DNA from: a virus
Strand: one strand, 5' to 3'
IMG/VR virus record: IMGVR_UViG_3300025057_000013
Coordinates: 1-43,489 of that record
Length of the DNA: 43,489 nucleotides
The position numbers were made by a program, and so were the translations under genes. Positions 1 to 43,489 of this stretch are shown here, piece by piece (the first letter of the stretch is position 1; each line of letters opens with the position of its first letter). Under the pieces are notes generated by a model that made no database searches, was not told the DNA's origin, and saw only the letters and a program-made list of their open reading frames with translations.

Positions 1-342
1 AAGCTAACCCTTGCTGACCTCAAAACAAGCGTAAAACCTTACAGTAGAAAGTGGCCGAAAGACCTAGAGAAAGGATCGCAAGAATGGCGAGACCTGCTAG
101 GTGGGCATCTTAAATTCAAGAAGACGCTGAAACAGCTCGCAGCTTACGACTTGGGTATTACCCAGACCCTTGGCATGAAGGTCCAGCAGGCGGCAATCTT
201 GGTCTCTACGCCAGTAAGAACGCAGGTATTTAAAATCTCTCGTAAATTTTTGGATAGCTTGCACACTGACTGGTATGCATTGGTTTCTGAGTATTACTCT
301 CAAATCGAACGCTGTGGTGTCTACGATCCGGATCTTATTTAA
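1..342 (+). CDS. C-terminal part of an unknown phage protein (cut by window edge)
   Basis: Frame 1 is open from the first base to a TAA at 340-342, giving 113 residues without a start, so the gene begins upstream of the window. The piece is mostly helical and lysine-rich and ends in CGVYDPDLI. I recognise no family. The endonuclease VII-like gene starts on the very next base, so the two are probably cotranscribed. An internal ATG at 151 could start a 63-aa product, but reading stays natural upstream of it, so truncation by the window is preferred. Confidence 0.7.
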   Translation, partial: KLTLADLKTSVKPYSRKWPKDLEKGSQEWRDLLGGHLKFKKTLKQLAAYDLGITQTLGMKVQQAAILVSTPVRTQVFKISRKFLDSLHTDWYALVSEYYSQIERCGVYDPDLI

Positions 343-777
343 ATGACTAAATATTTTTCCAAAAAATGTCCTAAATGTAATGAAACAAAACCTCCCGAAG
401 AGTTTCACAAAGATCCAAGAAATAAAACAGGCTTAACATCTTGGTGCAATTCATGCAGAAGAGCAAAAAACAAAGAATGGATTAAAAACAATCCTGAAAA
501 AGCAAAACGCTCAAGAAGAAATACAACTCTCAAAAGACTTTATGGAATCACGTTAAAACAATATGAACAAATGTTTGCTGAACAAAACGGCATGTGCGCT
601 ATCTGTAAAACAACTGATCCTGGTGGAGTAGGAAAAAAATTTGTAGTTGATCATTGTCATAACACTGACAAAGTGCGGTCTTTGCTATGTGGAAAATGTA
701 ACTGTGCAATAGGATTGTTAAATGAAGATCCGCTTCTTTTTGATGCAGCTAAACAATATCTTGAAAGACACGCTTAA
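343..777 (+). CDS. Endonuclease VII-like ββα-Me nuclease, probable free-standing homing endonuclease
   Basis: This 144-aa protein matches the recombination endonuclease VII family (T4 gp49 type). Two zinc pairs are visible at the N-terminus (C9/C12 and C35/C38). The second set, C85/C88 and C116/C119, frames the active-site motif VDHCHNT with D103, H104 and H106. The middle (residues 40-75) is very basic, as expected for DNA contact. Family members resolve branched DNA, but stand-alone copies in phages are often mobile. The gene is visibly more A+T-rich than its neighbours and is wedged, with no spacing, between the truncated gene and the next small gene, which it overlaps by 35 nt. That favours a mobile passenger over a phage resolvase, but both are possible. 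Confidence 0.85.
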   Translation: MTKYFSKKCPKCNETKPPEEFHKDPRNKTGLTSWCNSCRRAKNKEWIKNNPEKAKRSRRNTTLKRLYGITLKQYEQMFAEQNGMCAICKTTDPGGVGKKFVVDHCHNTDKVRSLLCGKCNCAIGLLNEDPLLFDAAKQYLERHA

Positions 778-1057
778 CGCTGCTATCAAGTGGTGGAAAC
801 GCATCTGGTTTGAGGCTAAGCTCAAAGCTCGTCTCGATATGATAGAGCTTGAGAATCGGATTGAGTCTGAGATAGAACGGGAAGAACAACACAAACCAAT
901 CTATCGTGAGTATCCGATTGACTCTGTGCTCCAGCCTGGTGAATCCCAAAAGCTAGGTGGGGCCATGGAACTGCGTGCGCCTTGGTACAATGACGAGATA
1001 CAACCCCAACGGCAAGATGGAGTGCAGGAAGCGTCTCGCATGGCAGATCGCAAGTGA
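743..1057 (+). CDS. Small charged helical protein, unknown
   Basis: This 104-aa frame begins at ATG 743 inside the 3' end of the endonuclease gene; an alternative ATG lies at 722, adding seven residues. The N-terminal 50 residues look amphipathic and charged (IKWWKRIWFEAKLKARLDM followed by an ELENRIESEIERE-type segment), suggesting a helix or coiled coil. No family is recognised. Its 3' end overlaps the next frame by 68 nt. The start within the endonuclease gene suggests either translational coupling or that insertion of the endonuclease supplied a new 5' end. Confidence 0.5.
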   Translation: MQLNNILKDTLNAAIKWWKRIWFEAKLKARLDMIELENRIESEIEREEQHKPIYREYPIDSVLQPGESQKLGGAMELRAPWYNDEIQPQRQDGVQEASRMADRK

Positions 1058-1181
1058 GCGTGCGGTAGTCACCAGGGAGGATGCTGTGGCGCTATATCAC
1101 AAGATGATGAAAGAATTTGAAGCAATTGATAAGAGGGCTAAATATAAAGAAGCTGAGTCTAATGAGTCTCAACGAACTTAA
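990..1181 (+). CDS. Small basic protein, unknown
   Basis: ATG 990 opens a 63-aa frame starting MTRYNPNGK. A GTG at 957 would add 11 unconvincing residues. It contains a helical segment TREDAVALYHKMMKEFEAI and a hydrophilic tail. It overlaps the preceding gene by 68 nt in another frame, so one of the two could be spurious, but both read as natural protein. No clear ribosome binding site is seen and no family is recognised. Confidence 0.45.
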   Translation: MTRYNPNGKMECRKRLAWQIASERAVVTREDAVALYHKMMKEFEAIDKRAKYKEAESNESQRT

Positions 1182-1190
1182 TACATTCTT

Positions 1191-1215
1191 GGTGGTCCGC
1201 ATGGTTTGGGCCGCC
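1191..1215 (+). other. Intergenic hairpin without U-tract
   Basis: GGTGGTCC at 1191-1198 pairs with GGGCCGCC at 1208-1215 (8 bp including two G-U pairs) around a 9-nt loop, in the 62-bp gap before the next gene. No T-run follows, so a rho-independent terminator is unlikely. It may be an mRNA processing or stabilising hairpin. Confidence 0.35.
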
Positions 1216-1243
1216 TAAGATAAAAGAACAACGAACAACTCCC

Positions 1244-1432
1244 ATGTGCACCTACGTCATTGGCGTAGGCGAATGGCTGCAGACCCTTTCAAGCCGCATG
1301 AACAGTGCGGTTGATGGGGATCTTTTTGTCCTTCCGTCTACAATGCATCTCCATGCCTACAACATCCTAAAGGAAGGCTCATTCCCCGAGAAAGATCTTA
1401 AAGTAGAAATCCTGCAGCAAGCGGAAGTATGA
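1244..1432 (+). CDS. Small protein upstream of primase-helicase, unknown
   Basis: This 62-aa frame starts at ATG 1244 (MCTYVIGVGEW) and its TGA overlaps the ATG of the primase-helicase gene (ATGA, 4 nt). That arrangement is typical of translational coupling and supports a real gene. No domain is recognised. Position suggests expression with replication, but no role can be read from the sequence. Confidence 0.55.
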   Translation: MCTYVIGVGEWLQTLSSRMNSAVDGDLFVLPSTMHLHAYNILKEGSFPEKDLKVEILQQAEV

Positions 1433-4071
1433 CAAGTCAGAACCAGCAAGCACTTAAGCCCGGCGAAATTCGGATTGATCTCATCCCAATTGACTGGCCA
1501 CTGACTCCACTCGGTGCAAATAAAGATCCTTACATCCAGGGCTGGCAGAACAAACCATTTAGTGTCAAAGAAATTGAAGAGGAGCTAGCAACAGGTGACT
1601 GTAAAGCAATTGGCGTACTTGGCGGCCCTGCCTATAACCTTCCTTATGGTTTGGTTTGGGTTGATGTTGACGGACCAAGCGTCTACAAACTCATCGAAGA
1701 GATTAGTAGTCTCCCCTTACAAGATGCGCTGCCTCCCACCCTTACCATCTTCAGTGGCAAGATCGGCCGCGAACGCAAACTCTACAAACTAAGCAGGGAA
1801 AAGCACAAGCAATTTCTTCGCAACAAGTACATTTGGCACGCTGAAGAAAACAAAGAAAAGCTTGAGATCCTTTGGAAGAAGCACCAGGGTGTGCTGATGG
1901 GTCTTCACCCAGAGACAGATGGGTACTACACAGGAGAAGGGCTTGGTTTTGAATGGGCGGACAAGCTGCCTGAACTCCCGGACTGGATCCTGAATGGCAT
2001 CATCACCAAAAACGCCAAGCAAGGGAAGCCAGCCCAGGAAGTCTCACGCATCGTCGGTGGGAACTTCGTTGTTCAGAGCGTCATCAGCTTGGAGCGAGAC
2101 ATCCAGCTGGCCACTGAAGCCATGTGGGGTATGCCGCCAGAAGCTGCGGATGACTACGACATCTGGATCATGGTCGGTCAGTCGCTCCACAGCCTGGACG
2201 AATCGCTGTTGGATCAATGGGATGAATGGTCCAAACAATCCGATAAGTACAAAGATGGTGAGTGCCACAAGCGTTGGCTTTCCTTCAGTAAAAGTGGTGG
2301 CCGTGGGATTGGTTCTCTGATCCATACGGCGAAGGAGAACGGTTGGGTTCCGTCTGAGGACTATCGGGCGCTTCCTGTTGATGATGCGACACTAAATGCA
2401 ATTGCGGAACATCACCCTGAACTTGAGCAAGAGATCTTAGAACACATGGAAAAGCTGGCTGAACTTGAAGCTCCTGCAACGCGTACCCGTCAATCCACTT
2501 CAAAGCGGACGGCGTGGCCTCCAGAGAAGACAAAAGAACCAAAAGATGCAAGGGGGCGGAATCAGCCATCAAATGTCATCGCGGATGAGGTACTCAGTAT
2601 GTATATGGGGAACCTCCTTTTTAGTCAACCGCACAATCAGTTCTTTTTATACAACCCAGCGGAAGGATTATGGTCCAAGATGACCAAAATCGATATGTAT
2701 GGGACAATCCGCGAGAAGCTGCAAGTACTGACATACTCCGACACATTACCCAGGGGGTTCAATCACAACCTCATGGAGGACATCTATAAACAGCTCCAAG
2801 CACTGGTGCCGTTTGATGATTGGTATGACGGATCCGACTACCTTCTCTTTACCAACGGTGTATTGGAAGTAGACACACGTACCCTTCTTCCATTCGATCG
2901 GAATCTGCATATGACGCAGCAGATGCCGTACGAATATGACCCATCGGCTACCTGTGAAGAAATCATTAAATGGTTGAAGCACACGCAACATAATTCCTGG
3001 AATCGTACCCAGGTGCTTCGGGCATGGCTACGAGCAACGCTGCTTGGTAACTACGAGATCCAGAAGTTTTTAGAGATTGTTGGCCCAGGTAAATCAGGTA
3101 AGTCCACCTACGCAAACCTTGCTGTTGCATTGGTTGGAAAGAACAATACCTACTCCACAGACTTTGAAAACATGGAGAAGAACAGGTTTGAAGCAGCGGC
3201 CTACATGGGCAAAAAACTTCTTCTGTTCCAAGACGCAGATCGTTGGGGTGGTTCTGTGTCCAGGTTGAAAGCAATCACTGGCAATGATTGGATCCGTTCG
3301 GAGCGTAAGTACCAAGGTGATGCGGCAGATCCATTCCAATACCACGGGATGGTTATCATTACTGCCAATGAAGCCATCCAATCCACTGACTACACGTCTG
3401 GTCTTGCTCGTCGTCGTCTCACCATTCCTTTTGATCGTCCGTTCACGGGCGGGCAAGCTGAACAAAAAGAACTGATCAAGTTTGACAGCAAAGGTAATCC
3501 ACAAGGTGAATTTGCTCCGCTGCTGCCAGGACTTGTGAACTGGATTCTGGATATGAGTGCAGATGACATGCGTTCATACCTCATGGAAACTGCACGTCAC
3601 GTCGACTTTTTCCAAAAATACGAGAAAGAACAAAGTCTGCGTTCCAACCCATTGCTTGACTGGATGAATCAACATATTGTCTTTGATCCAGGGATTCGCG
3701 CTGTTATTGGTACGTGTCAGCATGCGCAGGGTTCTGGTAATTATTACAAGAATTGGCAACAATGGCTCTATCCAAGTTACGTCGAGTTCTGCCGTGGTTG
3801 CAACGTAGGCTTTGTGGGACGCAGCCGATTTGAGGTCCTGTTCCTTGACATCTGCAAAAACCAGCTAAAATTAAACATCTACGGCAAGAAACAATCGAGG
3901 GGGCTTGGGATATTTAATGCTGCAGTCAGGGAGTCAAACCCCACTAAATATGAAGGGTATCCCTCCATCATTGAAGTAGCCTCAGATCCCGATAAATACC
4001 GTTATCTATACGGCGTGGATCCAAAAGCATGTACTGGTGCGACAATGGATGAAAACGCATCAGACATGTGA
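1429..4071 (+). CDS. Primase-polymerase / PriCT-2 / SF3 helicase replication protein
   Basis: This 880-aa protein would prime and unwind phage DNA. Residues 20-200 resemble the bifunctional primase-polymerase fold: a GW...P entry region and the metal-binding motif WVDVDG with D79 and D81. Residues about 225-306 match the PriCT-2 domain found C-terminal to such primases. The C-terminal half is a D5-type superfamily 3 helicase with Walker A GPGKSGKST (552-560), Walker B KLLLFQDAD (D602, D604), and sensor-like VIITANEA (N647) followed by GLARRRLTIPF, which carries the arginine finger. It overlaps speD by 4 nt. Such fusions are common in plasmids and satellites as well as phages. The family is confident; the exact primase activity is inferred. 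Confidence 0.9.
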   Translation: MTSQNQQALKPGEIRIDLIPIDWPLTPLGANKDPYIQGWQNKPFSVKEIEEELATGDCKAIGVLGGPAYNLPYGLVWVDVDGPSVYKLIEEISSLPLQDALPPTLTIFSGKIGRERKLYKLSREKHKQFLRNKYIWHAEENKEKLEILWKKHQGVLMGLHPETDGYYTGEGLGFEWADKLPELPDWILNGIITKNAKQGKPAQEVSRIVGGNFVVQSVISLERDIQLATEAMWGMPPEAADDYDIWIMVGQSLHSLDESLLDQWDEWSKQSDKYKDGECHKRWLSFSKSGGRGIGSLIHTAKENGWVPSEDYRALPVDDATLNAIAEHHPELEQEILEHMEKLAELEAPATRTRQSTSKRTAWPPEKTKEPKDARGRNQPSNVIADEVLSMYMGNLLFSQPHNQFFLYNPAEGLWSKMTKIDMYGTIREKLQVLTYSDTLPRGFNHNLMEDIYKQLQALVPFDDWYDGSDYLLFTNGVLEVDTRTLLPFDRNLHMTQQMPYEYDPSATCEEIIKWLKHTQHNSWNRTQVLRAWLRATLLGNYEIQKFLEIVGPGKSGKSTYANLAVALVGKNNTYSTDFENMEKNRFEAAAYMGKKLLLFQDADRWGGSVSRLKAITGNDWIRSERKYQGDAADPFQYHGMVIITANEAIQSTDYTSGLARRRLTIPFDRPFTGGQAEQKELIKFDSKGNPQGEFAPLLPGLVNWILDMSADDMRSYLMETARHVDFFQKYEKEQSLRSNPLLDWMNQHIVFDPGIRAVIGTCQHAQGSGNYYKNWQQWLYPSYVEFCRGCNVGFVGRSRFEVLFLDICKNQLKLNIYGKKQSRGLGIFNAAVRESNPTKYEGYPSIIEVASDPDKYRYLYGVDPKACTGATMDENASDM

Positions 4072-4430
4072 GCAACGGGCGGCATCTCATCCTCGATCTA
4101 TACGATTGTGATCCAATAATCCTGAATGACTATGAGGAGCTTCAACGACTGCTTGAGGCTTCTCTTGTCATGGCGAAAGCCAACATCCTTCGTATCTTTG
4201 GCGAGAAATTTAAGCCGCAAGGGGTAACGCTACTAGCATTGCTATCGGAATCACACGCATCTATTCATACCTGGCCAGAAATTGGCTATTGCGCTATTGA
4301 TCTCTACACCTGTGGAGATACCACGCAAACGCATCGTGCAGCAGAGTTCTTGAAAGAAAAGCTGAAGGCTAAAACCGCAGAAGAAAAAGAGTTAGTGCGT
4401 TCAGTAACGCCCAGCCAAACGACCCTCTAG
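4068..4430 (+). CDS. speD: S-adenosylmethionine decarboxylase proenzyme
   Basis: SpeD decarboxylates S-adenosylmethionine to supply aminopropyl groups for polyamines. This 120-aa protein has the length and signature of the class 1b bacterial/archaeal enzyme. In SESHASIHTWPE, cleavage between E61 and S62 would generate the pyruvoyl cofactor; H67 and C82 (YTCGD) sit where the processing and catalytic residues are expected. The start is GTG 4068, overlapping the helicase stop (GTGA), so it is translated with the replication gene. SpeD is a known cyanophage auxiliary metabolic gene; no spermidine synthase is nearby. Its 3' end overlaps the convergent gene by 30 nt. Confidence 0.93.
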   Translation: MSNGRHLILDLYDCDPIILNDYEELQRLLEASLVMAKANILRIFGEKFKPQGVTLLALLSESHASIHTWPEIGYCAIDLYTCGDTTQTHRAAEFLKEKLKAKTAEEKELVRSVTPSQTTL

Positions 4431-5294
4431 TTCTTCAATCTTTTTATCTTTTTCTGACTTGATTCCCAGGGTATTTGCTAAAACTCCACCAAGACCCATG
4501 CCAGTAATAACACCAATTTCGTCACCTGCAAAACGACCTACGGCACGCCCAACGTGTTCACCCGTAATATCTTTTGGTGTTTTTAATAGAGATTCAAATG
4601 CAGCTCCAATGTCAAGATCAAGTCCTGGCACTGTCTTGCCTCTTTGAAGCATTGCCATCTTTGCTATATTGTTGTCCATGTTAGCGGCAGCTTGTACATT
4701 GATCAGATTTTCAACTTGGTTGAAACCTTGATTCATTAAATCCTGAACGTTCTTACCCATCTGTTGTCTTTGCTCAGGGGAAAGGTTTTCAAGCATCTCT
4801 AACCCTGCGCGTCCCTGACCAGCTGCACCTACAGCGGTGTGATATTTCTTGAAAGTTTCCGCATCTACTCCGTATTTAGCGCCAAAAGCCTGTGGATTTT
4901 GCAAAGCTTCGTTTAAAAGCTGTGCCGATGTTTGTTGTTTTAACTCTTGCTTAATTTGACCTTTTGCGTAACGCATTGTTTCAGCAGCTCCGCCAGCCAA
5001 TGTTTTCTGACCTGCGGTTCTACCAAAGGTTGCTAAAGGTCCTGTTTGACTTTTTAAAGCTTGTGGATGCAATCTTTTCCCAATAGCTGCCCCAATGTTT
5101 TTCCCCAGTAAACCAATGCCGATACCGCCGGCAATTCCACCAAGTGTTTGTAAAACAATTTGAGGGGCCGGTGTATCAGAGCCAATTAAACTAAGGCCAG
5201 CAGTACCGCCAGCCATAATTCCTTCAATGCTTTCTTGAAACAAATCATTTTGTTGCAAGCGCATAAATTTACCAGCTAGATCGGTTTGGGCCAT
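4401..5294 (-). CDS. Glycine-zipper protein, possible internal virion protein
   Basis: This 297-aa protein has two glycine-rich hydrophobic stretches: residues about 24-75, with GGIAGGIGIGLLGKNIGAAI, and a second near 250-275. Between them is a hydrophilic helical middle. Phage proteins with this make-up are often internal virion or DNA-ejection proteins that insert in membranes, but no family is recognised. It resembles in style the proteins at 32996-33538, 40910-41578 and 42562-43473. It ends in RLAGRY, a peptide recurring in other minus-strand structural proteins. It is separated from that run and converges on speD, so it may be a relocated structural gene. Confidence 0.65.
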   Translation of the reverse strand: MAQTDLAGKFMRLQQNDLFQESIEGIMAGGTAGLSLIGSDTPAPQIVLQTLGGIAGGIGIGLLGKNIGAAIGKRLHPQALKSQTGPLATFGRTAGQKTLAGGAAETMRYAKGQIKQELKQQTSAQLLNEALQNPQAFGAKYGVDAETFKKYHTAVGAAGQGRAGLEMLENLSPEQRQQMGKNVQDLMNQGFNQVENLINVQAAANMDNNIAKMAMLQRGKTVPGLDLDIGAAFESLLKTPKDITGEHVGRAVGRFAGDEIGVITGMGLGGVLANTLGIKSEKDKKIEELEGRLAGRY

Positions 5295-5362
5295 GTTGTT
5301 TAGTTTTTTTTAGTCTACGTCCCTTTAATTTCTGTATAGTGAATCAAGAGTAACTCGATTTA

Positions 5363-6643
5363 ATGAGTAAAAAAACCAAAGTCCTCTGGTGTGGTGACAT
5401 CGTCGCCATGACCGGTTTCGCTCGGGTCACCGAGAATGTTATCTATCGCCTCAAGGACGATTTTGACATCGTAGTTCTTGGTCACAACTGGTGGGGTGAT
5501 CCATGTGAACAGCAGAGGGACTTCAAGATTTATCCATCTTCCAATCGTTTCCAAACTGCACCTTTCGGTGAGCAACGCATCCGTGAAGTTGTCGAGCGTG
5601 AGCAACCAGATATTGTTTTCACGATCAATGACATGTGGATTATCAATGAACAGTACCGTCAGATCCAAGATCTGCACAAACAGGGCAAGTTTAAATTTGT
5701 GGGTTATGCCCCCATGGATTCGTATGGATGGATTGGTTGCTTGTCTGATACTGCCAACGACTGGGATGCCATCATCTCCTACACGGAATTTGGGGCGCAC
5801 GAATTTGTGAGGGGTGGTATTACCAAACCCATTGCCGTCATTCCACATGGTGTGACACAAGGACAGTTCTACCCCATGGACAAGAAAGAATGTCGTCGCA
5901 AACTGGGTCTCCAAGAAGACTTATTTATTGTCTTTAACGGAAACAGGAATCAATTCCGTAAACGGATTGACATTACGATCCAGGGTTTTGCCAAGTTTGC
6001 AGTTGATAAGCCAGAAGCACGCCTGTACCTGCACATGGGCCTAAAAGATCAGGGCTGGGATGTGATGGGTGTGTTTGCCAGGGAGATGTCTCGTGTTGGT
6101 CTTGATCCCAATGGACGCATCATCATGACGACACAGACGGAAGGGCCGCCGAACGTGTCGGTGGACATGCTCAACACCATCTATAACGCTTGTGATGTTG
6201 GTGTCAACACTTGCAAAGGCGAAGGCTGGGGGCTTGTCAACTTTGAACAAGCTTCCTGTGCTGTGGCCCAGGTGGTACCTGACCATACGTCTTGCAAGGA
6301 GATCTTTGAAGGCTATGGCGAGCTGATCCGTTGCGACCACGTTGATGTGGATACCAACTACGCAAGGGAAATGCCCTGCCCGTCAGCAGATCACCTTGCT
6401 GAAATCCTGGAGGATCTGTACCAGGACCGTACGTATCTGCAGCATGTGGGCGAACGATGCTGGGATCGCGTAACAGACCCTCAATTCTCATGGGACACAG
6501 TTGCGTCTCAATTTGGTGGGATCTTTGAGGATGTAATGAACCAAGTGGAGCATGGGGTCCAACCTGAGACCGTTAAGAAACCAGCTAAGAAACGGGAGAA
6601 AAACCGAAAGCTGGGGAAGAAGCAACCAGTGTCTGTAGCGTAA
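5363..6643 (+). CDS. Glycosyltransferase family 4 (GT-B fold)
   Basis: This 426-aa protein resembles GT-B retaining glycosyltransferases. The N-terminal half carries the acceptor-side Rossmann start KVLWCGDIVAMTGFARVTE. The C-terminal half carries the sugar-nucleotide site, including GEGWGLVNFE with an EX7E pair (E287, E295), the usual GT4 signature. The end is lysine-rich and basic. It would transfer sugar from an NDP-sugar; targets could be host surface polysaccharide, virion proteins or modified DNA bases, and the sequence does not decide. It stands alone, divergent from the gene to its left, and is closed by a strong terminator at 6664-6689, so it is likely a single-gene unit. A long antisense frame beneath it is a shadow. 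Confidence 0.88.
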   Translation: MSKKTKVLWCGDIVAMTGFARVTENVIYRLKDDFDIVVLGHNWWGDPCEQQRDFKIYPSSNRFQTAPFGEQRIREVVEREQPDIVFTINDMWIINEQYRQIQDLHKQGKFKFVGYAPMDSYGWIGCLSDTANDWDAIISYTEFGAHEFVRGGITKPIAVIPHGVTQGQFYPMDKKECRRKLGLQEDLFIVFNGNRNQFRKRIDITIQGFAKFAVDKPEARLYLHMGLKDQGWDVMGVFAREMSRVGLDPNGRIIMTTQTEGPPNVSVDMLNTIYNACDVGVNTCKGEGWGLVNFEQASCAVAQVVPDHTSCKEIFEGYGELIRCDHVDVDTNYAREMPCPSADHLAEILEDLYQDRTYLQHVGERCWDRVTDPQFSWDTVASQFGGIFEDVMNQVEHGVQPETVKKPAKKREKNRKLGKKQPVSVA

Positions 6644-6663
6644 AGATTGCTCAGGTAATCCAG

Positions 6664-6689
6664 GCCTCCACTTCGGTGGGGGCTTTTTT
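6664..6689 (+). terminator. Rho-independent terminator of the glycosyltransferase gene
   Basis: GCCTCCAC and GTGGGGGC form an 8-bp stem (one G-U pair) closed by a stable TTCG tetraloop and followed by six T. It lies 20 nt after the stop codon. This is one of the clearest regulatory sites in the window. Confidence 0.92.
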
Positions 6690-6760
6690 ATTGGCGATAA
6701 GAGGGTATGTGCAGGAACAATGACGCACTAGCTGCATGTACGTCCTTATAGAGGCTCAAA

Positions 6761-6948
6761 CTACCTGCACATACAGACTTATATACCTAGTATAAGCCGA
6801 AGCTCACTTTGTCCAAAGTGGCACACTTATTGAGAAGAGCTCTCAATCTCATGTGAGACAAAACTGAGATACAAGAGAAATTTTGTGCCACTTTTGCAAA
6901 AGTGAGCTTTGACTTATATAAGAAATATAAAAAGGTATGTGCAGCTAC
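6761..6948. repeat. 65-bp ungapped inverted repeat with structured spacer
   Basis: Arms 6761-6825 and 6884-6948 are inverted copies that align without gaps at about 50 of 65 positions. Each arm contains smaller palindromes: a CTTATA...TATAAG unit and a CACTTT...AAAGTG unit; the right copy CACTTTTGCAAAAGTG is perfect. The 58-bp spacer adds hairpins TTGAGA/TCTCAA (6830-6846) and TCTCA/TGAGA (6847-6858). This fills most of the only large non-coding gap (6690-7039). Candidate roles are replication origin, recombination or resolution site, or a remnant non-coding mobile element with terminal inverted repeats. No open frame of note lies inside. Confidence 0.85.
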
Positions 6949-6981
6949 TTCAGCGTCAGATCTGACGGACTACCTGCATAC
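6935..6981. repeat. Second cruciform with perfect 14-bp palindrome and iterated GTATGTGCAG
   Basis: CGTCAGATCTGACG at 6954-6967 is a perfect palindrome, flanked by GTATGTGCAG (6935-6944) and its near-complement CTGCATAC (ending 6981). The GTATGTGCAG word also occurs at 6705-6714 and inverted at 6765-6774, so it is iterated four times in under 300 bp. Together with the longer inverted repeat it makes the 350-bp gap 6690-7039 a structured, iteron-like region. Confidence 0.75.
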
Positions 6982-7039
6982 ACCTTGCTATTACGTTCTT
7001 ATTGGCCTATGCTTGCCTTGTTCAGTCATCTCTGGCTCT

Positions 7040-7465
7040 ATGCCGCGTAACTACCAACCGTTGCCACCCCTCTCATGGCTAGAGGAGAACCTGGAACTCA
7101 CTCCTGACCATCCTTGTGGCCTCAGGTGGAAGACTTCTGATCGCTACCACGATGTTGGTGAAGTGGCGGGGAAGCGCTATGGCAGCTCACGTTTCTATGT
7201 TGTGTCGCTACTTGGGATTCGCTATCCAGTGCACCGTGTCGTGTACTACTTACGTACTGGTGAGGATCCAGGTGATGCCGATGTGCTTCACGACAAGCGC
7301 AACAGGGAACGTGACAACCGCCTGGAGCTAAAGCTTTATCGACGCAGGACGCGCCCTGCACCCAAGTACAGACGACGCATTCGTAACGAAGAAGGCGATC
7401 TTGTGTACCGAGATCCAGAAATGATCTACGACTTCGTCCAACGCAAACGCAATCCTGAGGCTTGA
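7040..7465 (+). CDS. HNH-type endonuclease, probable homing gene
   Basis: Starting at ATG 7040 gives 141 aa (MPRNYQPLPPLSW). A GTG at 6902 would push the start through the inverted repeats and is rejected. The centre carries an HNH_3-like pattern: VHRVVYYLRTGEDPG, then a His and an Asn (DVLHDKRNRERDN) and NRLELKL, matching the usual H-R-x-hydrophobic...H...N...NR order. The C-terminus is very basic. Proteins of this type are usually mobile nicking endonucleases. A second nuclease-like gene follows 3 nt later. Confidence 0.65.
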   Translation: MPRNYQPLPPLSWLEENLELTPDHPCGLRWKTSDRYHDVGEVAGKRYGSSRFYVVSLLGIRYPVHRVVYYLRTGEDPGDADVLHDKRNRERDNRLELKLYRRRTRPAPKYRRRIRNEEGDLVYRDPEMIYDFVQRKRNPEA

Positions 7466-7468
7466 TCC

Positions 7469-8218
7469 GTGGCAAATTCCATCAAACACGCGACAAAGCT
7501 ACTGAACCTGGCAAAAACCCTAACATTGATTCCCGTTATTGACGGGATCCATGAGATGCCAGATGAAGAACTCAGGACGCACGGCTACTATCGTGGGTTC
7601 TACTGCCAGCATGGTCATCGTATCCGGCATCTAGAGGACCACTGGTGTTATGAGTGTGTGCGTAAGATCCAGAGCAATAACTGTGGGTTTGACGTTAACT
7701 ATCTCAACAAGAACTACAAGTCACGGATGCTGGAGATCTGGAATCAAATCCCTGTTGGTGAATGGGATGAGTGTTGGGAAGTCCCATGGCTCGGTGGCAA
7801 ACGTACGCGATTTCCCTCTTACACCATGGCGTTTAACGAGAAGTACAACGGTAATGTCACGATCCACAAGATCATCTACCAGTGTGCCTGGGGTGATGTG
7901 GGCAAGCTATTTGTGACACGCACATGTAAAAACAAGCACTGCCTCAATCCTCTCCATTTAGTCTCAAGTTTCAACAGGATGTTTCCACCTCAGGCCATCC
8001 ATCCGTTTGAACCAGAGTTTGATCCACAGAAAGCAATGCAGCAAGCGCAAAACTTCCTGAAGAACAAACCTGAACCACTCCTAGAGCGGCAGTACAAAAG
8101 CACTATTCAACACCCATTAGTGAACAAAAATACCCCCGATTATGATGAAGAGCAGGAGTTGTATTACGGTTCATATGCCCAGGAGTTCACTAAGTCAACC
8201 ACAAAGAACTCAGAATAA
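7469..8218 (+). CDS. His-Me finger (HNH-like) endonuclease with zinc-binding loop
   Basis: This 249-aa protein starts at GTG 7469. Residues 45-65 hold a zinc-ribbon-like pair (YCQHGH...WCYEC). Around residues 130-165, TIHKIIYQCAWG followed by CKNKHCLNPLHLV matches the His-Me finger zinc-binding loop seen in homing endonucleases (C-x4-C-x-NP-x-HL). The rest is hydrophilic with no recognised domain. It probably cleaves or nicks DNA and is either a passenger or a host-takeover nuclease. It follows the HNH gene directly and overlaps the next frame. Confidence 0.65.
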   Translation: MANSIKHATKLLNLAKTLTLIPVIDGIHEMPDEELRTHGYYRGFYCQHGHRIRHLEDHWCYECVRKIQSNNCGFDVNYLNKNYKSRMLEIWNQIPVGEWDECWEVPWLGGKRTRFPSYTMAFNEKYNGNVTIHKIIYQCAWGDVGKLFVTRTCKNKHCLNPLHLVSSFNRMFPPQAIHPFEPEFDPQKAMQQAQNFLKNKPEPLLERQYKSTIQHPLVNKNTPDYDEEQELYYGSYAQEFTKSTTKNSE

Positions 8219-9092
8219 CCCCTTAGTTATTGGTACGTTCAACCAAACTGCTCTGCGGTATCTGCATGGAACTCTTGGTGCCCAATGGAAACCAATTGGC
8301 CGTGCAGATACAAGTCTTAATTCAAACGGTGGCATTGGCGGGGGTACATTTAATCACTGGTTCCAAATTAATCTTGCTTCTCCCGGCTGGATTATTTTGA
8401 CCAAGGGACCGCCGCGTCCTCAGTACATTCAGATCTCCGCATACGATCTTAATAAGGTTCCGATCCAGGGCAACTCGGTTTTTGATGCTGACTCCATCTA
8501 CACAACATCCGATGGAGAAGTGTACATCCCGTATTTAGATACGGTGATGAGCAAACAATCTGACTTGTACAACTCCTTTGAGCGTCTCAGGTTAGACAGA
8601 GGAGATGATCGATACTATCCACTAGTAGCAGGAAGCTATCTCATTTGCGTCTCATCAACTCGCAATGAGACACTTGAGTACAACGTAGGCGTTGTCATTG
8701 AGTTTCCTATTACAGAAGCGTTCTTCGAACTAGAAGATCTTGATGGTTCAGTTTGTTTACAAGAGACTGAAATCGATGCACCAAGCATTATCAGTCCCGT
8801 TGCAACCAATGTCCTTATACCGGTTGGCGCCAATGCTTTTACAGAGACTAGTTGCACAATCAACTCAGGTGTCACCGTAACTGTTTCGGATGGATCCACA
8901 TGGCTGATCGGTGAACGTATTTCAGCTGGTAGTTTTGATGACTTCAAGATTATTCTTGAAGTTGGGGATGATGCGTATTACGACACAATCCATGACCACT
9001 CATTGTCTGAGTGGCAGAATGCATGGACAAGAGAACATCAAGAAACCGAACGCTTCCCTGAGATCTTTGTTCCTCTGACCAACAGACCATGA
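8142..9092 (+). CDS. Unknown protein, β-rich, possibly structural
   Basis: This 316-aa frame opens at ATG 8142 inside the previous gene; ATG 8175 is an equally plausible start that cuts the overlap to 44 nt. The protein is rich in aromatic and β-type segments (FNHWFQINLASPGWIILT, SYLICVSSTRNETLEYNVGV) with no membrane segment. It looks like a β-sandwich virion or adhesion protein, but no family is recognised. Its TGA overlaps the ATG of the small CP12-like gene (ATGA). Confidence 0.65.
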   Translation: MMKSRSCITVHMPRSSLSQPQRTQNNPLVIGTFNQTALRYLHGTLGAQWKPIGRADTSLNSNGGIGGGTFNHWFQINLASPGWIILTKGPPRPQYIQISAYDLNKVPIQGNSVFDADSIYTTSDGEVYIPYLDTVMSKQSDLYNSFERLRLDRGDDRYYPLVAGSYLICVSSTRNETLEYNVGVVIEFPITEAFFELEDLDGSVCLQETEIDAPSIISPVATNVLIPVGANAFTETSCTINSGVTVTVSDGSTWLIGERISAGSFDDFKIILEVGDDAYYDTIHDHSLSEWQNAWTREHQETERFPEIFVPLTNRP

Positions 9093-9211
9093 TTAAACAA
9101 CTCCTGGCTCTGTTCCGTAAGAAAACCCAAAAACATTCCCCGTCTGCTGCGTGGATACGTTACTGTGTAGAGAACCCAGGCGCTCTTGAGTGCCGCATCT
9201 ACGATCTGTAA
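9089..9211 (+). CDS. CP12-like C-terminal peptide (40 aa)
   Basis: ATG 9089 overlaps the upstream stop by 4 nt, and the TAA at 9209-9211 is directly followed by the ATG of the next gene, so the frame is firmly placed. Residues 25-39 read YCVENPGALECRIYD, closely matching the C-terminal GAPDH-binding segment of CP12, including the two cysteines eight residues apart (C26, C35) and the ECRIYD ending. CP12 bridges GAPDH and phosphoribulokinase and shuts down the Calvin cycle; cyanophages carry full CP12. Here the N-terminal cysteine pair and the AWD-VEEL helix are missing; residues 1-24 are short and basic. It may inhibit GAPDH only, or be a small protein sharing the motif. Confidence 0.7.
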   Translation: MIKQLLALFRKKTQKHSPSAAWIRYCVENPGALECRIYDL

Positions 9212-9961
9212 ATGACCACCCTGGTAGCCAACGTCCCACCAGTCAAGGTGTGGGTCCGCAAGGAATACTTGTACGATCTACAAAAAGGACATGGGGAGTA
9301 CACACCAGGCTACTGGGTTACTTGCAAATCTCTCAGTGGGCGTGCACTCTATTTTGAAACGTACCTTACGCATTACGGCGCTTTGTATGACAAGTTGCCG
9401 ATCAGTGCGTTTCTTGAGTGGGATTCAGATCATCCCGATGCACCTCAAACGCCATCTCCTGATCTTGAACTACCAGATCTGCAGTTCTGGAACGGATTTG
9501 ATGCCGGTTTAACAGTAGTCGAAAAAAATCTCATCTACAACATGGAGATGGAAGTTCATACAAGAAGCGGCAAACGTCTTAAGGGTTCATACTTATTCAC
9601 CATTGATAACTATCACCCGCATCGCAATGAACCCGACTTTTACTTCTCTGAGTTTCCAGATGAGCACAAGTCGCATAACATCATTGCCTTAGAGAATGGC
9701 CAAATTGGTGCGTATCCCAACAATCGCTGCCGGATGACGGATCCGTCCTTGACGCCAGAAACCCTATTGACGCCAGACTTTAAGGTCTCAACCAGGTACT
9801 TCGATGTCGAGCACTGCCCGAAGTGGGGTAGGCTTGGTGATCAGGACGATTACTTCTGGGAGACTCCCACAGAAAAACAAAAGTCCAACATCAGTGAAGG
9901 AGAACAAAAAGATTGGGAAGCTTTCTTTAAACCGACTGAAGTTTTCGAGTTTGACAAGTAG
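9212..9961 (+). CDS. Unknown conserved-looking protein
   Basis: This 249-aa protein starts at ATG 9212 immediately after the CP12-like stop. It is acidic, rich in aromatic residues and proline, and shows no membrane segment or catalytic motif I recognise. The first 55 residues (VKVWVRKEYLYDLQKGHGEY) suggest a β-barrel-type fold. Segments such as HNIIALENGQIGAYPNNR are distinctive and would make a good search probe. Its place between a CP12-like and a holin-like gene gives no firm functional hint. Confidence 0.7.
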   Translation: MTTLVANVPPVKVWVRKEYLYDLQKGHGEYTPGYWVTCKSLSGRALYFETYLTHYGALYDKLPISAFLEWDSDHPDAPQTPSPDLELPDLQFWNGFDAGLTVVEKNLIYNMEMEVHTRSGKRLKGSYLFTIDNYHPHRNEPDFYFSEFPDEHKSHNIIALENGQIGAYPNNRCRMTDPSLTPETLLTPDFKVSTRYFDVEHCPKWGRLGDQDDYFWETPTEKQKSNISEGEQKDWEAFFKPTEVFEFDK

Positions 9962-9993
9962 TGAATCTAGAATGAAAGAAACGGGATACACCC

Positions 9994-10155
9994 ATGGACT
10001 TTAACAAGTACATAGAACTGGCACTTGCCATTCATGCCGTAGCATCGATTATTGTTTCAATTACACCCACACCCCACGATGACAAGCTGGTTGGTAAGCT
10101 GTACAAGCTTATTGAAACGCTAGCATTGGTCGTGGGTCGTGCCAAGGAGCGCTGA
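9994..10155 (+). CDS. Small membrane protein, holin-like candidate
   Basis: This 53-aa frame from ATG 9994 has one hydrophobic segment, residues 7-23 (IELALAIHAVASIIVSI), followed by TPTPHDDKLVGKLYKLIETLALVVGRAKER. Short phage proteins with a TPTP-x-D-D turn and a terminal LxLxxGxAK helix are widespread and often annotated as holin-like; the function is unproven. It ends one base before the convergent lysis cluster that encodes the GH73/M15 endolysin, which supports a lysis role by position. Confidence 0.6.
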   Translation: MDFNKYIELALAIHAVASIIVSITPTPHDDKLVGKLYKLIETLALVVGRAKER

Positions 10156-10317
10156 TTAATCAGGCAATGCTTGAAACCAGAAGCAAACACCCCCCTGGCT
10201 TTCAACCCAATCTCTTGTTTCATATGCGTGCTCTTTTGGTAGGGTCACGCATTTTTTATCGTCGCCAATTTGCCAGCAGATATTAACACGAATCTGTGGC
10301 TCTCTATATTTCTTCAT
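10156..10317 (-). CDS. Small protein downstream of the endolysin, unknown
   Basis: ATG 10317 follows the endolysin TGA by one base, giving 53 aa starting MKKYREPQIRV; a longer frame starting inside the endolysin gene is less likely. It has two cysteines and a WVESQGGVCFWFQ segment but no membrane span. Coupled to the endolysin, it may act in lysis, but nothing in the sequence proves this. Confidence 0.6.
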   Translation of the reverse strand: MKKYREPQIRVNICWQIGDDKKCVTLPKEHAYETRDWVESQGGVCFWFQALPD

Positions 10318-10318
10318 C

Positions 10319-11329
10319 TCAGTAGTCCCAACGGACGCGTGGTTTACCTTCTCTGATTCCAAGATGAATAAATCCTTTGGGTGCACCATAGCCTAGCGAA
10401 TAAGGCCAGTTTTTATCGCACCAATCCTGCACGGCATAGGTGTCTGCACCTTGAATATAGAAATCAATCGCACCCTTAGATGGCGCACTGTAAGTATGCT
10501 CACTGTTCTTAGCGCCGCCGACTTGCGAATTGATGGGTTCCGGACGAGACGCACTGGTGATAATAATTGGCTTGTTACCAAACTGCTTGCGGACTTTTTC
10601 CAAAAATAAACACAGCTCTTTTGTTGTGTCGCACTGGTATTGCTTAGTAAACCGCCGCTTTTCTTGATTTAAACAAAGTTCTCCATAGCTGATGTTAGGT
10701 GTCACCTTGTATGTAAAGGGGCTCCAGGGATTGAAGTTATTGTTGTGTGGATTGGGATCTTCTTTTTCTCCAATGTTTTGAAGCTGACGATCCATGATTT
10801 GAATTAATTTTGTTGCATAATCAGGATCCGTGGCGTAGGATTCCTTAACTAAAAGACGAGCGCATTCATTCCTACTGGTAGCCCGATTGACCCCTTTAAA
10901 ACGACCAAAGTCTTTGTACCAACGATCAACAAGGTAACAAACACATGTTTGTAGATCAGGAAAATCAAGGAACCCAGCTTTGATTGTGACCCACTGACCG
11001 TTGATGAATTCTTGGGTGCTGACTGTAGAGCCAGATCCTTTCAATCCAAAGTAATTATTTTTACCGGAGGTGTGTTGACCCCAGCCTGACTCGAGTGCCC
11101 ACTGTGCAGCAACACATTCAGGCCATGTGCTACCTGCTGTTTTGGCTGCCGCAAAAACACCATCCCAAGTATTGCCAACTTCTAAAATGAGTTTTGGTTT
11201 GTTCCGATATTTCTCAGCAAAAATCTCCAGGATCTCATCACTGAGTTGAGCCTGGAGCCAATTCAACGCATCAATCTGATGCGGTTCTTCGTTAAAAAAC
11301 CTTGCGGCGTCTGTGAGTTTAATTTCCAT
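10319..11329 (-). CDS. Bifunctional endolysin: GH73 glucosaminidase + M15 peptidase
   Basis: This 336-aa protein combines two murein hydrolases. Residues about 55-185 resemble the FlgJ/GH73 N-acetylglucosaminidase fold, with the catalytic-site segment AAQWALESGWG (E80) and NNYFGLKG. Residues about 205-336 resemble the M15A D-Ala-D-Ala-type peptidase, with zinc ligands H278 (NSEHTY), D289 (GAIDF) and H322 (GFIHLGI). It would cut both glycan and peptide bonds of the host wall. There is no signal peptide, so a holin or similar is needed. It heads a minus-strand pair and faces the holin-like gene at 9994-10155. Confidence 0.85.
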   Translation of the reverse strand: MEIKLTDAARFFNEEPHQIDALNWLQAQLSDEILEIFAEKYRNKPKLILEVGNTWDGVFAAAKTAGSTWPECVAAQWALESGWGQHTSGKNNYFGLKGSGSTVSTQEFINGQWVTIKAGFLDFPDLQTCVCYLVDRWYKDFGRFKGVNRATSRNECARLLVKESYATDPDYATKLIQIMDRQLQNIGEKEDPNPHNNNFNPWSPFTYKVTPNISYGELCLNQEKRRFTKQYQCDTTKELCLFLEKVRKQFGNKPIIITSASRPEPINSQVGGAKNSEHTYSAPSKGAIDFYIQGADTYAVQDWCDKNWPYSLGYGAPKGFIHLGIREGKPRVRWDY

Positions 11330-11372
11330 ATCGACCTAGAGCAATATAAATACTCTAGATCAAGTCAATAAA

Positions 11373-11546
11373 TTACTTTGGATTTACGTAACCAATGCTG
11401 TAAGGTAGCGGCGGAAGTGGATCGGGAACTTTCCAGGGTAAACCCAGTTCGTGCGTGGGGTGTAAAAGCTCTTGCAAGCGAGCTTCTATATCAGCTTCTA
11501 TTGAAGCTACTTGATCTGCACCTAAAGCATAATGCTCATTGTTTAT
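11373..11546 (-). CDS. Small tail-region protein lacking a canonical start codon
   Basis: The minus strand is open from a TAA at 11550-11552 to the stop at 11373-11375 and encodes a natural-looking peptide: EHYALGADQVASIEADIEA, then a proline-rich end with LPWKVPDPLPPLPYSIGY. There is no ATG or GTG in frame; a TTG would cut the helix in half. The best candidate is ATA 11546, giving 57 aa starting with I/M-N-N-E-H. An ATG lies one frame off at 11539 and meets TAG after five codons. It follows the S74 fibre gene closely and may be a small fibre-associated protein. Start-codon loss or a sequence error is possible. Confidence 0.5.
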   Translation of the reverse strand: MNNEHYALGADQVASIEADIEARLQELLHPTHELGLPWKVPDPLPPLPYSIGYVNPK

Positions 11547-11574
11547 TCTTTAATCGACAGGACAGGAGCAGGCA

Positions 11575-13101
11575 TCAAGCTTTAAGTGCCGCAACTTCGA
11601 TTTCTAGACTTTCGATTCTACCGATGGCATCTTTCAGGGCGGATGTAAGCACCGCCATAAGATTGCCCTCGGCAATACCAAGGAACTCTTCCTCAGGAGC
11701 TAGTTCGTTCCCATCATTATCAGTGACAGCGGGGCGGACGTTTTGCTTGATGATACTGCTAAGCCAAGGCTTGTCGGCGAAAACTGTCTCAACCTCTTGA
11801 GCAATAAAGCCGACTTGCGTGCCATCAGGGAAGTTGTGGGCTTCCCGAACAACAACCGTTTCTCCCTCTTCATCAATTCGCGTGATCGGCTCTTGGTGCT
11901 TCCAATCAAATGACACGGGGCGAAGTGCTTTGACCAGATCCACGCAGCCATCAAGCGTGGCAACGTTCTCCTTGTACCGCCCATCAGAAGTGGCGATGGT
12001 GGCACTCGTGGCAAAGATCTGGCTGTTGACTTGCAGCTTGTATGCGCCGTTGTCAGACGTGTAACCAACCAGCAGCTCGCCTGCGTTGTTGATACGCATG
12101 GCTTCAGTTGGCGATGACGCCCCGTCGGCGGTAGTGCTGAACACTAGGCGGCCTGGCATGTCATTAGCGCTAGCGTCGCCGTCTAATTCGGTTTTAATAA
12201 GCGCAGCGGTAACTGCGTCCGTGCCGTCAGTGCCTTGAAAATACAAACCCCCCAAAACATCGTTGTTAGAAACAGTATTAACTCCACCCAGTGAATCAGA
12301 CCTTGTGCGAGTAAAAAAGATATATGCAGATCCTCCACTGCTCGTGCTGTTACCTGCCGTTAAACACAGACTTGACTTGTCAATAGCAGTGGCTGCATCG
12401 GAACTTGCTGCCTCAATTTGAACTTGTCCACCACGAGTGCCAGCGATAAGATCCGTACGCGCACTAGGCGTCCCCACTAGGAGGCGGCCGGAGCTGTCGA
12501 TATTGATGCGCCGGGTGCCACTAGTCGAGATGGCTACTTGGTCTGCACCGGGGCTATAGATGCCGGTGTTGGGGTCACTACTAAAAGAAATACTTGGCAA
12601 AGAATTTGTACCAAGTGCAAATACACCTGAAGTTATTGTTGCGACTCCGCCGGTTACGGTAGTAAACGCTGCGGTTGTTCCTGTTATTGTTGCTCCAGAA
12701 ATTTGTGTACTAAATACACCAGAAACAAAATTAGCTGTTGTGCCCGTAGTAGTAGTTCCCGTTAAAGAGGTAAACGTTCCTGTCGTGTAAATTGCGGTTG
12801 TTCCAGAAATTGTTGTTCCCGTCAGCGAAGTAAATGAACCGGTTGTATAAGTTGCTGTCGTACCTTGAGTCGTTGTACCTGTAAGCGAAATAAAAGTTCC
12901 GCTAGTAAATGCTGCAGTAGTACCAGTGACAGTGACACCAGAAATTGTTTGTCCTCGGACGATATTTCCTGATATTGTTCCCGTTGCCGTAATATTACCG
13001 CTAAAAGATGGGTTTTGTACTAGGCCAGAGACTGAGACACTTTTATCAATGCCGTCATCAGTAAACGTAATAGTATCAATTTTAAGTGTTCCGTAAGTCA
13101 T
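11575..13101 (-). CDS. Tail fibre/spike with S74 intramolecular chaperone
   Basis: This 508-aa protein has three parts. Residues 1-40 are a likely virion-attachment segment. Residues about 45-170 are degenerate repeats of about 20 aa built on the words TGTT, SGTF and SLTGTT, typical of a trimeric β-helical shaft. After a conserved fibre segment with SFSSDPNTGIYSPGADQVAI comes the C-terminal S74 chaperone (residues about 370-508), which starts at the self-cleavage serine in TSDGRYKEN (S372). S74 domains fold trimeric fibres and are then released. The gene leads a minus-strand tail cluster with the small genes on both sides, and probably determines host binding. Confidence 0.9.
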   Translation of the reverse strand: MTYGTLKIDTITFTDDGIDKSVSVSGLVQNPSFSGNITATGTISGNIVRGQTISGVTVTGTTAAFTSGTFISLTGTTTQGTTATYTTGSFTSLTGTTISGTTAIYTTGTFTSLTGTTTTGTTANFVSGVFSTQISGATITGTTAAFTTVTGGVATITSGVFALGTNSLPSISFSSDPNTGIYSPGADQVAISTSGTRRINIDSSGRLLVGTPSARTDLIAGTRGGQVQIEAASSDAATAIDKSSLCLTAGNSTSSGGSAYIFFTRTRSDSLGGVNTVSNNDVLGGLYFQGTDGTDAVTAALIKTELDGDASANDMPGRLVFSTTADGASSPTEAMRINNAGELLVGYTSDNGAYKLQVNSQIFATSATIATSDGRYKENVATLDGCVDLVKALRPVSFDWKHQEPITRIDEEGETVVVREAHNFPDGTQVGFIAQEVETVFADKPWLSSIIKQNVRPAVTDNDGNELAPEEEFLGIAEGNLMAVLTSALKDAIGRIESLEIEVAALKA

Positions 13102-13116
13102 CGCATTAATTCCTTT

Positions 13117-13419
13117 TTACCAAGATGAAATGGCAACGCGCTTCCAGGTGTCTGTAGCAACACATACATAAATGTAATTGCTATCCCAGCAAATCTCTCC
13201 TTTTACTCCGGTGTCATTTGCATTTGCAATAGTCTTTTCAACCCCAATTTTTGCGTCAGCATAATACTGATCTAAATATGCTCTGAACTGCGTAAAGGTA
13301 ATTTTTTTGTTGCGCAGGGTAGGGTCCACCTCAAAGACATGGACTAGCGTCAGTAGATCCTGTTCATCAATATCCGTGCCGTTAATAACAGGGAATTCTG
13401 AAATACGTCTGTTAGCGAT
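13117..13419 (-). CDS. Small tail/baseplate-like protein with apparent ATC start
   Basis: A conservative start at GTG 13329 gives 70 aa, but the frame stays clearly coding upstream through ANRRISEFPVINGTDIDEQD and LLTLVHVFEVDPTLRN up to a TAA 12 nt before ATC 13419. ATC-GCT-AAC-AGA stands exactly where ATG-GCT-AAC is expected, preceded by purine-rich AAAGGGTTAGGG. The 100-aa product ends KGEICWDSNYIYVCVATDTW, a pattern common in fibre-associated phage proteins. The next gene (S74 fibre) starts 15 nt downstream. Either a non-canonical start or a point change from ATG explains it. Confidence 0.7.
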   Translation of the reverse strand: MANRRISEFPVINGTDIDEQDLLTLVHVFEVDPTLRNKKITFTQFRAYLDQYYADAKIGVEKTIANANDTGVKGEICWDSNYIYVCVATDTWKRVAISSW

Positions 13420-13463
13420 GACCCTAACCCTTTATTTCTATCTTGTTGTTATTCTAGCTTTCC

Positions 13464-13781
13464 TTAGCGCATTCTAATCTCGACACGCGGCAAAAAATTT
13501 GTTACCATATTCCAAGACCATTGAACTCCTGCAACAATTCCGCAGGAAAGCAGTAGTACAAGCAACACCTCAGCAACGGTCAGATTACGTCGCACATAAA
13601 CAACTTGTGGTTGCGGCTGAGGAATTTGCTGTTGTTGTGCAGCGGCTTGTTGGATTGCTACTTGCCTGGCACGTGCTTTCAACTCAGCCAACTGCGCGGG
13701 TGTGATTTGACCTTCTAAGGAGATCTGCTGGGGCGGTTGCTGAGCTACAGGGACCTGGCTCGGTGGAATTTGTTCTTCCAT
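13464..13781 (-). CDS. Gln/Pro-rich protein with one C-terminal membrane segment
   Basis: This 105-aa protein has a Q/P-rich N-terminal 60 residues with a short helix (ITPAQLAELKARARQVAIQ) and one strong membrane segment at about 68-92 (VAEVLLVLLLSCGIVAGVQW), ending in a short basic tail. This layout suits a membrane-anchored spanin- or holin-like protein, or a tail-anchored virion protein, but no family is recognised. It is the first gene of the tail cluster and diverges from the HTH gene across a 52-bp gap carrying a palindrome. Confidence 0.6.
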   Translation of the reverse strand: MEEQIPPSQVPVAQQPPQQISLEGQITPAQLAELKARARQVAIQQAAAQQQQIPQPQPQVVYVRRNLTVAEVLLVLLLSCGIVAGVQWSWNMVTNFLPRVEIRMR

Positions 13782-13785
13782 GTTC

Positions 13786-13798
13786 GCAAAAGTTTTGC
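13786..13798. promoter_or_regulatory. Operator-like palindrome in a divergent gap
   Basis: GCAAAAGTTTTGC is a perfect 13-bp palindrome around a central G, in the 52-bp gap between the divergent membrane-protein and HTH-protein genes. Position suggests a binding site for a regulator controlling one or both genes. No promoter boxes are convincing. Confidence 0.4.
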
Positions 13799-13833
13799 TT
13801 ACAGATTAGCATCTAAACAAACGGTGTGACGTT

Positions 13834-14244
13834 ATGAAGTACGGTTTACGCAAAAGTCTTGAAGACATTGCGCATGAGCTAAAGGGAATCAAGAACATCC
13901 TTGGCTCTATGTGGCACAGTCGTTACAAAGATGGAGAAACGGACGCCACTAATCCCGAAGCTTTTGCCGATGAGTACATCTCGACAGAAGAATGTGGCAG
14001 ACGCCTGGGCGTCTCTGACCAAACTATCCGCAACTGGATGGCAATTGGTAGGAAGACGCCTGATAAAGGCTGGATCGAAGGCATCCATTACGTCAATGTG
14101 TCTCCTGACATTAACCGTAAAGCAGTCATCCGTATCCCTTGGAACAGGCTGATCCAGTCCTTTGCTAAGAACCCAGAAATTGATCTGCGTAATCTCAGGG
14201 ATCGATACGACCTGTACCAGAAGAAGACGGAGTGCTTGGAATAA
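13834..14244 (+). CDS. Helix-turn-helix DNA-binding protein
   Basis: In this 136-aa protein, residues about 48-70 (YISTEECGRRLGVSDQTIRN) fit a MerR/excisionase-type helix-turn-helix, followed by a wing-like stretch that ends RKAVIRIPWNRLI, as in proteins that read DNA with a winged HTH. The N-terminal 40 residues are helical. It heads a plus-strand run of four overlapping genes and is a plausible regulator of the divergent tail cluster through the palindrome at 13786-13798. No integrase is present, so excision is unlikely. Confidence 0.7.
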   Translation: MKYGLRKSLEDIAHELKGIKNILGSMWHSRYKDGETDATNPEAFADEYISTEECGRRLGVSDQTIRNWMAIGRKTPDKGWIEGIHYVNVSPDINRKAVIRIPWNRLIQSFAKNPEIDLRNLRDRYDLYQKKTECLE

Positions 14245-14711
14245 TGGCACATCGTTTCCAGGGTGTGGACATCCCTTCAATCACGGTTGAAAACCACGAG
14301 GAGCTATTGCCCGAATCACTGGTTAACCAGGTAGAAATGTTTCTTCCACCAATTGGTTCATTTGATGATGGTTGTTTGCGCCGCTACCTAGAGAACCTGA
14401 AGAACTACGAAGAGGAGGACGCCAATTCAGGTATGACCCTTGCCAATCGATTGCGTCTTGCTTTCCGTGATCTGCAACCAGATACAATCTGCGGCAAGTT
14501 CCCACAGGCAGAATTGCCTCTTAAGAGGAGATTGCGTTGTGTTGCCGAATATCTAATACGGTCTGGAGAATTTGATAAAGTACGAGATGACAATGGAAAG
14601 CTTGTCAAGAAACGCGGAGTTCTTGGCAAGTTGGTGGTCTTGTATCAACCAACGCCAAAGCTTCTTGAATCACTACACCGCCAGGGATTACTAAAAGATG
14701 GATCGTCGTGA
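14244..14711 (+). CDS. Unknown early-type protein
   Basis: ATG 14244 overlaps the previous stop (TAATG) and gives 155 aa starting MAHRFQGVDIP; a GTG at 14232 is less likely. The C-terminal 60 residues, including RCVAEYLIRSGEFDKVRDDN and LGKLVVLYQPTPKLLESL, have the alternation of a winged-helix domain. No catalytic motif is seen. The overlap with its neighbours marks it as part of the HTH to Dam-like operon. Confidence 0.65.
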   Translation: MAHRFQGVDIPSITVENHEELLPESLVNQVEMFLPPIGSFDDGCLRRYLENLKNYEEEDANSGMTLANRLRLAFRDLQPDTICGKFPQAELPLKRRLRCVAEYLIRSGEFDKVRDDNGKLVKKRGVLGKLVVLYQPTPKLLESLHRQGLLKDGSS

Positions 14712-15081
14712 AAAGTTAATCGCTTCTGTGATTGGTCCGGATCTGGACGAAACAAAAGCCAAGATGCTTGATGCCACAATCAAGTTAATCCTTGGTGACA
14801 TGGGTGAGCAGTACTGCAAGATGTGGGAGGTAGAAGGCCCAGGCGTTATGGTGTTCCAGCCTAAGAACAAAGAACGGTCTATGTTCTTCTGGACACTCAA
14901 GGAGATTCACGCTGCCCAGGAGGAGTGTGAGCGTGGTAATGACGGAGATCTTGCAGAAACTTTCCGAAGAATCCTGCAGGCTGCACAAAAGATTGATCCA
15001 ACGGAGAAGGCGGGTTACGTCATCAATGATGACGAGGGTATCCGTTTTCTTGAGATTGATTACAACAAGGCATCAGAATAA
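14698..15081 (+). CDS. Unknown acidic protein
   Basis: This 127-aa protein starts at ATG 14698, 14 nt inside the previous gene, and its TAA overlaps the next ATG. It is helical and acidic (DETKAKMLDATIKLILGDMG and an AAQEECERGNDGD stretch) and contains VMVFQPKNKERSMFFW. No domain is recognised. It is probably produced in a fixed ratio with its overlapping neighbours. Confidence 0.65.
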   Translation: MDRREKLIASVIGPDLDETKAKMLDATIKLILGDMGEQYCKMWEVEGPGVMVFQPKNKERSMFFWTLKEIHAAQEECERGNDGDLAETFRRILQAAQKIDPTEKAGYVINDDEGIRFLEIDYNKASE

Positions 15082-15677
15082 TGGCAGGCAAAGGAATTCG
15101 CGGTGTTGCAGCCCGCAATGAAGGCGCTGAACTGATCTCCAGCAAAGACCTCGTACTTGCAGCCAATGAACTGATGGGTGGCATCGATCTGGATGTCGCT
15201 AGCTCAAAAGTTGCTAATGAGTATGTCCAGGCGACAGAGTTTTATACGCCCATGGATGATGGTTTAAATGCTCAGCAGTGGTACGGAAGTTGTTACTTGT
15301 TCCCGCCAGCGGGCGCATACTTCTGGGACCAAAAGCACGAGAAGTGGAAGATGACAAGGGCTTCTTCTTTGTCTTTGACCTCTTCACATGCTGTGTGGTT
15401 CAGACGAATGTACCATGCGTGGCTCGCAAGAGAGATTAAGCAGGGGCTGTATTTTAGCAACTGCCCTGACATGATTCGTTACGAGCCAAAGATCTTTAAG
15501 TTCCCGATGTGCATCCTGAAGACTCCGCCGCACCTGTTCTGCAATAAGAACGGGGAAGTTGAAAAGAAAAGGACGTGCACTTCATTCATTGTCTACTTCC
15601 CGCCCCAAGATTGCTCATCTGATGCAGTCGACACATTCCAGAAAATCTATGAAGAACGCGGGCATCTTCTTCTGTAA
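15081..15677 (+). CDS. Dam-like phage adenine methyltransferase homologue with degenerate active site
   Basis: This 198-aa protein follows the layout of phage DNA N6-adenine methyltransferases (Dam family): IDLDVASSKVANEY for the cofactor loop, EFYTPMDDGLNAQQW, then the catalytic-site position, then WFRRMYHAWL and further β-strands. At the position of the expected N/D-PP-Y motif it reads YLFPPAGAY (residues 72-80), so the first acidic or amide residue and the tyrosine are replaced. It may bind DNA or AdoMet without methylating, or use altered chemistry. It starts at ATG 15081 overlapping the previous stop. Confidence 0.6.
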   Translation: MAGKGIRGVAARNEGAELISSKDLVLAANELMGGIDLDVASSKVANEYVQATEFYTPMDDGLNAQQWYGSCYLFPPAGAYFWDQKHEKWKMTRASSLSLTSSHAVWFRRMYHAWLAREIKQGLYFSNCPDMIRYEPKIFKFPMCILKTPPHLFCNKNGEVEKKRTCTSFIVYFPPQDCSSDAVDTFQKIYEERGHLLL

Positions 15678-15710
15678 CTCCGATATACTGAAGGACGAAT
15701 ACAAGGGTCT

Positions 15711-16298
15711 ATGAGCGTCCTGGCCGACTGGGAAATCAAAAAACTTGCTGAAGAAGAAGAGATGATTTCACCTTTTGTTGATCATCTGGTCAACAGGGAA
15801 GATGGACGCAAGCTCCTGAGTTATGGTCTCAGTTCTTACGGCTATGACATCCGACTCTCTCCCAAGCAATGCCTGATTTTCGGCAAGGTACAGGCAGGAG
15901 ATTGTGATCCAAAAGACTTTGATCCTGACATCTTGAAGCCTGCTGACCTCCTGGAGGATGAACGTGGACAGTATTTTCTGCTACCGCCGTATGGCTATTG
16001 CCTGGGCGTCGCACAAGAACGTTTGAAGCTTCCTCGTGATGTCACCGTCGTTGCCGTAGGTAAATCTACTTATGCACGTTCTGGGATCCTTGTAAATATC
16101 ACGCCTGCTGAAAGTGGCTGGGAAGGCTACCTAACGCTAGAGATTAGTAATTGCACTGCCCTCTTCAATCGTATTTATGCAAATGAGGGGATCACGCAAC
16201 TGCTGTTCTATCGGGGTAACCCTTGTCATACCACGTACCAAGATCGGAAGGGTAAGTACCAAGATCAGCCAAACAACGTGGTGTTCTCCCAGGTCTAA
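15711..16298 (+). CDS. dcd: dCTP deaminase
   Basis: This 195-aa protein belongs to the dCTP deaminase/dUTPase trimer family. It shows SYGYDIRLSP, the active-site segment GKSTYARSG (S119, R123) and the catalytic glutamate in GYLTLEISN (E144), aligning with S111, R115 and E138 of the E. coli enzyme. That favours deamination of dCTP to dUTP over a pure dUTPase. It would shift the nucleotide pool towards dTMP for an A+T-richer genome than the host's. A short gap with AAGGG precedes ATG 15711. Its end overlaps the convergent gene by 4 nt. Whether it also hydrolyses dUTP cannot be judged from the sequence. Confidence 0.92.
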   Translation: MSVLADWEIKKLAEEEEMISPFVDHLVNREDGRKLLSYGLSSYGYDIRLSPKQCLIFGKVQAGDCDPKDFDPDILKPADLLEDERGQYFLLPPYGYCLGVAQERLKLPRDVTVVAVGKSTYARSGILVNITPAESGWEGYLTLEISNCTALFNRIYANEGITQLLFYRGNPCHTTYQDRKGKYQDQPNNVVFSQV

Positions 16299-16666
16299 AA
16301 CCCTTTGCCAAATTGGGAAGCAGGTTTACGGGCGTAGCCAACAGCACCGGTGCGCCCACCTGAGTCCCCTGTGCTTGGCAGTTCTACACCACTGATTTCT
16401 GCGCGAACTCTTGGTGTTCTTCCACGGACCATTGGTTCGTCGATACTTGCGCGTTGCTTGTAGGCACCAGCAGATTTAGCGGCCCGCATGAATTTGGCGA
16501 CACGGTTCTGATCGTTGTTTACGGACTCAGCCGATCCACGGGCGTCTTCTGATAAACGACGAAGGTCTGTGTCGTACGCCTGTTCCGGATTGAGATCTGT
16601 TACCTCGGCTCCAGAGGTACCAGAATCCACACCTGGATCGTAAGTAGGTCTAAAACGGTTAGCCAT
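16295..16666 (-). CDS. Unknown hydrophilic protein, possibly virion-associated
   Basis: The best start is ATG 16666 (MANRFRPTYDPGVDSG), giving 123 aa; a start 27 nt upstream adds an unlikely tail. The protein is hydrophilic, Arg/Gly/Ser-rich and lacks cysteine. Segments such as LRRLSEDARGSAESV and RVAKFMRAAKSAGAYKQR are helical and basic. The style matches other minus-strand structural proteins here. It stands isolated between plus-strand genes. Confidence 0.6.
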   Translation of the reverse strand: MANRFRPTYDPGVDSGTSGAEVTDLNPEQAYDTDLRRLSEDARGSAESVNNDQNRVAKFMRAAKSAGAYKQRASIDEPMVRGRTPRVRAEISGVELPSTGDSGGRTGAVGYARKPASQFGKGF

Positions 16667-16705
16667 CTTATCATTGTAGAAGCAGTAAATCAACTAACCG
16701 CCGTG

Positions 16706-17047
16706 ATGCATTCCGCTGCCGGATTTTTAGATTCTTTCGTTCAAGATGAGCTGAAGTGTCGTTGTCTTAGTGAAGAAGATTTCGGCCAACCTCTCGCTAA
16801 CGAAGAAAATGACGTACCATTGTATGACATGTACAACAGGGGTTTAGTCGCATGCGAGCAGGGACTCGAAAGGAATCCATTGAATCTCGAGGGAACACGG
16901 CCCGGAACGACTGGTTTAATCCCGTCGATGGAGGAGGGTTTAGCAATGGGAGCCTCTCCGAAACCGAAAGCACTGGTCCTGGAACTGGAGGAGCCGGACG
17001 AGGAGGAACTGATGCTTTCAGCAAAACGACGGGGCTTGATGCGCTAA
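16706..17047 (+). CDS. Unknown small acidic protein overlapping the DUF3310 gene
   Basis: ATG 16706 (a GTG lies directly before it) opens a 113-aa frame starting MHSAAGFLDSFVQDELKCRC, followed by acidic stretches (LELEEPDEEELML) and a basic end. It looks like real protein. Its last 196 nt are also used, in another frame, by the N-terminal part of the DUF3310 gene. No domain is recognised. Confidence 0.55.
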   Translation: MHSAAGFLDSFVQDELKCRCLSEEDFGQPLANEENDVPLYDMYNRGLVACEQGLERNPLNLEGTRPGTTGLIPSMEEGLAMGASPKPKALVLELEEPDEEELMLSAKRRGLMR

Positions 17048-17325
17048 GTGAATGCCCTGGTGGTGTGTGCCCAGTCCCCTGGGCCACCAAGGAAGAGCCT
17101 CCTGTGATTCAGGAAGACAAGGTCAATCATCCATCACACTATACGGATAGCGGTTCAATCGAATGCATCGAGGCAATTGAGGCTCAGCAAACTCTTGAGG
17201 AGTTTCGTGGTTACCTAAAAGGCAATTGCGCCAAGTATCTTTGGCGTTGTAATCTTAAAGGGAATCCGAAAGAGGATCTGCAAAAATGCGAGTGGTATTT
17301 AAAGAGGCTAATACAAACGTACTAA
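16852..17325 (+). CDS. DUF3310-domain protein with a swapped C-terminus
   Basis: In this 157-aa protein, residues 1-85 are Gly/Ser/Thr-rich and overlap the previous gene. From residue 90 on, VNHPSHYTDSGSIECIEAIE and GNCAKYLWRCNLKGN followed by a helix ending WYLKRLIQ match DUF3310, a small phage domain sometimes linked to nucleotide metabolism. AGGGG lies 9 nt before ATG 16852; GTG 17065 would be a shorter alternative. The last 25 residues seem to be a replacement: a second, better-fitting DUF3310 ending lies after the HNH gene at 17819-17920. Confidence 0.75.
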   Translation: MRAGTRKESIESRGNTARNDWFNPVDGGGFSNGSLSETESTGPGTGGAGRGGTDAFSKTTGLDALSECPGGVCPVPWATKEEPPVIQEDKVNHPSHYTDSGSIECIEAIEAQQTLEEFRGYLKGNCAKYLWRCNLKGNPKEDLQKCEWYLKRLIQTY

Positions 17326-17819
17326 CAACATTCAAGGAAACCTGGAAACCCCTGCCATCAGATTCTCGGTATGAAATCTCCGACTTAGGCAGGGTAAAAA
17401 ATAAAAAAACAAACAGAATCCTAAAAGGCTCGACGACTCCAACTGGATACAAGGTTTTAGTACTTAGCTACAAAAACAAGAAAAGTAAAGGAGTATATAT
17501 ACACAGAGAGGTAATGGCTGCCTTTGCTGGAGAATGTCCAGTTGGGTTACACGTTTCCCATCTAAATGGAAACAATGCAGACAACCGCCTTTCAAACCTT
17601 TGTTACGAAACGCCTCTTGAAAATATCAGGCGCAAAAAAGAACATGGTACACAGACAAGTGGTGAAAACCATGGAACTGCAAAGCTAAATTCTGTACAAG
17701 TTTCAGAAATTAGGAATAAACGAAAAAAGGGCTTTAAACTTCTTGAGCTTTCCAAGATGTATGGCGTATCGTTTCAACACATTTCTAGGATCTGCAATGG
17801 AGAAAACTGGGCCACCTAA
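17286..17819 (+). CDS. NUMOD4/HNH homing endonuclease
   Basis: This 177-aa protein has a NUMOD4-like start (TWKPLPSDSRYEISDLGRVK), an HNH core (VYIHREVMAAFAG, then HVSHLNGNNADNRLSNL) and a C-terminal DNA-binding HTH (LLELSKMYGVSFQHISRI). This is the classic layout of phage homing endonucleases related to those in group I introns. Base composition is A+T-rich against its surroundings. It begins 40 nt inside the DUF3310 gene and is followed by the displaced 3' end of that gene, so it is a recent insertion. Confidence 0.9.
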   Translation: MRVVFKEANTNVLTTFKETWKPLPSDSRYEISDLGRVKNKKTNRILKGSTTPTGYKVLVLSYKNKKSKGVYIHREVMAAFAGECPVGLHVSHLNGNNADNRLSNLCYETPLENIRRKKEHGTQTSGENHGTAKLNSVQVSEIRNKRKKGFKLLELSKMYGVSFQHISRICNGENWAT

Positions 17820-17920
17820 AGTGGCGTGAGCGCCATAAAGGCGGGACAGAATCACTGAAGAAGGCAAGGTGGTACCTGGATCGTCTTATTCAACTGGATA
17901 AAATACTTCAGAACGGCTGA
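17819..17920 (+). pseudogene. Orphaned 3' end of the DUF3310 gene
   Basis: In the frame starting at 17819 the sequence encodes K-W-R then ERHKGGTESLKKARWYLDRL and a tail ending LQNG, stopping at TGA 17918-17920. This is a textbook DUF3310 C-terminus. It joins perfectly to KYLWR of the upstream gene at a shared TGGCGT (17242-17247 and 17822-17827). It has no start of its own. Removing 580 bp between the two hexamers restores a 162-aa gene. It therefore marks the original 3' end displaced by the HNH insertion. Confidence 0.75.
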
Positions 17921-18207
17921 AGTTCATCGTCATCATCGTCGTCGTCATAACCACAGGCGGCTGCAAGTTCAGCTAATTCGAGATCGGTTGGATGATCCCA
18001 GTCGATCTCGATGTTCTCTGACGCCATGATGTCTTTGATGGCGTACCATTCCATCATGCGTTGGTGGTAGAGATTAAGAAGAGCAAAGCGCAGCTCCTCC
18101 CAGGTCATCTCCTCTGATTGCAACTCAGCTTTACGCATAGCGAATTGCAGTTCCAGGGGGAGCTCAAACTCTCTTGGCTCGCTTGAACGCTCCATTCCGC
18201 TCTGCAT
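17908..18207 (-). CDS. NblA-like (phycobilisome degradation) protein
   Basis: In this 99-aa protein, residues about 13-60 (FELPLELQFAMRKAELQ, then MTWEELRFALLNLYHQRMM) match the NblA helix-loop-helix pattern: LE-x-F-x-x-R, M-[ST]-x-E-[EQ], L-x-x-LY-x-x-M. NblA targets phycobilisomes for breakdown, and cyanophages are known to carry it. Beyond the usual 60 residues there is an acidic extension ending in seven aspartates, which is odd for the family. Start ATG 18207; ATG 18195 is possible. The call rests on pattern recognition and needs a profile search. Confidence 0.5.
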   Translation of the reverse strand: MQSGMERSSEPREFELPLELQFAMRKAELQSEEMTWEELRFALLNLYHQRMMEWYAIKDIMASENIEIDWDHPTDLELAELAAACGYDDDDDDDELQPF

Positions 18208-18225
18208 GTACGTATTGCAACTATT

Positions 18226-18891
18226 TTAAGTGTAGCGTTCCTCTTCGGTATCTACATCATCTAGTTGGAAATCAGGGAATGGGTCCTCGTCTATCTTGAA
18301 GGTATTGGCAAACTCCGAGAGGATGTAAGGACTAATGCTTTCTTCCAGGGCACGAATTGCACGTACCTCGTGGGGAGCAGCAGTGTAGTTACGGAAGGCT
18401 GTAAGCAAAATCTCTGTTGAAGCCCAGGGATTAGCGTCAACCTCCTGGAGGAACAGATTCATCTCTTCCCTGCGCCGGTCTAAGAGGCCGCCAATGACCT
18501 TGTGTTCTTGATCAAATATCCAACGGCCGATTTCTTCTGTGGCGCCAGCAAAGTCTTCAATTTCTAAGCAATCAATGATGCGGCTGTAGAGGAAAGGTTC
18601 CCAACCGATGGAATGGATGAAGGACACGAGAGCTTGTCTCATGTAGTCATCCAAACCAAGGTTGAGTTTGATCAGCTGCCCATCGATGACATTGACTTCA
18701 TGGAACAAATATTCCAGTGCTTTCTCTTGGCTACAACACTGGCCTTGCTTGACGGGAGAACCATCGGGATAAAACTGAGTTCCAAACCCGATGGTGTATG
18801 GCTCACCGCCTGAGTGCGGATCTGGGTATGCTTTCTCGCTAAACCCTTCGTATTTACGAATGAGGTTAACAGCGTGCGAAAGATCCGACAT
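18226..18891 (-). CDS. GH24 (T4-type) lysozyme
   Basis: From ATG 18891 the protein has 221 aa. The N-terminal 150 residues match phage GH24 muramidases: LIRKYEGFSEKAYPDP (catalytic E15, D24) and PYTIGFGTQF (T33), then the helical lobe with RQALVSFIHSIGWEPF. The remaining 70 residues are an unusual acidic tail. It cleaves the glycan strands of peptidoglycan. There is no signal peptide. A 14-bp palindrome lies directly upstream of the start and could regulate it. It is one of four cell-wall hydrolases in the window. Confidence 0.85.
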   Translation of the reverse strand: MSDLSHAVNLIRKYEGFSEKAYPDPHSGGEPYTIGFGTQFYPDGSPVKQGQCCSQEKALEYLFHEVNVIDGQLIKLNLGLDDYMRQALVSFIHSIGWEPFLYSRIIDCLEIEDFAGATEEIGRWIFDQEHKVIGGLLDRRREEMNLFLQEVDANPWASTEILLTAFRNYTAAPHEVRAIRALEESISPYILSEFANTFKIDEDPFPDFQLDDVDTEEERYT

Positions 18892-18895
18892 GGGA

Positions 18896-18909
18896 ATAAC
18901 AATTGTTAT
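18896..18909. promoter_or_regulatory. Operator-like palindrome at the lysozyme start
   Basis: ATAACAATTGTTAT is a perfect 14-bp palindrome, extended by imperfect GGG/CCC arms, ending 5 nt before the lysozyme ATG. In mRNA it could also form a hairpin covering the ribosome binding region. No T-run follows, so it is not a terminator. Confidence 0.45.
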
Positions 18910-18928
18910 CCCCAATCATACATACTAT

Positions 18929-19051
18929 TTACATGCCTTGACCACGATAACGTTTTTGCCCCGGCTTTAGTTTAGTGCGCTTAGAGCGGCCTTGTCGCGT
19001 TTTCTTAGGCTTAGACTCAATCTGGAGTGCAGTGGACTTGGGTTTTGCCAT
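18929..19051 (-). CDS. Small very basic protein (40 aa)
   Basis: ATG 19051 to TAA 18929-18931 encodes 40 residues starting MAKPKSTALQIESKPKKTRQ and ending KRYRGQGM. About a third are Lys or Arg. Short basic proteins ending in RGQG occur in cyanophages; the function is unknown and nucleic-acid binding is a guess. It fills the gap between the lysozyme and HNH genes, and the composition is consistent over its whole length. Confidence 0.6.
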   Translation of the reverse strand: MAKPKSTALQIESKPKKTRQGRSKRTKLKPGQKRYRGQGM

Positions 19052-19077
19052 GCTGGTAAGAAATCAGCCTACGCAGC

Positions 19078-19503
19078 TTAGCGAGAAACTGAATTTTTGG
19101 CACGCCTGTTATTGGCTTGTTCTTTGGGTGTTGCCCAGCGAACATTACCTGGCTCATAATGTCCCAAGTTGTCAATGCGATCTAACGTTGTGCCTTCCGG
19201 TCTCACGCCAATTTCATCAATCAGTTGTTGAAGAGACGTAAAACGAAATTCAACATTGACGTAGTAACCTCTATGACCTGTTCTGCAGCGATATTTTGCT
19301 TTGTAATAACTAGACCGTGTTCTCAACAAGTCAGGATTATTTTTTACTCCTTTTCCTTTATTTACTGGAATCTGTCCTCTTTTATTACATGAGCGACATT
19401 TCCAAATACCCTCTCTCCGAGTGTATTGATCAATGCGTATGCTTCCTTCACACTGACATATTTCACATTTAACAGAAACAAAGCGACTGTTAGCGTTGGC
19501 CAT
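19078..19503 (-). CDS. HNH-like endonuclease with zinc ribbon
   Basis: ATG 19503 gives 141 aa ([16 protein letters not shown]); an upstream start adds six residues. The N-terminus has a four-cysteine zinc ribbon (CEICQCEG...[10 protein letters not shown]). The C-terminal region [20 protein letters not shown], then PKEQANNRR, is the signature of a phage HNH-like group in which the usual His is replaced by a DRID-type motif. Probably a free-standing mobile nuclease. It is A+T-richer than its neighbours and sits between two small basic genes. Confidence 0.75.
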
Positions 19504-19543
19504 TGGGTTTAAGCAACCCAAGTATTATACCACTTGATGCTAT

Positions 19544-19843
19544 TTACCACTTCGTTTTGTGACTCCAGTACCGTGCTGACATTTTGTCAGGGTTAGGATC
19601 CTGAGCATTATGTCTTGCGTAATAGGACTTCTTGCGTGCTTTGTCCTTAGCTGTCGTTGGGTTCTTTCCAGCGCCCTTCACGCCCTGCTGGCCAAAACGA
19701 ATGATCTTTTCCTCACCTCCTTCGCAAGCTTTTACCACATGACTTTTGGTCGGATGACCAGGTGTTTTTTGAGGTTTATTGCAAGCCATCTTATCCTTGG
19801 CAATCTTAGAAGCCTTGGCTGCTTTTTTACGTTTATCAGACAT
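19544..19843 (-). CDS. DUF6321-like conserved cyanophage protein
   Basis: This 99-aa protein has a basic N-terminus (MSDKRKKAAKASKIAKDKMA), then VKACEGGEEKIIRFGQQGVK, GAGKNPTTAKDKARKKSYYA and DKMSARYWSHKTKW. These last segments match the DUF6321 proteins I know from cyanophages; their function is unknown. The ATG overlaps the stop of the large repeat protein by one base, suggesting coupled translation and possibly a virion-linked role. Confidence 0.75.
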   Translation of the reverse strand: MSDKRKKAAKASKIAKDKMACNKPQKTPGHPTKSHVVKACEGGEEKIIRFGQQGVKGAGKNPTTAKDKARKKSYYARHNAQDPNPDKMSARYWSHKTKW

Positions 19844-22698
19844 TAGCTAAATCCTTTGAAGAGGTTCGTGAATTCACCGAGGATTTTTTGACCAGACTTG
19901 GACTTGTAGTCCGTATCTTCATCGTCTTCAAATAGTGTAAAATAACTAGGCGTAGATTTGTCTTTTGTGGTAGTCGTCTTTGAATCCATCTTTTTATCAT
20001 CAAAGACACTCTCTATCGATACCAGGGCTTCAAACGGATCGGAACTAGAAAGGCCGGAGAACAAACTACTGGCTTGCAAACCCTTAGAAGCCTGGGTCAT
20101 AAGCTCCATCTCACCTCGATCTACGTCAGTCATAAACTCGTTATAGAACTCATCCTCACTACCCTGGAAGCCTGCGTTCTGAAAGATCTTATAAAGAGAA
20201 GAGGCATTCGGATCATCAATCGGAGCCTCGTCTTCTGGACGTTCAATGTAATCAACGCCTAAGCGCTCTTGTGTAGGGGTTAGCTTTTTCTCATTGAGGT
20301 ACTTAATCGATTCTCTGATTTGCCTGGCGGCACCTGTTTGAAAGGCTTCAATAATGTATTGCTTAACCTCTGCAATACCCATGTCTTTATCACTTAGGCC
20401 CAAGGTCTCAAGAAGCTTGTCCCATTCTTCTTTATGCCCTTCTGGACTAATACCCTCAAGAAGCTTGTCGGCATACTCTTCGGGAGTCACGAAATTTAAA
20501 AAAACAATGTCTCCGATTTTTAATTTTTCATCAGTAATTTCAGGTAAGATTTTACTGTCGATGTAATCTTCTGCATCTTTAAATGTGATTAAATCTTTGG
20601 CTGGATCAAATCCTTCAGCAGCTCCTTTCACTTGATAGTGCAATTTTGCAAATTGATTCTTATCGTTTAAATTAAGGCCATAATAATAAGCCCACTGATT
20701 CCAGGTCCAATCGGTCCCTTTTACTTTTTCTGTATCTCCTTTTGTTTTAGCTATGTCCCAATCTTCAGCTAGTTCTTGTTTTTGTCTTTCATATAACTCT
20801 ACTTTGGGATTATTTTCTACAAAATTGCCTTGTGGATTCCAGTAGAAATCAACATCAAAATTTAAAGCGGAAGTACTCTTGACACCATCCAAATAAGCTT
20901 TAGCTCTTACGTTTGCAATGTCACGCAATGAATCAAGAGCGCTCTGTGTTTGAAATACATTCTGTTCATTTTGTTTAACGTCCATGTAACTTACGAATTC
21001 GCTCATGGATCGCGAAGTATCGAAACGTGGTTTTAAATAACGATCGATATAATCTTGCGCAAACTCAACATCAATGCTATATGTTACATTTTCATCAAGT
21101 GGATCTACAACTTCAATACCATCCTCATAACGGGTCAATAACTGTTCATCAAACCATTTTTGCCAGTTGTAAATAGCATTACTACGGCTTGGTACACCAG
21201 TAGCGGCAAACAAGCTTTTCTCTAGACTTTCTTTCTGCTTTGTCGAATCGCCCACCCAACCGAAGATTCCGCCAACACCTGTGTCAGCAAGCAATGAGTT
21301 GGCAAGTGATTCATTCACGGTCATGACTTCATCGTAGCCTGGAAGACCAGAATAAAAATCAAACTGCTGTTCTTGAAGCTTAACCTTTTGTAGTTCCAGT
21401 GCTGCTTGTTTTAACGAGTCATTGGTTAACGCACCAAACATCTTTTGTTGTTCTTGCTCTTTTTCGCCGAGCACACTAGACAGTTTCCCTTCTAAAATCG
21501 TGGTTCCTTTTGACATCTTGATTTTATCCCTTAGTTTTTCAGGGATAAAATCAAGGGTTGGCACTGCTAATATGCCTGCGTCATATTCTTTTTTTTGGTA
21601 TGAGGGAAGCGAGTCATACCATTCTTTCAATACCTCTGGATCTTGTGCGTCTGCCCAATCTTTTAAATTATCGAAACGATCTGCTAAGCCAAGGACTTGA
21701 TCCCTGTAACTTTGATAGTCTGCATCAGTCAAATATTCTGTGTAATCTTCTGCTATTTTTGCAGTTTCTGCTGCGTTACCACGGTCTCCCGCTGCCTTGC
21801 CTTGAGTCGTGTAGTGCCAGTGCAAATATCCATCTCTTGTGTATCTTCCTGTAATGTCAAGATCAGGCAGATAGTATCCCCCTACATCGACAGAGGATTG
21901 AGCATTATTCCATTCACTCAATGCAGTGCTTCCGCCTGCTGTATTTAAACGGTAATAATCGGCATTAAAACCGCCAGTAGGAGGCTGAGCGCCTAATGTT
22001 TTGGCATCCCATGCATTAACCTTTGTTTTTTGATAGCCTGCAGAGATGGTATCAATACCATAGTTATTGACTAAATCGTTAAACTTGAGATCCCCTAAGG
22101 CGCTCTGCAGGCCTTCCATAAGACTTTTATAGCTTCCCGGCGAAGCATTGTTTACTGACTCGACTAAATTCTGATAAGAACGAAGAGCGCGTGCGCCAAT
22201 CGTATCGCTACTCGCGATGTAAACCGTGCCATCACTGGCTACCGATAACTTGGCTCCTGGGAGTATGCGATCTTCATAACGTCCATTATTGTCCCAATGA
22301 GCCCTGCCCCATTCGTCTTTTGTTTGTGAAGAGGTCCTGGGCAGCTCACGACCTTCTTTTTGACCATGGACACTCCAGTGTGATGCACCCCACTCTGCTT
22401 TTGTTTGTGAATAAGTACGTGGAAGTGTGCGCCCTTCACTTGATCCAGTGGAACTCCAGTGTGATGCACCCCAGTCCTTTCGGCTAATTCCTTGTGGTTT
22501 TATGTTTTTCTGCCAGTGATCTTCTAAATCCCAATTCGATAAAACATACGACCTGTAGTCTGGTGTACCTGAAGCGGCATAAGCTTGACTAAGATCACTC
22601 GAATTATTTACATACGCGTCATAGTCAGGCGTACCAGAATCGATATACGCATCAATAAGGTCACTATATGAATCGACGTAATCGGCGTAGATCCCCAT
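19843..22698 (-). CDS. Large repeat-containing protein, probably structural
   Basis: From ATG 22698 (overlapping the upstream TGA) this is a 951-aa protein. The N-terminus has two copies of an SDL-x2-AY-x2-SGTPDY-x2-YV repeat. Three copies follow of a 30-residue unit built on EWGASHWS-x3-G-x2-EGR-x-LPRT-x-SQT, resembling the HW-x2-G-x2-EGR repeats of some extracellular cyanobacterial proteins; a later copy begins near residue 290 (YLHWHYTTQGKAAGDRG). The rest is long, helical and acidic. No signal peptide or membrane segment. It may be a tail or internal virion protein; it is the largest protein in the window. Confidence 0.7.
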   Translation of the reverse strand: MGIYADYVDSYSDLIDAYIDSGTPDYDAYVNNSSDLSQAYAASGTPDYRSYVLSNWDLEDHWQKNIKPQGISRKDWGASHWSSTGSSEGRTLPRTYSQTKAEWGASHWSVHGQKEGRELPRTSSQTKDEWGRAHWDNNGRYEDRILPGAKLSVASDGTVYIASSDTIGARALRSYQNLVESVNNASPGSYKSLMEGLQSALGDLKFNDLVNNYGIDTISAGYQKTKVNAWDAKTLGAQPPTGGFNADYYRLNTAGGSTALSEWNNAQSSVDVGGYYLPDLDITGRYTRDGYLHWHYTTQGKAAGDRGNAAETAKIAEDYTEYLTDADYQSYRDQVLGLADRFDNLKDWADAQDPEVLKEWYDSLPSYQKKEYDAGILAVPTLDFIPEKLRDKIKMSKGTTILEGKLSSVLGEKEQEQQKMFGALTNDSLKQAALELQKVKLQEQQFDFYSGLPGYDEVMTVNESLANSLLADTGVGGIFGWVGDSTKQKESLEKSLFAATGVPSRSNAIYNWQKWFDEQLLTRYEDGIEVVDPLDENVTYSIDVEFAQDYIDRYLKPRFDTSRSMSEFVSYMDVKQNEQNVFQTQSALDSLRDIANVRAKAYLDGVKSTSALNFDVDFYWNPQGNFVENNPKVELYERQKQELAEDWDIAKTKGDTEKVKGTDWTWNQWAYYYGLNLNDKNQFAKLHYQVKGAAEGFDPAKDLITFKDAEDYIDSKILPEITDEKLKIGDIVFLNFVTPEEYADKLLEGISPEGHKEEWDKLLETLGLSDKDMGIAEVKQYIIEAFQTGAARQIRESIKYLNEKKLTPTQERLGVDYIERPEDEAPIDDPNASSLYKIFQNAGFQGSEDEFYNEFMTDVDRGEMELMTQASKGLQASSLFSGLSSSDPFEALVSIESVFDDKKMDSKTTTTKDKSTPSYFTLFEDDEDTDYKSKSGQKILGEFTNLFKGFS

Positions 22699-23036
22699 CA
22701 GCACTCACCAAAAATAAAAACAGACTCTTGTTTGATCCAGGCTTCAATCCTATCAAGAGTTTTGGTAGAAAAGAAATCTTGTTTTTCAAACCAGGTCCTC
22801 ATATCCTCTGATCCTTTATGGGCGTTACAGCGCCTGCAACAGGGAAGAAGATTATGCCGATTAGAAGAACCAGATTTAAACCTTGGTACGATGTGATCAA
22901 GACTTGTGGCGACATCTCCGCAATAGCCACACTTGTGGTCCCAGGCTTGGTATATACTCTCTCTAAAACGTTTCTTGGCAAGTTTTGGTGTTAATTCAAC
23001 TAGCAGGGCGAGGGGCTCGTGCTCGTTGCAAAACAT
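22698..23036 (-). CDS. HNH endonuclease (classical)
   Basis: This 112-aa protein starts at ATG 23036 (a TTG at 23045 adds three residues). It has the complete classical HNH motif: CGYCG, then SLDHIVPRFKSGSSNRHNLL, then CCRRCNAHKG. Proteins this short are usually free-standing homing or packaging-associated nucleases. It lies far from terminase, so a mobile passenger is more likely. Its stop overlaps the start of the large repeat gene (TGATG), so it does not break that reading frame. Confidence 0.85.
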   Translation of the reverse strand: MFCNEHEPLALLVELTPKLAKKRFRESIYQAWDHKCGYCGDVATSLDHIVPRFKSGSSNRHNLLPCCRRCNAHKGSEDMRTWFEKQDFFSTKTLDRIEAWIKQESVFIFGEC

Positions 23037-23171
23037 GCTTTTCAATTGCCGTTAATTCATTCTAAATTCTCCAAACAGTTACCGGACAAACTAAAGAGAT
23101 AAAGATATCCTGACAAATCTTGACAGATGATTTCTTTTGTGTACGGTGTATAAGTAGCTACTGCCAGCTCC

Positions 23172-23390
23172 ATGGCCAAACACCCCGGCTGGGTCTCTGC
23201 CCAGAAACTCGAAGAACTTCTGGGAATTGACAAGAAGACACTCTTCAAGTACCGCGATGACGGGACCCTAAAGCTTGGGCCTCACTACGCAGCCTTTGCT
23301 GAGACGCGCTCCAGGGATAGCTACCGTTGGAACGTAGCAGCAGTACGGAAAACGCTTATGAAAGCTGGTATGATGCCTATGGCTGCCTGA
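23172..23390 (+). CDS. Small helix-turn-helix / excisionase-like protein
   Basis: In this 72-aa protein, residues 7-30 (WVSAQKLEELLGIDKKTLFK) followed by YRDDGTLKLGPHYAAF fit a MerR/excisionase-type winged HTH, similar in layout to the protein at 13834-14244. It is an isolated plus-strand gene inside minus-strand runs with its own terminator, which fits a regulator. The upstream gap (23037-23171) contains TTGACA and TATAAG boxes, but with too wide a spacing to call a promoter. Confidence 0.7.
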   Translation: MAKHPGWVSAQKLEELLGIDKKTLFKYRDDGTLKLGPHYAAFAETRSRDSYRWNVAAVRKTLMKAGMMPMAA

Positions 23391-23418
23391 GGGGGCGGCC
23401 TCTACGGACGAGGGAGAA

Positions 23419-23446
23419 GCAGCTCTTGCGCGAGGGCTGCTTTTTT
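23419..23446 (+). terminator. Rho-independent terminator of the HTH gene
   Basis: GCAGCTCTT and GAGGGCTGC form a 9-bp stem (two G-U pairs) around a GCGC loop, followed by six T at 23441-23446. The T-run overlaps the stop codon of the convergent minus-strand gene. No T-run is present on the other side, so it acts on plus-strand transcripts. Confidence 0.9.
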
Positions 23447-24974
23447 ATGGCTTGTAGGGCTTGCCGTCTTTATCAAACATGGTGAAGCCTTGCATGACGA
23501 TGAAATCTGTTGGCACATTAAACAGCTTTTGCATCATGGGCATCATCATGACGGACTGACAGTTGTACGGTGGTACATCCATCTGAGCCAACGAAAAGCG
23601 ATTCAAGATAGAAGATTTGATTGACTCCTGTTCTTTTTCTGTTTGTTCGACCAGGCGTTGCTCCCAATCTGTCATATTATCTCTACCAACAGGAAAATCA
23701 GATGGTTCTGGCGGGAAGGTGTTATCCGCAAACTTAAGTGCATAGATGTGCTTGCAATATCTCAACTCATCAAGCAATGGTTCCCAGTTATCTGTCAATG
23801 CCGTAATTGTGCCTTGATCACTTGAGTAGTCATTAAAGCCAGGCATGCCTTCAGCCCTGGAGCCTTCAATGCCAGGGTTTGATGTATTCCTGGTATAGGT
23901 GGCACCAAAATCGGTGTAGATGCCAGGGTTGTCTCTTGTTGCTTTGTTATCAACAACACTGTCCGCTACATCAAAAGGCAGCTGGTAACCAGATGGTGCA
24001 TAGACCTCCATCATCCTGTTCACCGTTCCAGGTGTCATCGCACTGTTGTCAAGCACGCCATTACGCTTGGTTAGTTCAAAACGTCCTGGCTTGACGTTGG
24101 AGACACCGCTTCGTGGGAACAGGCGTTTATTACTCTTCCCAAGATCACGCATGAACGCAAAATCACGTCGCGTAAAGTCCTGGCAAGAACAACAGAACCT
24201 CGCACCAGTGATGATATAACGGCCAACGGTAAATGCTACGGGCGACGGTGTCAAGAACTCTTTATCTGGAGTGACTTGCACTGAGCCTGACTTACGTAAT
24301 GTAAGAACACCCGTAAATGGGTCGGTGGCTGTCAGTACAGCTTGGACGTAACCGTATCGTTTTTGCGTTTGGGGGTCAATCGTATCTCGATCAATGATTG
24401 GTCCACCTGGGCTGATGACCCGATCCTCGATCAACTCACTGTTTAATGGAGTCAATCCACCGGGAACACCTGGTATCGCAACATAAAAAGGTGGTGGTAA
24501 GGGGTTGCTTGGACTCCAGTTACCTGCGAGTTTTACGTACCAGTTCGTCTCATCCTCTGTGATTGATTCGATGTATAGCTTGTCAGAAGTAACCGGATCC
24601 GTAAGCCTATCACTGCGCATAGAGCCGGCATAACGCCAGCCAGCCCAGTGCATGCCCATCTCTTTGTTCTTAGTCGGGAACCCGACAAAGGTACCGGAGA
24701 TGATGGGAGCAGGATTAGCGACAGAACTTGGCGTTCCCGATGGAACAGGAATCTGATACTGGAAGGGGTACTCGTAGCTGTTGTCGTAGAACGTGGCAGT
24801 GGCTAGCTCGTAACCACGTCTCCAACGCGTCCAGGCTGACTCCCTGTTGACAGCGTAAATCGAATCAGGTACTGAGCCACGGGAGAACTCGGTTGTGATC
24901 GGACGAACGCCCGCTGGAGCAGCTACGGGTGACTGGTTGAAATTACCAAAAGAGCTTCCACTCTTTCTGGCCAT
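23445..24974 (-). CDS. Unknown structural protein (509 aa)
   Basis: This 509-aa protein is proline- and glycine-rich, with little helix and no membrane segment. Distinctive segments are SAWTRWRRGYELATATFYDN, a four-cysteine-region GARFCCSCQDFTRRDFAF, and a methionine-rich end (CQSVMMMPMMQKLFNVP). Location at the end of the structural run suggests a virion protein, perhaps neck or tail. No family is recognised. The two neighbouring cysteines plus a third could bind metal, but this is speculative. Confidence 0.7.
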   Translation of the reverse strand: MARKSGSSFGNFNQSPVAAPAGVRPITTEFSRGSVPDSIYAVNRESAWTRWRRGYELATATFYDNSYEYPFQYQIPVPSGTPSSVANPAPIISGTFVGFPTKNKEMGMHWAGWRYAGSMRSDRLTDPVTSDKLYIESITEDETNWYVKLAGNWSPSNPLPPPFYVAIPGVPGGLTPLNSELIEDRVISPGGPIIDRDTIDPQTQKRYGYVQAVLTATDPFTGVLTLRKSGSVQVTPDKEFLTPSPVAFTVGRYIITGARFCCSCQDFTRRDFAFMRDLGKSNKRLFPRSGVSNVKPGRFELTKRNGVLDNSAMTPGTVNRMMEVYAPSGYQLPFDVADSVVDNKATRDNPGIYTDFGATYTRNTSNPGIEGSRAEGMPGFNDYSSDQGTITALTDNWEPLLDELRYCKHIYALKFADNTFPPEPSDFPVGRDNMTDWEQRLVEQTEKEQESIKSSILNRFSLAQMDVPPYNCQSVMMMPMMQKLFNVPTDFIVMQGFTMFDKDGKPYKP

Positions 24975-24976
24975 GA

Positions 24977-25756
24977 TCAGAAGAATCCGCCTTGTGCGTA
25001 CACGTGAGCACCTGGTGTGTAGCCAGAAATGTTGGGACCATCTGGAAACACACCAACGTAAATACGGTCACCACGCTCGAGGTAGATGCCCTTGTTGCGA
25101 AGAGGTGCCGTGGTACCTAAGCCATTGGTGTTACCAGCAGCTACGACAGGAGCAGCCAACTGTGGCATCACGTCAGAGCAGTCGACAGTACCACTACTCG
25201 CCGGAACCGTTTTGGCAAACAGAATACGGTAATCACCTGATGCAGGCACAGGCACAGTTGTTCCACGCGTCTGGTAGAACACAAAGGTCACTTCTGGCTG
25301 GTAACCATAGGTGACACCGTTGTAATCAAAACCAGAAGCAGTGCCACCTGAGTACACAAGCGCAGTATTAACCCCAGTAAGAGTTGTTGCACCGGTATAG
25401 GTGTAATAACCGTAACCACTGGCGGGGGCAGTTCCAACAACACCGGTTTCCGCAATGAAAACAACCTGGCCACTGACAAGCGAGATTACTGTTCCAGAGG
25501 TTGTGGTGTTAACTGTGTAATCAGCGTTTCGATAGAAATCGTTTCGCGTGATCGTGATTGAATCAACGACACCGCCGTTGTTGTTGTCTTCTTGTAGAGC
25601 AGCGTCCATGTCGACAAGGATCGATGGAGCCTGGCCGCCCTGAACAAAAAGAGTATTGGCAGTAGAGCTACCAACCGTTTGGGTCGTGACCCGAACCGAA
25701 TCGAATAACGGACGGTCAATCAGCAAGGGTTGCTTGTTTGTGGCTGTCGAGCTCAA
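24977..25756 (-). CDS. β-rich virion protein (259 aa)
   Basis: This 259-aa protein is rich in Thr, Val, Gly and Tyr. It has a low-charge β pattern (GYGYYTYTGATTLTGVNTAL) and ends in SGYTPGAHVYAQGGFF. The start appears to be TTG 25756, since the next ATG would remove 48 residues that look part of the fold. Such composition suits head decoration or tail proteins; compare 29789-30592, which has a similar style. It is two bases upstream of the 509-aa gene, so they are probably cotranslated. Confidence 0.65.
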   Translation of the reverse strand: MSSTATNKQPLLIDRPLFDSVRVTTQTVGSSTANTLFVQGGQAPSILVDMDAALQEDNNNGGVVDSITITRNDFYRNADYTVNTTTSGTVISLVSGQVVFIAETGVVGTAPASGYGYYTYTGATTLTGVNTALVYSGGTASGFDYNGVTYGYQPEVTFVFYQTRGTTVPVPASGDYRILFAKTVPASSGTVDCSDVMPQLAAPVVAAGNTNGLGTTAPLRNKGIYLERGDRIYVGVFPDGPNISGYTPGAHVYAQGGFF

Positions 25757-25798
25757 TGTTCTACTGCACTTTTACTGATTCGTTAATTCTAACGTATT

Positions 25799-26497
25799 TT
25801 AACCGTAGGGGTTGTTGTTGAGAAGCAATTGAAAAGGATCAATGGAAGCTGTGGGCGGTTGCAGCAATTGCGACATAAGTTCTTGTTTCAACAGATCTTT
25901 TGTCGTCGGCTGTTTTTGTTGAGCACTAAGGACAGCTGACATAAAACCCTGGAACAAACCAGAAGAAGACATGTCTTGTTCTTTTGCTGCACCCTGAGCT
26001 TGATCGCCTGATAAAGGCTGCATGCCCTGTTGGTACGTTTTCTGAAGATCTGAATAACTTTTGACAGGTTGTCCGTAATAACTTTTACCTTCCCGCGTAG
26101 GTAAAGATGCCCATTCGGGTGCTAAAGCAGCGACAAATTCAGGTGTTAGCCCTTTCTTTTGCAGATAAGAAAGGCCGCCCAATCCCATGGTTCGCTGACG
26201 AGCAAGATCGAGCGCAGCAATATCCTGCTCAACCGGGCCAAAAGAACCTAAGCCAAGTTTCTTCTGTTGTTGCTGCCAAGTTCGCGTCAGGAATTGATAA
26301 GCACCTGCTGCAGTGCTTCTCCCTTTCATTACCTTGTCCGGATGTTGCTTCAGGTCTGGTGCTAACGAACCACCAAACATGACGCGATACGAGTCCGGCC
26401 CACCGCGTTCTGTTCCTTCTGCAAAGCGCAGCATACGAAGCAAACCCTGTGCTTCGGGGGTCTGCCTAAACTTTTCGTAGAAGGAACGATCTGCCAT
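25799..26497 (-). CDS. GH104 (lambda R-like) lytic transglycosylase with virion-type tail
   Basis: In this 232-aa protein, residues about 14-150 match the lambda endolysin fold: LLRMLRFAEGTERGGPDSYR (catalytic glutamate in FAEGT), VMFGG, GRSTAAGAYQFLTRTW, then LGLGSFGPVEQDIAALDL and EWASLP. It would cleave glycan strands. Unlike lambda R it has an extra C-terminal region ending QLLQPPTASIDPFQLLLNNN-PYG. A closely related tail ends the M23 peptidase at 28576-29253, which suggests a shared anchor. Position within the structural genes supports a virion-borne enzyme for entry. Confidence 0.85.
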   Translation of the reverse strand: MADRSFYEKFRQTPEAQGLLRMLRFAEGTERGGPDSYRVMFGGSLAPDLKQHPDKVMKGRSTAAGAYQFLTRTWQQQQKKLGLGSFGPVEQDIAALDLARQRTMGLGGLSYLQKKGLTPEFVAALAPEWASLPTREGKSYYGQPVKSYSDLQKTYQQGMQPLSGDQAQGAAKEQDMSSSGLFQGFMSAVLSAQQKQPTTKDLLKQELMSQLLQPPTASIDPFQLLLNNNPYG

Positions 26498-26501
26498 GGG
26501 T

Positions 26502-26618
26502 TTATGCTCCTACCCAATTTGAACTTGCCTTGAGACCAGGAATAAAAACAGCTTGCAGTGCAAAGATAATACCAAGCTTGGTCGTCAGACGTTTAACAAA
26601 ATTGGGACAAAGGATCAT
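26502..26618 (-). CDS. Possible small membrane peptide (38 aa)
   Basis: ATG 26618 to TAA 26502-26504 encodes MILCPNFVKRLTTKLGIIFA and a further hydrophobic stretch (LQAVFIPGLK): one likely membrane segment. It fills part of the 207-bp gap upstream of the GH104 gene, ending 4 nt before its ATG. A holin-like or pinholin-like role is conceivable. There is no ribosome binding site, so translation is uncertain. Nothing else is seen in the rest of the gap. Confidence 0.35.
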   Translation of the reverse strand: MILCPNFVKRLTTKLGIIFALQAVFIPGLKASSNWVGA

Positions 26619-26704
26619 GGTTCTAAAGCAACAACACTGGCCTCCATGAATCATTGATTCGCGTCCAGCAGGTTGGACTTACGCGCTATGCGCCGCCAAG
26701 GATA

Positions 26705-27475
26705 TTACTTCTGTGCTTGGTTAAGAAGAGCCTGAAATTTCTTTTCCATCTCTGGATCAATCTGCAGACCTTGTTGGCCGTAGGTGGAAGTTGCACCAAA
26801 GGAACTGACGCCCGGAAGGCCTTGAGGTGCGTTAACACCTGGAGGAGGTGTCATCAACATTTGCTGAGGCATCCGATAACCATAACCCTGAGAAGCTGCT
26901 TGACCAGCTAAAGAGCCCTGAATAGCATCGTACCCAAATTGACCAGGGCGTACTTTAGCGGCAAGTTGGGGATTGGCTTTAGCCCACATCTGCATACCAA
27001 TATCTTCTGCAGACTGAACTTGTTCTGGCGTAGCGCCAGGTGCAGCAGCAATCTTACGTGCTGCTTCGTAACGCTGAAGTTCAGGATCTTGTGCAGTAAT
27101 CTGCGCTACACGAGACTTTTCGGCCTGATATGCACGTTCGGCTGCAGGGGGCTGAGTACGACCAAAGGAAGAGGCACCCCAGCTTGATGGCCTCACTTGA
27201 TTATTGGCAGGGAGAAAAATGCGGCCTCGTTCGTCCATGTAGCCGCCCAAGCGACCAACCTGTTCAGAATCGATTCCATATGTCCTGCCAGCTTCGGTCA
27301 TATAAGCACCTGCAGGAAGCTGATCACTACTCAGGGAGGTGAAAGGAGCTTGCCTAGGCTTGGGTTTTAATGTTGAGTTGGGAGCAATGTAAGGAATACG
27401 CCCTTGTCCAAGGACGTTTGCCATGTACATAATTTCATTGGTAATACGATTACCAAAAGGATTACCTGGGGCCAT
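26705..27475 (-). CDS. Unknown Gln/Ala/Pro-rich virion-type protein
   Basis: ATG 27475 (MAPGNPFGNRITNEIMYM) gives 256 aa; an ATG four codons upstream is possible. The protein is rich in Ala, Gln, Pro and Gly, with a helical centre (AERAYQAEKSRVAQITAQDP) and a disordered end. No domain is recognised. The composition and position among structural genes indicate a virion component. Confidence 0.65.
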   Translation of the reverse strand: MAPGNPFGNRITNEIMYMANVLGQGRIPYIAPNSTLKPKPRQAPFTSLSSDQLPAGAYMTEAGRTYGIDSEQVGRLGGYMDERGRIFLPANNQVRPSSWGASSFGRTQPPAAERAYQAEKSRVAQITAQDPELQRYEAARKIAAAPGATPEQVQSAEDIGMQMWAKANPQLAAKVRPGQFGYDAIQGSLAGQAASQGYGYRMPQQMLMTPPPGVNAPQGLPGVSSFGATSTYGQQGLQIDPEMEKKFQALLNQAQK

Positions 27476-27527
27476 AATTACCTCCAAACCTCATGCAAAT
27501 AAAGACGAGAACCAACGGCTTCCCTGA

Positions 27528-28046
27528 TTAAGAACATTCTAAATCAAGACACGCAAACTCTCCGTAAAAGAGCTTTTTGGCATTCAAGGCTGCTTTTTTA
27601 GCTTCTTCTTCTGTTTTAAAATTTCCAACCGTAATTCGTTTACCTTCAAGCGTTACCCTAACTCTATATAATCCTGTGTCTTTTCTTTGTGAATAACCTG
27701 CAAATATTTGATTAACCGCATTCTGTGGACGTGTCGCAAGTCTTAAATTGTTCCAGGTATTGTCTTGAGCATTTCTGTTTTTATACTCAACAATAAACTC
27801 ACCGGGATCTTCTCGTGTCATCAAAACCCAAATGACACGACTTAAGTATAGATCTTTGTATTTATGCGTTATTGTCCACACTAAACGCTTATTGCGTTTC
27901 CTTAAATTCCCGACAGGCTTCCCTACTCGTTTGGCGTCTGAATTGCAGCGCATCCTTTTGAGTGTTACAATCCCTGTTTCTGGGTCATACTTGTAATATG
28001 CATCTAGCTCTTCGAAAGAAGGTAGTGGATCCCATTGGGAAACCAT
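27528..28046 (-). CDS. HNH endonuclease with AP2 DNA-binding domain
   Basis: ATG 28046 (MVSQWDPLPSFEELDAYY) gives 172 aa; the open frame runs further upstream but reads poorly there. Residues about 55-110 form the HNH_3-like part (YLSRVIWVLMTREDPGEF, then NTWNNLRLAT with NAVNQ). Residues about 118-165 form an AP2-type domain (GLYRVRVTLEGKRITVGNFK, TEEEAKKAAL). This fusion is typical of phage homing endonucleases. It is A+T-rich compared with the flanking structural genes and sits between two of them without disrupting either. Confidence 0.85.
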   Translation of the reverse strand: MVSQWDPLPSFEELDAYYKYDPETGIVTLKRMRCNSDAKRVGKPVGNLRKRNKRLVWTITHKYKDLYLSRVIWVLMTREDPGEFIVEYKNRNAQDNTWNNLRLATRPQNAVNQIFAGYSQRKDTGLYRVRVTLEGKRITVGNFKTEEEAKKAALNAKKLFYGEFACLDLECS

Positions 28047-28074
28047 GATGCCAGCAGCAAAAAGCAACTGTATA

Positions 28075-28536
28075 CTAGCGCCAAAGCTCGTGTAGGTACA
28101 GACGTGTACCCACTGAAACGTCGGCAGGTCCTGGAAGACTCTGGATAAACTCAGCACCAGAACGTTCGTAACGGTATCTGGCTTGAAACGGATCCTTGTA
28201 GTTGGGAACGTAAAGGATGTTAGCTAAACGGTTGGTTTCATAGAGATAAATCTCGTCCCAAACCTTGAGTGCCTCTTTGGCATTGCTGGATCGGATCGTA
28301 CGATCCACGTCACCAGCAATGCTTTCAAGGCGGGTAGAAGGTGAAGTAGCAACTTCAGTCTTCTTTTCGGCAGTGTCGCAGCGACCGATCTGAATAACGA
28401 TCTTGTCGTAGAAGTACGAATCAGGGACCGTGTTCATAGCTTCTTCAAGCCGCGCGAAGTCACCCGCCGGCACAGAAACCGTGAAGTAGCCCAGATGATA
28501 ACGGACCCTACTCTTATCGAAGTCGCTGAGTTGCAC
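28075..28536 (-). CDS. Unknown structural protein, possible connector/tail protein
   Basis: This 153-aa protein contains SRVRYHLGYFTVSVPAGDFA, a helical middle with STRLESIAGDVDRTIRSSNA, and SVGTRLYLHELWR at the C-terminus. Two segments look like head-tail connector subunits in size and helix content, but I do not recognise a family. No membrane segment. Placed between the M23 peptidase and the HNH-AP2 gene. Confidence 0.65.
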   Translation of the reverse strand: MQLSDFDKSRVRYHLGYFTVSVPAGDFARLEEAMNTVPDSYFYDKIVIQIGRCDTAEKKTEVATSPSTRLESIAGDVDRTIRSSNAKEALKVWDEIYLYETNRLANILYVPNYKDPFQARYRYERSGAEFIQSLPGPADVSVGTRLYLHELWR

Positions 28537-28575
28537 AACCTACTTCCGTATGTTTCTCATTATAAATGTACTGAA

Positions 28576-29253
28576 CTAACCAAGATATGGATTGGGCTGA
28601 CTCATCAGCAGATCCAGGGGATTTTGCTGAGTTGATGGCTGAAGAAGTTGACCGATTAAGTTACGTTTCATTTTAGTGGCTGCACTTTCTTTTGGTTTAC
28701 CGGTAAAGCCAGTACCAAGTAAATAACCCAATAAAAACTCCTCTGGATCGACGCTAGAGCCAGAAGGGACTGTGGACGCATCCCCAAAATTTTTACCACG
28801 TGTTGTTGAAGAACCCGGTAATTCACTTAAATGAAATGTTTGTAATTCATATGGGCCAGTGCGCAAACTAGAAACGTTACCTGCACCACCACGATTGGCA
28901 TGGGTTGCAACAGATCCTTGTCCCAAGAAACGCAGTTGAGTTCCTTCTGGCAAGCCATAGTCTTCTCCACCATGCATCCTTCGGTCACCATGGACAGGAT
29001 GCACGCGCATGCCCATGGGACTTGTAAGTGTTGCTGCTGGATTTAAAACAAAATTGTCAGCTTGCTTTGAGTACAAAGCTTGCCAGTCTTCACTGCCAGG
29101 GAGTCGGAATTGAAGGTATTGTCCAATATCAGTACGTGCCTTGGAAAGAGGAAATCGCTTTCCATTCTTCAATACTTCCCAATGCGCATGTGGGGCCGTG
29201 GAAGTGCCAGTGGAACCAACACGTCCTAAATATAGCGCAGGTCCTATAGTCAT
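28576..29253 (-). CDS. M23-type metallopeptidase with permuted motif order
   Basis: This 225-aa protein carries every hallmark of M23 (LytM) peptidases, but in swapped order. The HxH motif usually near the end is at the N-terminus: VGSTGTSTAPHAHWEV (H22, H24). The first zinc motif HxxxD follows at MHGGEDYG (H94, D98), preceded by SPMGMRVHPVHG, and the central histidine is in FHLSEL (H141). The protein then continues into a tail ending LLMSQPNPYLG, shared with the GH104 enzyme. It would cleave peptidoglycan cross-links as a virion enzyme. A clear ATG and an upstream terminator show that no N-terminal part is missing. Confidence 0.8.
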   Translation of the reverse strand: MTIGPALYLGRVGSTGTSTAPHAHWEVLKNGKRFPLSKARTDIGQYLQFRLPGSEDWQALYSKQADNFVLNPAATLTSPMGMRVHPVHGDRRMHGGEDYGLPEGTQLRFLGQGSVATHANRGGAGNVSSLRTGPYELQTFHLSELPGSSTTRGKNFGDASTVPSGSSVDPEEFLLGYLLGTGFTGKPKESAATKMKRNLIGQLLQPSTQQNPLDLLMSQPNPYLG

Positions 29254-29279
29254 ATCTTTTTCTTTTTATTGTAAGACTG

Positions 29280-29302
29280 AAAAACCCCCGGTTTCCCAGG
29301 GG
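29280..29302 (-). terminator. Minus-strand rho-independent terminator
   Basis: On the minus strand CCCCTGG-GAAA-CCGGGGG forms a 7-bp stem (one T-G pair) with a GAAA tetraloop, followed by five T. It lies 22 nt after the HhH gene and before the M23 gene, so it should end transcripts from the capsid region and implies a separate promoter, or read-through, for the M23 gene. Confidence 0.88.
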
Positions 29303-29324
29303 CTTGGTAAGGAGAAGAGTGTAA

Positions 29325-29753
29325 TCAAACCCTGATTAAATTAGCAGCAATCACGGCGTCCCAGTCAACCCTACGGATCTGTCGCAGTTGTTCGAGATTG
29401 TTGAACCTTTCACCCGATAAGGACATCTGAAGATCTTTAATCTCTCGGGCTGTTTTCAATCCAATACCCTTGATATGATCAGCGATCATTTGCGGGGTAG
29501 CTGAATTGATATTTAAACGGTTGTCCGGGGGAAAAGTACGTGGTTCTTCCTTTGCAGCTTTATCTTTTACCTGAAGCGTTTTTACCGTTTTGGTGGCGGC
29601 TTCATCAGGCGTAAGCTCAGTCTTGTATGCGGTATAAAGGCGACCGTCCTGATCTTCGACCATGAACCAATCGCCGTTATCCCATTCACTTACAATCTTG
29701 ACTCTTGCGCCTGTTTTTTTGTGCTGATAAAGCATTGCTGCAGTGGTTGTCAT
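29325..29753 (-). CDS. Helix-hairpin-helix (ComEA-like) DNA-binding protein
   Basis: This 142-aa protein has a small β-type domain at residues 7-50 (MLYQHKKTGARVKIVSEWDN, then GRLYTAYKTEL). After a charged linker, the C-terminal 60 residues resemble a ComEA-type helix-hairpin-helix pair: LNINSATPQMIADHIKGIGL, KTAREI, then NLEQLRQIRRVDWDAVI. HhH motifs bind DNA backbone without sequence preference. A DNA-binding protein here, downstream of the capsid genes, may act in packaging or at the head-tail vertex. Its ATG abuts a perfect 8-bp hairpin. Confidence 0.75.
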   Translation of the reverse strand: MTTTAAMLYQHKKTGARVKIVSEWDNGDWFMVEDQDGRLYTAYKTELTPDEAATKTVKTLQVKDKAAKEEPRTFPPDNRLNINSATPQMIADHIKGIGLKTAREIKDLQMSLSGERFNNLEQLRQIRRVDWDAVIAANLIRV

Positions 29754-29776
29754 AAGACCAGAATTACACTGGTCTT
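29754..29776 (-). promoter_or_regulatory. Hairpin directly before the HhH start codon
   Basis: AAGACCAG and CTGGTCTT pair perfectly (8 bp) around a 7-nt loop, and the stem ends on the base before the ATG. It occupies the place of the ribosome binding site. It could repress translation, or be a processing site. T-runs are absent, so it is not a typical terminator. Confidence 0.55.
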
Positions 29777-29788
29777 AGTTTAACCTAA

Positions 29789-30592
29789 TCAGCTGACAGT
29801 GCGGCCAAGCAGGTAGCCATCAATGTCTTCGTAGCCAGGTGCCACATCAGGTTGGATGTAGCAGCACTCAACCACCAGATAACCAGTGCGGCCACCAGCA
29901 GCATCACCACTGGAGATGTAAAAACCACCAGAAGTAGAAGTGCTGTTCGCAGTCTCCTTGGCAAACACCTTCAGGGTGGTAGCGGCGGTAGCGGAGTAGT
30001 TCACTACAGCACCAGACACACCTGCAGCGCCGGTAGCGGTCAGGAATGGATTAGTGCCGTAACCAGCGGAACCAGCAGCGAAGAAGATCTCGCCAGCCTG
30101 GGTACCAGACACGGTCGAGGTCAGGTTGGCCTGGATCACACCTTCGCCTACGCCAGAAGCAGCGGTGGGGCTACCACCATTGCTGCGACCGAAGGAGATG
30201 ACGTTACCGGTGGCAGCATACACACCAGAGGCCACACGACCGTCACCCCAGCCAGAAGCCACGGAGATAGTGGTGCGGTACACGTAAGCAGGCAGGGTGC
30301 TGCTACCAGAGATCACCATGCCGGTGATGTCGGTACGGGTGTCGTCATTCCGATAAGGGGAAGGAACGATTACGTCGGCCGAAGCCACAGCGCCAGCGCC
30401 GGAGGTAGCGGTCACAGGCACGTAACCACGCTGCTGGAAGTAACGATAGCCAGGGAGGGCCAGTACAGAGGTGGGGCCGCCCTTGGAGCTATCATTACTG
30501 CCGTTGTCGTCGGTATCAATGTTCTTGTACCAACCGTTCAGGGGTTCTGCCCAGTTGCCTGGGTAGATCTTTTTAGCGGACAAATAGGTCAT
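29789..30592 (-). CDS. Capsid-adjacent virion protein, possible head decoration
   Basis: This 267-aa protein starts with an ordered segment (MTYLSAKKIYPGNWAEPLNG) and continues as a Ser/Thr/Gly/Ala-rich β protein (SVASGWGDGRVASGVYAATG). It ends with IQPDVAPGYEDIDGYLLGR. Directly downstream of the major capsid gene, with high expression-type codon use like that gene, it is probably an abundant virion protein such as a decoration or minor capsid protein. No family recognised. A long antisense frame on the plus strand is a shadow. Confidence 0.7.
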   Translation of the reverse strand: MTYLSAKKIYPGNWAEPLNGWYKNIDTDDNGSNDSSKGGPTSVLALPGYRYFQQRGYVPVTATSGAGAVASADVIVPSPYRNDDTRTDITGMVISGSSTLPAYVYRTTISVASGWGDGRVASGVYAATGNVISFGRSNGGSPTAASGVGEGVIQANLTSTVSGTQAGEIFFAAGSAGYGTNPFLTATGAAGVSGAVVNYSATAATTLKVFAKETANSTSTSGGFYISSGDAAGGRTGYLVVECCYIQPDVAPGYEDIDGYLLGRTVS

Positions 30593-30626
30593 TTATCTTT
30601 TCCTATGTTGTGGTTTTATGTTGTTA

Positions 30627-32897
30627 TCAAACAGTGCCGTCGTCAGACACGAAGCTATAAGCAGTGGTCACAAAGTCCTTGTTCAAGATCTCGAAGCCAG
30701 CGTACAGTTGCCAGATCAGGATGATGAAGCGGCTGAAGTCATCGTTGTTGTTGATGAGCACCTGGGCGTTCGGACCACCGATACCCACGCCGATCGACTG
30801 AGGACCGAAGAAATAACCCTGAGCCACTTCCTGAGAAGCATAGCTGGAACCACCATCAAAAGATGCGGTCACATTCTTGGTCGGGAAGTTGGTGGACTCG
30901 AAGAACTTCACGCCTTCGAACTGAACACCAGTCGGCATCACAGGCTCACCAGCCAGGAAGTAACCCTGACCAGCTTGGGGACCCATGTAGAAGCTGGCAT
31001 TGTTAGGCATCATGGGGTTACCCATGTACATGCCTTGACCAGGATTACCAGCGTAACGGGCGATCTCACGGAAGTCAGCATCACGACGCAGGTGCATCAT
31101 GAAGGTAGGATCGCAGATGCAACGATACAGACCATCAGCGAAGGTCGGAACGTTACGCTTGCGCAGATCCTTAACAATGGTCAGCAGGTCGGTCTTCACC
31201 TGGAACTGCTGAACTTCATTGCCGTACTCAGTGCCGGTGTAGGAAATACGACCTTGGGAATCCTTGGTCTTACCACCAGCAAAGTAGTAACCACCCTGGG
31301 AGGTAGAAGCAGCACCATTGGCTTCAGCTTTGGCGAGTTCGTCGATGAACACGCGGTCACGCCAACGGCGATAGTCGTCAAGCAGCGTCAGGCTACCGAT
31401 CGACTGGTGGAACATATTCAGGTTACCGGTGTCCAGCAGAAGACGCTGGGCGGTAATCAGGGTCTCACGCGCAATCTTGAAGGTCGAAGGCTGGGTCGGA
31501 TCACCCGGATCTGCAGGACCAGTGTACTCCTTAAGCACCACCAGGACTTTCTCCTTGGTGATGTTACGGCTGTTGGCGGTACCGATGGTTTGATCGGCAA
31601 TACGCTCACGGCTGTCCTTAGTACCAGGGGTACCCCAGAACTTATAGCGGTCTAACTGAACGGTTTGACCAGGCTGACGAGTGAAGTCGTGGACGACACG
31701 TGCTAGCATGTTCTCCATGCAGCTCCCTAGGTTTCTCATCCCTAGGGCACTGACTATATCTTGCTCCCAAAAATGACACTTTCTCAAGAAACAGTTGAAA
31801 ACTTTGCTTCTCGCATGTCAGATGTAGATGCGGCCAAAGAATTAGGAGTCTGTATGGTCACATTCTACAAAGCTAGAAAGCTGTTTGGCATCCCCTCGTA
31901 CTTCGAAACAACCGGAAAACGTAAAACCAAAACAGGAAAAATTTACTCGTTTATGGAATACAACGACCGATATTTTCAGTCTATTGATTCTCCTGATAAG
32001 GCATACTTTTTAGGTTTACTTGCTTCGGATGGGAACATAAGTCCTCGTTTAACAGCTGCACGTATTGCATTAAAAGCAGATGATGCAGATATCCTTGAAA
32101 AATTTAGATCTTTCTTGGGGGCAGGCGCACCTGCTTTGAAAGATAAGGTTCCAACGCTTAAAGGAATTAAAGGTAATCCCCAAAAGATTTTGGTGCTTAG
32201 CAGAAAAGTTTTAGTAAATGATTTGATGAAATTAGGTATAACCCCTAACAAATCACATACTCTAAAAATTAACTGCGGTCTCAAGGACTTTAAAAAGGAC
32301 TTTATCAGGGGCGTCTGGGACGGAGATGGATCAGTAACAGAACGAAGGTTTAAAGTAACCACTGCCTCTGAATGTTTTGCCTTTCAGCTTCAAGGCTGGA
32401 TAGAAGAAATAAGCGGGGTTATTCTTCCTGTTAAATCAGAAGTAACCAAAAACAATAAAAACTTGTTCCATCTTTCTGGTTACATTCGAGACGCAAATGC
32501 AATACATGCAATTTACGGAGATTCCAACCTTTATATCGAACGTAAGTTTAAAAACTATGTTCGTTATTGGGAGCCCCGGCGCTAATGGGTTTCATAATCC
32601 GTTCTGGATTGTATACCCTAGTCGATGAACCTTCTTCTTATTCCTAAGAAACTTGGCTGCTGATTGCCCCATAAGCTTGATCTTTTTAACCATTCACGCT
32701 TACTGTTACCAGTTACGTTGTAGGGACCAAACCTTAAGGTGAAGGGTTTCCAGCAATTCACCGGGTGTTCACTTTTTGATTACTCAAAAAGGCGGCTGTC
32801 AATCAACCGGTTCCACGGCCATTTCCGCGATGTATGCGGGATGAGGGCGGTATAGCTCTGCCCCTAAAATCTTAGGGAAATCATTGTCAATAAACAC
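30627..32897 (-). CDS. Major capsid protein, split by a group I intron
   Basis: The coding sequence is join(32897..32806, 31725..30627) on the minus strand, 396 aa. Exon 1 starts at GTG 32897, 9 nt after GGAGG, and encodes VFIDNDFPKILGAELYRPHP followed by AYIAEMAVEPV. Exon 2 continues with SCMENMLARVVHDFTRQPG and the body of an HK97-fold capsid protein of the N4-gp56 type: LRKRNVPTFADGLYRCICDP, a GE...GVQFEGVKFFESTNFP segment and a long C-terminal part. Joined, the exons stay in frame and total 1191 nt. Read without splicing, exon 2 has no proper start. Exact splice points could differ by one base without changing the protein. Confidence 0.88.
31726..32805 (-). ncRNA. Group I self-splicing intron in the major capsid gene
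   Basis: Minus-strand core elements appear in order. P is GAATTGCTGGAAACCC (about 32740-32760). Q is AATCAGCAGCCAAG (about 32651-32667), with TGCTG/CAGCA as P4. R is GTTCATCGACTAGGG (about 32612-32631). S is AAGATATAGTC (31752-31762), with GACTA/TAGTC as P7. P1 pairs exon CGGU with intron GCCG, placing a U-G pair at the 5' splice site. A terminal hairpin CCCTAGG...CCTAGGG forms P9. The intron ends in G. The P8 region, between R and S, holds an endonuclease gene on the opposite strand. Bases 32586-32805 carry only intron RNA core. Confidence 0.88.
31773..32585 (+). CDS. LAGLIDADG homing endonuclease, antisense within the intron
   Basis: From ATG 31773 this is a 270-aa protein with both dodecapeptide motifs: YFLGLLASDGNIS (acidic D86) and FIRGVWDGDGSV (acidic D185). 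The N-terminus has an HTH-like segment (DVDAAKELGVCMVTFYKARK). Two motifs in one chain indicate a monomeric enzyme that cuts a long site, presumably the intron-less capsid gene. The gene is A+T-rich and fills the loop between the intron R and S elements, but on the plus strand, opposite to capsid transcription. It thus needs a plus-strand promoter, probably within capsid exon 2. A TTG at 31761 could extend it by four residues. Confidence 0.92.
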   Translation: MTLSQETVENFASRMSDVDAAKELGVCMVTFYKARKLFGIPSYFETTGKRKTKTGKIYSFMEYNDRYFQSIDSPDKAYFLGLLASDGNISPRLTAARIALKADDADILEKFRSFLGAGAPALKDKVPTLKGIKGNPQKILVLSRKVLVNDLMKLGITPNKSHTLKINCGLKDFKKDFIRGVWDGDGSVTERRFKVTTASECFAFQLQGWIEEISGVILPVKSEVTKNNKNLFHLSGYIRDANAIHAIYGDSNLYIERKFKNYVRYWEPRR

Positions 32898-32936
32898 TTA
32901 GATTATCCTCCAGTGTCAGTGTTTTTATCGGGTGAA

Positions 32937-32961
32937 AGATAAAGACACGTGTGTCTTATCT
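32937..32961 (-). promoter_or_regulatory. Long hairpin upstream of the capsid gene
   Basis: On the minus strand, AGATAA-GACAC and GTGTC-T-TTATCT form an 11-bp stem with a one-base bulge and a 2-nt loop, in the 98-bp gap before capsid exon 1 (40 nt upstream of GTG). No T-run follows. It may stabilise or process the abundant capsid mRNA. Confidence 0.5.
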
Positions 32962-32995
32962 AACACAAATTTTAGCAGGTAGTGAACTTAAAACG

Positions 32996-33538
32996 TTACA
33001 CGTACTGCATAGTTGGCGTTCCCATCGAACGCAAGTTGCTCGAACCGTAAGATTCGGGATCAATAGCCCCTCCTTGCTGGAAGCCCGGAACGCCCATTGC
33101 ACCAGGCACGGCACCCAGTGCTACACCACCAAGACCAGCGGTAAGTGCGGCAGCAGGAACAAGTCCGGCCGCGGTAGCTTTCAAAAGGTTACGCGGAGTA
33201 CCGTATTTCTCCGCGGCTACTCCCGCAGAAATTACCGCATTGGAAAGGCCTTGAAGAGCGCGTGAACGTAATCCTTCTTCTCTTTCGGCTGGCAGATTAA
33301 GACGTTTGGTGTCGATCTTGTCCGCCACGTTTTCCAAACCGCTAACTATCTTGCCATACTTACCGGCAATGCGTGGAGTGATCACGTCGCGTGCAGCAAG
33401 CATAGCGCCTCCTGCACCTAAAGCTCCTGCAGTACCCGCAAGAATTGCAGAACCTGGATCTTCGCCTTGGGAAAGGGCGTACCCGCCGGTCAGCAAACCA
33501 GCTGCAGCAGGTACACCTAGCTTATAGCGATTACGCAT
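32996..33538 (-). CDS. Hydrophobic glycine/alanine-rich protein, possible internal virion protein
   Basis: This 180-aa protein has two hydrophobic Gly/Ala stretches (SAILAGTAGALGAGGAML near residues 30-48; GLVPAAALTAGLGGVALGAV near 125-145) that look like glycine zippers or membrane segments, separated by a charged helix (GLENVADKIDTKRLNLPAER). Similar proteins occur at 4401, 40910 and 42562. Membrane-active virion proteins used in DNA ejection are a reasonable guess. It sits between scaffold and capsid genes. Confidence 0.65.
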   Translation of the reverse strand: MRNRYKLGVPAAAGLLTGGYALSQGEDPGSAILAGTAGALGAGGAMLAARDVITPRIAGKYGKIVSGLENVADKIDTKRLNLPAEREEGLRSRALQGLSNAVISAGVAAEKYGTPRNLLKATAAGLVPAAALTAGLGGVALGAVPGAMGVPGFQQGGAIDPESYGSSNLRSMGTPTMQYV

Positions 33539-33542
33539 CGCT

Positions 33543-34547
33543 TCACTCCATCACAAACAGTTTGTTTGCAACAACTTGAGGCTGAGCTTGGTTCAGAATA
33601 CGCCAGGCTTGGCTGGGATCCACATCCATCTGTTGCTTGAAGGTGCCCCAGAAGTTTTGAGGCTGTTGAGGAGCAGCTGCAAAAGGAGGAGCAGGGAACT
33701 GATCCATCATCGGGTTCACTGCTTCGGTGCGATAACCAGGGGTTTCCAGCTCGGTCTCGCTTTCGTACACGGGGTACGGGCCTTCAGGACCAAAGAACTT
33801 CAGGGTGTAATCGCTGAGAACATCAGGGTTCGTCAGGATTTCGTTGTAAGCCAGGTTCTCTTGGTGCTCGTTGACTGCGAACTCAGCGTAGCCTTCGATC
33901 AGACCTTTGGCTTGGGTGCCCCAGGCAACTGCACTATCCAGCATGCCTTCCAGTTGAAGAGCATAATTGTTAAGGATGGCAGGCGAGTTCCAGCCGTAAG
34001 CATTGATGACGTGCTTACTTTCGGGGCTTAGCTCCAGGTACTCGGCGATTGCGTTGTTCACCTCCGCGTGGGCTTGGCGCGCTGCCTCCCCGTAGAGCAT
34101 CGAGGAGGTTTGGGAAGAGTTGGGCAAGTATGTCTGGTTGGCTTGCCAAGTCTGCGGAGCCGATTGTGGCGTAACTTGGGGAGCTTGCTGGCCGTAATTG
34201 GCTGGAGCGTACTGAGTCGTCTGATATGGTTGACCCTGGAACGGGGATTGAACTGGTGCGCTCAACAGGCTCACCACCTTGTTGAACGCCGACTCCCATG
34301 GGTTGCCCTGACTCTCCGATGGGGATTGGGGGGCGTACTGAGACGGGGCGGATTGGTAGCTGGGGGCCGCCTGAGGTACCGCTTGGGGGTAGCTGGTACC
34401 CACCTGATACTGGACCGGTGCTGCCACTGGAGCCTGAGCCGGAGCTGCCTGGTAGCTGCTGGGTGCTGCCACCACGTAGCTGCTGGGAGCCACCGCTGCC
34501 GGAGTCGGGCTCGTCTGTGGGATCGATTGGACGGTAGCGTCCTGCAT
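33543..34547 (-). CDS. Candidate scaffolding protein overlapping the portal gene
   Basis: This 334-aa protein starts at ATG 34547, which has AAGGAG seven bases upstream. Residues 1-150 are low-complexity Pro/Gln/Ala/Ser-rich; residues 150-270 are helical and acidic (SMLYGEAARQAHAEVNNAIA, EGYAEFAVNEHQENLAYNEI); the end is FWGTFKQQMDVDPSQAWRIL plus a short tail. A helical, acidic, cysteine-free protein between portal and capsid is the expected scaffold. Its first 178 codons lie inside the portal gene in another frame (533 nt). Confidence 0.7.
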   Translation of the reverse strand: MQDATVQSIPQTSPTPAAVAPSSYVVAAPSSYQAAPAQAPVAAPVQYQVGTSYPQAVPQAAPSYQSAPSQYAPQSPSESQGNPWESAFNKVVSLLSAPVQSPFQGQPYQTTQYAPANYGQQAPQVTPQSAPQTWQANQTYLPNSSQTSSMLYGEAARQAHAEVNNAIAEYLELSPESKHVINAYGWNSPAILNNYALQLEGMLDSAVAWGTQAKGLIEGYAEFAVNEHQENLAYNEILTNPDVLSDYTLKFFGPEGPYPVYESETELETPGYRTEAVNPMMDQFPAPPFAAAPQQPQNFWGTFKQQMDVDPSQAWRILNQAQPQVVANKLFVME

Positions 34548-36294
34548 AACTCATCTCCTTTTGTAGAGCTTCTAAAGTTCGATACAGATATGGCGTTAGA
34601 TCCAATCTTGGGTCCGCAGCCATCGGAAGATCCGGTGCTTGCGGGTGGGGGGTCTGCATCATGCCCCCCACTAACCTGGCAAACGCAGAGTATGCACCCT
34701 GTAGTTCGTTCACCATCCTGAAAGGGAACCCAGATAACATCTCGGCCCGCTCCTCATCCGTCTTAGACGGGAAGAGGTATTTCAATGCTTCAATGCTATC
34801 AACACCTAATTCTTGCAGATTTCGTACAACAATTGAGTTGTTGAGGATATCTTGGGTTGAATCCTCATACACAGGGCCTAACCAGCGCCAAAGAACGGTA
34901 ACATCTCCATCGGGAATAAGACCCATGACACCTGGCGGAATCATCTGGGTCTCAATGCAGGCCATCATAATCTTCCTCAAGCGGTCGTTATACATCTTCA
35001 TTGCTTCCTGATATCCAGCTTCTTCTTCCGGTGATGCATTGGGGCTAAGTGCCACAGGCTTTTCTATACCAGCAGCTGCCGCAAGTGTTGACTTGAATAG
35101 CTGTTCTTCTTGATAAATAATCAGTTCAAGGCAACGACAGATGCCATGGGTGTAGATGGCATTCGCTTTTTTCTTTGATGTTGCGGCAACGCGACCAAAG
35201 AGAGACTTGTACTCAGTTGCGGTAACACCAGCAGAGATGGAAAGCTCATCAACACCACCAAGAGCAGTGCGGATCTCTTCGCGATACTGACGTGCAAATG
35301 CGTTTTGGTCACCGGTAATAGCATCTGGAACAATGTAACCAACACGATCGTTTGGTTCCAGGTTGGCAATGACGCGTGGTACACGGATTTGACCGTCAAT
35401 CCCACGGCTGACAGGATCAGCCTTAAACATGGAACGACTCATCGGTGATGGGCTTGTGAAGCCGGAATTCGCTGCGATAGAAGGACGCTGAATGTTGACC
35501 TCCCCACCAGATTCCATGAGGTCTGTCTTGGGACGAGAAGAAAGAAGCGTTGGATTACCAAAGAACGTGATGTTCTTTCGCATCGTGCGCATCAGGTCAT
35601 CGTGCGTGCAAATGTGGTTTGCCATTGCGTCAAACTCACCGACACCCTCTGTTGAGAATCCTTGAGGGTTATTAAGAATTTCAACGCATGGAATAAAGCC
35701 AAGGCTATTGGTTAATTCTTTTGTTGTGCCTGTCAAGGCATAGGAAGGCATGTCGAAATTCATTTCAGAATCCGAATGCGTCTCTTCGATTTCGGTTGCT
35801 TTGATCGAAAGCCTGATGTATCGCTTGGCGCCAGGACTGTACGTGCTCTGATTGCCGGTCAGATTCGTTGTATTGATTTGATCGCCAAAACCATTGCCCC
35901 GACGAACATTGTAACTGTAGATGACTACAACTTCATCCAACTCGCCATCAACGTTGTAATAGGCACGATACTCGTGCTCGCGAAAATAGTAGAGGCGGTA
36001 GTTGTTTTTAGTAGGACGGATGTAAAAAAGACCTTTGCCATCACACAAGAAATACTCCCAGATGGAATCCAGGCGTGTATCCATCTTGTTGTACTTCATC
36101 ACGCGGTCAAGGAAGTCCTTGCGTTGCGCACCGAAGTTGTCCTGGGAAGGGAAAAACTCAACCCCTTGGCGAATACCAAAGAGTTTCATCTGAGCAATAT
36201 GGGACGCAACAATGCCCGTATCTACAACAATGTCACTATCTTTATCGAGATAGGCATTGATGATTTCCTGCAGGCGGGCTTTAGCGTTCGCCAT
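34015..36294 (-). CDS. Portal protein
   Basis: This 759-aa protein is the size class of podovirus portals with a long tail. The N-terminal 580 residues read as a portal: RKDFLDRVMKYNKMDTRLDS, YFREHEYRAYYNVDGELDEV, a central helical part with QYREEIRTALGGVDELSISA, and ELQGAYSAFARLVGGMMQ. From about residue 582 on, the protein turns Gly/Ser/Pro/Gln-rich and disordered; this stretch overlaps the scaffold start in another frame. It forms the DNA channel vertex. Position between terminase and capsid supports the call. Confidence 0.85.
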   Translation of the reverse strand: MANAKARLQEIINAYLDKDSDIVVDTGIVASHIAQMKLFGIRQGVEFFPSQDNFGAQRKDFLDRVMKYNKMDTRLDSIWEYFLCDGKGLFYIRPTKNNYRLYYFREHEYRAYYNVDGELDEVVVIYSYNVRRGNGFGDQINTTNLTGNQSTYSPGAKRYIRLSIKATEIEETHSDSEMNFDMPSYALTGTTKELTNSLGFIPCVEILNNPQGFSTEGVGEFDAMANHICTHDDLMRTMRKNITFFGNPTLLSSRPKTDLMESGGEVNIQRPSIAANSGFTSPSPMSRSMFKADPVSRGIDGQIRVPRVIANLEPNDRVGYIVPDAITGDQNAFARQYREEIRTALGGVDELSISAGVTATEYKSLFGRVAATSKKKANAIYTHGICRCLELIIYQEEQLFKSTLAAAAGIEKPVALSPNASPEEEAGYQEAMKMYNDRLRKIMMACIETQMIPPGVMGLIPDGDVTVLWRWLGPVYEDSTQDILNNSIVVRNLQELGVDSIEALKYLFPSKTDEERAEMLSGFPFRMVNELQGAYSAFARLVGGMMQTPHPQAPDLPMAADPRLDLTPYLYRTLEALQKEMSYAGRYRPIDPTDEPDSGSGGSQQLRGGSTQQLPGSSGSGSSGSTGPVSGGYQLPPSGTSGGPQLPIRPVSVRPPIPIGESGQPMGVGVQQGGEPVERTSSIPVPGSTISDDSVRSSQLRPASSPSYATIGSADLASQPDILAQLFPNLLDALRGGSAPSPRGGEQRNRRVPGAKPRK

Positions 36295-36337
36295 TAACTA
36301 TTTCTCTCCGCTTGAATGAATACTAACAGATTCAGGA

Positions 36338-36781
36338 TCAATAAACAGTGGCATTTTGGAAACCAGCTGCTAAGGCTCCTGCGTTACCCATGGGTGCCAT
36401 GCCACCCCCGCCATAAGCCAAAGGAAGTTGTGGGCCACCGCCAGGAGTGATTCCACGACGACGCATCTCTTCAAGCAGCTGCTTATTCTCTGGCATGCTT
36501 TGTTGCAAGCGTCGGATCTGCTCTTCGGAGCGCCCACCAAGTGCTCCTGGACCACGCTGAATATCAAAACTTGGATTGCCCGCTAGGAACGAAGCCCCTG
36601 GGACATTGGCTTGAATCACGTCCGTTGAAAGCTGTGCTGGCCCACCAAAGCCTCTACTGGCCCCTGCGCCTGGGATATTGGCAGCCAGTACATCTGTAGA
36701 AAGCTGACCGGGACCAGGAAAAGCCATGTTATTACCAAGGCCCGTACCATAAAAACCACCTGGCTGACTTAAGTAGCGCAT
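36338..36781 (-). CDS. Small Gly/Pro-rich protein with an internal repeat
   Basis: This 147-aa protein contains two adjacent copies of a 20-residue unit, GPGQLSTDVLAANIPGAG and GPAQLSTDVIQANVPGAS, followed by a helical segment (EEQIRRLQQSMPENKQLLEE) and a Gly-rich end. No family recognised. The repeat could be a binding motif for a virion partner. It lies between portal and the AbrB-like gene. Confidence 0.65.
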   Translation of the reverse strand: MRYLSQPGGFYGTGLGNNMAFPGPGQLSTDVLAANIPGAGASRGFGGPAQLSTDVIQANVPGASFLAGNPSFDIQRGPGALGGRSEEQIRRLQQSMPENKQLLEEMRRRGITPGGGPQLPLAYGGGGMAPMGNAGALAAGFQNATVY

Positions 36782-36806
36782 CTTTTATCTCCTTGATCTT
36801 TCTATC

Positions 36807-36989
36807 TTAATCCTCTATAACCTCGTATCCAGCCGCATCATTCACCCTGGAAATTACAATCCCAGCACCACGAACATCCCAGTTAAGAACGTCTCCTTCT
36901 TCCCAACCCAGCTCCTCGGTTACCTCATCAGGAAGAACGATGTATTGATCTCCGTTCTCGTCCTCTTGGACTTCAAGGATGTAACTCAT
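36807..36989 (-). CDS. AbrB/MazE-type swapped-hairpin protein
   Basis: This 60-aa protein fits the SpoVT-AbrB fold: YIVLPDEVTEELGWEEGDVL, then an IVISR strand. In toxin-antitoxin systems such domains bind DNA, but no toxin gene is next to it, and small AbrB-like proteins occur alone in cyanophages. It may be a transcription regulator. The gene overlaps the preceding one by 4 nt, placing it in the terminase operon, where a late-gene regulator would make sense. Confidence 0.7.
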   Translation of the reverse strand: MSYILEVQEDENGDQYIVLPDEVTEELGWEEGDVLNWDVRGAGIVISRVNDAAGYEVIED

Positions 36990-37282
36990 TTTGCGTCGAG
37001 AAGCTTTTCGACTAGTTTATCAAGCTTAGCGTTGATTTGAGTAAAGTTATCATGCATCTGCTGGATTTCTCTTAGGAAGTCAACCTTAAGAACGTATTCA
37101 AGAGGCATTCGTTTCAAGTCGTCTTCCAAAACGTCAATCCTTCTTTTCTGGGATCCGATGTAGTCAAACGCCCGTTGTACTTGCTCGCTCTGACGAGAAA
37201 GAATTTTCCCGGCTACCCAGCTACCGCCAGTGACGGCTGATATAACAGCAGTTATGCCGATGGCGATGTATTCTGGACCCAC
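36986..37282 (-). CDS. Membrane-anchored coiled-coil protein, holin/spanin-like candidate
   Basis: This 98-aa protein has one N-terminal membrane segment (residues 5-27, YIAIGITAVISAVTGGSWVA) followed by long helices likely to form a coiled coil (QVQRAFDYIGSQKRRIDVLE; HDNFTQINAKLDKLVEKLL). This layout is common for phage lysis accessory or inner-membrane proteins next to terminase. No signal-peptidase or lipobox site is visible. Its 3' end overlaps the AbrB-like gene (ATGA). Confidence 0.6.
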   Translation of the reverse strand: MGPEYIAIGITAVISAVTGGSWVAGKILSRQSEQVQRAFDYIGSQKRRIDVLEDDLKRMPLEYVLKVDFLREIQQMHDNFTQINAKLDKLVEKLLDAK

Positions 37283-37314
37283 GACCCAACACTAGGCTTT
37301 TTCTAATTCTAAAG

Positions 37315-38841
37315 TCAGTAATCAACTTGCAGTTTTCCTTTACGCATTAAACCGTTAATCATCCAAACAAGAGCATCAACACAATCGTCGTGGCTGCTAA
37401 CTCCAAAGTTAGTCAGCTCTTCGAACATTGCAGTAAAGTTACGGTAACGATTAAAGATGATTTTACGATCCTCAAATAGGCCCATGCAACCACGGAAACG
37501 CGCCAGTTTGTCAGCGCGGAAACCTTTGACTGGATGCCAGTTTAAATTGTAAAGATTCTCATTATTCAAACAGACACGCTTGAAGTCTGATTCAAGAGAA
37601 GCCTGGTACTGTACAGCTTCTGAATAAATGTCGCACGTGGAGTAAGTCGGGAAGTAGTTACCGTTTTCATCTCGGCCGATAATTGACCAATCATTAAGCA
37701 GTTCCTTAAGTGCATCCAGCTTCTCAAGGTTGCCCATGACGCGTAGCCGGCGGTAATCAATAACATGAATTTGATCACCAATACGACCACCTAACACCAT
37801 GACGGTGTAATCATTCTTTTCTTTTGTGCCGGCAGACAGGTCAACCCCGATTGCCAAAGTGTCGAACTCTGTCGAGATCTCAGCTTTGACGATCAGCTCA
37901 GGTGCAAGCGACAGCTCATTCTGCCTAATCACCTGGTTCATGTACTGGAACGAAAAGGCTATAGGCGCTTGTCTCTTCTTCTCTTTCAAGTAATCCAGTG
38001 ACCACATCTCTGGCCAATACGACATCTCATCCCCAGTACTGGGATCATTGAGGATCGCAGACAATACAATCTGCATCCAGTTGTTCTGTGGATTGAAAGT
38101 CGTTGCATGAATGTCGTCATGCCTGAAGCGAGTACCAAGACAGATCGCCCTGCCTCCTTCAAACATGGTAGGAGCAATCACCGCATTCCAGTTCTCCTGC
38201 ATCTGTTTACGGATGTCAGGGTTAGAAATATCTGCTGCTGACTTGATGGCGTCATCAATGATCACAAGGTGAGAACGCTTGGAGGTCACAGAACCCTTGA
38301 GACCAGCAGCACAAAGTGTAAATTGTTCCTCACCGGTGGTGTCAATACCAGCAAACTTATGATCAATGGACCAGTACTCATTACTGGTTACGTTTTTGAG
38401 TAAACGAACTTTTGGGAAGACTTCTTGATATCGCTTGCTTTCAATGATGCGTTTGATGGTTGCTGACTTGGAACGCGCAATATCAACCGTGTAGGACAGA
38501 TAAAGAATCTGTAAAGGTTTCTGGGCCATGGTGTGAATACCAATCGCCCAGGCAGTAAACAAACCAAGGACTGTGCTCTTCGCCGATCCACGGGGAGCAA
38601 GTAGATCGACATTTGGACCAGCAATCTTCAGAAGACAATTACTGTCTTCACCTGTGACAAAGTACCGATGCCATTCTTCGTGGTGCCTAGCGGGAGGCTT
38701 ATCCGCTACATAATCGCAAAAGAAACCGAAATCTTCCCTTGCTTTTTCCAGGGATTCAAGATTTCGCGGAACACGAATCTGTTGCCTACGTGCAGCAGCC
38801 TGTGCGTTACGTCTGTATGCAAGGTGTTGATAAGTAGGCAC
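37315..38841 (-). CDS. terL: Terminase large subunit
   Basis: This 508-aa protein is the DNA-packaging motor. The ATPase part has Walker A APRGSAKST (82-90), Walker B LVIIDDA (192-198) and a coupling segment with LGTRFRHDD. The nuclease part starts with AIGVDLSAGTKEKNDYT (D334, D344) and ends with the SSHDDCVDALVW cluster (D485, D486, D489). Start is GTG 38841; no ATG fits. No intein or intron is present. It follows a small basic gene and a hairpin in the 35-nt gap. Confidence 0.95.
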   Translation of the reverse strand: MPTYQHLAYRRNAQAAARRQQIRVPRNLESLEKAREDFGFFCDYVADKPPARHHEEWHRYFVTGEDSNCLLKIAGPNVDLLAPRGSAKSTVLGLFTAWAIGIHTMAQKPLQILYLSYTVDIARSKSATIKRIIESKRYQEVFPKVRLLKNVTSNEYWSIDHKFAGIDTTGEEQFTLCAAGLKGSVTSKRSHLVIIDDAIKSAADISNPDIRKQMQENWNAVIAPTMFEGGRAICLGTRFRHDDIHATTFNPQNNWMQIVLSAILNDPSTGDEMSYWPEMWSLDYLKEKKRQAPIAFSFQYMNQVIRQNELSLAPELIVKAEISTEFDTLAIGVDLSAGTKEKNDYTVMVLGGRIGDQIHVIDYRRLRVMGNLEKLDALKELLNDWSIIGRDENGNYFPTYSTCDIYSEAVQYQASLESDFKRVCLNNENLYNLNWHPVKGFRADKLARFRGCMGLFEDRKIIFNRYRNFTAMFEELTNFGVSSHDDCVDALVWMINGLMRKGKLQVDY

Positions 38842-38845
38842 AATA

Positions 38846-38876
38846 GGTATTGTTCAGTGTATTACTGAATGCTACC
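38846..38876 (-). promoter_or_regulatory. Short hairpin before terL
   Basis: TTCAGT and ACTGAA form a 6-bp stem with a 5-nt loop, with GGTA/TACC as possible outer pairs, filling the gap between the small lysine-rich gene and terL. There is no T-run. It may modulate terL translation. Confidence 0.3.
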
Positions 38877-39234
38877 TCATTTGTCGCCTTTGTTGTCTTT
38901 CTTCTTCTGTTCCTTGTACTTGCGAGCCTTGTCCAGGGCGGCCTTGCGCTTTTCCTTGTCGGTCATCTCGCTGCCGTCCTCGTTCTTGGCCTCTTTCTTT
39001 TTGAAATGCTCCAGAAGTTCTGGCGGCATCTTGTTCTTGCTCATTTTGTCGACTATTGCGGATAGCAGTCAAAACTTCGGCGCCTTCTGAAGCAGGTGAT
39101 TCGCCACCAATAGGAGCGCCCTGCAAACGACGAACACCACCAAAGCGATTTTTCTGGAGCTGCTGAACAATATTCATCATGCCGCCAGCAAGACGTTCAT
39201 CTGGTGCAGATTGTGCCTGTGGTGATGGGTTCAT
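38872..39234 (-). CDS. Unknown protein whose C-terminus overprints the lysine-rich gene
   Basis: This 120-aa frame starts MNPSPQAQSAPDERLAGGMM and reads naturally up to about residue 63 (LQKNRFGGVRRLQGAPIGGE). The rest is a low-complexity Gln/Arg/Gly sequence produced by reading the lysine-rich gene in another frame. Either the protein is real in full, with a disordered basic tail, or a stop was lost at the junction. No family recognised. Confidence 0.5.
   Translation of the reverse strand: MNPSPQAQSAPDERLAGGMMNIVQQLQKNRFGGVRRLQGAPIGGESPASEGAEVLTAIRNSRQNEQEQDAARTSGAFQKERGQERGRQRDDRQGKAQGRPGQGSQVQGTEEERQQRRQMR
38877..39044 (-). CDS. Small lysine-rich protein nested in an overlapping frame
   Basis: ATG 39044 to TGA 38877-38879 encodes 55 aa: MSKNKMPPELLEHFKKKEAK, an acidic turn, then a KRKAALDKARKYKEQKKKD helix. 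The PPELLEHFKKK beginning is a pattern I associate with small conserved phage proteins next to terminase. The whole gene lies inside the 3' end of the 120-aa frame 38872-39234. Its composition is the more natural of the two frames. Confidence 0.7.
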   Translation of the reverse strand: MSKNKMPPELLEHFKKKEAKNEDGSEMTDKEKRKAALDKARKYKEQKKKDNKGDK

Positions 39235-39248
39235 GGCTTTATTTTAAG

Positions 39249-39875
39249 TCAGCTTTCTTCATATTGCATCTTTGCCCAGACGCTCATCGAAGCTTCTTCC
39301 AGGGGGATTTCAATTGGGTCGTCTTTAAAGATCACCATCAACTCACGAATGGCACGGTCTGCTCCAACCATCAACAAGTTTTTACGATCACGATTGGAAG
39401 TAAATTGCTCAATCTGAGCGATCGTGCCACGCAATTCTTTTTGCATGCCGGCAATGCGAGCAACCCCTGCATCACGTTTGACAACACCGTTATCAACGTC
39501 GTCCCGTAACTTGCGGATATCCTCTTGCATCTGCTCAATTTCATAAAGGAGCTTCTTGCGATGATCCGGCTTAGGGTAATACTTCTTTACCCAGTGTTCA
39601 CATGGAACAATGCTACCTCTGTACCCAAGGAACCGAGCGTAGAGGTAGCACTCAATAATTGAAAACGTCTCTGAGGCGAAACTGGTAAAGGCTTCTTGTT
39701 CAGCAGAATTAAGGTTGTCGACCCACTGGTCGAATACCTTAATATCGATAAGCTCGTTGCGCCTGCCCGTAATCTCGGGCTTCGTCTTCTTGCTTGAATT
39801 GCTGCTCTTGGGCGGAAGATGTTCGCTGTTCTTCTGCACCTTTACCAATGGTTTCGCGTTCTTGGGTGCCGGCAT
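39249..39875 (-). CDS. Candidate small terminase subunit
   Basis: In this 208-aa protein, the basic N-terminus is followed by a helical domain (FDQWVDNLNSAEQEAFTSFA, CYLYARFLGYRGSIVPCEHW), a long coiled-coil segment (LLYEIEQMQEDIRKLRDDVD) and a C-terminal helix region with IRELMVIFKDDPIEIPLEEA. Size, helix content, a central oligomerisation coil and a location just before terL fit a small terminase, but no family match is certain. The 5' end overlaps the preceding gene by 137 nt. Confidence 0.55.
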   Translation of the reverse strand: MPAPKNAKPLVKVQKNSEHLPPKSSNSSKKTKPEITGRRNELIDIKVFDQWVDNLNSAEQEAFTSFASETFSIIECYLYARFLGYRGSIVPCEHWVKKYYPKPDHRKKLLYEIEQMQEDIRKLRDDVDNGVVKRDAGVARIAGMQKELRGTIAQIEQFTSNRDRKNLLMVGADRAIRELMVIFKDDPIEIPLEEASMSVWAKMQYEES

Positions 39876-39987
39876 CTTCTAATTTCTTCTTAGAGAAACT
39901 ATAAGCCACTTCCGCAGCTTGCTTATATTTATCTAGATCAAACCAATCATCAACGTCGGTCTGACCTGTAGGCACGCTACTGGTCAT
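39739..39987 (-). CDS. Small acidic/Gln-rich protein, VPTGQ-motif family
   Basis: This 82-aa protein starts MTSSVPTGQTDVDDWFDLDK and ends in a charged Gln-rich helix (AQEQQFKQEDEARDYGQAQR). Its N-terminal VPTGQ...DD motif recurs in the neighbouring 77-aa protein, so the two may be paralogues or share a binding partner. Its 3' 137 nt overlap the candidate small terminase in another frame; both readings look natural. Confidence 0.55.
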   Translation of the reverse strand: MTSSVPTGQTDVDDWFDLDKYKQAAEVAYSFSKKKLEDAGTQERETIGKGAEEQRTSSAQEQQFKQEDEARDYGQAQRAYRY

Positions 39988-40007
39988 GGCTTATGTCTCC
40001 TTAGTAA

Positions 40008-40241
40008 TCAGAAGTTGCTCATCATGCTGGCAAGGCCTTGAGCAAAGATGTTACGGCGAGATTCCAGGGATTCTTGACGCTTTTGACGGCCTTTCGAGCC
40101 TTCCAGTTTATCAAGAAGAGTCTGGAATCTATCGATATTAAACTGGCTTAAATAGTCGTCTTCCTCAGATTGGCCAGTAGGAACGGTAGATGGAGGTGCA
40201 AGAGGCCCCACAACGGGAGCTAAAGGGTCTATGACACTCAT
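40008..40241 (-). CDS. Small protein with VPTGQ motif
   Basis: This 77-aa protein has a proline-rich N-terminus leading to STVPTGQSEEDDYLSQFNID, then basic helices (LDKLEGSKGRQKRQESLESR) and ASMMSNF at the end. The VPTGQ-x3-DD segment matches the next gene downstream. No family recognised; probably a virion or assembly protein. Confidence 0.6.
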   Translation of the reverse strand: MSVIDPLAPVVGPLAPPSTVPTGQSEEDDYLSQFNIDRFQTLLDKLEGSKGRQKRQESLESRRNIFAQGLASMMSNF

Positions 40242-40280
40242 GGTAATAACTCTTGGGTTACGTACCTATTTTAACCACAA

Positions 40281-40904
40281 CTAACCAAAAGCTGCACTAA
40301 TCAAGCCATACATAGAACCTGCAAGTTGCATTTTACCAATACGTTCTTGAGCCGCTGTTTGTTCCTTGGTTGACAGGAGGTTATACTTTCCAGTAGTTTC
40401 AGCAACCGCTTTACTTGCCTCAGCGCCAATACCTGCGACCCGTTCTAAACCAGCGTTAATGATGGGTTGAAGATCCAGCTTGCCCTTGACTTCGATATTT
40501 GCAATAGCCTGTCGCCACTTTGATTCAGTATCAGAAGCATATTTAAGGCCCTCAAGGCTCAGCTCAGAATTATAGCGTTGCGCGTCGGAATAGGCTTTTG
40601 CAACCTCTTTATCGGCATCAGCTCGAATACCAGCAGAGCTAATAGTGGCATTGGCTCCAATATTTGCAATATTTTCCTGTAAGGCTTGATACTTGTCCCA
40701 GGGATAAGCGCCACCGGTATTTGCAGGTGTAGGATTCTCGACCCCACCACCACTGTAAACAGGGGCCTGCTGAGGTGCGGTTTTTTGTTGTCCTGTAATA
40801 TATGCGTTAATAGCATCGAGTTCACGTTTTTTATTAACTTTTTTAATACCAAGCGCATCTCTGGCTTGTTTCTGTTCCCAGCTTAGTTTAAAATTTTTAG
40901 CCAT
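40281..40904 (-). CDS. Helical virion-type protein, unknown
   Basis: This 207-aa protein has a basic N-terminus (WEQKQARDALGIKKVNKKRE), a disordered Pro/Gln/Gly stretch (residues 40-70), then a long helical region rich in Ala (RADADKEVAKAYSDAQRYNS, ASKAVAETTGKYNLLS). The composition resembles internal virion proteins of podoviruses. No domain is recognised. It follows the glycine-zipper gene at 40910 with a 5-nt gap. Confidence 0.65.
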   Translation of the reverse strand: MAKNFKLSWEQKQARDALGIKKVNKKRELDAINAYITGQQKTAPQQAPVYSGGGVENPTPANTGGAYPWDKYQALQENIANIGANATISSAGIRADADKEVAKAYSDAQRYNSELSLEGLKYASDTESKWRQAIANIEVKGKLDLQPIINAGLERVAGIGAEASKAVAETTGKYNLLSTKEQTAAQERIGKMQLAGSMYGLISAAFG

Positions 40905-40909
40905 TACTA

Positions 40910-41578
40910 TTAAGCTCCGTATTGATAAGAAAGACTTTTAACTTTTTCAACCGGGGAGCCGTAGCGTCCGGTAAGTTTACCGCTAGCGTCCCGCTCAGCT
41001 TTACCATAGAAATCCTGGAAAGCTTCTTGTTGTGGTGTCAAAACCTTTCCAGAAGAAATCAATTCCCTCTTGAGCATATCCCCAAATGCCTGTGGACTGC
41101 GAATGCCCAGGCCTTTGGCCCGCTCTACAAAATTACCAAAATCTTGCGAAGAGTAATTTAATCCTTGCTCTCTATATAACTGATCGGCAACACTTTGGAA
41201 TCCGCCACGGGTAAAATCAATCGGTTCTGAATAGCTCTTAGCTAGGCGGCGTTCAATAAATTTGGGGTTAGAAAAACGATCCCGATAAGACTCAAGAAAA
41301 GCTTCTGCAGCTCCACGATTACCTGAATCAAGAAGAGATTTAAACTGCTCTTCAATAGCCTCCTCTCGCCCTTTGGTAGCACGAACTTGTTTACGCCCAT
41401 AAGAGGATAGATCCTCTTGAAGCGGAGTCATCTGATAACCCTGAGGGCCTCCGGCTCCAAATGCACCGCCGAGCCCCCCAAGAATACCTCCGGCAATCGT
41501 ACCAATCGGCCCAAAGGCTGAGCCAGCGGCCGCACCCCCTAGCCCGCCTCCAAATAATCCTCCTATATCAAAAGCCAT
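40910..41578 (-). CDS. Glycine-zipper protein, possible DNA-ejection protein
   Basis: In this 222-aa protein, residues 6-45 are an extreme glycine zipper (GGLFGGGLGGAAAGSAFGPI, then GTIAGGILGGLGGAFGAGG) able to insert in membranes. The remaining 175 residues are soluble and helical (RATKGREEAIEEQFKSLLDS). It ends near GKLTGRYGSPVEK. Such N-terminal zippers occur in internal virion proteins that build the ejection channel; this is inference from composition. Confidence 0.65.
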   Translation of the reverse strand: MAFDIGGLFGGGLGGAAAGSAFGPIGTIAGGILGGLGGAFGAGGPQGYQMTPLQEDLSSYGRKQVRATKGREEAIEEQFKSLLDSGNRGAAEAFLESYRDRFSNPKFIERRLAKSYSEPIDFTRGGFQSVADQLYREQGLNYSSQDFGNFVERAKGLGIRSPQAFGDMLKRELISSGKVLTPQQEAFQDFYGKAERDASGKLTGRYGSPVEKVKSLSYQYGA

Positions 41579-41625
41579 TTTAATCGTCTACCTGGTCCAA
41601 TGTGAATATTCTATCTGAATTCAAT

Positions 41626-42078
41626 CTACGCTACAAACGCAGAGTAACGACCAGCGAGACCTGGATTCATGATCTTTTGTCTCATTTCATATTGACGAAA
41701 ATTAGGATCGTTGACCTGAAACTTTGCGGACCAACGGGGAGCATCTTTCTGCTCAAAGATATCTTTATTTTGAGCAAATAAATTAGTGCCAAAGTCAATA
41801 TCACGCATCAGACCACCGGTCTGTTGCATCTGTTCAAAAGAGCGATTTGTATTACTCATTCCCATCATGCCAAGGCCCATGTTGGCAAGGCCCAAAATGC
41901 CACTGGCGCGATTCAAATCAAGCCCGCCTCCCATACCACCGTATCCTGCATTGGCACCAGCAAACCCACCAACATTTAGAGCAGGACCACCAAACGGACT
42001 ACCGCTTAAGTTGGCACCTGTCTGGCCAAAAGCGCCGCCAGCGTCGATACCAAAAATAGGATTATTAAAGAAAGTCAT
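41626..42078 (-). CDS. Gly/Asn-rich small virion-type protein
   Basis: This 150-aa protein is Gly/Met/Asn-rich at the N-terminus (NVGGFAGANAGYGGMGGGLD), with a short hydrophobic zipper (ASGILGLANMGLGMMGM) and a charged C-terminal part that ends PGLAGRYSAFVA. The LAGRY word also occurs in neighbours. No family is recognised. It lies 1 nt from the preceding gene. Confidence 0.65.
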   Translation of the reverse strand: MTFFNNPIFGIDAGGAFGQTGANLSGSPFGGPALNVGGFAGANAGYGGMGGGLDLNRASGILGLANMGLGMMGMSNTNRSFEQMQQTGGLMRDIDFGTNLFAQNKDIFEQKDAPRWSAKFQVNDPNFRQYEMRQKIMNPGLAGRYSAFVA

Positions 42079-42079
42079 C

Positions 42080-42559
42080 TTAGATATTGATGTACTGACG
42101 ATTTACAAATGGATTAGCAACAGTGCGCTGAGAACCTTGCTTAATCATATCTACAATTGGCCCAGAGAATCTATACTTCTCTGACATCGCTTCCTGCCAC
42201 TTGTTGGGCAGATTCATAAGGCCGGCGAAAACATTGGATTCCATACCAAGACGTTGCCTTTCACGCGCAACATCCTTCATGTAAGGACCAAGGATTTCAA
42301 GCTGTTCCTTAAGGCGTTGAGGATCGCTTTCACGACGTTTGTTCATTTCCCCCCAATAAATTAAAGGGCCATATTCATCGCCAAAGGCTTCTTTGTATTG
42401 TTTGACTTCTTCTGGATTAATAACAGAAGAGTAGCGTCCTGCAAGCTGCTGTTGATTTAACTGATTAGCGAGACCTTGCATATTAAGGTTTTCGCCATAG
42501 TTTACATACAGCGAAGGGGGCGTTGTGTTAATGCCAAGGCCAAAAATATTTTGTGCCAT
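42080..42559 (-). CDS. Helical protein, unknown
   Basis: ATG 42559 (MAQNIFGLGINTTPPSLYVN) gives 159 aa. A Gln-rich stretch leads to QQLAGRYSSVINPEEVKQYK, then a helical charged region (DPQRLKEQLEILGPYMKDVA) and a C-terminal aromatic segment. No family recognised. It is part of the same tightly packed minus-strand group, overlapping no neighbour. Confidence 0.65.
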   Translation of the reverse strand: MAQNIFGLGINTTPPSLYVNYGENLNMQGLANQLNQQQLAGRYSSVINPEEVKQYKEAFGDEYGPLIYWGEMNKRRESDPQRLKEQLEILGPYMKDVARERQRLGMESNVFAGLMNLPNKWQEAMSEKYRFSGPIVDMIKQGSQRTVANPFVNRQYINI

Positions 42560-42561
42560 GA

Positions 42562-43473
42562 TCAACCAAACCTAATTTGAGGTGCTTGCAGGGTGGCGCC
42601 TGCGTAAGGGTTGTTAGTCAGAGCAGTTGCAACTAAACCATAATTGCCTTGTTGTGCTCCCTGGGCAAGAGCACCTGCCGTTGCTAACATGCCTTGCTGT
42701 AGGTAACCTTGGTTTTGTGTGTTAAGCAGAGCTTGCTGTCGAACCAGGGCTGCGTTGTTGAGTTGGTTGATGATTGGAAGTTTACGTTGTAAATCCAAGT
42801 AAGATTGATCTGAAATAGCTTTCTGCAGATCTATCGCGCCACTGGTAATTACTCCCATGTTATTGCGAAACCTTGTTGTACCAAGCTCGTCGATCTGGCG
42901 CGCTCTGGCAAGTTGATTCGCAAAATCTTCTTTGCCTGTGGTTGGTTCACCTGTTGCTTTACGTTTGACTGCTTCAGCACCAGAGGCTGTAGCACCTGGG
43001 AGAATAGCACCGAGGCCCATAAGACCTAGGCTAAGTACGGTTCCAGGTAGCCCACCCTTGCCAAGCATTGCCGCACCAGCGGCAGATAAGCCGGCGGGAG
43101 CAAGTGCTGCAACAGCACCAAGAGGACGACCCTCCTGAAGTTCTTCTATGGAGGTGCGAAGGGCTGGAGTAGCTGCGAGAGCGGCAGTGCCTAAGCGGGC
43201 ATAACCACCTGCTTGTGGATAGCGCTTTAAGAAATCTTGTGCAGCTACTCTTCCCTCCCTAAGCTTTTGCTTTCCTTTACCAAGAATTTCCGTCGCCTGC
43301 TCACGTATTCCGGGTCCAGGAGGACTAGGAATACCGGAAAAAATAGGAGTGGCGCCGCGAGAAGGAAGAGACTCAGGGTCAACTAAACCAGCACGCGCGG
43401 CAGCATAAGGATCTTGATAATAAGCTCTTGGATCCAATCCCGCCTGCATGGCGGCAAACTCTGCCGGAGTCAT
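42562..43473 (-). CDS. Glycine-zipper internal-virion-type protein
   Basis: In this 303-aa protein, residues about 95-165 are a hydrophobic Ala/Gly region (GAVAALAPAGLSAAGAAMLG, GTVLSLGLMGLGAILPGATA). It is flanked by a proline-rich N-terminus and a Gln/Asn-rich helical C-terminus (QKAISDQSYLDLQRKLPIIN), ending NPYAGATLQAPQIRFG. Probably a membrane-active virion protein; no family recognised. It is the last complete gene; 16 bases follow to the window edge. Confidence 0.65.
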   Translation of the reverse strand: MTPAEFAAMQAGLDPRAYYQDPYAAARAGLVDPESLPSRGATPIFSGIPSPPGPGIREQATEILGKGKQKLREGRVAAQDFLKRYPQAGGYARLGTAALAATPALRTSIEELQEGRPLGAVAALAPAGLSAAGAAMLGKGGLPGTVLSLGLMGLGAILPGATASGAEAVKRKATGEPTTGKEDFANQLARARQIDELGTTRFRNNMGVITSGAIDLQKAISDQSYLDLQRKLPIINQLNNAALVRQQALLNTQNQGYLQQGMLATAGALAQGAQQGNYGLVATALTNNPYAGATLQAPQIRFG

Positions 43474-43489
43474 TTATCAATAGTCTTTA

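Follow-up and report, generated by a model that had tools for sequence, protein, structure and literature searches.

How does a phage gene come to carry two 3' ends with a nuclease gene between them? This arrangement occurs in a freshwater cyanobacterial virus (IMG/VR record IMGVR_UViG_3300025057_000013), whose 43,489 nucleotides constitute the stretch of DNA analyzed here, referred to as the window. A first-pass annotation had proposed that an HNH gene invaded the DUF3310 gene, bringing a replacement 3' end and leaving the old one behind, and we found relatives in the empty, occupied and post-loss states of such an invasion. The locus contains the following features.

16852–17325, plus strand: hybrid DUF3310 gene (T7 gp1.7-like), an open reading frame composed of a native 5' part and an imported 3' end.
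17242–17247, plus strand: left-hand TGGCGT hexamer of the junction, spanning codons W-R; the alignment of empty-site relatives stops at 17247.
17248–17325, plus strand: imported, functional-looking DUF3310 3' end with its stop codon, assigned by identity to other ends.
17271–17276, plus strand: AGAGGA, a Shine-Dalgarno-like motif of the HNH gene, read from the sequence and lying within the imported end.
17286–17819, plus strand: HNH homing endonuclease gene (177 amino acids) with NUMOD4, HNH_3 and HTH domains.
17822–17827, plus strand: right copy of TGGCGT, where the native DUF3310 gene resumes; empty-site alignments restart at 17822 with a 6-bp overlap.
17822–17920, plus strand: relic of the native DUF3310 3' end, without a start codon, assigned by nearness to native ends and by Pfam and PHROG matches.
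17908–18207, minus strand: downstream neighbor gene with a weak NblA-like match, right-hand context common to the empty-site relatives.

The hybrid frame reads through KYLWR and then CNLKGNPKEDLQKCEWYLKRLIQTY*, a divergent ending of 27 codons, and its protein covers the whole Pfam DUF3310 profile (E=1e-17). The HNH frame begins inside this ending and overlaps the DUF3310 frame by 40 bp, with its ATG 9 nt from AGAGGA, which we infer to be its ribosome-binding site. The HNH protein matches HNH_3 (E=5e-11), NUMOD4 (E=9e-11) and HTH_3 (E=4e-5), all passing the Pfam cut-offs, and shares 35-39% identity with HNH endonucleases of phages across at least 90% of its length; it combines the nuclease domain and the modular DNA-binding motifs of phage NUMOD4/HNH_3 homing endonucleases. 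Beyond it, the frame from 17822 is open, lacks an in-frame start and reads WRERHKGGTESLKKARWYLDRLIQLDKILQNG*. The earlier description of this stretch as a second, start-less DUF3310 ending is borne out by matches to the family end in Pfam (E=0.009) and PHROG 236 (E=1e-7).

The window holds many further nuclease genes, with domain matches to Endonuclease_7 at 343-777, HNH_5/HNH at 22698-23045, HNH_3+AP2 at 27528-28157 and LAGLIDADG_3 at 31761-32585. The product of the minus-strand neighbor has an acidic tail, and its match to NblA (phycobilisome degradation), although sub-threshold, is in keeping with a cyanophage.

Five HNH-free IMG/VR relatives (L010, L017, L021, L027 and L030) carry the uninterrupted allele at the insertion site. 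In each, the DNA alignment ends at 17247 and restarts at 17822, and the two blocks overlap by 6 bp, the hexamer TGGCGT. As the overlap is exactly this hexamer in relatives without the HNH gene, the period of the insert is the 580-bp spacing of the two copies, and the repeat structure is not due to chance. Coordinates and sequence thus agree with the first-pass claim that both endings join at TGGCGT, and alignment to HNH-free relatives came out as it had anticipated. Another contig, L002, has the identical insert (100% identity over 10,216 bp). The isolate S-EIV1 was considered as an additional empty site and rejected: it is a genome relative, with a terminase 82% identical to the window's and neither HNH nor relic at its DUF3310 gene, but its DUF3310 allele is very different. 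The terminase of this Synechococcus phage (L355:24081-26621) is interrupted by ~330 residues whose ends are intein-like (CLVGDTMV...NGFNVLN-C); the window's terminase (80-85% identical) lacks this insert.

We compared the two endings with those of relatives. The relic is nearer than the imported end to every one of 69 native endings (median 81% versus 48% amino acid identity), and the endings of the empty-site relatives resemble the relic, at up to 88% nucleotide identity (L010); the upstream end therefore arrived with the insert. In the pairs tested, the imported end shows 52-56% nucleotide identity to the relic and native ends. These comparisons indicate that the downstream ending is native and the upstream ending imported, placing a foreign in-frame 3' end 5' of the endonuclease gene and the duplicated native end 3' of it. 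Between the window and the related locus L003, the imported end is 86% identical in nucleotides and 26/27 in amino acids, with mostly synonymous changes (pS 0.68, pN 0.015). Because of this conservation, and because the hybrid covers the whole Pfam domain, the substitution pattern identifies the upstream end as a genuine coding end. The relic also shows a coding-like pattern between the same loci (pN 0.09, pS 0.63), which counts against our best reading; recent, perhaps separate insertions could account for it, and the relic may retain residual function.

A profile search of DUF3310 3' ends recovered relic endings at 10 of 250 distinct loci. An HNH gene or relic accompanies 10/53 divergent ends versus 0/69 native endings (Fisher p=1e-4, indicative only, as the loci are related). 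The remaining 43 loci of this virus group have varied 3' ends with no visible HNH or relic, so some divergent ends need no endonuclease. At L220:2501-2716 and L219-type loci, where HNH and relic are both absent, an alternative first half (WRWKNKGG/WRWRHKGG) is joined to a native-type tail (EAQNG); these mixed endings are possibly recombinants between duplicated ends.

Several relatives appear to have lost the endonuclease. L003 and L004 contain an upstream end like the window's, followed by the opening codons of the HNH gene (MRMVPKEADSNVLTVSKETW), its final bases and the relic; the middle of the HNH gene is missing, and its termini are fused through an AAACYTGG-like repeat. Judged from this fusion, the middle was deleted between short repeats, as expected once the endonuclease is lost. 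A trio from another HNH family shows all three states in flanks that are 90-97% identical: L073 is empty, L012 has the HNH gene, a new end and a relic, and L013 is the same without the 553-bp HNH. L005 is the scar of an L007-type HNH, and in a different virus group L081 (with HNH) and L054 (without) have flanks 97-98% identical. The first-pass annotation had held that related phages with both endings and no HNH gene would speak against invasion. Such loci do exist (L003/L004, L005/L006 and L013), but at least L003 and L005 are HNH losses and not counter-examples, because L003 keeps the fused HNH termini and the 5' start of an L007-type HNH survives in L005. Beyond the identical L002 and the L003/L004 scar, we found the HNH family of the window at no other DUF3310 end; searches with the window HNH returned only the identical contig among viral contigs and nothing from bacterial genomes, and a DNA search of the window region against named phages gave no match.

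Within this virus group, four HNH families occupy the DUF3310 end.

Family 1, the window's: relic left; junction at W-R.
Family 2, AP2-type (L009, L012, L014, L094-L097): own replacement end plus relic; junction at QWYL.
Family 3, L007/L360 type (L007, scar L005): own replacement end plus relic; junction at or just before KYVWR.
Family 4, Endonuclease_7 type (L239, L273): native end replaced almost entirely.

In L239, L273 and L360 the replacement reaches the last codons of the native end. An L007-type HNH lies at the same place in L058, where it is 69% identical to that of L007 and the flanks are unrelated. The same gene end is occupied in KP34-like and other T7-like phages, including the Klebsiella phages KP1-1 and KP34, in which the HNH start overlaps the stop of DUF3310 (gene 1.7-like); these enzymes are homologous to the L007/L058 family (~40% identity), differ in family from the window's and are accompanied by no relic. 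Among named phages, the nearest relatives of the L007-type HNH overlap DUF3310 genes in EFA-2 and Ou2. On either side of the HNH, EFA-2 and Escherichia phage Bas102 share 97% and 93% identity, but the HNH body is absent from Bas102. Only the HNH tail is kept there, the last residues SYENKDHLKHST forming the C-terminus of gp1.7; comparison with the intact HNH of EFA-2 (L113:2501-2764 vs L438:2290-2956) shows that a deletion scar is translated here, giving gp1.7 its new C-terminus.

The nuclease genes are found on one side of DUF3310. Its downstream same-strand neighbors (n=54) include 8 HNH_3, 8 NinG-like and 2 Endonuclease_7 genes along with other HNH-type nucleases; among its upstream same-strand neighbors there are no HNH_3 or NinG-type genes, and homing-type genes are limited to two of Endonuclease_7. 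HNH dN/dS of about 0.08-0.12 (pairs L095/L097, L239/L273 and L009/L094) indicates that the HNH genes are kept by purifying selection. We see an even chance that the 3' end of DUF3310 (gp1.7-like) genes is a widespread phage homing hotspot, at which unrelated HNH families would have independently evolved the strategy of placing the endonuclease start within the end of the host gene, whereby the enzyme and a target-recoded functional end are inherited as a unit; repeated gain and loss would then diversify the C-terminus, sometimes leaving endonuclease codons behind as in Bas102.

Comparison across these loci shows sites that are empty, occupied or past the loss of the endonuclease, a duplicated hexamer, the origin of each end and repeated invasion by unrelated HNH families. 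On this evidence, the segment is very probably a free-standing HNH homing-endonuclease element that invaded the DUF3310 3' end. It is best read as a replacement host-gene 3' end with a stop codon plus an overlapping HNH gene whose start and ribosome-binding site lie inside that end; as the start codon sits in the host gene's end, the HNH gene would move only together with the replacement. The first-pass proposal of homing with co-conversion stands insofar as the imported end came with the HNH gene, but an ordinary co-conversion tract would leave no duplicate. For this reason, and because the HNH start and AGAGGA are inside it, the imported end is better read as part of the element.

In the mechanism we propose, the endonuclease would cut or nick a DUF3310 gene that lacks the element, near the conserved KYLWR/ER junction. 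By way of the conserved coding sequence upstream, the broken end would invade a copy that carries the element and would copy the replacement end and the HNH gene. The element would then be joined to the other side of the break, with the native 3' end staying downstream as an untranslated relic. The hybrid gene would encode a full, presumably functional DUF3310 protein, and with the intact target gone its recoded sequence would protect it from the endonuclease; later decay or deletion of the HNH would leave a hybrid gene and a scar. The relic would be the product of the first invasion, repaired on the left through the DUF3310 core and joined on the right at the cut point, and thereafter ordinary two-sided homing would spread the whole arrangement.

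Could the HNH segment instead be spliced out of the mRNA, as a small intron or an element of another kind, so that the hexamers join and the native protein is made, with the upstream ending incidental? The exact repetition of the hexamer and the open, fairly conserved relic frame would fit. However, Rfam intron families gave no match even at E=5 and no conserved intron RNA core was found, in line with the first-pass view that no intron is involved; the HNH frame takes up all but ~40 bases of the insert, and the insert encodes a conserved DUF3310 C-terminus and stop codon. Moreover, splicing could not simply restore the gene in L005, whose relic has a premature stop, or in L009-L097, whose relics lack the first half. 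We consider splicing very improbable. An intein was also rejected: the insert is not in frame, with a stop codon at 17323-17325 and the HNH in another frame.

Similarly remote is a history in which the DUF3310 3' end was duplicated in tandem, an HNH gene then inserted between the two copies and the copies diverged. It would explain an HNH gene flanked by two homologous ends, but the upstream end shares just 53% identity with the relic and is similar to ends found alongside other HNH genes, and we found no locus with two similar ends lacking other signs of the element. Somewhat less improbable, though still unlikely, is that illegitimate crossing-over during ordinary allelic recombination imported a foreign DUF3310 3' end jointly with the adjoining HNH gene, the nuclease itself being uninvolved. 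DUF3310 ends in this virus group vary even without an HNH gene, and mosaicism is frequent among phages. Against this history, several unrelated HNH families have struck the same gene end with duplication of native ends, HNH-type genes lie on the 3' and not the 5' side, and the L012/L013 and L081/L054 pairs differ in the presence or absence of the element alone. Invasion by a homing element thus remains our preferred reading.

There are close parallels in fungal mitochondria, in which mobile ORFs with duplicated C-termini have been described in Allomyces atp6 and in Glomus atp6, atp9, cox2 and nad3 (PMC3630166). There too, an endonuclease gene inserted near a gene's 3' end brings a foreign in-frame C-terminus, and the native C-terminus persists downstream, sometimes without being transcribed; the imported ends have diverged more, and native ends group with close relatives (PMC3630166). 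The fungal elements encode LAGLIDADG or GIY-YIG enzymes in organelles, whereas those described here encode HNH enzymes in phages. Unlike the fungal elements, the endonuclease frame here overlaps the imported end, several families repeatedly invade one gene, and scars of loss are seen. Free-standing endonucleases of T-even phages, including SegF, SegG and MobE, offer another comparison: the cited part of a review treats intronless homing, ORF overlaps and gene splitting (PMC2988022). Like our element, they are intron-free, often overlap the upstream ORF and spread by cutting a neighboring conserved gene, with co-conversion, but they sit between genes or split them, as Aeh1 mobE does in nrdA; that part of the review describes no endonuclease with a replacement gene end and a relic (PMC2988022). 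Likewise, a survey from 2023 that dealt with nuclease genes at the boundaries of exchange does not mention DUF3310, and its cited part describes no such layout (PMC10448857). We found no phage description of a C-terminus-replacing layout in open-access papers, although an earlier account is possible.

Together our results are best read as showing that a layout known from the mobile ORFs of fungal mitochondrial atp6 and cox2 now appears in phages. A selfish endonuclease can occupy a gene with neither an intron nor an intein, and without destroying that gene, by supplying the missing end. With empty, occupied and scarred phage sites, several endonuclease families and cultured T7-like examples, target recoding, one-sided repair and loss become testable. 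The 3' ends of phage genes beside endonuclease genes may differ in history from the remainder of the gene, and should be interpreted with this in mind.
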